64,000 nucleotides of DNA from Rugalucina vietnamica (taxonomy: Eukaryota > Mollusca > Bivalvia > Lucinida > Lucinidae), in contig OZ024869.1 in NCBI GenBank assembly GCA_964017185.1, positions 67,984,315-68,048,314 on the forward strand, written 5' to 3'. The position numbers and the translations under genes were made by a program. Position 1 is the stretch's first letter; each line of letters begins with the position of its first letter. Below are positions 1 to 64,000 of this stretch, piece after piece. The notes beneath the pieces are model-generated. The model saw nothing but the letters and a program-made list of their open reading frames with translations, made no database searches and was not told where the DNA came from.

Positions 1-60
1 AAATATGTCTATTTTCTTTATAATATGGATTCAAGTGGGGATTTTTAATCCGTTATTATA

Positions 61-858
61 CTAAAGGACTTTGAAAACGTCTCACTATACATCGGTTATC
101 ATGTTGCTTAAAACTGGTTAAAACTAATCTGACGTATAAAATACTCATAATAGTGTGTATCTTAACATTATAAACAACATTCATCCATAAAGATTTGTTT
201 GTCAAACTGTTTGCTAATACTGTTTTCTTGATACGTAACGTTTTTGATGTTTTATTAATAAAGAAAACCTTAGGACGGCTACAAAAAAGACTTTTTGTTA
301 AAACAAACCATCTCCGGTGACAGCGTATAACCTAAAGCACAAAAAAGCAAAATCAGAATGGGGACTTTCGTTAAATGCCGTTTAAGGAGCTAGCGTTTTT
401 GCTGACGTCAAGCGTAAAGTGGTCAAAACATACAGACATACGATTACAGCGCCAAAAGTAATGGTGATTTTTACACATGTCCGTGTTTATTAATTGTATT
501 TGAAAACTTTCGAAATCGTTTCATTTTACGCGCAAAAATTAAAGTTTTCTTCATAAACGTTAAAGTGACGTTATTACCACAGTTTTTGTGCAATTGAAAG
601 AAAACCTACAACATTTGCTTGGCTTTAGGTGTTTGTTTTCAGAAAACATATTGGACCTGTTGATTAGTTTGTTTTTGTTGAATTTTTGGTAACGTTTGAA
701 ATCATGCTATATGACGTAAATCACTGGCGTTGACGTTTCGGTATAGGTATTGAATTTAAACTCAGTTCGAAAATATTTTTGCTGAAATATCCTGTAATTT
801 AAAAATAATAATCGTTATTGCGGCCAATTTATAGTGAAGCGTTTTCAAAGTCCTTAAG
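61..858. mobile_element. Non-autonomous TIR element with TA target duplication
   Basis: Terminal inverted repeats of about 30 bp are visible: the left end reads CTAAAGGACTTTGAAAACG and the reverse complement of the right end reads CTTAAGGACTTTGAAAACG. A TA dinucleotide lies immediately outside each end (59-60 and 859-860), as expected for Tc1/mariner-type insertion. No transposase frame is visible, so this is a non-autonomous copy. It sits at the edge of the composite repeat that begins at about 862. Confidence 0.75.
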
Positions 859-1782
859 TATAGCTCACCTGAACCGAAGGCTCTAAGGTGAGCTTATGGT
901 ATACCCATGCTCCGGCGTCTGCCGTCCGTCCGGAGTTCACAATTTCGAAGATCTCCTCTGAAACTGCTTGGACAATTAAAGTCAAGCATCCATAGGAAGG
1001 GGGAACGAAAGTTTGTATCATGATCTAGATGGCCGCCATGGCTATAAATAGCAACCCAGCAAACACGTTTTGACAACATTACGGTTTGGTTGTATAAAGG
1101 TTTTGCTAAACCTAACGTTGGGAAAATGTACTGAAACGTTTTGAAATGGTTGTGAATTCGCAATGTAAGTATCAACCATTAGCAAACGTTATCAAAACGT
1201 TTTTGTTAACATAACAAATTTTGCTTTTCTGTGAATGGCATTTGTCCTAAATAGAGCTATTTGTTGTTTAGTATACAGCTGTCAGTTATTTCAAAGCTTT
1301 TGCTTCTAATATAATAAGCTCGACAACAAAACGTTTCTAAAACGTTTTACAAACCTCTGCAACATCTTTATAATAATTGTAAATTTACCGCAGCTTCGTA
1401 TTATTTTATTTCTTCACATGATATATTTAATTAATACTTTTAGCTAGGAATGGAAAGCGTATTATCAGACGATTTTCTGTTGCAATTTTTGTCTGTTGGT
1501 GCATGCATTTTGCGACAATTCATTCAATCTTTTTTGTTCGAAACGCAGTCCTTTAGCTTCGCACCACGTGGTTCCTTTGTTCTCGGCCATTTGAATTTGC
1601 AACAAAAGGAAACGGCGTGACAGAGTATAAGTATCAGTTTTATTTATCATTTTGCTCCAAATGGATGTTGTAAATAATCGCCAATACATATTTCTCACAT
1701 TTCATTGATCATCTTAAATTAAAGTACCGAAATAATGCTCTCCTTTTCGAATACTGTGATTGTTATATGTTTTCGCGACCAC

Positions 1783-1815
<33 letters not shown>

Positions 1816-2342
1816 ATCCTCTGTAAAGTCTTTGTACTTGTATCATGTGCGTATTTGGCTTCTCCGTATACGTATATGATTAACTCAGCATATATGTCTG
1901 GATTTCTGATAATCTGGCTTCCATTTATGCAGAAAAACCAAGGAAATATTTTCGTTAATCAAAACGTTGTGAAAATGTTCTTTAAACGGTATTACTTAAA
2001 ATGTTGTGCAAACGTTTTTGAACGTTGTGTAGTATAAACATTACTTATATATTTTTATGTTTATTTCAGGTAACAGTGACACGAGTGGTTGTTATTTGAC
2101 ATGGAATGACCTACACTTGGGAATATCATTGCTGTCGTTGATGTTCATAGATATATCAAATAAAATGACAGAGCATCATAATTAGTTTATGTTGTTTTAT
2201 AAGTTTCTGGTTTAAATGTTTCCATGCGTCCTACTGTCAGAGAGATAAACTGTACCTTCACTGACTGGGTTGTGTTTTTAGAAGTTTCTTATCCGTCAGC
2301 TCACACATATTGTAATGGTTAGTGCACTTTATATGTTGTGTT

Positions 2343-5300
2343 ACCCAGGGAGCCAAAAGTCTCTATCTCGCAAAAAAAGGTTGGAGGTGACATCTCCTGC
2401 TATAGTTGTTTTGAATGCTTTTTTGGATAGCTCTGACCTTCCAAAAGAAGGTCTAAGTGGACTGCTCTGGAAATTTTTTTGGCGCGATGCTTTAATCAGA
2501 CGGTATTTAGACGTACTATTTGTTATACAGCTGAAATACAGTAACACAAATATATTACGAACAGTCATATTTATATGTTTTCTTCAATATCGTATACTAT
2601 CCTGATGCCATTTTATCTTGTCTGATTGCAGCTGAGTATATCTTAGCCATGTATAAAGCTGTAAATGTGTCATTTGAGTAAACTATGTGTCATCTTAAGG
2701 CATTGAATTACCCCACCCACTTAATGTATGTTATACTTTATGTGCAATTATGAGAATCAATATATTTTTATCAGTACAATTTTATCAATAAATGTTGATG
2801 TAATCATTATTTTTATAACAATTAGTATTGCTTTTTATTGCCTTTTTTGCATATTCATGAATTTTTATTAAAACATTAAAATGAATAAACAGAAACAATT
2901 AAAAATGAATTATCCCATAAAAACTAATTTCAGACCTAAACTATCATTGTGGCTCATTGTTATTGCACCAATAGTACTATTTGACAAATTTTTGATGCCA
3001 TGAGCCTGAATAAAAATTCTCATTTGTATTTTCATGAATATTAATGAAAATGATGAAAATCAACTTTTTAATCTATTATCATTTGAAGTGTTTGTGATGC
3101 GTTATCTATAGGACATACCTTGCACCCTTAGAACAAATGCTCATGGGTGCCAGTTTGGTCAGGGGATCACTTTTAATGCCAATTTGTGTCACATAAAATC
3201 ACAGAGTGTTCACCCCCACCCCTAATAAACAGAGGAAGAAATATGGTACGCCTATATTACCATATGTATCTTGGCTACTGATAGACGTAGAGAGCAGAAA
3301 TAGGTATCAAATGATTGTTTGGACAATGTTCTATAGCCATGTAATAAGATATAAAACTCACACTGACTTCCTGGTGTTTGAATATCAATGAAAACTTTAT
3401 ATATTAGAAAAAATCACATAAAAAAGGAGTATACCAGCACAATTGCTTATATCTCAACAATCAAAAGATCTAGAGAGCTTAAATTGGTATCAACTGATTG
3501 CTATGACAATGTTCTATAACCATGTAATTAGAGATATGTAGACAAGCTGGCTAACTGAATGCTCAAATATTAAAGAGAACTTCAGATATTGGAGAAAAAT
3601 AACAGTTAAATGAACGGGGGTATACCAACAACATTGCTGATTTCTCAGCAACCAAAAATTCTAGAGATCTGAAATTTATATCAAATGATTGTTATGATAA
3701 GGTTCTTTAATAATGTGATAAAATACAGACATAATTTGACTTTCTTGGTGTTCAAATATTGATGAGAGCTTTCAGTATAAGAGAAAAATCACAGAACAAT
3801 GGAGGGGGTATACTTGCAGAAACGTTTATTGCTCAGCAAACAAAAGCCATAGAGAGCTGACATTGGTAACAAATAATTGCTATGACAACCACAAAATATG
3901 ATACATAAATAATCAGACTTTCGTACTGTTCGAATATTGATAAAAACTTAAAATATTAGAGAAAAATTACAGAAAATGGAGGGGGTATACCTACGGAAAT
4001 GTTTATATCTCAGCAACCAAAAGCCATAGAGATCACAAACTGGTATCAAAAGATTGCTATGCCTACATTCTATAACCGTGTATTAAGCTATATAAATAAG
4101 CTGACTTTCTCGTTGCTTCAATATTTAAGAAAACGTAAGATATAAGAGGAAAATCATTGGAATTCTAAGGGGCTATACCAATAAAATTGAAAATATCTTA
4201 GTGTGCAAAAGCTCTAGAGAGCTGAAAATGGTTTCAAATTATTGCTATGATAATGTTCTGTATTCATGTGATAAGACACATAAATACTACTACTTTCTTG
4301 TTGTTGGAATATTGATGAGAACTTTAAATATTAGATAAAAATCTCAGAAAAATAGAGGGGGTATATCAATAGAAACGTATATATCTCAGCAACCAAAAGC
4401 CATAGAGAGCTGAAACTGGTATCAAATAATTGTTATGACAAAATTCTATAAGCATGTAATAAGATATGTAAATTAGCTGACTTTCTTGTTGCTCCAATAT
4501 TTAATAAAACTTAAGATATAAGAGAAAAATCATTGGCAAACGAAGGAGGTATACCAATAAAATTGAAAATATCTTAGTGACCAAAAGCTCTAGAGAGCTG
4601 AAATTGGTTTCAAATTATTGCTATAATAATGTTCTATAATCATGTGATAAAACACATAAAAATACTACTTTCTTGTTGTTGGAATATTGATGAGAACTTA
4701 AAATATTAGATAAAAATCTCAGAAAAATAGAGGGGGGATACCAATAGAAACGTATATATCTCAGCAACCAAAAGCCATAGAGAGACGAAATTGGTATCAA
4801 ATAATTGCTATGACAAAATTCTATAACCATGTAATAAGATATATAAATTAACTGACTTTCTTGTTGCTACAATATTAATAAAACTTAAGATACAAGAGAA
4901 AAATCATTGGCAAACGAAGTGGGTATGCCAATAAAACTGCTACTATCTCAGTAACCAAATGCTGCAGAGGGCTGAAATTAGTATCAAATGATTGCTAGGA
5001 TAACGTTCTATAACCATGTGCTAAGACACACAAATAATCTGACTTACTTGTTTTTTTCGAATATTGATAAAAAAATTTAAATATTAGAGAAATGTCACAG
5101 AAACGTGGAGGGGGTATACCAACAAATCTTTATAACTCGGCAACCAAATGTCCTACAGAGATGAAATTGGCATCAAATGATTGCCATGATAATAATCTTT
5201 AACCAAATGATAAGATAATGAATATGTCAACTATTTTGTAGTTTAACTATTGATGATAACTTAAAATATTAGATACAAATCACAGAAATATAGAGGGGGT

Positions 5301-6033
5301 ATACCAACGGAAACGTTTATATCTCAGCAACCAAAATTCCTATAGAGCTGAAATTGGTATAAAATGATTGATATGACAATAATAAATAACTAACTAGATA
5401 CAATTGTAGTATTCCATAACCGCTTGCTTAAAGGCATGCATGATCAAGCCTTTGGAACAATGAGAACTTTCATCTGTCATCTTATAGGAAACGGTAATCT
5501 GACCATGGTCTTGGTCATGATGTAAATTTATAAAGAAACTGAATGACTAAAATAAACATAAATACATGTGTAATGTTTATGAGCACATCACATATTTATT
5601 TGTTCTTCAACATCTCACGAATCAATATCCATTAATTTAAATTTCATGATCCATATTATTATGTAAGTGGGTGGGGTAATTCAACATCATAAATACTGAA
5701 ACAACAGCTGCAAAAGTATTAATTAAACAATATAATAAGATAACTTATTACTCTGTGATTCCTAGCATTGCTCTAGACTAGAAAATTAAGCAGTTTATGA
5801 TCTGAAACACAAAGGATATGTTCATATATCTAGAAAACGTTTGTAATACGTAGGCAGCTCAAACAGCATGAAACAATGTGTAATTTAACCATCGCGCCAA
5901 AAAAAAATTCGTGAGCAGTCCACCCAGGCCTTCAATAGGATGGCAAAACCTAACTAAAATTGTATTCAAACCAACTATAGCAGGTGATGTCACCTCCTCT
6001 CCCCAAAACGGGGCTTGGCTCCCTGGGTATGTG
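2343..6033. repeat. Inner inverted-repeat pair nested in the foldback element
   Basis: About 150 bp at 2343-2496 (beginning CCCAGGGAGCCAA, containing CCTGCTATAGTTGTTTTGAA and ending GGCGCGATG) recurs in inverted orientation at 5885-6033. A second inverted pair lies inside it: 'attaccccacccactta' at about 2708 and 'taagtgggtggggtaat' at about 5663. This suggests one element nested in another, or a composite element with several terminal modules. No coding region is recognisable inside. Confidence 0.6.
3205..5395. repeat. Satellite array, ~187-bp unit, about 12 copies
   Basis: A unit of about 187 bp recurs roughly every 183-190 bp. The marker GGGGGTATACC appears near 3429, 3617, 3803, 3981, 4166, 4355, 4544, 4730, 4917, 5107 and 5293. 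Each unit then carries 'atatctcagcaaccaaaag', 'agagagctgaaattggtatc' and 'attgctatgacaatgttcta'. Copies differ by roughly 10-20% from one another, so this is not a recent expansion. It fills the core of the nested inverted-repeat element. Confidence 0.85.
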
Positions 6034-8597
6034 AATTGTCGATCCTCATGCAGGTTTGTTTGGGAGAGGTGGTCTATTATTAGCGATCCTCATGACAACA
6101 AACTTGAAGAGGTGGTACATATTCCATGGCTGAGAAGTTGCATAACGGTTGCAGTAACGTTTGCTGCGTTTGAAAAATTAAACACTACCTATACGTTTTG
6201 GAAACATTTAAATCCAATCCATATAATCCCAAATGTTTAAGTGGCTGCTAGAAAAGGTTAAAACAATGTTCTAGAAACGTTATAGAAAGGTTGCATTTGC
6301 GTTTTGTTAAGGTTACAAGAAGGTTGTATAAAGGTTTTGGCAACGTTGTAGAAAGGTTTTCTGCAACGTTGAACGAAAACATTTTGAAAACATTAGGAAA
6401 ACTTTCCTGGAAAACTCTCCTAAACGTTAAATCAAAACGTTTTCACAACCAAAATAAAACGTTGCGCAAACGTTTTTACAACGTTGTTTTGTTAGCTGGG
6501 AATAACCTTTAAAGAGGAAGGCCTAAGATTTTGAAACTTGGCATGAAGCATCAGGCAATGGAGCTCTACGAAGTTTGTATTATGATAAATTACCTTGGGA
6601 TGACCTTGATCTATTTTACGACAAGGTCAACTTAGGTCGCCAATTAATGCATTTGAATAGGGAAAATTAGTAAAATGACTCTAAATAGGGAGGAAACTTG
6701 CTGGAAGTATGCAAATGGAGTCCCCAGGGGGTTGTCTGCCCCTGCCCCGGGGCTATATATCTATTTATGACCATATTATTTAAACATCATCTTCTCTGAC
6801 ACCGCTTGGCAAATCAAAGCCAAACTTAATGTGGAGTATCGTTAGAAAGGGGGAATGAAAGTTTTTATGAATGGTCAAGGTCACATGACCAAGATGGCCG
6901 CCATGGCTATAAATAGCAAAAACCTTTAAAAATCTTCAGAACCAGAAGGCCTAGCTATGATTTTGAAACTTGGCATGAAGCATCATGCAATGGAGCTCTA
7001 CAAATTTTGTATAAGTCATTAACCTGGGATGACCTTGACCTATTTTACGGCAAGGTCAACATAGGTCTCCTATGCATTTGAATAGGGAAAATTGTTAAAA
7101 TGTCATTTGAAGGGCAAAACTTGCAAGAAATGGGCAATTGGGCAGAATATTTATGTTTATGAAAATAATTGTCTCGAGGAGATTGTCTGGCCTTGCCACG
7201 GGACTATATACATGTATTTGACCATAATATTCAAACAACTCTGATTGGCCAATCAAAGCCAAACTTTATGTAGAGCATCGTTAGGAAGGGGGAGTGACAG
7301 TTAAATAAATGGTCAAGGTCACATGACCAAGATGGCCACCATGGATATATATAGCAAAAACCTTTAAAAATCTTCTTCTACAGAACTAGAAGGCCTATGA
7401 TTTTGAAACTTGGCATGAAGCATCAGTCATTGGAACTCTACAAAGTTTATATACATCATGCCCCTGGAATGAGCTTCAGCTATTTTACGGCAAGGTCAAC
7501 ATAGGTCGCCTATGCATTTGGATGGGATAACTGAGTGTTAAAATGTGACTTGAAGGGCAAAACTTTCAGGAAATTGGTATATGAACTGGAGATTTAAGTT
7601 TCTGAAAAGAATTTTGACCCCAGGGGTGGGTCTGCCCCTGCCCCGGGGCATTAAATATGTATATAGCCATAATATTCAAAGATCTTCTTCTCTAAAACCA
7701 AATAGCCAATCAAAGTCAAATTTTATAAGAAGCATCTGTATGAAGGGGGAACCAATGGGATTATAAATATACCAGGTCACATGACCAAGACGGCCGCCAT
7801 GCCCATATATGGTAAAACCCTTCAAAAATCATCTTCGCAGGAACTGCTGAACATATTGTAACGAAACAAAAAATGATATGTAGCAATTAAGACTAGAGTA
7901 CTACAATGTGTGTATAAATCATGATTGTGTGATGACCTTGACAATTTTTACGGGAAGGTCAACATAGGTCACATATGCCGAAAATTGTTAAAATGACACT
8001 GATGGGAAAAACTTCAAGGAAATGGGCAAGTGGACAGAATATTTATGAATTTGAAAAAGAAATTAACCACAGGGCATATTCTGACTCTGTCCTGGGACGA
8101 TATACATGTATACGACCGTTATAGTCAAACAAGTTTATTGGTATATGTCTCAGATCTCAGGTGAGCGTTTACTGGACCATTGGTTCTCTGGTATTAACAA
8201 TACTAACCAATTTTGGCCTTCATGTATAAATAATTATACCTCTACAATTGCGGCAGATTTAATATGAGTGGTCGCCTTTAAGGAAAAAGATCATCCCTAG
8301 CTGCATGTATATTACACACTCATGTTGCATCTTGTCGTTCTTCGGCGTCAGGAACAAGAATATGTTAATTATATCAGCTCTTTAATTTATGTTCTTACCG
8401 CTTACTTTCATGTTTAAATTGGGCGGCTTATTTGTATGAAGATAAAATATAAAGTTAAGTTCCTTTGGAAGCAGAGAAAAATTCAACGGGAGATGTGAGA
8501 CATAGTCGAGGATCCATACTTATTTATGCAACTGCTTGTATTTTTTTCTTGCAGGAATTCTTGCAATTTAATAATAAAGCACAACCCAGACACCAGG

Positions 8598-8833
8598 GGC
8601 CAGTTGTTTAAAGTTAACGATGTTGTTAGTTAACGATTCGTTTAAATTTTCAAATGACAATATTACCAATACACTTTTTTTTTTTTTTTTTTTTGTTAAA
8701 AAAATGCGAGAATCCTTTGCATTGCAAGGAATTTCCCATTGTTTCAACAAAAATAACAGTGTATTTGCTTTCGAAGTCGATATGTAGTTAACAAATTGAG
8801 GGCTTAACGACAAAGTTTTGAACAACTGTGCCC
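8598..8833. mobile_element. MITE, family C (GGGCCAGTTGTT ends), copy 1
   Basis: Terminal inverted repeats: left GGGCCAGTTGTTTAAAG, right TTTTGAACAACTGTGCCC. The interior is AT-rich with a further inverted pair around the oligo-T tract at about 8675. The same family recurs at about 19695 and 32287. No open frame of interest. Confidence 0.7.
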
Positions 8834-10174
8834 AGGTAGGAACGAAATGACATTTTAAATCACAACATGTAGCCCGAGATCCAAAATCCAGGAGATGTCA
8901 AAATTTTGGTTTACCATACACGATCTTGGCCTTAAGGTTTGATGGCTTTTTTTGAAAGATATATGATAGTAGTCTATGAAACAGGTCCGTGTATAAAAAT
9001 TTAGGCCGGCGAAAGTCTTCAAAATGGCCGCCATCCAAGATGGCCGCCAAAATTAGGAATTGTACAGGTTTGTGTAATAAACTTTTTCATTTAGATTTTG
9101 TTACATTTAACTGCATTCAGTGTTGGTTTTCTATAAACTTAACATATGTTGAAGCATATTAAGTTTATTTAACACAGTTTGTATGTTCTCATGTGTTACA
9201 TGCGTTACTTTTTAACGCTATCTGCCATTAAATGATAGATTGGCTGTTACTGTTTGTTTGAGTGGTATCATTTAAAGGTTTAAGTGTGTTTTTGTATTTA
9301 GTGCAGTGAAAGACATAAGGAACATCTATATAAAGCAATTTTAGATACTTAATCTTAACACTTAAGTCACCAATGGGTCTTTGAACGCATAAATCCGGGT
9401 TCACACTTGATCACTAAAATATCATAAATTCACATATTTTGGGTTTGAACACATTAAATGAACAGCTACTTATGTTTTATCAATAAAACATAAAATAGAA
9501 ATTTGCATTTTTAAATTAATTTGATTTAGCACGATTTTGATGTTCTCACATGTTACATACGTTACACCATTAATGCTACATGCTACAAAATCATAATATT
9601 CAGTATTACTATATATTTTAGTGCTATTCTTTAAAGTTTTGTGTATTTTTGCATTAATATTTTTACAAAACACGAGGGGTGTCTTGTTATAGCAATTTTT
9701 TGGTGATTTTTTTCTGCTTTTGTTGGTCAGCAGCATGTTTTTTGAAGGCATAAATAAAGGTTCATCTCGATCACTTAAACATTGAATACTGATACATTTG
9801 GGTTCTAAACACACAGAATTTCAACAGCTGCTGATTTTTTTATGAATTATAATACAAATGTCGTAGCACATTTACCTCCAATTATATTTGAATGTTCTCT
9901 ATGTTCTCAAGATGTTGACAACTGTTACATATGTTACTTGTCATAGGATATCCCATAATCCCATATAAAATCATTATTTGCCTAATCTTGTTTGTTTAAT
10001 GGTCCCAATTTCTGTTAATGAAAGCCTGTATTATATTTTCTTTACAAAAGATTGTGACAATTTTAATCAAAGTAAATTTGTGTAGTTTTGAAGACCATGT
10101 TGGTGTAGTATTATAGCAACACACTCCCAAATGAGTGCTCCTTGTTTCGAACCATGCTGGCACGGAGTTACATT

Positions 10175-10405
10175 TCCATAACCCATATTTGACGAATGCA
10201 TTTTCCCATCTTTATCATTCTGGTGAGTATTCAGTTCTTAGGGGCATCAGGTGTAATTTTTAAATTCTATTCAACTTTCGATGAAAATTCTTTAAGCAAA
10301 CAGAATAGCCCCAGATGGGAAGCCGCGTTCTGCAACGTCATATCTTGGGCTATTCAGTTTGCCTATGTCCCATAAAAGGGACGCCAGGCTTATATGAGTT
10401 AAGCT
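10175..10405. repeat. Dispersed repeat with internal hairpin (AACAGAATAGCCCCAGAT)
   Basis: The stretch contains AAACAGAATAGCCCCAGAT followed by an inverted partner GGGCTATTCAGTTTGCC and then CTTATATGAGTTAAG. The same modules are found at 61370-61400 and 62090-62215, where they are split by other insertions. The family is not identified. Confidence 0.5.
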
Positions 10406-10875
10406 AGTTAAGCTTAAGGTATCTGGTTAAATGTCTCTGTCAACAAAATACTCAAACATTATTTGACTGGCATGTTAACCCACAACACAAATAAAACATT
10501 TGGGTGATCAAACTGGGTTTGTTTTCATTAACTTTTGTTTAAAAACAAACATTCCCCTTTACTTGAGGCTACTAGTTGTATTAATCACATATAATCTTTG
10601 GTCTTAACTATTTACATTACATATTGTTGTTTTATATATATTTATGAATATAATGTTACGTGTTAGAGTATTTTTTCTTTATTAACACAATGTAGATGTT
10701 CTTAACTGTTACATATGTTACTCTTATTAGTATATCCCCATAAAATCAAGAGTTTGACCATTTTTGTTCATTTTTAAACTGTTTATAGTAATTTTATGAT
10801 TTATCTTTTTTTATAATTGAACTTGTATTAATTTTGCAAAAGATTTATAACAATATCAGATTATTAACTTTTAAG

Positions 10876-11110
10876 TTAAACGTTAAATGTCTCTCAGCTA
10901 GTTCGCTATGCTAGAGCCTGTTGTAACTACGAAGACTTTGTTGATAGGGGAAGTTACTCACCACAAAATTATTGTCACGGGGATATCGCAGTACCAAGCT
11001 TGTGTCAACTCTTAAAAAGTTCTATGGGAGACACCATGACCTTGTTGATCCCTACAGCGTGGCTGCGTCTAAACTTGTGACTGACCTTATGCCACTTGGC
11101 AACAATTAAT
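10876..11110 (+). mobile_element. Retroelement ORF scrap (reverse-transcriptase-bearing family, C-terminal side)
   Basis: Translated pieces read SQLVRYARACCNYEDFVDRG and LKKFYGRHHDLVDPYS, which I recognise as a segment typical of reverse-transcriptase proteins abundant in cnidarian, mollusc and fish genomes. The exact retroelement clade is not assigned. It is a decayed fossil lying at the centre of the 5.0 kb TA-flanked element, either captured or inserted there. Another fossil of a similar family is at 40383-40661. Confidence 0.55.
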
Positions 11111-13991
11111 AAGGCTTTCAATTACTGGACATTCGTTTCTTACCAGATATTCATTTTCTCGGCTTTGTAATCAGTCATAAGGACATGGCGGGTGCATTAT
11201 AATGGGCAGGTGATGCTCACCCTTCGCAAACACCTAATCACACCTCCTGTTATTGGGGGATCCATGCCTGTATGACTACATATATCGTATTTGTCAATGT
11301 TATTATGGATTTTTACGAGCTAGGATTACGATTTCGGTACCTTGACCCCTTTACTTTATATTCTTTGGAAGTGGCATAAACAATTAAAAGGAGAAGTGTG
11401 GGTACATTAAACAATTTCTGGCAATGAATAAAATATTGGAAACAGTGAACACACTCAAAAGGGTGAAGTAATGGGCCGTACTGCGCAATTTCAGGTAATG
11501 AACCCTCATCAGTGACCCTTTATAAATTGTATACGATAGCCAGATAAATACACTGCAAGTTCAAAAATTTACACAAAGGAAGTCTAAATCAAAGACACAT
11601 GCCTAAATTGGGTCAGATAATTAAAACAATGTTTAGAAGATGGCTCTCAATGTACATTTTTTATTTTGAATATTCTTTCTTATTTGAAGGGGCCGAAAAA
11701 TATAACTGACCTTATGGATCATGTACAGGGAAACGTTTAGGTCCGCAACATAACAAAGCAATACATAACACAGCTGCACTAATAACAAATAAATGATAAA
11801 AGTTAGATCATTTGGAAGCAAGGAAAAAATATGTCATTATTCCTCTTCGATGTCCCTTTGATGTCCAGTAAAAGCCAGACACTTGTGCTCTATCGAATAT
11901 TTGCATCAGCGTTATCTACATCAAAGAATGTTTCACAGAAGGGACGAAATAATGAACGCTTGTTCAGATGTTTCTTGACATATTATCTGTTCTTAATACT
12001 CCAAATATTTAAAGGGTAAAAAAGGTAATCTGAACTATGGATGATGTCATATTTATACATTTTATCTTTTTATTCATCATCATCTGCTGTTTGGATATAC
12101 ATTTCAGACAATACCACTCAAAAAAGAAAGTGACATGGTGGGTTAAGCATATCAACATTTAAATTATTGAATCAGATAGGTAACAAAAATACACTCATGG
12201 GAGACAAACCCCTTTTCCCGTAAAATCTGATCCAGTAAGTCATATATAAATGAATTGTCCCCATTTTTAGGAATTTCCCAGTCTAAAGTTCTATACACAG
12301 TCCTCTTCCACTAAAAATAAAATTGAGATCCTTTAAGAGCAGTTAACATATTATTGAGAAAGGGGATGTTTGGCTACTTAAGCCTCCTCAGTGACCCTAT
12401 GGAGCTTTTGTATAGAATATTATAGAAAAGTAACGTATGTAACAGTTGAGTACACGTAGAGAACATTGAAATTATGTACTTGTATATCAAGTTTAAGATT
12501 CTTATAAATATATTTATGTGCTCCGACCCGAACTATTTGAGTTTACAATATGTAAGTGATCTAGTTTACCACGGATTTATATGTTTAAAGACCCATTGCT
12601 GACTGTCAAAGCAAATATCGCATCCAAAATGTCTTTATCAAAATGTCTCCCATGTCGTTTAATGCAATCAATATAATACCAATTCAAAAACCTAAGAGCA
12701 TATAAACGCCATTTACAACAGTTGTCAATATATTGATTTTGTAGGAGATATCATTTAAGAAAAGTGACGAATGTAACAGTTGTCAACATCTTCAGAACAT
12801 GAAAATTATGTTAATCGAGTTAAAGGCTCCTTAGAAAAGAAACGTATGTAACAGCTGGGTACACCTTGACTCTAAAACATTTGAGTTAAAATTCTATTAC
12901 ATATGTTCAATTTATAAAACCTCATCAGCTGTTTTATCAATGTGTTTGACCTCAAATATGTGAGTGTATAATATTTTAATGATCAAGTTTATACCGGGAT
13001 TTATGTGTTTAAAGACCCATCGCTGATGGATGGAGCAAATAAAGCACACAAACTTAATAAAGATATTTTTTCATGTCTTTTAATGCATTAAATACAAAAA
13101 AGTTCAAAAACGTTAGAGAATAACATTAAAATAAACAAGAATAGTCAATATATTAATTTTGTAGGAAATATTATAAAAAAAAGGTAACGTATGTAACAGT
13201 TAGGAACGTCTTGAGGGTATCAAAATTATATAAATGGAGTTAGCGGTTCTAATCCATATAATTTATTAACAAATCATCAACAGCTATTGATTGTATGTAT
13301 GATCAGACCCAAAATATGCGAGTTTACCAAAAATATGTGAGTTTACAATGTTAAGTGATCAAGAGTGAACCTGGATTTAGGTGATAAAAGACCTGAGGCT
13401 GACCACCAAATGCGGATAAACGACCCAAAGAAGCTTTATCAAGACGCTACTCAAGTCTTTTAAGGAACACTTTGCATAAACACTTCAAAAACTTTGAAGA
13501 ATGGCACTAAGATAAACACAAATAGTCAATATTTTCATTTCTCGCAAGTAACATTAATATAGTAACGTATGTAACGCATGAGAACATCAAAACTGGGTTA
13601 ATTCAACTAAATATGCAAAAGCATATGTTGAGTTTATAGAAAATCTACACTGAAAGCACTTAAATGTAACAAAATCTAAAATGAAAACGCTTTTTACTCA
13701 AGCCTGTATAAATCCTAATTTGGGCGGCCATCTTGGATGGCGGCCATTTTGAAGACTTTCGCCGGCCTAAATTTTTATACACGGACCTGTTTCATAGACT
13801 ACTATCATATATCTTTCAAAAAAAGCCATCAAACCTTAAGGCCAAGATCGTGTAGGGTTAACCAAAAATTTGGACCTTGGATCTCGGACTAATGCATGAA
13901 GAGCAAGATTACCACTGGCTCTTTCAAAGATAGGTAGCCATCCGCCTATCAACAACCCAAAAACAAAGATGATCACGTGTATTAGAGAGAG

Positions 13992-15120
13992 AATAAGCAG
14001 TCTTCCATCAGAACCTCATTGGAGCGGTCAGTAAATAAAGACTAAGGTCCAGACTGATGTGCTAGATGAGCTCCTCTATGCAGATGATATGGATAAGAAT
14101 GCCAACACAGAGGCAAAAATGCAAAGAGCCATGGATCAAGTCTCACAGTCATGTGATAACTATGATCTCACAATCAGCACAAAAAAGACAGAGGTTGTAC
14201 ACCAACCAGCCCCCGGAAAACCATATAATGAACCAACCATCACTGTGAATGGGCAAAAACTGAAAGTTGTTGACAAGTTCACCTACCTGGGAAGCACTCT
14301 CTCCAGAGCAGTGCATATTGATGATGAGATCACTGCCAGAATTGCAAAAGCTAGTGTGGCATTTCGGAAGACTCCGTGCAAATGTCTGGGAGCGAAATGG
14401 AATCAAGCTTGACACCAAGCTGAAAGTCTACAAGGCTGTGGTACTGCCAACCCTCTTGTATGCATGTGAGACCTGGACAGTATACCAACGCCATGCAAAG
14501 AGACTTAACCATTTCCACTTAAGCTGTTTGAGAAAGTTGTTAAAAATCAAGTGGCAGGACAAGATTCCAGACACAGAGGTCCTGAGGAAAGCAGGGATGC
14601 AAAGCATGCATACAGTCTTAAAGCTAGCACAGCTAAGATGGACTGGCCATGTTATAAGAATGCCTGATGCGCGACTTCCAAAGAAAGTTTTCTATGGAGA
14701 ACTACAGGAGGGAAAGCGCTCTCAAGGTGGCCAGAAGAAACGCTACAAAGACACCCTCAAAGCCTCTCTGAAGGATTTCGAAATACCAATGGGGTCCTGG
14801 GAACAGACTGCACAGGAGCGATCAAAGTGGCGAGGTCTCGTCAACAAAGGAGCAGCTCTCTATGAAAAGAAGAGAATCTGTGAAACTGAAAGAAAGCGAA
14901 GAGAGCGCAAAGCCAAAACAAATGTGCCACCAGCAGACTCTATGACATTGACTTGCTCTACTTGCAACCGACAGTTTAGAGCCAGAATTGGCCTAGTCAG
15001 CCATCAAAGAACTCACCAACACACATCAGCACTATTCAAGAAATAATGATGGTCTTTCTCATTAGTGAGAGACGAACTATCAAATAAAGACACACTTCAA
15101 AGTAGTGACCGAATAAACTA
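13992..15120 (+). mobile_element. 5'-truncated LINE: reverse transcriptase C-terminal part and zinc finger
   Basis: Frame 14056-14412 begins with the reverse-transcriptase catalytic motif LLYADD and continues KKTEVVHQPAPGKPY and FTYLGSTLSRA. It then passes by a frameshift near 14365 into the frame read to 15046 (GRLRANVWERNGIKLD, LPTLLYACETWTVY, LRWTGHVIRMPD). The C-terminus has a C2H2 finger (CSTCNRQFRARIGLVSHQRTH). This is a well-known invertebrate and fish non-LTR retrotransposon type, but I do not assign the clade. The 5' part (endonuclease and most of the RT) is missing. The single frameshift makes the copy inactive. Confidence 0.85.
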
Positions 15121-15753
15121 AAACAGTCATTACAAAGTTGCATCTCAGACAGTAGTATGCAAACTTGAAACATGTACTACAATCTAAATGAACATCCATA
15201 TAACATTTCATGGGCTATAACATCATGACGCTGTGCAACTCCTGCAAATGAACTATATAAACGGTGAGTGGGTAGGGAAATAAACACGCACAAACATTTT
15301 TATTTACTTTTATTTAATACAAATCTGTATAATTCAAAATATGAATAATATGTACAATGAGATTGTAAATGGAAACGAAAGACTTTGTAGTTATCATGTA
15401 CAAATAGAGAGCTAAAACACCCGGAAATCTTTTTAAGTTAAAGTCTACTTGGATAATTCATTATTTCCTTTACAGGTGCCTTTTGGGGGAAACAGGCTTT
15501 AACACATGTTATTTTACTCATCTTTAATCTAAAACGAGAAATCATCAGTCCTCTAATGAGTCTAATTATTTATGATATATTCTCGCACACCTAAAACAAG
15601 TTTACCAGTATGACATAGGTAGGTTAGCTGTATGTGGTCAAGTTTCTATGATGCATAATAGCGAATACGGAGTTGGATTTGTGCGTAAAAGTATTTCATT
15701 TGAGGCGAGAAACCACGCAGTTTAAATGATTTCCATTCTTACAATTAATCTGG
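15121..15753. other. Downstream flank of the death-domain receptor gene
   Basis: AT-rich DNA without a gene. Two minus-strand AATAAA motifs near 15299-15313 could serve as poly(A) signals for the receptor gene whose stop codon is at 16041, which would give a 3' UTR of about 730 nt that includes the family A MITE at 15754-16025. Confidence 0.4.
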
Positions 15754-16025
15754 CATTACGAAAACTTGCCCATGCAATATACAGATTTTTTAGCTTTAAA
15801 ATTGAAAATTTTCAGCTGAAAAAATTTGATATTTTTCTTATTTTTGCTCAAAACATAGATTGTGGGTACACGTTAGAACCGCCTCGGCGAGGCGGTTCTA
15901 ACGAGTACCCACAATCTATGTTTTGGAGCAAAAATAAGAAAAATAGGTATACCCCTGCAAACCCCAGTTTTTCTATATAAAATGGGGGTTAAGGGGGTAA
16001 CATTACACGGACATGTTATCCTGAT
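15754..16025. mobile_element. MITE, family A (GAACCGCC core palindrome), copy 1
   Basis: Ends are imperfect inverted repeats (CATTACGAAAACTTGCCC... / ...GGACATGTTATCCTGATG). The centre is a strong palindrome: AACATAGATTGTGGGTAC, then GAACCGCCTCGGCGAGGCGG, then the inverted arm. This is the best-preserved copy for defining the family. It ends 16 bp below the receptor stop codon, so it lies in the 3' UTR. Confidence 0.85.
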
Positions 16026-16040
16026 GTCTTTCAGATTTTT

Positions 16041-18389
16041 CTAAATTTGTGCACAGTTGCATAGTTCATCAGATATTTTGTGAAAATCATGATTGTCAAG
16101 CGCTCTACAAAGAACGTCTAGTGTAGCTCCGTGGCTTGTTGTGTCTATCCATTTATTCAACAAGCATCTCGTTATATACTCATAGTTAAGATGCTGGTGA
16201 TAAAACGATTCATACTGAGTATTTATGTCCTGTTCTGAGACACCAAGGTCTCTAAATATTTGCTTAGCCTTTCCGTTATCATAAATCATTTTGCTAGCTA
16301 ACTTTACAAGGTCGTCGTCAATTTTCAGAAGCTGTTTGGGATAATCTCTTCTAAGTTGCTGACTGGCTGTCATACAGCCTGAAAGAAAACAATTAACACC
16401 GTCATTTAATCAATCATAATCACATCTCGCTACAATGAATTATTGCAATAGTCAACCATTGCGTCCCTATGCTTTCAGCAAGTCACATGTAGAACCTACA
16501 TTTGAAATAACCGACTATTACAACTAAATCATACCTATCCATGAGTGTATTAATTTTAGGGGCTTTCACTATCATAGCCCTCACTGGTGTAAGAACTAAC
16601 CTGCTAAACTCTTACCTGGTCCTGAACGTGGCATGTTACTCGGCAACCCTGGCACTGGCTCACCCTCTCTATGATCAACTTCATTATAAAGCAGTAATGT
16701 ATCTGTCTCGATGTCGTTGTCTTTACCAAGGTTGTCCTTTGCAGTTGTAGCAACATCACCTAGCAAACTGCTATCTTTGCTAGCTATCGTATCACCGGAC
16801 ATTCCAATCGTATGGCCGCATCTTGTGGAGTCCGGGCGGGTTCTGTGTACCCAGAGGTAACGGGCAATGAACACCAAGACGATAAGCAATACGCCCGCAA
16901 ATGCCAACGAAATGGCTTGACCAATTTCCAACTCTAGCTCCTTGTAGTAAGCGCTGTCTCTAGCTTCGTTTTTAGGTCTCACAACTGGTTCATCTGTTTC
17001 AAAGATCAATTTTCAGTTTTTCTCATGTCATGAAAATTAAGCATGTTATGAGTCTTAATGAACAACAATAATACTAAAAATCGAAACTGCAGGTGTAGGC
17101 CAAGTTGCACTTTTGCAGAAGATATGAATTTCTCTGGGAGTGGTGATAAAACCATTGTTTTAGGATAAAATATAATTATTTTTATAATTTTATATAATTA
17201 TTAGTCAGTTAATGGTCGGTTATACTGTATATATAGCTTATTTACAAACATAATCCGTTACCTTCTGGTGATTGTGTGCTTGAAACGTTGTTTGATTCCG
17301 CAGGTGGCTTTGTACTATCTTTCATCGTGACTTCCGCAGAGTTTGGTCGTTTAGCGACGCATGGACTCTCAATGTTATCATCAACATCTTCGTAATCACT
17401 GAGGAAAAATAAGAATTAATTTACAGAAACGCCAATGCTTACTAAAATCTTTAACTAGTGTTAAAGCGTTAGGATATGTGAGCAATTTTAAGTGTCCATA
17501 TCTCACTACCTAGTCAATAATTTGTGATAGTTCGAGGCCCAGTGTCGACTGCCTTAACTAACTTGTATACTTTTATCCATTAATTATGCCCTAACAAGTA
17601 GTTTATAAGGGATCTAACCAACAGTACTGTATTCTTTATCTTCATCGTATATTGTCAGTGATGACACGACCATGAACAACATTAGACTAGACTCATACCT
17701 ATTGATGCAAGGCCCACAAAGCCCTGGGCTTGACCCACCACATGGTTTGTTTTCTTGTCTGTTAAGAGCCTCGCAATTCAGAAGGCACTTCATACATTCC
17801 ATTTGGCCGTATAAGCGATTGTTCCAGTAGCCAGTTTGGCATGGTCTGCAAGTCCGACACTCCAAAGCTATTTCATCCGAGTTCACGGCTACCTTTGGTA
17901 GATAACGATTTGATAGTTAACAAGTACCTTATGATGATTAACCATTCGGTCGGGACAAAACATAGGAGAAACACGCTGTCGAAACGTACGTTATACATGT
18001 AGAATGTGAAAACAAATATATTGTAGATACAGTTTCAGAATACTCGAAATTATTTTATTTAAATGATATTATACTTCTTAAGTTTTTATGATCTTCAATG
18101 TTAATTATCGTAAAGTGTTTATTGGCGTCAACAGGTACATTTGTAAAAGGGACAGTGCTGGTCACATCCCCTCGACAATTAAAACTGCAGGCATTAAACG
18201 TGTCTCTTTTTTATTGTTTACCTTTTCATTTAGGTCTACCCCCTCACCCGAGGGACAGTATTCACAGTCAACACACACTCCATCAGCAGTAAGCTTCTGG
18301 TCGGGGAAACAAAACGTTCCGCCAGATACTGCGTTTGAGAAAATGCTCAATTCCAACAACAAGAGTAAGTATATGTACATTTTGATCAT
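16041..18389 (-). CDS. TNF receptor superfamily member with death domain
   Basis: Five exons join in phase: 18389-18222, 17892-17699, 17398-17262, 16993-16616 and 16378-16041, total 1215 nt and 404 aa. Residues 1-20 are a signal peptide (MIKMYIYLLLLLELSIFSNA). Two cysteine-rich repeats follow (CVDCEYCPSGEG; CRTCRPCQTGYWNN... CGPCIN), then an acidic Ser/Thr/Pro-rich stalk and one membrane span at about 193-215 (SLAFAGVLLIVLVFIARYLW). The cytoplasmic tail has a death domain at about 305-385 (KLASKMIYDNGKAKQIFRDLGVS... LLNKWID... ATLDVLCRAL). The family binds TNF ligands at the cell surface and recruits death-domain adaptors. The cysteine spacing recalls the EDAR/TROY branch, but I do not assign an orthologue. 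All junctions are GT-AG. The first exon carries the start; any upstream UTR exon is not visible. Confidence 0.88.
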
Positions 18390-18517
18390 GGTACCTGAAA
18401 TTAAGTCATATTAAAGTACAAAATAATATTTTGACACAAGCGTAATGTAAATACAAAATGATATCATTGATGACAGTACAAGACAAAATGAATTGAATTC
18501 AATAAAAATGAGCCCTA

Positions 18518-18731
18518 AATGAGCCGCGACGCGAGAAAACCGGTCTTCGGGGTTTCCGACCAGATTTGACACAAACAGGCCTGTACAGTCACATAAGATG
18601 GCTAGATAGTACTAGTACTATCCGAATAGCGAAAACAAAGTCGCTGATCAGCTTCGCAGTTACTGCGAAGCTGATCTGCGTCTTTGTTTTAGCATAGGAA
18701 AAAAATCCGGTTTTCTCATGGCGCGGCTCAT
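18518..18731. mobile_element. MITE, family B (GAGCCGC ends, GCTGATCAGCTTCGC hairpin), copy 1
   Basis: Left end TGAGCCGCGACGCGAGAAAACC, right end GGTTTTCTCATGGCGCGGCT. The centre is a perfect hairpin of GCTGATCAGCTTCGCAGT and its inverse. The family also contains 'tttccgaccagg' and 'ggcctgtacagtcacat'. The short frames it creates in many copies (CENKDADQLRSN and similar) are not genes. Confidence 0.8.
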
Positions 18732-19337
18732 ATAGGATATATATTTATCTCCTTGTGGAGCCTCAATGTTTATGTCACATGATGTTTGTATTTGTTACCT
18801 TGACCTAGGTGCGAAATAAATACGTTGAGTATGAATGAAAAGTATGCTAACGATATTCCCAAAGAGAAAAAAATATTCATATTATATCGACTTTTTATGT
18901 AAAGATATTAAATGTTTTTAAAGCCCAATACTCGTGTGAACCTATTTTTACTATATAATATGAAGTAAATTATTAATATAATTATACATTAGGTTTTCGT
19001 CCCCACTGAGTGCCTTTCTCTGTATTGGAAATTTCCACTGTAAAATGTCAATACATTCATCCTATTCATGCTCTAGTAACCTTCATTCATAACAAAAGCA
19101 AAGCAACACGTGGTTGTTTACTGCCAGTAATCAATGCTATAATTAAAAGTGCTAACAGATTCCACAGTAAATTTCCATGTCTTTGATTTCATTGGCGCTT
19201 GTGAAACTGTCGCCTTGACATATGTCCTAAATACAAGACTGTCAGTCTGTTGTCATTTTAACATTGTTATTCTTCTCTGTACCCAGTATTTCAAACGCTT
19301 TCGAGAGTATATTTCTTGAATATATCGAGTTCAAAAT

Positions 19338-19556
19338 CAGCCTGTGCGTGAGAAAACCAACAATTTGGGTTCCGACCAGGTCTAACGCAAACCGGGCTGT
19401 ACAATCACAGAAGGTTAGAAGCTTGAAATTTCGGATTTAAGAAGAAAAGGAATTGTACTATCCGTGTAGCGAAAACAAAGACGCTGATCAGCTTCGCAGT
19501 ATCTGCGCTTTTTTTTTCGCATATGCAGATTGTTGGTTTTCTGATACGGTGGCTCA
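19338..19556. mobile_element. MITE, family B, copy 2
   Basis: Begins AGCCTGTGCGTGAGAAAACC, the alternative terminal form of this family, and ends TTGGTTTTCTGATACGGTGG. The central hairpin is reduced to one arm (GCTGATCAGCTTCGCAGT). Confidence 0.75.
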
Positions 19557-19694
19557 AATATCTTCAGTGCTGAGGAATTTGTATTTTGATAAACAACAAA
19601 TACTTTCAAAAATACCATTTCGCCGTATAAAACATGCATGTACATGTACATGTATAAAAATGCGACTGTAAATCGAAAGTTCTAATACTAAGTA

Positions 19695-19970
19695 AATTAA
19701 CGACATCGTTAGGTTAACGATTCATCAAAATTTCAAAGATGAATATTACAAATACACTTTACGACATCGTTAGGTGAATGATTCATCAAAATTTCAAAGA
19801 TGAATATTACAAATACACTGTTATTTTTTTTTTGTTGATAAAATGTGAGAATCCTCACATTTTATCAACAAAACCCAACAGTGTATTTGCTTACGCAGTC
19901 GGCATTTAATTTACGAGTTGAGGTCTTAACGATGACGTTAACCTAACGAAGTTTTGAACAATTGGTCCCT
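19695..19970. mobile_element. MITE, family C, copy 2 (left end lost)
   Basis: The right end GTTTTGAACAATTGGTCCC matches copy 1. The segment 'atcgttaggt(t/g)aa... catcaaaatttcaaagatg' is tandemly duplicated at 19703 and 19761, and an inverted pair of 'atcctcacattttatcaac' flanks about 19855. Confidence 0.6.
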
Positions 19971-20494
19971 TGTGTTTATTTCATAATTAATTGGCGTATA
20001 AATGCTGTCTCCTTATTCTGTCCATCTCTCTGCTGTGCTCGTCATCTTTGTTTATGGTTGTTGCGACCCGGAATTCTACCTAGCTAGGCATTGCGAAAAC
20101 TTGTAATAAAAACATTACTAACATGTTTAAATCATGTACCTTCTATCTCTTACTGTTGGCATGTATCAGAATGGGCTGACGATCGAGGTTTATCCAAGGT
20201 AGCTATCCAAGGTAGCTATGCACATTAAAAGCACAATGCTATTTATAAATGAATATGCACAAAAAGTGCAACATTTTATATAAAACTTCAATTTTTTAGG
20301 AAAGGCACTTACAGATTATTCAATAATATCCGGTTGTAGTAGTATTTCATATGCGCGTTTCAATGTTTGTAAACAGAATGAGTCATTAGAACACAGACAG
20401 TGAGTAAAAAGTACAATTTCACGTGACTTTATGACGTAGAGGGGCGCACGAGGGAAGCCTAAATTTGCATGTTTGGTAATCATGGTGTAGCCTT

Positions 20495-21180
20495 CAAACC
20501 GCGGTATGGCCCATCCCCTTTCTCATGCTCTTAAAGGATATCAGTTTTAGGTTTATTTGCTATTAGCCAAAACCGACGTATGGCCCATCCCCTTTCTCAT
20601 TAATGCGTTCACTGATATCAGTTTTATTTTTATTTGCTATTACTGGCTGCAGCTGGTGTTGTGCCGTATAGCGGCCCTAAAACTCTCACAGTGCAGATTT
20701 TGATCCTTGGAAGTCAGAGAGGGTATTTTGAGAAGTAGCCGAAACCGCGGTATGGCCCATCCCCTTTCTCATTAATGCGTTCACTGCTCTTAAAGGATAT
20801 CAGTTTTGTTTTTATTTGCTATTACTGCAGCTGGTGTTGTGCCGTGTGGCGGCCCTAAAAGGCCTCCCCGTACATCAGTCATAGTGCAGATTATATTTTC
20901 TTTTTGGCCCTTTGAGGTCAGCGAGGGTATTTTGAGCAATCAGAAAATTATTTCCAGCTTAGATTCATTTTCTGACCAACGTTTTATATATTTGGCTCCT
21001 TTTTGGTTATAATAGTCCTTTATCGACTATCCTGTTGAAAATTGCAAAATTACAGTAATTTTCTTTGGCTCCATGTTGCCAAATCTATAGGGTCACTAAA
21101 GAAACTGCTGTATGGCCCATCCCTTTCCTCGTTAATGCGTTCACTGCTCTTAAAGGATCTCAGTTTTATTTTTAATCATT
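20495..21180. repeat. Tandem repeat, irregular ~220-bp unit, four copies
   Basis: The marker GGTATGGCCCATCCC(C)TTTC occurs near 20502, 20578, 20749 and 21110, each followed by 'taatgcgttcactg' and 'aaaggatatcagtttt'. Some units also carry 'gcagctggtgttgtgccgt'. Length differs among units. No coding function is visible. Confidence 0.7.
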
Positions 21181-21387
21181 GTACCTACAATCGCCAACAG
21201 CATTGCTGCCTTAATAAATTAATAAATAGTCTAATAAATTAGCCAACAAGGTTTGAAGTGGTTATTCCTGTACAGTTTAGTGAGTGATAACATTATGGTA
21301 ACTCGAGAAAAATGAAGCTGTCGTTGGATCTTTTAAAAGACGCATGTCCATATAAGACAGAAAATACTAAATTATCCAACCCCACCA

Positions 21388-21608
21388 TGTTCGTGAAAAA
21401 AAATACCCCCTTAAACCTCACTTTTATATACTGAAAATGGGGTTTACAGGGGTTTACCTATGTTTCTTATTTTTGGTCCAAAACATAGATGAGGCGGTTC
21501 TAACGTGTACCGCAATCAATGTTTTTGAGCAAAAATATTAAAAGTATTTATTTTTTTTACGGCTGAAAAAAAAAATGTGTATATTGTATGGGCAATAGTT
21601 CGTAATGA
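21388..21608. mobile_element. MITE, family A, copy 2 (eroded)
   Basis: Matches the family body in inverted orientation to copy 1 (CCTTAAACC... GGGGTTTACAGGGGT... CAAAACATAGATGAGGCGGTTCTAACG...). Most of the left half of the core palindrome is missing. Confidence 0.65.
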
Positions 21609-21809
21609 CTGTTGGTGTAAAACATGTACGTATGTGGGATATATAGATACTTTGTGCAATTTTAAATTTCCACTTTTCTTGTACACGTACGTGCAGTACA
21701 TGTACAATATGTAGTAAATGTACAACAAGATGAACATTTGAAACACCACCTGCAATGACAATAATGCAATGATAACATTTATATTTTTCAATTCGTGCAC
21801 ATATATTCA

Positions 21810-21815
21810 TTTATT
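21810..21815 (-). terminator. Candidate poly(A) signal of the CNBD2-like gene
   Basis: AATAAA on the minus strand, about 80 nt beyond the stop codon at 21894. This is the first such hexamer after the stop. Confidence 0.45.
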
Positions 21816-21893
21816 TAATGAAATCACAAACTTAAGGAGGAAATTTCTTAATGTATACATGAATAACAAATATGCCAAAGTAACTTATTGAGA

Positions 21894-24800
21894 TCAATAA
21901 TTATACAATGTGTCCCATAATTCTTTTTCCATTTTCATTTGACTAGTCACATCGTTCAGTAACACTTTCTTGTATAAATTCCAGTCTTCTTTTATCTGGA
22001 AATTTTCCTGGAAAACGTCTTCCTCCGGGTAAGGTCGGACCATATGCCGGATTCGTTTCTTCACTAGCTCATTGGCGTGTTTTGCAAAGAACTCCTTGGA
22101 CAACATGACACACTCAGCACCTCGACTGATCTGAAAGAACAGTTTCAAACAGACCATGAAGTCGTGACTGTAATGAACCCATAAGATATTAAAAAATAAA
22201 TGTCATATCTTGACAATTTAATGAAAATAAACTGAATTAGAAATCTAGAAATACAATGGTTAAACTCTGTTTTGCGGATGCAGGTTGCAGAAGCCCAGCC
22301 GACCGATTTATGTTATGGCCAAAACACCAATCATCATGAAAACATGTCCGTGCAATATATACCCGAAAAACGGGGGTTTGCAGGGGTATACCTATTTTTC
22401 TTATTTTTGCTCCAAAACATAGATTGTGGGTACTCGTTAGAACCGCCTTGCAGAGGCGGTTCAAACGTGTATCCACAATCTATGTTTTTAGCAAAAAAAA
22501 AATATATATATACATTTACTACTGAAAATTATCAGTTATTACGACTTACGAAAAATCAGTATATTACATGGACGTGTTTTCATAATGAGAAGCCCAAACG
22601 ACCGATTTAAGATATTATGGTCAAAACACCAAATTAATTAACATTTTTTTCCAGATACATATCACTACTTTTTCTATTATTTCTCTTTTAAGTACTTTAA
22701 AGGGCTATTTCCAACTACAATGTACATATAGATACATGTTTTCTATCTTCAGGCTACCTACCAGGCTGACTGATGTGTTGGATCGCTGGATATCATCATC
22801 AAACTCTACAGTATCCAATCCCTGTTTGTGAACAAAAACAGAACAAAATGAAATTATGGTATGAAGAAACGGGTAAAAATGGTAGCAAGCCAAATAGTCT
22901 AGCTCCTAAACCTTGATGTACAAATATTTGTAAAACCTTGCATTATATATTGTATATTTTGATACCATTCTATTAGTCATATCCCTTGTTGTGTCATCTC
23001 ATCCATATCCCCAGTCAGTCAGAAATATTTCTCTTAGAGGCAAGGCAAATAATGAAATTCAATGATTTTTTGAAATTGTATGAAAAAAATGAATAATTAA
23101 AAAAAGTAATGATATGGAGACTAGTGGCTAGTCTACAAGCCAAAGTAAAGCACTTTGATCTTGGTCACAAACCATAGACTGTCCTTTTTGGACAAACTAT
23201 ACTTTATTTTTTTTTTTCCTTTAGCAGTTTTGGTTGTTTAGATAAGCATGTTCCTTTCGACATTTGATGAGCAACCACAGACGTGAAGGAATATCGAGGC
23301 AATAATAATAAATGAGAAGTTTTATTAATTATACGTTTGAAACTTGAGGAACATTTGTATTAAAACATCTTACGAAAATGTCCCTTGGCTTCATGTTGGA
23401 GACTTGTACAAAGACCGGTCCGGGTTTTACTGGCGCTGGTGGTTCTTTAATAACTTCTGGTTTCTTGGGCTTTGCCTTAGCTGGTGGGCTGTAGACCTTG
23501 CGTTTGGCGAAACTACTGTCAACTGACTGAAACAGATGAACAATTTAAACATATTTATTTAATTCTGTCAGTTTCTAAAGTTTTATTTGGCATGTTCGTT
23601 ACAGCAAGTTTAAATAACAGGTATAGGTAAATTTCTTTGACTGTGTCGCTTGAACTCACGTGATGAAGTTTTGTAAACGCGGTAAAAGTGGCACCTATTT
23701 GTTTTACACATTTTCTAGTGCTATCTGAAGCACGTGGTCATATATTGTTTACCGTTATAGAGTCGCATTATTGAGAACACAGGCATTTAAGCAGTGCCAT
23801 CAACAGATGCATATCTATGGCAGAGGTTAAGCTGCACGGTCAAAGTATTTTTCCTGTACATGTATTCATTTATGCAACAAAAATCATTGTGACATGTTTC
23901 GAATACGTCACTTCACTTCGTCACACATGGGCAAGAACTGTTTAATATAAATTGTTAATAGTTAACAATATACTTTTACTTTGAAGCATTCCTCGAACCT
24001 GTTAACATGTTACATGTACAATATTCTTAAATCATAGTATTAACTTACAAAGTAAACTTTCTTTGTTGGTGGAACCTTGCTGTAAGCTTCTTTTGAAAAC
24101 TTTGAATCTTTGTCTCCTTCTTTCGTTTCACTTTCCCCTTTCTCTTGCTATAATACAAGATGTTCACTTGGTATGTGATTAAACAATGAGTGACAGTGGA
24201 AATACAAAAATCGGGTGCACAAATGTAGTATCAATTGTACTTGGAATCATTTATTTCAGAATTTTACCAATCCCCAATAGAAAGCCCGCATTGTTCCAAA
24301 CCGTTCCGGCGAAAAATTTAAAACAAAACCTCACGTTGCTTCATTAGTTTCTGAATGCCTTGTTTAAATCATAGATCTGCTACATGTATGCATCAACGCA
24401 AACTATGTATAAAGTATCTAAACCATACAGCTACAGCTCCAAGCACATCAGAAAAACATGTCCATGAAATGTATACCCCCTTAAACCAGACTTTCATATA
24501 TAGTAAAACTGGGGTTTACAGGGTATACCTATTTTACTTATTTTTGATCCAAAACATACACTGTGGGTACTCGTTAGAACCGCCGCTTTAGCGAGGGGGT
24601 TTTAACGTGTACACACAATCAATGTTTTGAACAAAAGTATTAAAAATATCGAAATTTTCAATTTTTACAGCTGAAAAAAATCTCTGTATTTTGCATGGGC
24701 AAGTTTTAATGAATCGAGGTAACAAAGGGCCACACACAAGGTTTATCTAATCATAAGACAAGGTTTATTTTTAATAAGGAGGAGGGAAAATATAAAATAT

Positions 24801-27800
24801 ATCCAGGTACAGCTAAACTGTCTTTACAGATACCCATTAAAAACAACATGTAACAACCTGCTTTTCGCGGTCCTTCTCATCTGACGAGTTCTTCCTCTTC
24901 CGCAAACCTGTGTCTACCTTAGGTTCTAGATGAAAAACGAATTGATATGAAAAGCAATGAATAGGATAGTAAATTTTGCCAAAAAAGAACCCGGTAAGAA
25001 CAAGTAAAAGTGGCATATAATTTATAGTATAACGCAGGAAAACGGTAACTGAAAGCGAGGACTCTCATGCATGATTCAATAAGCGCGCATGAAACTCTTT
25101 GTATAAGTTCAGTCTCAAAACTAAAGTGTTTACAATATACAACGAAAATGTTTCTTTGAATGTTGTTAGGTTGAAATGCTTATGTATCATTTAGCATTTG
25201 ATAGATCACATATTAAGGCAACCAGTGCCATCAGCATTATATCAAATGATTGATCTATAATTCCACTATACTAGCACAGTACAAATGGATGAGCGTAAAA
25301 AAATAAATTCCATACCAAATATGACGCATTTTAAATTTGATAGCTCGTTCTCGACTTTGCTTTTTCTTCGAGACGAGCCACACTGCGCTGTTACTCCTTT
25401 TAACTTCTTGAGAACCTGACATGATCCCTACAATGGAAAACGAACACGAATACACAAATACATGTACATATATACGTGTATATTCTATTATTAAACTAGT
25501 TTTAAGTATGTATGTTTGATATTTGTTGATTCTCAAGAGCCTCAGAATTTTCTACATGAACTTGTCGACGTTTTAGTAAAACCTACCTAACAAACTAGGA
25601 ATAATACACTGACTGTTCCATATTTGTTTGTGATTGTTTGTGTAAAAGCAGAATATACCTACCGACTTGACAATGTACATCCACGGCGAATTATTGCTGT
25701 CCGGAACTATGGTAGTATTGCGTCTACAATGTTAAAAAGAATAGCATAACAGTATCACAAAATATAACGCATTGTTTCTACAAAGTAATCATGTAACAAT
25801 AACATCACTAAATGTAAGGATTTGAGTCTACAAAGCTATATTCATTATGATAACACCACAAAATGTCCACCATTGCGTCTACAAAGTAATAATGAATAAA
25901 ATAACATCACAAAATGTACAGCATTGCGTCTACAAAGTAATGATGAATAAAATTGAGCGTAGATATGCTAAAGGGTGCCTTCGGGTGTTCAAGTACATTT
26001 TATGCTATTTGAATTGAAAAACCATTAAAATTTGAAATATTTGGCATGCTCCTATATTTATGCCAAACCGTTTTAATATTGTATATAAATTTAAAGCGCA
26101 TACATTTCTTATGACACGAGGTCAATTGTATCGTGTATGTTGCCATGGCAGTCATTGCACCATAAGGGCTACATTCATTTTATAAATTGGGTTTGCCATC
26201 TGTAATGCATGTTTTATCAAACAGTGTGTGAAATTGTGCCTATTGCGTAGTCTATCCTGTGGTATATATGTTTAACTCCAAGAAACACATAACATTTCGA
26301 GAATTTTTGTCCTTGCGTCTTTTAATTACAGTGATATAAAGACGTTAACGTCATTAACGTCGAAACGTCAGATTAGATTTCGGCAACTACACAACTTTCA
26401 ACGCCCATATCTTTGTTATTTGTTAAGATAATATGTTCAAATTTTCAGGAAATATTCAGGAAAACTTGGTCTTTCGCATGCTATAAATAGCTTTATTTTT
26501 GAATTTTCGGTCATAAGACCCTTTTATTAGATCTTGGTACAATTATAACATCACAAATTCTCCAGCATTGCATTTACAAAGTAATCATAAATAACAATCA
26601 CATCACAAAATGTAATGAATTGCGTCTACAAAGTAATAAATTTAATGAATAATAATCACATCACAACATGAATCCTTTAGCATTGAGTCTACAAAGTAAT
26701 ATTGATAATAAAATAATGAACACCAATAACATCTCAATTTACATGAAAAAGCTTTGCGTCTACAATGCAATAATAATCAGTGAATAGATAATGAAAGACA
26801 ATAGCATACATGTAACACCATTTCAATGTGTCCTCCCCAACGTGCTACGGTGCAAGAGACTTTTAAGTTTTAATTCAGGCAACTTTTGCTGTATACGCCT
26901 ACAGTAACTTCGAACTTAAGTCTGGAACATGTAATTCCACGGATTGATAGTTGAATTATTTAGTAGTATGGTAACTTGGTTTATGGTCAGATCTAAATTC
27001 CTACTTTGATATGTCTTAAGCTGCCATTCTGACACATGTCGTGGGAGTCGGAATAGCTCAGTGGTTTTGTAAAGGAATTTCTGAGCTACATACCTATTCC
27101 GTATGTTGCGGGTTCGCGTCCCGGCATGGACGAATATATTTCTGAATAGAAATACAAAAGAAATTAATCAAGAACCCGACGGAACGTATGTGGTCTGACT
27201 GTCGCCTTCCGAACGCGGTGGTTTCACAGACATATTCCGGGAAGCCGAGATGAGGCCTGGCTTTCCTCCACCTCAGGCAGCCCTGCGCATAATACTCAGT
27301 AATGAGGGTGTCGCAGTATCTATAGATAGATAGATGTACATGCATATCCAACTTTATTTTAAACGCCTTTGTAAGATGGGCGTGGTATAACAACTGTTTA
27401 CATTACGAACACATGCTCATGCAAAATATAGCGTATTTTCCATATGTAAAAATTAAAAAAAGCCGTGGGAAATATTTGATATTTTTCTTGTTTTTGCTCC
27501 AAACATAGGTTGTGGGCACACGAAAACCCTAAATCTAAGTTTTGGGGCAAAAATAAGAAAAATAGGTCTACCCCTGCATACCCCAGTTTTGTTTAAAAAA
27601 AGTGGCGTATAAAGGAATGCACATTTCACGGACATGTTTTCTGATAAACTTACTTGTAAAAGTGAAGTAGGCAGTGTTCTGGGTGTTCGACGAGGAGTTG
27701 AATTGGCCAATCTTTCATGAACTCTAAATTACTGAAAAAAAGTTATACAAGTTTTAGAAAGAACAATATAAGAACAATATCATTATGATAATTCTTCCGA

Positions 27801-30800
27801 AAACACAAAACAGTAAAAGTAAACAATGATAAAAAAAATGGTTCAGCTAAACTGCCTATACCTCAAAACCAAAGTCCCACCCAAAAATTCAGTTAGGAAA
27901 ACAAAACAACATTTGAGCCAATTCGTTTTAATTTTAGCATTTTAGTGCGTATAATTTTCATATGAAAATGTACATGTAACATTGTTTTCTCAATTTTCTG
28001 TGTTTAAAACATTATTATATCGTGGGTACACATCAACAAAAGGACTGCATATTAATGGTTGAGCATTACTGTACATGTCTTTTGTACAGTAATTCTTCTG
28101 TTCAGTGTTCTGTACTGTACGTTACTGTACATTACTGTACATGTTGGGTAGTGTAAGACTGAGGAGCGAGTGGACATGGGTTCGATAACTACCTCTGCCA
28201 TGTAGTGTCTTTGAGCAATGTACTGCAGCTCCCCATAGTACTGGTGCATCCCCAGGAAGCGGTGGCATCGTCCCGACATGACTGGAAATTTGTTGATTAG
28301 GACAAAATGCCACAAACATGTACATGTTGTGTACTTGTTGAATTACCTTATAAATCTGACATGATCTGGCAAGTTATCTTCTCCCTGACCGGCCATGAAA
28401 ATGTCAAAGAAATCTTCTCTACCTATGGACAGCAACTGTACCTGGTCTTGGCTTGTTACCGTAGCGGTACGTTTAGAGTGGTGCAACAACGCAAGTTCCT
28501 GCGAATCAGAATCATGATAGTTTTCTGTTTAACACCAAAACTGACAATATCACACCAGGGAATGGGGTTTGGCCATGGAAGATTAGACTGTCTACCTGTG
28601 GACAGCAACTGTGCCTGGTCTTGGACGGTTTACATCAACACACAAAGAATTCTTAAACGCTTCATATGTAAGAGGACGTTTGTTGTAGGAGTGATTTAGT
28701 TAATCAATGCAACCGAGTGACTTTAAATGTTGATTATGGTACATGTAATAATCTACCAGAACAAATTAAAAACGTAAAGAATTAAACACTAGACATTACT
28801 TGGAAGGCTATTGCGACGTAGTTTGTTCTCAACACGAGTACACAGCCCAGAGGCATCGAATTCGAACACCTTATCTTTCGATCTGCAGTCCGATACGCAA
28901 CACTAGCCCACAGCAATCTCCAACCTGATGAAGCTGGGAAGGTTAATGATAATAACACTTTTTTCTGAGAAAGTCTTATTTCTTTTTGGCGTTATCCATG
29001 TTATGAAACTGGTCTGCTCTTACCCCGAAGCTCATTCCTTTCTTCATCACAGTGGCAGTCTTCACAAATGAAGCTCCTGTTTTAGGATTTCTGAGAAGAA
29101 TGGTGACCACAGCTGTGAAATGGAGTAATGGGAATATTACAATGTACATTGTGTCGAACTTTTCGCCATGTCGGGACGAAGCCACCGCTTTTCGGGTACT
29201 AAACAAGTACATAGCTGTTGCGATGGGTTTCGAATTCAAAAACCCAGTTAAGAAATATGTTTTCAAAACAAATACTGGGAAGCATGGTGGCGTATAATCG
29301 CGGAGTACACGACTCCGGAGCTAGAGGTCCTGTGTTTGATACCTACCTCTGCTGTGTACGACCTTCACCGAGTAGTGCCGTTGAGAAAGATACTTTAAGC
29401 TTCCCACAGTACTGGTAACTACACTACCCAGGAAGCGGTAGCTCAATTCTGACATGACTAAAATATGTTAACTGGGACGTAAGCCATAACAACAACAAAT
29501 GCTAGTTGAGGTTATTATATGCCGGATCCAAAAGCTTCCACTTTAAAATGTAGCGATCTATAGCGATGGATACAAACTCAATAAAATGAAAAAGTATACA
29601 ATAAGCTATGCGGATAAAACTTCATATACTTTAAAGATATATCATGCTCTATAAACATAGCTTTAATCCCTAACAATCCTTGCGTTAACTTACCGTGTCC
29701 TGACAAGACAAAGTAGAAATTCTCAGCAACATGACCTTGTCTGATGATAATTCGCTTTGGTGCCACTCTACAAACAGAAAAAATAAAACATTACATTAGA
29801 AAGTTTTAAATGATCGCATGTTCACGAAAATGCGAATGACCAAAATTGATTTTACCGGATAATAAGCATAAAAATGTTGTAAAAGAGTATAAAGCTTTCA
29901 CAATACTCTTGTATTCGAGGACAATTTTTTCACCTGGCTTTTTACGTCGAGACTTTGCTTCTTGTTGTACCGGTTCCTGATTATTGCCTATTTTTTACCT
30001 TTTGACAAGTAGTTTCGTGTGTGCCCTTTTGATCATCTTGATTCCAAAAAACGTCTTCAGGTGCTTAATTATGTTTTGGTTGTGACTTGTATGTAAATGT
30101 ACATAACCATGAACTTACACTTCATACCAAGCAACCTTCGCTAGTTTTTCTTGCATATGGAGAGGATATTCAGCGTAGGATCGCAAACTCTGCAGACCAA
30201 ACATAGCCTAAAACAAATGTAGCAATGCAACTACTTGGTTGATTATTTAAAATTTATTCATTTTATGTCCCTGTAAAGTTTATTTCACTCATATTGAGAT
30301 GAAACAATCACGGGGAAAATTCCTAAAACACCCGCAAGCATAGCTAGACTTATCGCATTAATGATCGATTTTGGGTCCGATTAAACCTATGGAAACTGAA
30401 TCTGAGAACTCTTTTAAACTAAACGTCCGAGGCAAGGCTGCATATAAACTGTTATGCGTCTGATGGAAATCTGCTATCATGGCCAATATTTCATGACAAA
30501 AGGAATATTAACTATAGTTGCTTGCTTGGGCAATTCATGGAATTTGCATGTGGTAAAAACGAATGTGATGTCTAGAAATGGTCATCAAATTTTACTAGGA
30601 CGTTAAGCAAGAAGACGTCTAAAACGAGCTTACCGTTTGAACTTGCTCTGGTGTTCTCAACTCCGACGGGGTTGTTAATATCATCTTGGTCTCTGTACTC
30701 AATGAAATCTGGAATCATATGAGAAATCTTTAAAACGGTCACATTCATTCATCAGGAAAACATGTCCGTGTAGTGAATACCCCCTGATACCCTACTTTCA

Positions 30801-33800
30801 TATAGTAAAACTGGGGTACGCAGGGGTAAACATATCTTTTATTATTTTTGTCCCAAAACATAGATTGTGGGTACAGAATTTTTCTACTGAAAATTTTTTA
30901 ATTTTTACAACTTAAAAAATCTCTGTATATTGCATGGGCGTGTTTTCGTAATGGTCAAAATCTGTATTTATCTATAATAAAAGTTTCCTTTTAAAAGGAA
31001 TGTTTGTCCGGCCAGTATTTAAAGAAATAAAAACAAGTACAAGTATTGGCCTGCATTATGCATAATGCACATGAATCTAATATTTCTGATTCATATTTAA
31101 GAGTAAGACATGTGTGGAACCCAGGTACCAATTAAAATACATCAGGATAGTAAAACCCAATTACATTTGAGCCACCTCGTAGAAAAACCAACAATGTGGT
31201 TTCCGACCAGGTCCGACACAAATCAGGCTGTACAGTCACATAAGCAGGCTAGAAGCTTGAAATTTTGGAGTTAAGTAGAGGAGGAATTGTACTATCCGAG
31301 TAGCGAAAACAAAGGCGCTGATCAGCTTCGCGGTTACCGCGAAGCTGATCTGCGTCTTTGTTTTCGCATATGCAGATTGTTGGTTTTCCCATGAGGCGGC
31401 TCATTTTAAGATAATGATATTACCTCTTTCTTGGCTTTGTAATACGACGGGTCAAACGACAGTCCCTGGTTCTTCATATTATCGTTGGTCGACGTCTCGT
31501 CACCGGCGATATCCATGAAGGTTCGCATACTGCTAGCTGCCGCCGTTTGCCTGAAACATTGCGTAAATGTAATAGCCTGTGCAAGAGAAAACCAACAATT
31601 TGGGTTTCCGACCAGGTCTTGTATAAACCAGGCTGTACAGTCACAGAAAAAGGCTAGAAGCTTGAAATTTCGGATTTAAGAAGAAGAGGGATAGTACTAT
31701 CCGTGAAGCGAAAGCAAAGATGCTGATCAGCTGTGCAGTTAGTGCACAGCTGATCTGCGTCTTTGTTTTCCCATATGCAGATTGTTGGTTTTCCCATGCA
31801 GCGGCTCGTATGTAAATTTGTAATTTGGATTTTCAAATCTTTTAATCTGAAATCGACTTAGGGCGTAGAATGGGCCCCGTAAAATCGATTTAAACTCTCC
31901 ATTCAATTCTTTTCTGGTCCCCGAGGTTATAAAACTTTTTTCATGCTCAACTCAGATGAGCATGAAATTTCAATTCCTCCTAAATACTGAAATAACCCAA
32001 ATATAATGAAACTGTTATTGCTATTTCGCTGGGAAAGCGCTAGTCATCTTGCTACATTGCGTTTAACGTCCCCGTCAACAATATTCATGTTGGAACGGAA
32101 CCACCGCTTCCTGAGAGTTACCTGGGGAGTTAATGTGTTTTGTTCAAGACACTGACTCCGTGTCGTCAGTGGGGATCGAACCCAGGTCCTTTCAAGTCGG
32201 AGTCTGATGCTCAACCACTACGTCACCGAGCTCTACATGCATAGTGTGAAATTTTATGTGATATCTGGTGTTGTTCTTTCCCTCCAGGGCCCAGTTGTTC
32301 AAAGTTTCGTTAGCTTAACGCTGTCTTTATGTCCTCAATTTGTTAACTATGTATTGACTTCAAAACACTGAAATACAAGTTATTTTTGTTGAAAGGATTC
32401 TCACATTTTTTCAACAACAAAAAAGTGTATTTGCAATATTGCCATTTGAAATTTTAACGAATCGTCAACGATACTTACTTTCCACTGGCTGAGGCGGCGA
32501 GGCGACAGATACTTACTTTCCTCTGGCTGAGGCGGCGAGGCGACAGATACTTACTTTCCTCTGGCTGAGGCGGCGAGGCAACAGATACTTACTTTCCTCT
32601 GGCTGAGACGGCGAAGCGACAGATACTTACTTTCCTCTGGCTGAGGCGGCGAGGCGATAGATACTTACTTTCCTCTGGTTGAGGCGGCGAGGCAACAGAT
32701 ACTTACTTTCGATACTTACTTCCCTCTGGCTGAGGCGGCGAGACGACAGATACTTACTTTCATCTGGCTGAGGCGGCGAGACGACAGATACTTACTTTCC
32801 TCTGGCTGAGGCGGCGAGGCGACAGATTCTTACTTTCCTCTGGCTGAGGCGGTGAGGCGACAGATATTTACTTTCATCTGGCTGTGGCGGCGAGGCGACA
32901 GATACTTACTTTCCTCTGGCTGAGGCGGCGAGGCGACAGATTCTTACTTTCCTCTGGCTGAGGCGGCGAGGCGACAGATACTTACTTTCCTCTGGCTGAG
33001 GCGGCGAGGCAACAGATACTTACTTTCCTCTGGCTGAGGCGGCGAGGCGACAGATACTTACTTTCCACTGGCTGAGGCGGCGAGGCGACAGATACTTATT
33101 TTCCTCTGGCTGAGGCGGCGAGACAACAGATACTTACTTTCCTCTGGCTGAGGCGGCGAGGCGACAGATACTTACTTTCCTCTGGCTGAGGCGGCGAGGA
33201 AACAGATACTTACTTTCCTCTGGCTGAGGCGGCGAGGCGACAGATACTTGTTTTCCTCTGGCTGAGGCGGTGAGGCAACAGATACTTACTTTCCACTGGC
33301 TGAGGCGGCGAGACGACAGATACTTACTTTCCTCTGGCTGAGGTGACAAGGCGACAGATACTTACTTCCCTCTGGCTGAGGCGGCTAGGCGACAGATACA
33401 CTTGATACCAATGCACGATTTTCTGAATTTCTCTTTCAACTGTAAATAGAAGATCAATAGAGAATGTGATTTTTCATAAACAACAAGTCAGTCAGTCAGT
33501 CAGGTCTTTCGGTTGTCGTGGGTTTTCCACGATACTAGGTATTAATAATATAACTTGCTTCCATCATATATATGACATTTGGTGCATTTGGTGCATTTGG
33601 GATTTATTGCAATTAATGACGTTACGTCGCGACATCGGTCACGTAGACGTCGTTTTTAAGGAGCAATCAGAACAGGACAGAACTGTTTACAGTGCAGTAG
33701 GTTGAAGAGCCAACAGGCACTCAGGGAAACCAGGGCAAGGAACAGATACAGAGAGGCCAGGAAATCAGCCATTGGGCATACTGGGAGATCAAATAACAGA

Positions 33801-35215
33801 AAAATTGGACTAAAAACAGTCAGTTACAGCACAGTTCAGAATCAACACAGTACATAACAGCACAGAGCAGCCAAATGACATACAGGGAAATGTGCAAACA
33901 GGATAGATACTTGTAACAGAGAAACAAAATATTGGAACTTGTATGCATGCAAACTGTTATATATAATTTCTATGTGGCAAAGAATAATTATGTGAAAATA
34001 TTAGAAACTGAGCTTATTCGTTCGGTCGGTCCGTCGGTCGGTCGGTCGGACAGTCAGTCAGTCGGTTCAAAATGTTGACATTTTACATGTAACATCTACT
34101 AGCAGGACAAATGACTGGCTATGGTAATTTGAATCTGAAAAAGTACCAATTTTGGCTGTTGTATGTATGAGCAGTTTTATTGTCATGCCAAGTTGAATTG
34201 AGAATGAAAACAATCTTTGTAAACTTGTGGTTCAAAATAAAGGATTTTTGGAGAACTTGGAGAACCACAAAGACCAAAGAAGACTGTAAGAAGCAAGAAA
34301 TATCGAGAGTTACATCGAGTTTTAATACACTTTACAAATTATGATCCAGAGTTCATCATTGTATATAGCAAAACGTAAACATGAGGCAAAAAAAAAAAAA
34401 AAAAAAAAAAAGTTTTCTTTGTTTCTGTTTGACTCGATGCAAAGCGTTCATAGTCAACAGTGTTATAAAGTCATGTTTAGGCGTTGAAAACATAATTATG
34501 ATACATGTACATAATAATCACTTTTATTATTAATTTATGCCATAGAGATTTTCAAAATAAGACAAAGTGACTACCTCTTTCGCCCTTATTTTTCGTGCCA
34601 TTTCATCCATCTTCGCCCTTTGGATTGCTACTGATGGTCTTGATGACTTCTTGCCAGACGGGGAACCAGTCCCTGCGGAGTCGGGGGAAGAGCTATAGAA
34701 CTCGTCCACTGATCTTGTCGAGCTCATAGTCCTGCTCGGACTCTTATCGAGTACAGGAAGGTCTATGGATATGGACCGGAGGGACCTACTGCTCCGCTGT
34801 GACGTTGGTCTTATAACGTCAAGACCCTGAGGAGCCGGTGCTGGGGTTGGTGATGGACCTGAGAAAAAATAATGTTTTGAAAGCATTTTAAGTTTTAACT
34901 GTACGATATTTAAAAATCTAACATCTAGCAATTAATGGTGCCATTTGTAAATGTGACAATAGTATATTAGCCTGTGCATGAGAAAACAAACAATTTGGGT
35001 TCCGACCAGGTGCGACAAATACCGGCCTGTACAGGCACAGCAGAAAGCTAGAAGCTTGCAACTTTGGATATAAGTAGAAGAGGAATTGTATTATCCGTGT
35101 GGCGAAAACAAAGGCGCTGATCAGCTTTTCAGTTACTGCACAGCTTATCTGCGTCTTTGTTTTCGCAAATGCAAATTGTTTGTTTTTTTTTTTTTTTTTT
35201 TTTTTTGTTGTTGTT

Positions 35216-35247
<32 letters not shown>

Positions 35248-37172
35248 GGAGACAGATTAAAATAAGTCCTAGACTGTTTTCTGAATCCCATTTGTATGAT
35301 CCATGTATGTTTCTTATTGTATTGCTGTTTGTTATATGCCGTTTGTACAAAAGAAATAAAAGTTTAAACCAAATTGTTGGTTTTCTCTGGCGAAGGCCTA
35401 TATATATACTCTGAGTATTCTAACCACGCGTCAAGGTGAATCTTAAAACCGTTTCTCGGCACATACCCGGTGTTCTGGTGTTTCTATAGCATCTCCAAAC
35501 CAGATTTTGTGGAGTTAAGGTGCGCGTTTGTATGTGAAGGTGGCACAAGATCGCTTTTTTGCGGCTCCTCTCATTTGTACTTTTTATCTAGATCTACATG
35601 TATATTGTTATATGTGTAGATACTGTCTCTTTTGTTATAAATGAATTAAAAGGTATTTGTGTGCTTTACAGTGCCTGTTTTGTGGTAATATATGGATATG
35701 TTTATATGGAATTGTTTAAACTGTAGTGTCTCGTAAGCCAAATTGTGACTGGGTATCAACTTTTTTACATGGGGTACTTTACTCGTACTAGCACTTCTAC
35801 AGGTATTGGCCAATAAATTGTATAAAACATATAGGGAAAAAATATTTAACACTTGGTAACCTTCTTATTTCTTATGATATTTTTATATCACGAACGGCGT
35901 TAGAAAGTATAATTCTTTATCTTTACCACAGTTTTTAAATTTTTGACGTAGCGCTATTATAAAATGGTCTGTTTGGGGACGGCCGTCTTGTTGTACGAAA
36001 TTTAATTAAATATATAGCAAAATTTCCGTAAAACGCGGTTAAATACGCCTAGGTACATGACTTCAGCAACAATTTTAAGCAATAATTTTACATAAATGTT
36101 AGGTGTCACAAACGGTCCAATGTAGTAGAAATATTATACTTTAATCTGGTGTATTTTTTATTTTTGGAGCTCAACGATAATTTGGTCTGTTTGAGCATTG
36201 ACCAAAAAAATAATAAATATTATTTTCTATCTGGAATTTCCGTGAGTATCCGTAAAATGCACCGATAAGACCCGACTAAATTTCCAGGTATTAATGCCGT
36301 GGGCGAAGATTATTGCTCTAATATGAAAATGAAATGTATTTGATGACTGATAGTGTAATAAAGAATTTTATATGGATAAATTAATAGGCTTAAGTTAGAG
36401 AGTGATGTTTTGCGGAAATAAAACATTAAACTTTACCATATTTTTTTTTCTCCTTTTTCGGCAGTAGATGCCGAATTGAAAACACAGATGTCAACTCGCT
36501 CATGATTGCATAATGTCAATTAGTAATGACACTGTGTTAAATTCGCAATCACGTTCTACTCATTTAATTTATCATTTTATTTTTATGAGAATCTTTTTTA
36601 TAATTATTTCATGAGGTATTTGTATTTTTCTTTAGATGCTGTAATCCGCAACAGGACGAGTGCTCGATATCTGTCATTCAAAGTCAATCCCAACAAAATA
36701 GCATCTTTTATAACCTTTAATTAAAGAACAAAAACATCAAACATAAACGTTTAAAGCGATCATCGCATGAACAGTTGAATTCCGACAACAATTAAAGAAA
36801 TCAAATTACATGTAATCCATTTAACTTACGTATTTCACACATACTCGAGATATAATTGAGCAAACCGAACGAGTATAATTACTCATTTACCGAAAGCGGT
36901 GCATGGTGATGACACTGTGCCATAACACATTATGCATGCTTTATTTAATCAAGGTGAAGAATTCAAAGATATTTAAAATCTATTTTTTAATATCTTTCTC
37001 AAAGCATTTTGACACGAAACAAAAACATTTAATCATTATACATGTATCGTAGTAGAGAAGACTCCTACATTTATCAACCTAAATATATGTTATTACGGAT
37101 TCGTGAAATGCGCATTCATTCATTCATTCATTCATTCATTCATTCATTCATTCATTCATTCATTCATTCATT

Positions 37173-37204
<32 letters not shown>

Positions 37205-40200
37205 ATATGCGATATATGAAATCCTTGACGACAAAGAAATAATTTGAGATAATTCTCAATGAAAATGGCAAGTTTCCGCGTCTTTGTTTTCGCTTAAATA
37301 CGAAATTTTAAACTTCTAGCCTGCTTCTGTGACTGTACAGGCCGGTTTGTGCCTGACCTGGTCGGAAACCAAACTTGTTTTCTCATGCGAAGGCCCATTT
37401 GGTATTTTATTCTTGTACATGCGATTGTTTCTTGACCTGCCATAGAAAATAAACCGTTTGTATTTATTGAGGCATGTTAGGTTTACACCGCATGGTGCTT
37501 TTAAATTAACAAAACAAAAATGTAGTTTAATTAAACATGAAATTTCGTTTTAAGAATCTAGATCTCTATATGCAGACTTGGCTGAGAGTAGCCTGCCTAA
37601 TATGCAGAATCAGTTTTGTCTGTCAAAACAGCTTTCCTATGACGCTGCCAAATTATCATGTGAGAATGTTTTTATAAGAAGCGTGCCTTTAATACCTTGC
37701 GGCGACAGCCTAAATACGCTGGATGTCAGGTGTTAACCCCTGATCTAGTCATCCATGATGATCGTTTTAACTACCTTATAATCAGCAAAGCGTGAAAACC
37801 TACTTTCTGGTCGGCATTTCTGACCATGTCAGTCAAAGACCAGATTGTTTATCATTAAAACTGTATCAAGGTTGAACTGCATACTTGGTAAGAAGAATAA
37901 CCGGTGGAAAATGGTGTTTCAGCGCTGTGCAGGTCATCACCGCCCGGTTATATCTTTCATGATATATAAACTGTGAATATCAAAGTTTTTTTTTTACCCA
38001 GCGAAAATGTATAAATATTCTAAATTCATTTATTTGGCGCGAATTACATTTTTTAAAATTTCTATATAAAGAAAAACGTATCATCAGGAAAACACTGATG
38101 ATGTCCGTGTAATATTTACCCCCTTATACCCCACTTTTATATAGCAAAACTGGGGTTTACAGGGGTATACCTATTTTTCTTATTTTTGCTCCAAAACATA
38201 GATTGTGGGTACTCGTTAGAACAGCCTCGCCGAGGCGGTTCTAACGTGTACCCACAATCTATGTTTTGAGCAAAAATAAGAAAAATATTGAGATTTTTCT
38301 ACTGATTTTTTTTCATTTTTTACAACTTTAAAAATCTCTGTATATTGCATGGGCATGTTTTCGTAATGTATTATTTTATATGTGTCTTTCACATTCGGAT
38401 CCTGATAGCCTTCTAAATTTATTTTTAACAATATGATAACTACAGCGCAAATATTTTCTAAAGGGGAACAACACGTTTATACTCCATATAAGGTTACAAA
38501 CAACTAATGAAGTCTATTAAAATATACAGCTTCTTAAATCATCTTGAAAATGCAAAGGCGTGTCCGCGTCTGCAAGACGAATGATTTTGTTTACGTTGGT
38601 TCTCTGTTATATCCTATATAATATCATCCGAAGTGACATGGGGGTAGCAGATGAATACCCCCGGTCCCTGCGTCATGCATTTAGTCTTTTAAAATCAAGT
38701 TTTCACACAGAGAAAGCTGCAGAGAAAGCTGCTAAAGTAAAGCGATGAAATCTTTAATCCCTACAACAACTGTCCCCAGGCAACACTGACATTACCTGGA
38801 CAGATTAGCCGAATGATAATCGTATATCGCCGGCCAATATCGGATATTATCGGAGAGTCTCCGTAAATTTACCTGAGCGCTAGTGAAATCGATTGCTCGC
38901 TTATGTGCCTATATTGAAATACGACTATAGTTCCGGTTGATAAACTTTCATAATTATGCTGTATAATCTTTAATTTTGATATGTGACACTCTAATAAACC
39001 ATTACTTACTTACTAGGCGCAGATCAGCTGTGCAGTAACTGCACAGTTGATCAGCACATTCGTTTTCGCCCAAATGATTGTAAATTACTTCTTCCCGGCC
39101 ACATCTGAAACTTCCACTAAGACTTTTACAGGCCGGTTTGAGTCGGACCTGGTCGGAAACCTTGAAGACCTGCTTTTCGTAATGCGGCTCAATTTCGAAC
39201 GCCCCTTACTTCTCGGTTCCTCCTCCTCCTCCTCTTCGGTAATCACACCCATCGCCGGTACGGCTGATTTCCCCGAATCCCGGGTCTTCGCGGTCTGTTC
39301 AGGCCTCTCCCCCTCCTCCTCGGACTCTGACTCCTCACTTGACTCCTCCCTCTCCCGCTCTAGCAGGTCTCCGATGAAGATGGCATCTTTGAGAAGGTGT
39401 TTATAGCGGTGGAAGAAGTGGTATTTGGCGTCCTTGACCTTCTTTTCTTTTTTCACGACCTACAGAGACATGAGTATTGTTGTTAGAGCTATGAATCGTT
39501 CAAAATATGAGCACCGCCATAAAGAAATAAAGGGGAAAGTAACTTAGCTGATGTTTTTGTGGATGTCGCAAAAAAGAAGGTCTGGTTCCTAGCTTCTACA
39601 TATAATTACTAAAAACCTGTACTGGCCGCCATTGTCCATCTTGTTGGTAAAATCCAGCACTATCCTGCACAAGGGAGGGTTGACCTAGATTATTGGTAAA
39701 AAGGTCACAATGTGGCTGCATGCCTATATAGAGACGTAGCCACATTTTCCGATTTTACTTTAAAAAGGTACAAGTAGGCAAAGATCAGGAAAAGACGCAA
39801 TCAGAAAAAGATTCCCACTCCAAAAACCGATGTGGGAAAAAACCAAAGTAACAATCAGGTACTTTATACCATAAAACATATCGTAAGCCGAATGAGCAGC
39901 TATTTTCCCAATAGGTGGCCACTCAGTTACCTTAACTTAACTAAAAATATGAAAACATACATAAGGCGCCAACAGCACAAAAAAATTAAACACCAAGACA
40001 TAAAACAAAAAGAACCACTACAGAAGTATCGACTTGGAACGATCAGTAACACAAAGTTACTGGCGGGCTTAAACCGGTTTCACAGGTACCTAACCTCACC
40101 CTCAGCTTCTGCAGTGGTTCATAACATTTGTTTAGTTATTTGGTCCTTGTGGTGAATCTCTAACTAGTCAATGAATCATCAAGAACAAACAAATAAATCA

Positions 40201-43200
40201 TGATAAACATCCTGATGAATCAAAACCCAGGACTCACAGATTGAGTAAGCTGCCCGACGATGGAGATCCCTGGGCGCCGAATAACCTACTAACTCCGGAG
40301 CAAAAGAAAAACACCAGTTGGACCCCGGTGGGCCAAGCAACAGACAAGAAGCTCCGGCCCCAACCAACTAAAATGAATAGCTTTAAGTCGGGGCCATCAT
40401 AGAGTCTGACGCCCGACCCACCGGCGTGCAATTAAAGAAGGCAGCATAGTTATCAACCATGATTGGGTTAAAAACTAAGCATGCAGACTGTCGCATAACA
40501 TTCAAGTTATAACCTATACGTCTGTAACGTGTTATGATTTTTCTGAACTGAAAAGAAAAATCGTTAATTCCTTTAAGTTTCTTAAATTTGTAAACCAAGT
40601 CACCATAAAGTCGTATGTCTTCAAAATGTGGCTGCATGCCTATATAGAGATGTAGCCACATTTTCCGATTTTACTATAAAGTCGTATGTCTTCAAAATGT
40701 GGCTGCATCCCTATATAGAGACGTAGCCACATTTTCCGATTTAACTATAGAGTCGTATGTCTTCAAAATGTGGCTGCATGCCTATATAGAGATGTAGCCA
40801 CATTTTCCAATTTTACTATAAAGTCGTTTGTCTTCAAAATGTGGCTGCATGCCTATATAGAGATGTAGCCACATTTTCCGATTTTTCTATAAAGTCGTTT
40901 GTCTTCAAAATGTGGCTGCATGCCTATATAGAGACGTAGCCACATTTTCCGATTTAACTATAAAGGCGTATATCTTCAAAATGTGGCTGCATGCCTATAT
41001 AAGAGACGGAACCACAATAACATCAGCATCTACACCTTGTGCATTTTTGCCTAATATGGAATACTATCGATGATAGAAACTCAATATCAAATTGCTATAT
41101 ATAGCGATGCATCCACATTTCTTGAAAATTCATGAAATTGAATGGAATAGGCGCTGCATCCACATTTTGAAGAAATACAACATATAATGGAAAAAATGAA
41201 AAATGTGGATGCATCTCTATATAGGCGGTGCATCCACATTTTGGCAAAATACAGGGATATTACAGGGGATAAATAGGTCAGTGTGGAATACTATCGATGA
41301 TAGAAACTCCATATATAGTACCTCTATATAGTCAGTGCATCCACATTTTGACAAAATACATAGATATTACAGGGGATAAATAGGACAGTGTGGAATACTA
41401 TCGATGATAGAATACTCCATATATAGTACCTCTATATACGCGGTGCATCCACATTTTGACAAAATACATAGATATTACAGGGGATAAATAGGACAGTGTG
41501 GAATACTATCGATGATAGAAACTCCATATATAGTACCTCTATATTGCGGTGCATCCACATTTTGACAATTTTCAAGGATATTACAGGGGATAAATAGGAC
41601 AGTGTGGAATACTATCGATGATAGAAAGTCCATGTATAGAGGTACTATATATGGAGTATTTTATCATCGATAGTATTCCACACTGTCCTATTTATCCCCT
41701 GTAATATCTATGTATTTTGTCAAAATGTGGATGCACCGACTATATAGAGGTACTTTATATGGAGTATTCTATCATCGATAGTATTCCACACTGTCCTATT
41801 TATCCCCTGTAATATCTATGTATTTTGTCAAAATGTGGATGCACCGCAATATAGAGGTACTATATATGGAGTTTCTATCATCGATAGTATTCCACACTGT
41901 CCTATTTATCCCCTGTAATATCTATGTATTTTGTCAAAATGTGGATGCACCGACTATATACAGGTACTATATATATAAAGATGCATTAACCACATTTCTC
42001 GAAAATTCATAATACTGGGTGGATTCATCGCTCGGCATGAAGTCGTGACGCTGAAATGGTCATGGGCCGAAATGGCTATGGGCCGAAATGACCCGGAACC
42101 GGTATGTTTATCCGGTACCGTGTTTTAGTATTTTAGAACAGTAAAGCGGGAAAACATGGCGGCTGTGTTTTTTACGCGAGAAAACGCAGGAAAAACAGAA
42201 AAACAGGTAGTTTTAAGGATGTTCGCTGCTAACATTTGACATTTCGGAACTTCCGGTTTTTCTTTTGTTGAATATCTCGTAAACGGTTGCAGATATTTTC
42301 CTAATATTTTATATTTGGATACATATTGATGATATGCCTTGAATGGGTCATGAAAATTGTCAATCTAAGAAACTTCATTTTTTCACCCCATTTTCTGCAA
42401 CTTTTCAGAAAATTTTAGTTGTTAGTAAAATTTAGGGGGTAGGGTAGATTAAACTTGAATATTATACATCTTCAAAATAATTGCACTAGTTCGATGTTTA
42501 TTTTAGCTGCAGTATATGTGTACATGGTCTTCTAAGTCAGTCTTTGTGTCTTTGATGTGCTGGTTTTAAAATTTTAGTTGGTTTTATGAAATGGGCTTTA
42601 AGAAACAAAGCGGCCGAAAAAAGGCAGAAAATGGCGATTTTCAAGTTGTTGGTTCTCTCTTATATGCACACTACCCTATATATTTCTTTCTTTTATTCGA
42701 ACAATATTACCACGGTCTATGATTTGTGAAAATACAAGAAAAAGTTTGAATCAACAAATATGGGTTTGGCACATTTCAAAATATTGAGTTTTTCCGACTT
42801 TTCAAGAATGGGGGTAGGGTTGAAAAATAAATCGTAAAATTTTGTCATCCACTTCAAGTTGCAAATTTTTCTATGCTTTGGGTCCGAAATGGTCTGAATT
42901 ACATAAATATTATGACTTTTGAAAGCATTCTATGTGTATTTTTGTTCAAGACAGATATGTTTCAAAGAATTAAAAATTAAATTAATTTTAATAAATTTAA
43001 AACATGGTGCGCAGAGGTCCCATTCAGAGGCATGTAGCTTGAAAAAATGCACACTACCCTATATTTATTTTGTTTTCAAATGTCTTGTGTTGTATTTTGG
43101 AATCAAAAAAGAGTGGTTAGAAAAAAAGTTTGAATACTTTTTCATTGGCAGCGAACATCCTTAAACATATAATGTGCCTATCGAATGTGATATATAGACT

Positions 43201-46130
43201 ATCTATCTATCTTCATATACTGCCACACGCCCTCACGGACATTCTAGGCAGATGCGCTGTCGAAAAGAATAAGGCTGAAAATTAAAGAAAAGACAGGTTA
43301 AAAGCATTCAGCAAGACGGATAAAAGATGATAGGTTAAAATAGTTGAGACGAGTTTAAAATCAGGATAAAAACAACTATTTCTGGGTCTACGGCCTGGGA
43401 TGTTGCAGCTTACTAACTGCGACCTTGAAAGACTCAAGGTCTGGTAAGCATGCAACATCTGCAGGGAGGGCATTCCACTGGACAATAGCCAGTGGAAAGA
43501 AGGAGTATTTATAGTAGTTTGTACTTGTTTGTAACTGGCGGAAGGTCATTGAATGGCAGTATCTTGAGATTCTATTTGAAGGTTCAATGTATTCAGGAAG
43601 AGGTAAAGCAACCAGGCCATGTACTATTTTGAAAAATAGACATAGACGGGCATCTGCTCGTCGTAACTCAAGCGTTCTCCAACCGAGTTTGTCTACGGTA
43701 GCAGTAGTGCTTGACCGGTAGTCGAAATTGCTAGTGGTCCACCGTGCTGCCCGGCGTTGAACTTTTTCCAGCTGGAGTCTTTTTTCTTTAGTGTAGGGGT
43801 CCCAAACGGGGGCTGCGTACTCCAGCTGGGGGCGGACCAGTGTGCTGTAGGCAGTCTCTCGTACCTTTTGGTTTTTGGTTTTGATGTTACGCTGGATGAA
43901 ATTTAGCGTCCTGGTGGCATTTTTAGTTATTCTGTCAATGTGGGGATTCCAGGAAAGGCCACTGGAGATATCAACCCCCAAGTACTTCGCACTTGTGACA
44001 ACCTCCAGGACTTGGCCATGCAAAGTATATGTTACATCAATGAGTCTCCTGGATGTTGTCACCCGTACTACTTGGCACTTGGAAGGGTTGAACTCCATGT
44101 CCCACCTGTCCTCCCACACAGATAGTCTGTCCAGGTCATTTTGTAGCACTTTGCCATCTTCCGTATCTCCTATTGTCAGGTACACGGCCGTGTCATCTGC
44201 GAATAGTCGAACTTGTGATGACAGTTCATCCGGCAGGTCATTGATGTAGATTAGAAACAGGATCGGACCCAGAACTGAACCCTGGGGTACCCCAGAGGTC
44301 ACCGGGACCGATTCTGATTCCTCCCCATCAATGACCACCGTCTGCGACCGGTTACCCAGGAAGGCACGAATCCAGGCTAGTGCATTTCCTCTGATTCCAT
44401 ACTGGTGGAGCTTCCAAAGGAGTTTGGAGTGATTCACTTTGTCAAAGGCCTTTGAAAAATCCAGCAGTATCAAATCAGTTTGCTTGCCTTTACTCACATT
44501 CCTCGCAAGGTCCTCGACCAACATGGTAAGCTGCGTTTCACATGACCTCTTTTCTCGAAAGCCGTGTTGTAGATCATACAGGAGGTCATGTGCATTGAGG
44601 TGCTTTACCACATGTGAAGCAATAATGTGTTCGAGGACCTTGCAAAGTATGCAAGTCAAGGATATAGGTCTGTAGTTGGCAGCAGATGATTTGTTTCCCT
44701 TCTTAAAGATTGGGGTGACTTGTGCTTTACACCAGTCTGCAGGGAGCTTGCCTGTCTGGAGTGAGCGCTCAAAAATTATTTGGATAATTGGAGCAATTTC
44801 CTCCCGCAGTTCCTTGAGCAGTAATGGTTTGAGCTTATCTGGACCGGCTGCCTTGAAGGGTTTCAGGTTTTGAAGGAGCTTGAGGATGCCATTACAGGAG
44901 ATAGTAAATTCTTCCATAATTGGGTTAGAGTTTAGGATGCCTGCTGGTACTGCGTCATGACGCAATGTACCACTATCTGCCATATCTTGGATTTGCATCT
45001 TACACAGCCGAGAAAGTGAAAGGGGTGCCTTGGTAGTAAATACTGATTGGAATTGCTGGTTGTGGAGGTTTGCTTTTTCAGTTGTGTCTGTTACTAGTCC
45101 ATTATCGTCTTGGAGAGGAGGTGAGCCAGTCTGGTCTTGCTTAGCACTCTTGAGGAATGAAAATAACTTTTTGTTGTTGCAGACAGAGTTTTCATCAGTG
45201 ATGCCAAGGAGACCTTCAAGATATAAGTTGTAAGAAGCTTTGATTTTTTGTTTTATACTTTTACGCAGGGATAGGAATTTGTCACGAAATTTCTGGTCTC
45301 CGGTTTTTTTGAATTTCCTGTATAAGTCATCTCTACGTCTGATCTGTCTGCGGATGTTTTGGGTGATCCAAGGTACGGAAAATTTACCTCGGATTATCTT
45401 CGAGGGAATACACTTTGAGGAAAAAGTGTCTAAGGCTGCAACAAAGTCAGACCAGAGTTCCTCAACTGATCTATTGGGGTGTTCAAGCAGGAACTTTTTC
45501 TGATAATCTCTCATGAGAGATTTCAATTTGGGCCAGTCCGCTTTATTGAGAAGTGGGACTTTTCTGGGTTTCTGTTTCTGAATGGAGGGCTTTAGAGCGC
45601 AGGAAGCCGTGACCATGTCATGGTCACCAAGGCCGGGCTGGCAGTCAACCTCATCAACCAGAGTCGGGTTTGTTGTCAAGAATAAATCCAAGATGTTGTC
45701 CTGTCGTGTGGGTGTAGTGACCATCTGGGTAAAGCCAAAGTCATTCAGTAAGTCCAGGAATAAGTCATAAGTCTTCGTCAGTGAGCAGTCTGGTTTAACA
45801 CAATGTTCTTTACGCCTAGTGATAGTTATGGTCCCATCTGTTGAAAAGAACTTAAAGGATCTGTATTTGGGTCAAATCTTAAGGCAGTCAATAGCCTTAT
45901 AAGGGGCGAATCCACAATAACATCAGCTAAGTTACTTTCGCCGAAATAAAATCTGTCGGGATAGATGAGTCTCGTTGTTTGACTTACTGTTGGAGTTAAT
46001 ATACAGGTACATGTATACATGTATGATTATATTAAAACTACGGTAGCAGTGAAACATCATCAGTTTAACAGAAATCTTACGATAGGTCAAAAGGAAGCAA
46101 TGCTGAAGCAAAGTTTTACACAAATCATGA

Positions 46131-46181
<51 letters not shown>

Positions 46182-46568
46182 AACATTCCCTGAATTCAAA
46201 TTGATGGCGTTGAATGTTTCAAATAGCTCATGAAAATGTTCAAGAAGATCCATGCAAAATTTATTTTTGCTGAAACAATGTTAATGAAACGAGGTTATGA
46301 TTCTTCATCGGTCTTGTTCTTGTTCTTCTATCTATCTATCTCTATATACTGCCATACGCCTTCGCGGACATTCTAGACATTCTTCTTCTCCTTCAATCTT
46401 CATTATTATTATTATTATTATATAATTTTAACTCACCTGTTTTCCTTTATCTTCTTTATCTTTCGCCGCTTGAAATTTTTTGAATGATTGGAGAGTTGAC
46501 CCCTCATAATTTTCTGGTTTGGAATAGTAGTCCAGGTCCGTGGCCGCGGGGTCTTTGCTGCTCGACAT
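21894..46568 (-). CDS. CNBD2: Cyclic nucleotide-binding domain-containing protein 2-like
   Basis: Eighteen exons join in phase to 737 aa: 46568-46437, 39459-39210, 34858-34575, 33439-33366, 31550-31424, 30708-30634, 30207-30119, 29767-29694, 29112-29024, 28498-28347, 27731-27654, 25723-25663, 25427-25316, 24925-24858, 24147-24049, 23526-23374, 22821-22762, 22130-21894. The start MSSSKDPAATDLDYYSKPEN is followed by basic and acidic low-complexity regions. The first cyclic-nucleotide-binding fold is in exons 7-10 (KRIIIRQGHVAENFYFVLSG, MKKGMSFG). Its phosphate cassette GELALLHHSKRTATV (398-412) keeps the Glu and Arg that bind cNMP. A second, diverged fold (MYIVKSGSCQVLKKLKG... GAECVMLSKEFF) is split by a charged linker. 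Vertebrate CNBD2 is known from testis and sperm and binds cAMP. Human CNBD2 is shorter; the extra length is N-terminal and in the linker. Confidence 0.87.
22332..22588. mobile_element. MITE, family A, copy 3, flanked by ~43-bp direct repeats
   Basis: Ends CATCATGAAAACATGTCCGTG and CGTGTTTTCATAATG. The core palindrome is GAACCGCCTTGCAGAGGCGG. On both sides lies a near-identical stretch of about 43 bp (left ~22289-22331, right ~22590-22636), sharing 'GAAGCCCA', 'CGACCGATTTA' and 'TCAAAACACCAA' / 'GCCAAAACACCAA'. It lies in intron 17 of the CNBD2-like gene. Confidence 0.8.
24445..24712. mobile_element. MITE, family A, copy 4
   Basis: Begins CATCAGAAAAACATGTCC and ends near GGGCAAGTTTTAATGAAT. 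The core palindrome is damaged (GAACCGCCGCTTTAGCGAGG). It lies in intron 14 of the CNBD2-like gene. Confidence 0.75.
25724..26765 (-). repeat. ~51-bp minisatellite carrying the exon 12 splice acceptor
   Basis: On the minus strand each unit contains TTACTTTGTAGACGCAATG, which is the 3' splice site and first bases of CNBD2-like exon 12 (TTGTAG then ACGCAAT). Acceptor-like CTA (plus strand) starts at 25724 (the real one), 25778, 25828, 25879, 25930, 26626, 26689 and 26760, with a degenerate copy at 26574. Spacing is 50-71 bp. The array touches the real exon. It is split by foreign sequence at about 25950-26540. Confidence 0.75.
25950..26540. mobile_element. Probable insertion splitting the acceptor minisatellite
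   Basis: The tandem array stops at about 25950 and resumes at about 26545. The intervening ~590 bp has weakly inverted ends (GATATGCTAAAGGGTGCCTT at 25963 and, inverted, GATCTAATAAAAGGGTCTTA at 26512). No coding region. The family is unknown and the boundaries are approximate. Confidence 0.4.
27045..27330 (+). mobile_element. tRNA-derived SINE with (TAGA)n tail
   Basis: The head shows a pol III A box (TAGCTCAGTGG at 27055) and B box (GGGTTCGCGTCCC near 27110) as in a tRNA. It is followed by an unrelated body (GGCTTTCCTCCACCTCAGGC) and a TCTATAGATAGATAGATG tail. It lies in intron 11 of the CNBD2-like gene. Confidence 0.75.
27401..27650. mobile_element. MITE, family A, copy 5, abutting the exon 11 splice donor
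   Basis: Ends CATTACGAACACATGCTCATG and ACGGACATGTTTTCTGAT. The central palindrome is lost. The right end touches the GTAAGT donor (minus, 27653-27648) of CNBD2-like exon 11, so the element begins right at the edge of the intron. Confidence 0.7.
28143..28315 (+). mobile_element. tRNA-derived SINE, family with AGGAAGCGGTGG 3' domain, copy 1
   Basis: Shares TGGGTTCGATAACTACCTCTGC (B-box region), 'agtactggt' and CCAGGAAGCGGTGGCATCG with the copies at 29283 and 32045. The A-box region is eroded. Located in intron 10 of the CNBD2-like gene. Confidence 0.6.
29283..29500 (+). mobile_element. tRNA-derived SINE, same family, copy 2
   Basis: Head GGTGGCGTATAATCGCGGAG with B box TGTGTTTGATACC. The 3' body reads CCAGGAAGCGGTAGCTCAA and ends ACTGGGACGTAAGCC. 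It lies in intron 8 of the CNBD2-like gene. Confidence 0.65.
30750..30953. mobile_element. MITE, family A, copy 6 (core deleted)
   Basis: Left end CATCAGGAAAACATGTCCGTG, right end GGGCGTGTTTTCGTAATG. The element runs from ATAGATTGTGGGTAC straight into the other half, so the GAACCGCC palindrome is missing. The left end is about 40 bp above the splice acceptor of CNBD2-like exon 6. Confidence 0.75.
31170..31404. mobile_element. MITE, family B, copy 3
   Basis: Left end TGAGCCACCTCGTAGAAAAACC, right end GGTTTTCCCATGAGGCGGCT. The central hairpin GCTGATCAGCTTCGCGGTTA with its inverse is intact. It ends about 14 bp below the GT of the exon 5 donor of the CNBD2-like gene. Confidence 0.85.
31574..31811. 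mobile_element. MITE, family B, copy 4
   Basis: Left end AGCCTGTGCAAGAGAAAACC, right end GGTTTTCCCATGCAGCGGCT. The hairpin reads GCTGATCAGCTGTGCAGT and its inverse. Same orientation as copy 3; between the two lies exon 5 of the CNBD2-like gene. Confidence 0.85.
31918..31972. repeat. Fragment of the GAGGTTATAAAAC palindromic repeat
   Basis: 'CGAGGTTATAAAAC' followed by TTTTTTCATGCTCAACTC and ATGAGCATGAAATTTCA matches one arm of the inverted repeat at 51919-52149. Confidence 0.55.
32045..32240 (-). mobile_element. tRNA-derived SINE, AGGAAGCGGTGG family, copy 3
   Basis: On the minus strand: GACGTAGTGGTTGAGC (A box), GGGTTCGATCCCC (B box), then CAGGAAGCGGTGGTTCCG and a 3' end GGGGACGTTAAACGC. 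It is the least eroded of the three copies. It lies in intron 4 of the CNBD2-like gene. Cloverleaf integrity is not maintained, so it is not a tRNA gene. Confidence 0.7.
32287..32479. mobile_element. MITE, family C, copy 3 (right end lost)
   Basis: Starts GGGCCCAGTTGTTCAAAG; the interior has 'ctcacattttttcaac' and 'gaattttaacgaatcg'. The expected right end is replaced by the first unit of the 38-bp minisatellite, so this element marks the distal edge of that array. Confidence 0.6.
32480..33403 (-). repeat. 38-bp minisatellite made of the exon 4 end and its splice donor, 24 units
   Basis: The unit on the minus strand is CGCCTCAGCCAGAG then GAAAGTAAGTATCTGTCGC, 38 bp. I count 24 units between 32480 and 33403. 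The proximal unit (33403-33366) is itself the 3' end of CNBD2-like exon 4, encoding ICRLAASARG, and is followed by the true donor GTAAGT at 33365-33360. Most distal units keep a full GTAAGT. In the exon's reading frame the donor supplies TAA, so use of any later donor would close the frame at once. Confidence 0.88.
34388..34411. repeat. Poly(A) tract
   Basis: A homopolymer run of about 24 A, in intron 3 of the CNBD2-like gene. Nothing else to report. Confidence 0.8.
34971..35395. mobile_element. MITE, family B, copy 5, interrupted by a poly(T)-led insertion
   Basis: The left part (from AGCCTGTGCATGAGAAAAC) runs to 'tcgcaaatgcaaattgtttg' at ~35180. The missing right end, ATTGTTGGTTTTCTCTGGCG, reappears at 35372. 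Between them are about 65 bp of T runs and a ~120 bp segment ending 'gaaataaaagttt'. Confidence 0.65.
35400..37100. other. Intron 2 sequence without recognised features
   Basis: AT-rich sequence inside intron 2 of the CNBD2-like gene. No open frame, RNA gene or repeat match to the rest of the window was seen. Confidence 0.4.
37113..37204. repeat. (CATT)n(CTTT)n microsatellite
   Basis: About 15 CATT units followed directly by about 7 CTTT units. Compound tetranucleotide repeat in intron 2 of the CNBD2-like gene. Confidence 0.9.
37268..37398. mobile_element. MITE, family B, copy 6 (half element, inverted)
   Basis: Reads GCGTCTTTGTTTTCGCTTAA ... GTACAGGCCGGTTTGTG ... CCTGACCTGGTCGG ... TTTTCTCATGCGAAGGC. 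This is the family B left half in inverted orientation; the hairpin and other end are absent. Confidence 0.65.
38082..38368. mobile_element. MITE, family A, copy 7
   Basis: Ends CATCAGGAAAACACTGATG and GGGCATGTTTTCGTAATG. The core reads GAACAGCCTCGCCGAGGCGG and both long arms (CATAGATTGTGGGTAC...) are well kept, so this is a relatively young copy. It has a short extra GATGATG at the left end. Confidence 0.8.
39017..39190. mobile_element. MITE, family B, copy 7, beside the exon 2 splice donor
   Basis: In minus orientation it starts GAGCCGCATTACGAAAAGC about 14 bp below the exon 2 donor (GTAAGG, 39209-39204) of the CNBD2-like gene, continues TTTCCGACCAGGTCCGAC, and stops after the hairpin CTGTGCAGTTACTGCACAG. 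The other terminus is missing. Confidence 0.7.
40383..40661 (-). mobile_element. Retroelement ORF scrap (reverse-transcriptase-bearing family)
   Basis: The frame contains YGDLVYKFKKLKGINDFSF, RYRRIGYNLNVMRQSACLVF and NCTPVGRASDS, which I recall from C-terminal parts of reverse-transcriptase proteins common in cnidarian and mollusc genomes. The clade is not assigned. It is an old partial copy lying within the 6.4 kb TIR element. Confidence 0.55.
40620..41000. repeat. ~77-bp tandem array of self-complementary units
   Basis: Five units of 'TTCAAAATGTGGCTGCATGC', CTATATAGAGATG, 'TAGCCACATTTTCCGATTT' and 'ACTATAAAGTCGTATGTC'. Each unit holds its own inverted pair AAAATGTGGCTGCAT / (T)GTAGCCACATTTT. 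One more unit stands alone at 39705-39760. Confidence 0.8.
41270..41975. repeat. Head-to-head tandem array forming a giant hairpin (~109-bp unit)
   Basis: Four forward units (near 41280, 41388, 41497, 41603) read 'CAGTGTGGAATACTATCGAT', 'GATAGAAACTCCATATATAG' and 'GTGCATCCACATTTTGACAA'. Then three inverted units follow (near 41662, 41771, 41878). The turn is at about 41640, so the two halves can pair over roughly 330 bp. Confidence 0.85.
42217..43160. mobile_element. Non-autonomous TIR element with TTAA target duplication
   Basis: Ends GGATGTTCGCTGC and GCAGCGAACATCC are perfect inverted repeats, and TTAA lies outside each (42213-42216 and 43161-43164). TTAA duplication is typical of piggyBac and Kolobok transposons. 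The GG start is unlike the usual CCC of piggyBac, so Kolobok is the more likely relative. No transposase. Confidence 0.8.
43196..45840 (-). mobile_element. 5'-truncated LINE with a long intact reverse-transcriptase frame
   Basis: An uninterrupted frame of 778 codons from ATG 45724 to 43388, and open further up to about 45840, encodes the end of an AP endonuclease (PGLGDHD at 30-36), then a full reverse transcriptase (FKAAGPDKLKP, YRPISL, LLDFSKAFDKVNH, SGVPQGSVLGP, FADDTAV at 508-514) and a C-terminal YAAPVWDPYT domain. This resembles Jockey/CR1-like non-LTR elements. The 3' end has a short UTR and a GATAGATAG tail at ~43196. The 5' part of the endonuclease and any ORF1 are missing. The absence of internal stops suggests a young insertion. 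Confidence 0.87.
45843..46321. other. Right end of the 6.4 kb element and adjacent intron 1 sequence
   Basis: Up to 45942 this is the terminal part of the TIR element; beyond it is AT-rich intron sequence of the CNBD2-like gene with a poly(A) run of about 42 nt at 46137-46178. Confidence 0.5.
46322..46375 (-). mobile_element. Very short LINE 3' end (tail only)
   Basis: On the minus strand TCTAGAATGTCCGCGAAGGC then 'gtatggcagtatatagagatagatag' matches the last ~50 bp of the LINE at 43196-45840. It is an extreme 5' truncation of the same family, 61 bp from exon 1 of the CNBD2-like gene. Confidence 0.65.
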
Positions 46569-47750
46569 GATTTATCCAGAAGAATTTGACAATTTTTATA
46601 GTTTGATTTATTTGTTTGATAAGTTTTCCGTGTTTTTATATTAATTTTATATGTTTCATGCCGTCCGATCTCCAGGAATAAAATAACGTGACGCCATCAC
46701 TAGGGTAACGTTACCGTAACGTAACGTACGCTAAAACGTTATCGAAACGTAAACGTACTATTTTCCATCATTCACGACGTTGAGCTTTACGAAACAGTGA
46801 CATATCTTATTTCTTTGTGACGTTACGCACAATGTCGACGTCCGCCGCATATCCGTACACTTTTATCACTGTGGATTTTCATTTTATATATCAAATATGA
46901 GAGTGTCATACACTAGCATACCCAGGGGACTTTCCTTTCATATCAGCCCCAACTGTGTGGTTTTTATTTCACGCCACCATCGCTTTAATTGAACAAAAAC
47001 AGCTGAAACATCACTGAAACTATCGTGTAAGATGTAACATTTTTCGATCTATTTCAAGCGTATTTTACAATTTTTACCCATTTTTATGGTGCCTTTTCCC
47101 GTAAAACGTAATGCATGATATGACGCGATGTCATATAATGTGATGAGAAAGAAAGAAGGAAAACAATGAGGAAATAAAAAAAAATATTGTGGCGGAACAC
47201 AAGTGGCGAAAACGTAAGATTTTATATTTCGGTTCGGGCGCTTATGCATTTTTAATGTAGCGCAGGGAGTTAGCATGTTATTTTGAAAAAAATCTTTACA
47301 GGAAAACTGTCCATTTAATTCTTAAAAATGTGCGAATGTATCATTGAATTCCTGCGAGTTTATCAATGTATTTTCAACAATTGAAAATGTCTAGCCACGG
47401 TGTCACAGAGCGTAAAAATTGACAAATAACAGTTCAGTCGATGTGTTTGAACTACTGTAGTGCGCATGCTCTTTAAAATATATTGATTTCAATGTCAGCC
47501 CGTAGAAGTTCTTTGAAAAAGCTGTCTGTTGATGTACAGCTTAATGTTTTGTGATACGTAGCTGATTTAGAGCAGAAAATTATAAATGTCTAGCCACGAT
47601 GTCACACGTGCACAAACGACGTCAATGACGTCCTATGTCGATCTACGTTAACTGGTCTGAGAAAACACTTTTCTTCATGCCGAGGCTTAATTGCGCTAGG
47701 TTTCCAGCAAAATTATTATGGGTTCAGTACAAAACAAGCAAATTCAGAGA
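46569..47750. other. Upstream region of the CNBD2-like gene
   Basis: Intergenic. Immediately above the start codon the sequence is locally rich in ACGT words (ACGTTACCGTAACGTAACGT, near 46710). The promoter should lie here but no TATA box is convincing. No gene on the other strand is seen. Confidence 0.4.
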
Positions 47751-48276
47751 ATTTATGTCCCCCGCCTTGATTGTTTAGTTACACAAATATAATCTGAGAA
47801 TAACGTATATCCAAACCACATTCATTTTCTCAGTGTAAACGCCAAAAGACCCCGACTAAGTTCAAATTGCGAAAAAAATATTAAAAATAAACTGAGGATT
47901 ATATCCGAATTACATGCATATCTTCAAAGCATGGCAAAGGGATTTGTAAAGTTTCAAAAGAATCGGAATAAAAATGTAGGAGGAGTAGCGTACACAAGGT
48001 ACCCACTGTCAATTCACTTTCACTGTCAAAATACCCGAAAAATGACTAAGTTCAAATTGCGAAAAAAGTGTAAAACATTAATCTGAGGATTATATCCAAA
48101 CCACATGCATATCTTCAAAGCATGGTCAAGACATCTGTAAAGTTTCAAAAGTGCCGGAGGAGTTGCACACACAATGTAGGCCTACATACTGCTATACGGG
48201 GACGGAAGGACAGAAGGACGTAAAACTATGAAAACTATGTCCAAACGCTTTTCTTCGAAAAGGCGGGGGACGATAA
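47751..48276. mobile_element. TIR element (GTCCCCCGCCTT ends) with internal tandem repeat
   Basis: Left GTCCCCCGCCTTGATTG, right (inverted) CGTCCCCCGCCTTTTCG. Inside, a unit beginning CTAAGTTCAAATTGCGAAAA and containing 'gcatatcttcaaagcatgg' is repeated twice about 180 bp apart (47856 and 48041). No coding capacity. Confidence 0.65.
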
Positions 48277-49413
48277 AACTGGGACTTATGAAACGTACAA
48301 GGTTTTTTACCTAACCACTAGCGTCGTGTCTGAAGCCGAAGAATGGTAAAAACTTCGGTGTAACAATTTTTGCTAAATTGACGTCTTTTTGACGTTACGC
48401 AGTGGTACGCAACAGTGGACGTCACGTCTTGTACTTTATGTGTGCATATCGTCAAAACAGAACAAACTTGCTTCCAATTTTATCCCATTGTCTTTGAAGA
48501 CAAATTCTGCAAGTCCTATATTCCGATTCTTTCAAAAGCATTTAAACATGCAAATGACTATGCTATGGTCAGTGTGCCTTTTTGAAACTAAATTATGGTT
48601 TCACTGAATTTTTCTGTCCTTTGATACAATTCTACATCAAATAAACTTCTGACAGAAGTCATCCGGTTGTAGCTTCCGGTTTTGTAGAATGCCATTTTGA
48701 AAATTAAGTATGAGCAAATATCATCACTTGAAGGTAAATTTCACAGCTTTTCATATCATTATCGTCATAGAAAGTGGAAATAAAGATACAGGCGAAATGA
48801 AAATATAATTTTATTTTGTAGATATACACCTGTCCTAAGTCAACATATCGGAGACGCACTGGAAAACCGACCGATCGGCGATAGGGTCTTTGGAAATTCG
48901 AAGGTACACATAAGCTGGGCTTTCATGCGTGAAAAACAGAGGACATCCGTTGCTAAAAAAAGCAAAATAGGCCACTGCATAAAATGGCTAAATGTTTCTT
49001 TCACGACTTCCGTTAAGATACGTTTTGTCGTATCTGTTCTTTTTCTCATGAATTCACATTTTTCATCAAAATGTTTCACCGGGGCAATACATAAGTGGCA
49101 ACATTGACTATTGAGTCCCTCACATATTTACTCTTGTTCATCGACAATGACTTTTAATACCTCAAATCTCCGCTACTATACATCTCATCTCTCCTCGCCC
49201 CTTTAATGTGGGAAATTTACTATCGAACCCATCCGACAGATTAAGAACCTTATCTAATAAGAAAACTGATTACATGAATAGCTTACGCAAATAAGAAAGA
49301 AAGAAAGAAAGAAAGGAAAGAAAACGAAAGAAAGAAAGAAAGAAAGAAAAAGAAAGAAAGAAAAAGAACCTTATCTAATAAGAAAACTGATTACATGAAT
49401 AGCTTACGCAAAT

Positions 49414-49449
<36 letters not shown>

Positions 49450-50120
49450 AAAAGAAAGAAAGAAAGAAAGAAAGAAAGAAAAATTCGCTGAAGCGCTAAT
49501 TCATTATAATTTATGCTTCACCATAGCTGTTAACGAGAACAGGACTGGTTTGGTTTAATTGTGTCATGATCTGATCGTTGCATATACTAGTAATAATTTA
49601 ATGCCTTCTCTTGTACATGTTTGCTATTTTCTTCACTTACAAACGCATCACTTCGGTCATAAACTTTGGTCTCGGACAAACACAAAATGTAGGAATAAAT
49701 TTAATCAAGTTCATATCAACCAAGAGAAAATACAACAATTTAAGTTTCTGCACACGACCAAAAGGCCCTGTCCCATTCTATTGAATATATACATGTATTT
49801 CTATTAATATCCGACAACCCCATATGTTTTCCTGTTGCTATTTCGCCATCATTTGATTTTGAGCATTTTGCTACCTGAATTTTGGAAAGAAATTTTATCA
49901 AAATTGTAAGTCTACCGAAGGCCATAATTCAACAATGTTTTTCTCGAAGACTCAGCCTAGGCTCCTTATAGCAATCACACAATACGTATTCATGGTCAGC
50001 CAGACATCATGCTTTACAGAGCTCCATCGCGAAAAGGTTACACAGAAGATTCAGCTGTCTTGCTTGAACTGCGAAGCCTGTTTTAGATACACTCAATGCC
50101 AAACAATTCGGTCCATTTTA
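48277..50120. other. Intergenic region between the CNBD2-like and acid ceramidase genes
   Basis: No gene is seen on either strand. The only structure is the pair of (GAAA)n tracts at 49293-49483. Confidence 0.4.
49246..49483. repeat. Duplicated block ending in (GAAA)n
   Basis: About 49 bp ('aaccttatctaataagaaaa', 'ctgattacatgaatagctta') occurs at 49246-49294 and again at 49366-49414, each copy followed by a GAAA microsatellite. It is a simple tandem duplication of unique sequence plus microsatellite. Confidence 0.85.
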
Positions 50121-50149
50121 TAGTAGTTGTTCGTTTCTTTTATTGTTTT

Positions 50150-50435
50150 CATTATGAAAACATGCCAATGCAATATACAGAGATTTTTAAAGTTATAAAA
50201 ATTTTCAGTAGAAATTTTTTTTTATGTTTCTCATTTTTGCTCAGAACATAGATTGTGGGTACACGTTAGAACCGCCTAGCTTAGATTTTAGAGGCGGTTC
50301 TAACGAATACCCCACAATCTATGTTTTGGTGCAAAAAATAAGCGGGAAAATAGGTATACCCCTGCATGCCCCAGTTTTCTTTAAAAGTGGGGTATCAGGG
50401 GGTATTTATGTTACGGACATAATAGTTTCCTGATG
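50150..50435. mobile_element. MITE, family A, copy 8, at the 3' end of the acid ceramidase gene
   Basis: Ends CATTATGAAAACATGCCAATG and GGACATAATAGTTTCCTGATG. The core is GAACCGCC... GAGGCGGTTC with a longer spacer. It is flanked by near-identical 24-bp direct repeats, TTGTTCGTTTCTTTTATTG at ~50127 and TTGTTCATTTCTTTTATTG at ~50437, each containing AATAAA on the minus strand. Confidence 0.8.
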
Positions 50436-50448
50436 GTTGTTCATTTCT

Positions 50449-50454
50449 TTTATT
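50449..50454 (-). terminator. Candidate poly(A) signal of acid ceramidase
   Basis: AATAAA on the minus strand 184 nt beyond the stop codon. A second copy of the hexamer and its surroundings lies at 50139-50144, on the far side of the family A MITE. Confidence 0.5.
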
Positions 50455-50637
50455 GCTTTACGTGCAGTCGCGTCTCGTTATCACCGTAAAAGACAAAGCT
50501 GGACCTTATTTCGAGAATAAGCTCCAAACAGTAATTTAATAGTATGAGGTGATCATCAAGGTACATACACAATTTGCAAGAAAAAATGTCATTAATATCG
50601 TCAAATGATAAAAATGTAATTTTTCCCCAACATCTGT

Positions 50638-50924
50638 TTAGAAAGGCATACATGGGTCCTTGCAGTAGCGACGCCAGGTCTCGAGATGTCCAGAATCCAC
50701 CTGCATCATGGCCGAGTAAGTTGTCAGCTGGAAACAGAAATAGCTTAAAACAATTAATTTGAATTGTCACGGATTGGTTTATTTTTTATGTGTTTGAAAG
50801 TAAGTCGGTCGGAGATCGTATTAAAAATTTTCATCCTTCATTTTTTTGTCCATAGATTATGGATACATGCTTCTAACGAGTGCCAACAACTTATATTTTG
50901 GAACAAAAATAAGAAAACAAAAAC

Positions 50925-50973
<49 letters not shown>

Positions 50974-53900
50974 CAAAAAACAAAAAACTATATAATCCTT
51001 GCATTGTTTATTGTCGCACACCCCCGTGACCGCCTTTATCCCGTTTATCCGTTAAGTTAACGGAACGAGGAACCAATGTGAACCAATGTGACCTTTGTCA
51101 CGACATGTTAACATAATGGGATTATACCCCTGTAACCCAGGTTTACTTTATATAAAAGTGGGGTTTAAGGGAATCTTCAATTTATGACAAGTTTGTGCGA
51201 CATTAGATGTTACAAAGCACATACCTTGTTCAGAACTGGTTTGGAAGAGAGAACATCGTAAAGACCAGCAATTCCAACATTCTGAGAATAGAAAAATCAA
51301 TAAATTTTAAACTGATAATAACTAATAGATCTATCTTACTTTACGTAATTTTTCTTGGTTTAAAAAGGCGTTTTCCAGTCTCCAGATTCATATTTTGTGC
51401 GCAGCAGAACAATGACTGTATGCAATTTTCATCAACAAAAACGAATACGTGTATACTATACACGCCAACGCCATCGAAACGCCTCTTGGTTTGACAGGGG
51501 CTTAAATTGGAACCCCTATGAAACTTGAATGTAACTTTTGCACACCAACAAGAGACACAATGACATGACAGGGAAACCAGAGGATCATGGCTTACCATCC
51601 CAGTCAAAAGTTTGTGTTCATTTTAAGTAAGGAAGCAGGCCGCTTCACTTCACGGGTTTTAGCTGGTGTTATTGGAAAATTAAAGTATCTTGCAGTCACG
51701 GCCTTGAAACGGAGGTGCATGAATCAGGGATAAGTTTGGAAGGGGCCATGGGCAAAAATGTATTTTAATTTTCAGAATGCCCCCCCCCCCCCCCCCTGCA
51801 TTTGGCCGGAAAGCATGGGCCAGCTTTATAATGTAAGGAGATAGGGGATCATGTTTCGAGATGGGAGTTTTTCTAAAATTGGCCCCCTTTCATTCTTGAG
51901 CCAACAATATCCAATCCAGGCCTCAAGGTTATAAAACTTTTTTCAAGCTCAGCTCAGCTGAGCATGAAATTTCATGCTGAAATTGTTAAAATTAGTAGAA
52001 AATTCAGGTTCAAACCCCTAAAACTAGAAATTTATCCTGCTCATAAATGTTAAAATGCCAACAATTGTTGGCATTTTAACATTTATGAGCAGGATAAATT
52101 TTAGTCTCAGCTGAGCTGAGCTTGAAAAAAGTTTTATAACCTCGAGGCCAGGACTCAGTGCTCTCTCCGGAGTCCTGTACTCTACCGCCAGGTCACCGCA
52201 CTCCCAAAAACGTAAGTACACTGAAAAAAAGTTATAAGAGGCCACCTCATATTTTTTCTTCTAGTTCAGAAAGTAAAATACGATCAATTAAAATTCATGA
52301 TCATATGAATAAACCAATGTCTAACAGTGGCTCTGTGGGTTTCTGCATTCCAAAATGCGTGATACTTCTCACACAGACGAAGCATTTGTAAAGGTACCCT
52401 ATTTCAAAAAGTCACACTTTATAAACATCAAATTAAATGTCATATTATGACGTTGTGTTTTTACATTTTAATTTATTTGAAAGTGCTACTGACTGCCATG
52501 ATGCAAGATAAAATTAAGTCAAAAGTGTTGTTGCAATAAGAATCTTCGTTTCTGTTTTGTACATTCAAGAAGACAACAACCTGAATAACAGGAATTCAGC
52601 TTTTGTATGCAATTTGCATACCAACTTTGTTCTTCTCCAGTTGCGTTATTATCAGCAGCACGGCATTGAAATTTTCAGCGATTATTTAGGTCAAATACTA
52701 GACTCTGATAAACTTTGAAAATTAAAAAAATCGTCCACAAATTTTGTTATTTTGTTCGTTAAAAATTGGCATTGAAACCGGAAGTGTGCGGCAGCCTTGA
52801 CCTGTTGGTCCTCGAAAATGGTCTAAAACAGTTCCGTCGAGTTATATCTCTCATTTCCAGGCCTCATCAAGTGAATTTAACAGGGGTCAACATGTTGAAG
52901 AGGCACATTTATGAATTTTCCAAAACATTTCAAAATTGGCGATTTTTAAAAATGCATAAAAATTCTACCAGTAGAGAAAATTCGAATGTTTGATGTTTTT
53001 CCGAGCCGTAACGACCCCTTTGATGACACCCGTTCCTAATTTCAATAAATGGTGTGCTGTATCCAATTTTTTATTTAAAAACATTGATTTTTGCATTTTT
53101 ACTCCAAAAACGCCTTTAGTAAAAGAAAATTATTTCTTCACACTTTGGAACTTTACTTACTTGAAAGACACGTCTTTTGGCAAAAAATCGTGCAATTTTG
53201 AACATGGCTTAGAAACAAAAAATGAGTTTGAAAAATGGCCTCTTATAACTTTTTTTCAGTGTATACGAGAGAGAGAAAACAAAAACAACAACAAAAAAAA
53301 ACAAACGGTGTTACATACCTTTTGTGAATTTGTCTCCATGCATCTGATAGCGGGGCCTCGTCTGTCGTCAACGATCAAAGGTTTGTCCCAGTGGTCGTAG
53401 TTGGTCTCTAGTATGTACCACTGGCCCGCCGTGCTGCTGGTCATGTGCCAGATGTCCGTGCCGTTTACCTCCCGGTTCCTGGTTATAACACAACCCTGAA
53501 ACAAATGATATCCACCATACACGTATACATGAACCTATAACATAGAAAAAGATTGATGGCCAGAGTTTTGTACCTGGACTGAAGGATGTTTTCAAATTGA
53601 AACTGACTGTTTTTCGTGCAGTTGCGATCACTATACGAAGGACTTTCATTAAACCACTAAACTCTGATTTTGATCTATATGACAACATTTCATTTAGCAA
53701 GAAACATTGAGCTATTTGTTAACACCCATGAATGCGCTGCTATGTTTCGACATAACTGAAAAACATATTGACGGGGGCGTTAAGCAATACACAAAACAAA
53801 CCAAATCCTCAATATAACAACACTATACCATACCTCCCCGGGTTTGGTACCCCCGAGAATAAAGTAGGCCGGGGCGATCATGAGTGTGTTAGCCAACATA

Positions 53901-54847
53901 TCCTGGGCCTGCTGATAATTCTGGGCTCTCTCCATAGTGGAACGTGTCAGGAAGCCCATCCAATGTCCTTTACCAGTTTCAAGCCACTCTAGAATACCTG
54001 CGGATATATGCGAACATATTAAAACATGTAGAAGAAACTGTTAGCTGTGTTTCTGATGTTGGCTTCGATATAATACCGGAACTGTGAACAAGAAACGCAA
54101 TCAATTGGGCTCAATATAAAAGCTCTAGAAAAATTTATTTCCCCTTTGAAGTTCAACACAACTCTTAATATATAAACTAGAAATCAAGTCATTTTTTTTT
54201 TCAAACCGTTCTTTTTACGACTTATTATTAATACATTAATACAATATTGTGAACGCATGTAAAGCACATGGTGGCAGTGTTGAAGGGAGTTCTGGTGACG
54301 GTTGCTGAATTCTACCACACTGCAAAATCTCAGTATTGAATACAAACCGGCCATAACAAAAAATAATTAATTAGGGTGATGCCGAGATTAACTTGTACAT
54401 ACCCAGATAACCACCATCCGCCTTGAATCTTTCGTTCATACTCAATGTAAATTTGCCCTGAAATAAATAAATAAATTTGCATTGTGTTACATAAATGAAT
54501 CATCGCCATTTTGGATTGGTGATATTGAAATACTTGAATTCATAATTTTATCTGGGGTTTTCGCACGCAGAACTATAGATTCCCAGCACTCAGTCTAGTC
54601 TAGTCCTCTGGTGAATCGTGATGGCCCACTTACCGGTGATATGCCCGTGAGAACTCCGATATAGCCAGCAAAGTGGACAGCCTTGAACACTGTTTTGTTG
54701 CCCTTCTGGTAGTTGACGTTTATAACCGTTGGTCTCAGAATCTCTGTGATTTCCCAGGTCCGATTCTGAATATCCCATCTGTATTTAAACAGAAATGTAT
54801 GATCGTTGATCGTGTTTATGATAATGACAAAATTTTTATGATAACAT

Positions 54848-54903
<56 letters not shown>

Positions 54904-54945
54904 AACGACGACGACGACTACGACGACGACGACGACGACGACGAC

Positions 54946-54990
<45 letters not shown>

Positions 54991-56271
54991 AATTGTGGTT
55001 ATGGCGATGTAGATCCATATCTCAGTCAGTATATGAGCCGCCTCGTGGGAAAACCAACAATGTGGTTTCCGAACAGGTCCGACACAAACCGGCCTGTACA
55101 AGCACAGAAAAGAGCTAGAAGCTTGAAATTTCAGATTTAAGTAGAAGAGGAATTGTACTATCCGAGTAGTGAAAACAAAGGCGCTGATCAGCTTCGCGGT
55201 TACCGCGAAGCTGATCTGCGTCTTTGTTTTCGCCTAGGCAGATTGTTGGTTTTCCCATGTGGTGGCTCAACTTTTACTATCTGAACATCCTGCTTCAAAA
55301 ACAACGAAGTAGTCTTCTTCATTAAGGAACTTTTTTGCAAAGAAAAATATTGTCAAACTATTCAATGATCCCGATGAACCGTGCTTTACAACTAGCCTAG
55401 TCGATGGTATAAAACGCTCGCTTGTAGGCACTCACCCCAGGAATAGTCCGAAGTCAAGATTTCTACCATGGTAAAGCTTTCCTGCAAATAATGAAAGATT
55501 CGTAATAAAACATAAGGCAGCCTCAATTCCTTTAATATTTTTGTGTCCGATAAGCTAAATTGCTTCAAATTTGTTTGGTATGGCGGCACTTGTGCACCGG
55601 TGCTCTGCAACTTTATGTGTTAGACAATATGCCTCTGGGTATAAAAATACTAGTAGGTCCAATACATGTACATGTAACTTAATGCGACTGGAATGTTTTC
55701 ATGAGTTTCTAGTAATGTCATTAAAATTCTGATCAAAGTTTGTCTAAAAAGGCATTATCTTCGATTAGATTGTAAATAACCTTAATGGATCTAATGGCAG
55801 CAATGTATATTTCATCAGATACCGCGTGACTTGGAAATAATAAATTAACACAATTCTGCGTATCGAAGCAATCATCTGTTGCAACCTGTTTTATTTAATT
55901 GCAAAAATCCCTATCCAATTTGGATAAAATCGTGATTATCGCTGATTTAAAGGACAAGTCCCAGTGCGAAAGCATAAAAGCATGTATCTATAAAGGTTAA
56001 GTAAATCGCACTCGACCATACTTCCTACGGACCATAAATTGAGTGTCACATGTTCAAATTGAAACATTTTCAAATTTTAAACATTTTGGAATTAAATTAT
56101 AAGCATGAAGTGTATTTTAACAGTGCTCCTATGCCTTGGTTTGATCTTTCTGAACAGTGCAGCTGGTACACAGTATGAAGATGTGGATTTCTTGATATCC
56201 CACCTGTTCAATGATACGAGGTACAAGAAACACATCCGTCCTGCCAGGAATCAGTCCAAACCAACACAGGT

Positions 56272-56334
<63 letters not shown>

Positions 56335-59300
56335 ATAGGATAATCGAATACCAACGACTTTCCTGTATAGATATATAATAAAGATATTTTCATAATCATA
56401 ATTCATTATCATCGCCGTTTGGAAGAACATTTTCCCTGAAATTCTGCAGCCAAATTTACAATGTTTGCTTTATATGGCCATTCGTATAGCTTACTATTTA
56501 AAAGCATTGCAAAAATCACACAATGTCCAATTTGCATGTTTAGCATTTTTGTGTTTTATTCGCAGGTTAATGCATCATTTGGCCTCATTAGCATCAAAGA
56601 GTTTGATCTCTCTTCCGGAAACATGGTAGCCACTGGCTATCTCCAGATTTCGTGGTATGACGAACTGTTGGTGTGGGATCCTACAGAATTCGGTGGAATA
56701 AAGAAACTGAATGTGCCTAATGATTACAATTGGAGACCCGGGCTGGCGTTCAGTAGAAGCAGCGAAGAAGACTCACTTTTAACCTCAACTGTATTTGCCC
56801 AAACATGGGTTTATTGTTCTGGGCACGTTGTTTTGGTAACAGGTGGTCATTTTCATACAATATGTGACCTTGACACGACGCAGTACCCGTTCGACAAGCA
56901 TTCGTGTAACTATGAGTTGATTTCTACAAGTTATGATTCGGAGGAAGTTATATTACACTCTCCCCAGCCCAAGATAAATCTTGACCACTACATAGAAAAC
57001 GGTGAATGGTATCTAATAGACACCCTTTGCATACCTGGATCAATTACTGGCACGACTACTTGTGACTCCGTTAAAATTGCTACTTTGAATAATATTATTC
57101 AGATCAAACGCAGACCAGAATTCGTATTGATGCATGCAGCTGGTCCGTTATTTTTCATGGATGCACTCTGTATCGTTGTCTGCTTAGTACCAATTGACTC
57201 GGGAGAGAGAATCTCGTATTCTGTTACAGTATTTTTGGCGTTCATTTTCCTGAGCGGGTCCATTATTGCAGATATGCCTCGAAATTCTTTAAAACTGACG
57301 ACGCTTTCGTGGGAACTCTTTTCCGTGAACCTTCTCAGCACGTTCAACGTTCTATGGAGCGTTTATGTCGTTCGGCTCTCCCGACGCCGCGGTAAACACA
57401 CGGATTTACCGCGAGCGTTCCGATTTGCCGTTCATGTCGTTAAACGCATATCAAATGGGATATCGAAACGGAATAAAGCTCTGAGTTGCGGGGATAGAAG
57501 TGAAAGCAAGGACACTGTAACGGTTAATAGTGATGAACAAGAAGTCATTCGCAAGATTGATGGAAAGAATGCCTATATTTTTGACGATGAACACTTTCAA
57601 TGGCAGGAAACCATCAAAATGCTTGATATGGCTTATTTCCTCGTCAACCTCGCGTGCTATACGTTTATGATAGTAACGGTGACGATTGTTTTCTCAGCTT
57701 ATCTTAACTGATAAAGATGAAAGAGAACAATACAATCGGAATAACAAAATAAAGTTTATCTTAAAATGGGCTACATCGGTCATTGTGTTATTGAAGTTTA
57801 ACATCCTAATCGAAAAAACGATGTGGATGGACTAGATTTAATCAGAACTTTTCCTTATCAAGAGCTACATTTGGGACAAAGAATTGTTCGGAGAAAGTTG
57901 TTACAAGCTATATTGTGGTCACCGAGAAACAAATTAAATACATTTGCGTTGAAAAGAATTGACATGACGTCAATTGTTATTGATCTGCTTTCGTGGCAAC
58001 TTTTGAAAACAAAGTAAATACAATATTGTCTAGTTATTCCGCACGCTAAATGGGAATTAAACTGGGGTAGCTATGGGGATTTATAATTGCAAAACACTTA
58101 TTATTGCGTTGCTTATTTAGCTCTCAAATCCCTAAAGCTCAGAATAAATCATTTTTATTGTATTTGTAAGAATTCAGTCACGGACATGTATAATATAAAT
58201 TTAGATGAAATCGTTCTTGATCATTCTCAACACGTTTTGATTTCAGTTTTATCTATCAAATCATGTCATGTCCTGAAATGCCAGTCACTTTGAATTTTTG
58301 GCTAACTTTCTTCTTGAGGACATGAATAAGCTGATATGAGTCTTCTTTGTGTGCCAATACCATACATGTACTTCTCAAAATTTGTAAGGATCACACCCTG
58401 GCAGCATAATACCAGAAGGTTCATAACCACTGCCTATTCCAAATTTTAGACAACTTTGATGGACTGTTGTACATGTAAACTGAGAAGTTTGGTCAAATTG
58501 TCTTTCTTCATTTTGTCAATCATGTGGCCTGCGTCCAGACAGTGATAAAATTTGCCTAAACTGAACACCAGGCGAATGGGTATAAAGGTTGAACTTTTTC
58601 AAAGAAGCGTTTCATCACAAAATTCAAGGGTCTGTGATTACTAGTGAGCTGTGGGTTTTCAAAATGTTTCTGTATGAGATCGAAATGGGCGTGACCCTGT
58701 CAAAGTCTGGGTAGAATTAAACCATTAAACAAGATAAAGTGGAAACTGTAAGTATTACGTATAATGCGGCTTTCACACTAGAGCACGATCTGTTACGATT
58801 GCCACGATTGACAAATCGCAGCTAATCGGGACATTTTGCCAAAATTTGACGTTCTGATACGAGTCGTTGCGTTTTGATACGATCTGTTGCGATCTGATAC
58901 GATAGGGTGGCGATCGGTCAAAATCTGGTGACACGATATCGGTCCCGGATAGATACGATTAGTTGCGGTCCGATAAGATCATTACGATTAAACCCCGATT
59001 CTAATGCGATCTGACACGATTATCACGATACTTGACCGCGATTTGATACGAACTGATACGATTAGATGCGTTCTGGTACGAGTCTCAAGAACTGATACGA
59101 TATGTTGCGATAGTTTACGATTGTTGGCTTGATTTTTGGCGATTGTGGCCACGATTGTGTCACGATAAGACCGCGATTGGTATATTTACTTCGAAAACAA
59201 ACATATACCTCATTACGTTTTTAATCTCTGAAGACGAAACAACATTGAAGGAGGAGCAGAGAATGACGAGAATGCGACATTTGCATTATTAATGCCTTAT

Positions 59301-62300
59301 CCCTCCCCATTCCATCCCTGTCTCTGCTGCCATTTACTGGCATCCTTCAGATTTCGAATTAATACTGAAAAGGACCATATTGATATTTGCTTCTCTGTTG
59401 TTGATCAAAGAATAAAAGTTATCTTGGCCAATGTATTTAATGTATTGATAATTCGTAACAGATCGTAAGCATCCGTGGCAAAAGCGTGGCGTGTCGTGTC
59501 TCATCGCATTTACTCGTATCAGATCGTATCCTATCGGGAGTCATTCGCCTCGCCTCGTAGTTAATCGGGCCAGGCATTTTTTCTCGAATCGTAACAGACC
59601 GTAACAATTCGTAGGAGATCGCAACTCATCTCAACAGATCGCGGTGTTTTGGTCGATCCCGATCACCGCGATTAAGGAACAAGATGAGATACGATTTGTT
59701 GCGATTTGTTACGTTGTCATACGATCTGATGCGATGGTCACGATAATCCCGCCAATCGTGGTAATCGTGGCAAAATTTTTGGCAGCCAAAAATTTTTCCA
59801 CGATTAGCCCGATTACCACGATTGATATCAAGATGTGATGCGATCTGATAAGATTGGATACGATAGTCCCGATTGGTCCACGATGAAGACCACGATACCA
59901 ATCGTGGTCGAATCGTGGTAAGTGTGAAAGCTGCATTAGAAGTTCCACGCAGTGTAGTATTAATTTTACCTGACGGATCTTGAGCCACGATTGAAGTGCA
60001 CACTGTGAAGACCTCATAGAATATGTTGTAGAAAGTTATTTCTCCTACAAAAGAAAACACACATGCAAGCATAACCCGGTCTAAAAGAGGCCACTAACAA
60101 AATTACGATCCGAAAAAAAGTGCAGAGAAACGCAGATCTTACTATCAAGGCAGGTTGGAGACACTTGAAGTTAGGCCTCGGGGAAAAATGTTTGTAAACT
60201 GAACGTAGCTTCAGAATGAACCGCTGTTGGAAAATTGTTCAGTTTTCTTTTGGGTCTTCTAGAGCTGAATCTAATTGCATTCGGTGGATTGTGTAAATTC
60301 ATTAAAAAAACAAAAACTTTTATGCTGTTATAAGGTTGGTTTCATTGTATTGACAGATTGCTGACAGCAAGTTTGTCCGTCCAACAATCTGCACCACACA
60401 TTTTGTCAAAACATTTTGTCTATCTGTTGTCTGCACTATAGAAAATAGAATATGTGATACAACTATTTGGATTGGAAATGCATGTAATGTTCGTACATGT
60501 TATTGCAAATCTCCACATGTTGCACTGTAAGTACTGCAGTAACAACCTACCCACATTGAGTCCGGTGGCCGCGGCAAGACCTTTTATCTCATCTCTGTAT
60601 GGCTGCGGGAGTTTCTCATCAAGCTCTCCCTTAAACAAAAAACTCATTGCTTTTAGACAATGCATCTCAGTCATTCTTAAAAGTAAATTATACTTAAAAA
60701 TACTACATGCAAGCTTCAATAAATGTAAAGTTTTGGAAAATTTAAATCTAAATGCAAAATGCTCTTTAATAAGCAAAACATGTGTGTATATAATCCCGTT
60801 TGATTATGCTCTCTTATCGTATAACCTTAGATTGTGTTGTTGTATCCAGTGTATTTTGTATTTCAAACGAAAATTGCAAGTTTCATCTGTATCATAGCTA
60901 AAAAAAAAATAAAAATAAAAAAATCAGAGATGTACAAACCCCGTGTTCATCTAGCCGTTTTATAATTTCGTCAGCCCAACTCCCGAAGTCTTCAAGAAAG
61001 TCTTTAAATGCCTTCAGTACCATAGTAATCTGTAATGGCGTGGGTTACTATTTAGTTTATTACAGTAAGTAGCTACACTACACTATATAGTCAGTTTTTT
61101 TGTTTGTGTTTTTTATGAAAAGAAGATAATGTATTGGTCGTTCAACGGTTTGCGTTTGATTGAAAGTGCAAGCTTTGCTTTGCATGTAGGTAGTAAGAAA
61201 TACATGAACTATACGAAAAAAAATTTAAGTTTAAAATTTAAAAGCTTCGTAAATACCTCATCTTTCTTTGCTTTTCCAATTTCTACCCATCTCTGCATTG
61301 GTGGGAGGTCGAGGTTGACCACGTACTCGCTCACCTTGTGGCTGAAACAATAAGTATTGTTTTGTTTAACCCATATACGACGAATGCAATTGCCCATCAT
61401 TACCATTTGGGTGAGTCCACTGTCATCTTTACGGACATCAGGAATGGTTTTACCAGCCTCGGTGGTGTAATGGATAGCGTATTCGCTTAGCAATCAAGAG
61501 GTTGCGGGTTTGAACCGCGGCTAGTACATACGCCTGTCATGTTGGTGATAAATGTTCACCCTGGCATAATAAATAGAGGATATTCAAGTTTTTGGAGTGA
61601 ATATGAGTTTTATTTCATTGAGTGAAGTGAATTTTTTTTATATTTCATGAGTGCCGAAGGCACGAATGAAATATATAATTTTTCACTTCACGAGATGAAA
61701 TAAAAGTCATATTCACGACAAAAACTTGAATTTTCTTTTTATTATATTGCATGTAGTCATTGTAACGTTGCGCGCTAAAGCATATGACGTCAAAATCTTA
61801 AATGACGTCATTACGTCACGTCATTACGTCGCTATTGTGTGTGAACGTTCATTGCGTCAACAATAGCATAGGTTATAAAATTTAGTTATGTATAAATTAG
61901 AAATGAAACGGTGGAATAGTAATTTGCGTATTCCCAAATCTTATATTTTCACATGTGAAAATATAACTTTTTTATATTTTCACATGTGAAAATATAACTT
62001 TTTCAAATATTGGTTATATTTAATACATATTTCTCTATATTTCATCACTTGCCATATAATAAAGGCAAACCGCCCATTGGGTGAATCTTTATTCCAATTA
62101 TCGATGAAATTCCTCTAGACAAACAGAATAGCCCCAGATTTGACGCCACATCTGGGACTATACTGTTTGCCTATGTCTCACAAAAAGGACTTTGTCTTAT
62201 ATGAGTTAAGAAATGGCTTAAACTCTAGCATAATGTTTTATTACGTCTATTTTCTATGTCGAAAAGACCAGTTAAATTAAGTCTTCGAAAATCAGAAATA

Positions 62301-63104
62301 TAGTGTAGTTAGATTTAAAATGTTTGTTGTTAACATGCAGCAATCAGAATAGGGATATGCAAACATGTACACCAGACGAAAACAAATAGTCATCTGAAAA
62401 AGAAAATTAAACTGGTTTCGAAACAAAGTGCATTCGGTGATGATCTGCCGTGTTCATGTGTATGCGATCCTGCCAATTGCATTTCTCCAGAATGATTGCG
62501 AAATTACATCTACAGGCCAGTCTGTCGTTTCTCTTCCAGTTAACACCATGGTCTGCGTCTTTGTTCTTACACGTGGGACACGGGAGTTACACATGTAATC
62601 AGAGACAGACAGAAGTCTGACAGAAAGAGCCTGTGTTATATTCTACTACTAACCTTTGGTCAGGAGGATAGCTTCCCTGCACACAAGTACCGTTGTACTG
62701 AAAGAATACACAGAGAGAGATTCTAGTGAATACATACTTGATGATACTATTTGTATGTGACACAAAAGTAAATAAGTTCTTCATTAAAAACTGCTTCTAT
62801 GGATAAGCTTGATTCCAACCAAGCAGTGTATGACCTCGATTTGATATTACAGTAAATCTGGGTTTGCAGGGCGGTGAATAAAAAGGGTTGGGGTGCGTGG
62901 GCTCGGGTAGACATACACGTATGCATTGTACTTAACTACTGTTCGTTTTAATTTTTTAAATAATGAAAATTGTATAATAATTCACAAGTAACACTAGCTA
63001 TAAATAATGAAAAAAAAGAAGAAATTTGCGAAACATACCGGTGGCGCTTGTCCGTGCGCAAAGGCAATAAAACTGGCAAGAACCAGGCAAATCCAAGCCG
63101 ACAT
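50638..63104 (-). CDS. ASAH1: Acid ceramidase (N-acylsphingosine amidohydrolase)
   Basis: Thirteen exons join in phase to 390 aa (human 395): 63104-63039, 62697-62654, 61341-61257, 61029-60940, 60629-60551, 60044-59970, 55481-55436, 54778-54634, 54457-54403, 53997-53834, 53495-53319, 51281-51225, 50727-50638. It is a lysosomal hydrolase that splits ceramide into sphingosine and fatty acid. The start MSAWICLVLASFIAFAHGQ is a signal peptide. The precursor is cut before the nucleophile Cys137 in FYEVFTVCTSIVAQD (human Cys143). Arg153 and Asp156 in HGRNLDFG, Asn315 in LETNYDHW and Arg328-Arg329 in DDRRGPA match conserved active-site positions. The C-terminus CKDPCMPF corresponds to human CPDPCIGW. 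Intron 6 (55482-59969) contains a separate gene on the other strand. N-acylethanolamine amidase is a paralogue, but the sequence is closer to acid ceramidase. Confidence 0.93.
50860..51185. mobile_element. MITE, family A, copy 9 (degenerate, split by a microsatellite)
   Basis: 'catagattatggatacatgc' and TTATATTTTGGAACAAAAAT match the core arms, and 'cccctgtaacccaggtttac' with 'aaaagtggggtttaaggg' at 51128-51172 matches the right half. A (CA)n tract and unrelated sequence lie between. It sits in intron 12 of acid ceramidase. Confidence 0.5.
50928..50970. repeat. (CA)n microsatellite
   Basis: About 21 CA units, preceded by 'aaaacaaaaaca'. Intron 12 of acid ceramidase. Confidence 0.95.
51781..51796. 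repeat. Poly(C) run
   Basis: A run of 16 C in intron 11 of acid ceramidase. Such runs are unusual in AT-rich DNA and prone to length error in assemblies. Confidence 0.85.
51919..52149. mobile_element. Fully palindromic repeat element (GGCCTCRAGGTTATAAAAC ends)
   Basis: Left arm GGCCTCAAGGTTATAAAAC... CAAGCTCAGCTCAGCTGAG; right arm is its inverse with one or two changes. At the centre of the right half is a 74-bp perfect palindrome (52028-52101). A one-arm fragment of the same family is at 31918. It lies in intron 11 of acid ceramidase. Confidence 0.75.
52028..52101. repeat. Perfect 74-bp palindrome, no spacer
   Basis: The left arm AAATTTATCCTGCTCATAAA... ends CCAACAA and is followed directly by its exact inverse, 37 bp per arm, with the axis between 52064 and 52065. 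Confidence 0.9.
52150..53318. other. Acid ceramidase intron 11, left part
   Basis: At 52150-52205 a minus-strand segment GGTGACCTGGCGGTAGAGTA resembles a tRNA-like A box and could be a SINE head fragment. The rest is AT-rich sequence with no recognised element. Confidence 0.35.
54849..54990. repeat. (GAT)n(GAC)n(GAT)n compound microsatellite
   Basis: About 18 GAT, then about 14 GAC/GAY and about 15 GAT units. It opens a long frame on both strands (poly-Asp or poly-Ile) that is not a gene. Intron 7 of acid ceramidase. Confidence 0.95.
55034..55270. mobile_element. MITE, family B, copy 8
   Basis: Left TGAGCCGCCTCGTGGGAAAACC, right GGTTTTCCCATGTGGTGGCTCA. The central hairpin GCTGATCAGCTTCGCGGTTA and its inverse are intact. 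This is one of the two best preserved copies. It lies in intron 7 of acid ceramidase. Confidence 0.87.
56105..57711 (+). CDS. Cys-loop ligand-gated ion channel subunit (nicotinic-receptor-like)
   Basis: Two exons, 56105-56269 and 56566-57711, join in phase 0 to 436 aa. Residues 1-21 are a signal peptide (MKCILTVLLCLGLIFLNSAA). The extracellular domain has loop-D-like WYDELLVWDP and the Cys-loop C155-DLDTTQYPFDKHS-C169 with the canonical 13 residues. Four membrane spans lie at about 241-262, 270-290, 303-325 and 407-432. TM2 begins GERISYSVTVFLAFIFLS: Glu at -1', Thr at 6' and Leu at 9' suggest a cation channel. The aromatic Trp of binding loop B is absent (STSYDSEEV) and loop C lacks the vicinal cysteine pair, so acetylcholine may not be the ligand. 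The whole gene lies in acid ceramidase intron 6 on the opposite strand. Divergent nicotinic-like receptors are greatly expanded in molluscs. Confidence 0.88.
56272..56333. repeat. (TC)n microsatellite beside a splice donor
   Basis: About 30 TC units beginning three bases into the channel gene's only intron (donor GTAACT at 56270). The intron is just 296 bp, so the repeat forms a fifth of it. Confidence 0.95.
57748..57753 (+). terminator. Candidate poly(A) signal of the channel gene
   Basis: AATAAA 37 nt after the stop codon, implying a very short 3' UTR. Confidence 0.6.
57754..58763. other. Acid ceramidase intron 6, unannotated part
   Basis: AT-rich sequence between the nested channel gene and the ACGAT-rich element. 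No gene or repeat recognised. Confidence 0.4.
58764..59936. mobile_element. TIR element built from ACGAT words, TA target duplication
   Basis: Ends ATGCGGCTTTCACACT and (inverted) ATGCAGCTTTCACACT, flanked by TA at 58762-58763 and 59937-59938. Nearly the whole 1.17 kb is a cloud of short motifs of the type GATACGATCTGTTGCGAT, with the complementary form (ATCGTAACAGATCG) toward the right and an internal hairpin GTGGCAAAATTTTTGGCAGC near 59768. No coding sequence. It lies in intron 6 of acid ceramidase. Confidence 0.72.
61370..62215. repeat. Composite repeat: host repeat split by a tRNA-like head and a hairpin element
   Basis: CCCATATACGACGAATGCAA at 61370 and AAACAGAATAGCCCCAGAT with GTTTGCCTATGTCTCA at 62118-62185 correspond to one continuous repeat at 10175-10405, so about 650 bp have been inserted between them. 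The insert holds a tRNA-like head (GTGGTGTAATGGATAGCG, then GGTTGCGGGTTTGAACC, 61462-61520), a hairpin (TTCAAGTTTTTGGAGTGAAT at 61580, inverted at 61735) and a double TATTTTCACATGTGAAAATA palindrome at 61943-61997. It lies in intron 2 of acid ceramidase. Confidence 0.55.
62216..62650. other. Acid ceramidase intron 2, remaining part
   Basis: No feature recognised. Confidence 0.35.
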
Positions 63105-63496
63105 CTCTGAAAATTTAAGTGTAAACAAAACCGCTCTTTGGATTTCTAGGCCAGAAGCTTACATTGCATGTGTAGACATGTATTTTGAGCATGGACTAAC
63201 CTTATAACATGAGGAAAACGTGAAACAAAATACACGGAACAAGCAAATTGTGTTTTATGATTTTTTAAAGTGAATTGAATTGAAACAGGAAGCATTTTGA
63301 GTCCACTAGGTGTCTTTTATAACCCAGTATTATAACAAACGGAAGTTGTTGAGGAAATATCGAGCCATCGTGCTATCTTAAGGGGATGCCAATTGTTAAA
63401 ATCTAATACTTGTATAATTTTACCTGTATAAAGAAAAATGACAATTTTTCCAAGGAGACTGGATATTCTTGAAACATTCTTGTATGAGTCATTCAA
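63105..63496. other. Upstream region of acid ceramidase
   Basis: The gene's promoter should lie here or within the inverted-repeat element to the right. No core promoter motif can be defended. Confidence 0.35.
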
Positions 63497-64000
63497 ACAT
63501 CGAATACAGATTATTTAATGCCCAAAAACTCAGCTCTATAGGGCTCAGCAGCACGCTTATCAGCATTGGTCAAGTTACTTTCTGGTTTGATTCCGTTGTC
63601 ATCTGTCTGGCATGCTGGATAAGTTTTACTAAAAGCTACCACCATAAACATGATCTCCAAAAGCCAGACTACAATCTGTGAAAGTTTGTCCACTCGGAGA
63701 TGATTTCTTCTCGGGGAAAACATGGTATTTATCATATATGCTGAAAACCTTATACAGCAGATACAGTAAATGGTATGATTTCTCCCAAAATATTGACTTT
63801 TTGTTCAAAATACTTTCACAGATTGTAGTCAAGACATTGGAGATCATGTTTACGGTGAAAGCTTTTAGTAAAATTTATCTGGCATGCCAGACGGATGACA
63901 ATGGAATCAAACCAGGAAGTGACTTGAACAATGCTGATAAGCGTGCTGCTGAGCCCTCTAGAGCTGAGGTTTGGGGCATAAAAGAATATGTATTCGATGT
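63497..64000. mobile_element. Inverted-repeat element reaching the window edge
   Basis: About 180 bp at 63497-63680 (ACATCGAATAC..., 'ctcagcagcacgcttatcag', 'gtcatctgtctggcatgc', 'catgatctccaa') recurs inverted at 63818-64000, with about 140 bp between. The right arm ends exactly at the window edge with the inverse of the left tip, so the element appears nearly complete. It begins about 390 bp above the acid ceramidase start codon. Confidence 0.8.

Follow-up and report, generated by a model that had tools for sequence, protein, structure and literature searches.

In the bivalve Rugalucina vietnamica, the predicted intron 4 of a gene that we take to be CNBD2-like, following the label of the first-pass annotation rather than a database match, begins with a minisatellite whose unit consists of the end of exon 4 and the exon's own splice donor. 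We regard it as likely that this exon-junction array is tolerated, perhaps leaking into non-productive messages, and that the first donor gives the full protein. The window, i.e. the whole stretch of DNA that was analysed, comprises 64,000 nucleotides, and the features on which the argument is built are collected in Table 1.

In the predicted gene model, exons 3, 4 and 5 join in phase. Intron 4 begins at 33365 with the GTAAGT of unit 1, while its acceptor is found at 31551, outside the array. Exon 4 had been proposed to end with the first unit, and we place its end inside that unit (33366, within 33394-33357), with phases that fit the neighbouring exons. The PDB matches of the downstream exons are cNMP-binding proteins, e.g. 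regulatory subunits of cAMP-dependent kinase. The join of exon 6 to exon 7 is out of frame in the model, so that one exon or boundary is missing there; exon 4 is unaffected by this. A search of the genome with a 113-aa peptide covering exons 3-6 revealed no paralogue at E < 1, but only exons of the gene itself (three) and one weak place at E 5. Exon 5 is flanked by two copies of a short repeat in the same orientation (31165-31408 and 31570-31811), which are 85% identical over 220 bp and have further relatives near 18551, 19339, 34965 and 55031. Unequal exchange between the two flanking copies would delete exon 5. Intron 4 also carries a putative tRNA-like SINE head on the minus strand (GTTCGATCCCC, 32040-32230), recognised by eye.

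The 24-fold repetition of a 38-bp unit, already noted in the first-pass annotation, was borne out by two approaches. TRF reported a tandem array at 32470-33399 with a period of 38 and 24.1 copies, and an ungapped scan of the minus strand placed 24 units, each 38 bp long, between 33394 and 32470. Their mean identity to the consensus is 96%. A 28-nt core of the unit, allowing up to 3 mismatches, was matched 24 times in the window compared to a mean of 0 over 100 shuffles. In unit 1, the consensus TGTCGCCTCGCCGCCTCAGCCAGAGGAAAGTAAGTATC spans 29 nt at the end of exon 4 and the 9 nt with which intron 4 begins. That the unit is an exon end plus its own donor thus holds, but the makeup of 31-32 exonic nucleotides plus 8 has to be corrected to 29 plus GTAAGTATC, or to 30 plus 8 by rotation. 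The sequence GTAAGT occurs 20 times across the array (in 19 of the 24 units and once in a 13-bp fragment), and GT is retained in 22 of 24 units. It was right that most downstream copies keep a perfect GTAAGT (18 of 23 units). The number of decoy donors, given before as 23, amounts to 21 GT-bearing units, of which 18 are perfect and 3 weaker (units 12, 14 and 15), plus the one in the fragment, since units 4 and 8 have lost their GT. TRF rows of 89 bp and 51 bp fit 76 + 13 and 38 + 13 and are therefore taken to reflect the 13-bp fragment. Higher-order structure was not detected among the units, as variants shared by lag were no more frequent than in shuffles (lowest P 0.15, for lag 3).

Table 1. 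Positions of gene, array and repeat features within the window
Feature	Position	Strand	Description and basis
Exon 3, CNBD2-like gene (label assumed)	34575..34858	-	acceptor TTCTCAG, donor GTAGTC, ends in phase 0; placed by open frame, splice signals and phase
Exon 4, 74 nt, LKEKFRKSCIGIKCICRLAASARG + 2 nt	33366..33439	-	exonic part of unit 1 formed by its last 29 nt; ends in phase 2
GTATC in exon 4, directly before unit 1	33395..33399	-	same five bases at intron +5 to +9; microhomology 38 bp apart; read from the sequence
Unit 1	33357..33394	-	coding part and predicted true donor GTAAGTATC, GT at 33365-33364; ungapped scan
Units 2-24, in intron 4	32470..33356	-	18 perfect GTAAGT, 3 weaker GT, 2 without GT, plus the 13-bp fragment with GTAAGT; ungapped scan
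Partial unit of 13 bp, GAAAGTAAGTATC, between units 18 and 19	32698..32710	-	ungapped scan
Inverted-repeat (MITE-like) element at the inner edge of the array	32286..32469	-	first ~33 bp missing here
Exon 5, 127 nt	31424..31550	-	acceptor TTTCAG, donor GTAATA; supplies the rest of the AAG codon that intron 4 interrupts
Exons 7-10, cyclic-nucleotide-binding domain	30207-30119, 29767-29694, 29112-29024, 28498-28347	-	PF00027, E 4.6e-15

An unrelated 38-bp satellite elsewhere in the genome would have spoken against an origin of the array at this exon. In the 1.09-Gb assembly (47 contigs), a 26-base pattern of the unit, allowing 3 mismatches at most, gave 24 matches, all 24 inside this array, while the reversed control gave 0. 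A DNA search with exon 4 and the array, which skips very common words, likewise returned a single genome place. By these searches the unit is present only in this array, and an unrelated satellite as well as a dispersed or transposon-borne repeat was rejected as its source.

Other repeats and coding segments are present in the window. A tandem array at 3723-5381 has a period of 188 bp (score 1289) and a double period of 376 bp (score 1740), possibly a higher-order repeat. At 41215-41974, two arrays of 107-108 bp units stand head to head, by eye as reverse complements, near a 71-bp array (40605-41006). An open frame of 827 aa with a reverse transcriptase domain (PF00078; 43388-45871, minus) represents a long retroelement frame. 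On the plus strand, an unbroken frame of 423 aa (56440-57711) matches a neurotransmitter-gated channel ligand-binding domain and, below the threshold, the membrane domain. Likely receptor exons at 16041-17916 (minus) contain a death domain (PF00531) just above the cut-off and, by eye, a cysteine-rich stretch (17614-17916).

The first-pass annotation held that later donors lead to a premature stop and that only the first gives full-length protein, and the translations agree with this. From the first donor, exon 4 reads ...ARG-K, the last codon being completed by exon 5. Extensions by one, two or three units in the frame of the exon all end in ...ARGK* with TAA directly after, so that among these four forms the frame is open from the first donor alone; longer extensions contain the same stop. 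As 38 nt is not divisible by three and a stop comes with the unit, none of the longer forms is productive. Use of a later donor would add 38n nt (38n+13 past the fragment) with an immediate TAA, and such messages should enter nonsense-mediated decay. The two deviations of unit 1 from the array consensus are both synonymous. Changes in codons 1-9 of the exonic part of units 2-24, in contrast, comprise 6 synonymous and 19 non-synonymous ones as well as 2 stops. Judged from the sequence, this pattern is as expected if unit 1 alone is coding.

The growth of the array from the exon end and its own donor, as proposed before, is supported by the makeup of the unit. From this anatomy, slippage or unequal exchange would have duplicated the segment between the exonic GTATC and the GTATC ending at intron +9. 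Exactly the observed unit would result from such a first duplication, and expansion to 24 copies may then have followed by the usual minisatellite turnover.

A different origin of the donor would involve the adjoining inverted-repeat element. Two other copies of it are present in the window (8600-8830 and 19700-19970), and elsewhere in the genome it has at least 41 further matches in at least 39 places, with 40 of 344 candidates scored. Thirty-five of these 41 align from 32469 inwards. In copies with both ends the terminal repeat of ~33 bp comes first, and most are 185-255 bp long, one 306; a pair of ends was obtained from 21 of 27 fetched loci and none from 6, with one pair kept at each of three loci that had several. 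If the element supplied the donor, both the exon edge and GTAAGTATC would derive from its left terminal repeat, with later shortening and amplification, which we consider quite improbable. The array end can be aligned to the left end of the element, but with several gaps. With ordinary gap costs, shuffles gave P 0.11-0.33 for three of four reference ends and 0.03 for the fourth, and comparison with random window stretches gave P 0.13-0.60, none of the four ends being above chance. Gentle gap costs, which were chosen afterwards, yielded P 0-0.013 by shuffles, but 0.03 and 0.10 for two ends compared to random window stretches. In addition, the 7-mer GAGGGAA, with which exon 4 ends, is found again immediately past the right end of the element. 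The flanks of 21 other copies (16 nt each, compared to 20-nt stretches at the array locus; the window copy near 8600 was left out despite its pair of ends) share no word of fixed length. However, a 7-mer is likewise common to both flanks in one of these 21 copies, and the recurrence of GAGGGAA therefore stays a weak lead. If it is not due to chance, the element may have taken part in making the junction, which would count against our main reading. The alignment and flank tests do not support an element-derived donor.

Since the unit carries the last 29 nt of the exon and the whole donor, most copies would be donors about as good as the first. With donor scores based on human frequencies, unit 1 reaches 3.50 and unit 2, like others with AAAGTAAGT, 3.46. 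Of the 3512 minus-strand GTs outside the array, 58 equal or exceed the score of unit 1. All perfect copies share the same 8 contiguous bases complementary to U1. In a fold model the predicted chance of the donor hexamer being unpaired is 0.136 for unit 1 and 0.03-0.50 for the other units. Within these models, neither donor score nor predicted accessibility favours the first donor, and accessibility was rejected as a reason for its use, as unit 1 is not special in the fold model. The first donor would be used frequently enough for the array to be tolerated. In DOK7 minigenes, the intron-proximal donor was preferred, though it was also the stronger site (PMC5585400). By analogy, an intron-proximal site can win among near-equal donors, and if this applies here, most messages would be non-productive.

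Similar donor strength over most of the array, with TAA at once after every later donor, is also what would be needed if the ladder competes with the first donor and its copy number sets the productive fraction, with selection for this tuning. Altered splicing by VNTRs has been reported for ABCA7 and MIR137. Tuning by splice competition, raised in the first-pass annotation, was however left unsupported by the pattern of changes. Compared to the consensus, 6 of 138 donor-hexamer sites are changed in units 2-24 and 27 of 736 other sites (Fisher P = 0.63), or 16 of 598 if the other sites are restricted to non-CpG (P = 0.28); with 24 units weak selection is still possible, and the sites are not independent, as changes may be shared by descent. 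The decoy donors are kept no better than the rest of the unit. The accessibility of unit 1, neither the highest nor the lowest, and its donor score, close to those of the other copies, do not set it apart either. We consider selected tuning unlikely, and we have similarly low expectations of a length-dependent form of it, in which longer alleles would send more U1 to non-productive donors, copy number would set the output and forms with a 48-nt cassette would be a minor by-product. The downstream copies may instead bind U1 without splicing and thereby help to define the short exon 4 or shield the intron from early polyadenylation. Eighteen units and the fragment offer 19 extra perfect GTAAGT for this. 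Exon skipping is corrected by modified U1 particles that bind downstream of a donor (PMC4822034), and suppression of polyadenylation by U1 has been reviewed (PMC3826338). Nevertheless, the GTAAGT sites are kept no better than other unit sites. Exon 4 already has a higher-scoring donor than exons 3, 5, 7 and 10, although exons 6, 8 and 9 surpass it, and such a platform for U1 appears doubtful. We give even less credit to the array as a source of cassettes, in which the CAG of one unit would act as acceptor and, together with the donor of the next unit, form a 48-nt exon of 16 residues in frame; this seems very improbable. Eighteen of 22 neighbouring pairs in units 2-24 give an open in-frame insert of 48 nt, 16 of them with a GT donor; this count omits the pair of units 1 and 2 (19 of 23 with it), whose acceptor is inside exon 4 and cannot serve. 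The pyrimidine fraction before CAG (0.70-0.75 in four units) falls within the 0.45-0.80 spanned by eight real acceptors, with T scarcer than in most of these. The acceptor of unit 2, however, would be ~28 nt from the first donor, too short for a usual intron. Recursive splicing was rejected, as by inspection the consensus unit has no AG directly before GT. Nothing in the sequence indicates that the array is retained for a purpose, and a tolerated exon-junction minisatellite is the reading that we favour.

The human IFI6 (6-16, G1P3) minisatellite, the closest precedent, reportedly consists of 26 units of 12 nt, in an array that starts near the end of a coding exon. Like that array, the one described here begins in coding sequence and continues into the intron, and its units supply several donors, here predicted, after one exon. 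In IFI6 the multiple splice donors give rise to three mRNA species (Turri, Cuin and Porter 1995, NAR 23:1854, via PMC4526556). While later units of IFI6 give protein isoforms, the 38-nt unit shifts the frame and brings in TAA, and later donors are non-productive. The build resembles that of the IFI6 minisatellite, with the difference that later donors cannot give the full protein. Intron gain by tandem duplication (Rogers model) has been described for potato RdRp and for 24-bp repeats in fission yeast (PMC4974935). Those cases share with the present array that splice signals are carried by tandem copies of a segment from an exon or its edge; in them, several copies of a short exonic unit can be removed by splicing. 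In contrast to the AGGT model of intron gain, the unit consensus has by inspection no AGGT, and intron 4 has its acceptor 0.9 kb past the array; a new intron by the repeat alone is therefore not indicated. Intronic VNTRs have been linked to changed splicing in ABCA7, MIR137 and TERT (VNTR6-1). These are likewise tandem repeats in or near the transcript of a gene, but in the accessible parts of the reports their units are not described as the exon's own end plus donor, which is exactly what the unit is here. A literature search of partial coverage yielded nothing on minisatellite donors by combined terms, nor on mollusc tandem repeats at splice sites, which does not prove their absence.

The choice among near-equal donors is an old question that is usually studied with two-site minigenes. 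The array of R. vietnamica offers a natural experiment on it, with about twenty near-identical donors, almost all spaced by 38 nt, of which one is productive. It also illustrates how a gene may acquire false donors by slippage at the edge of an exon, the outermost donor alone giving protein.
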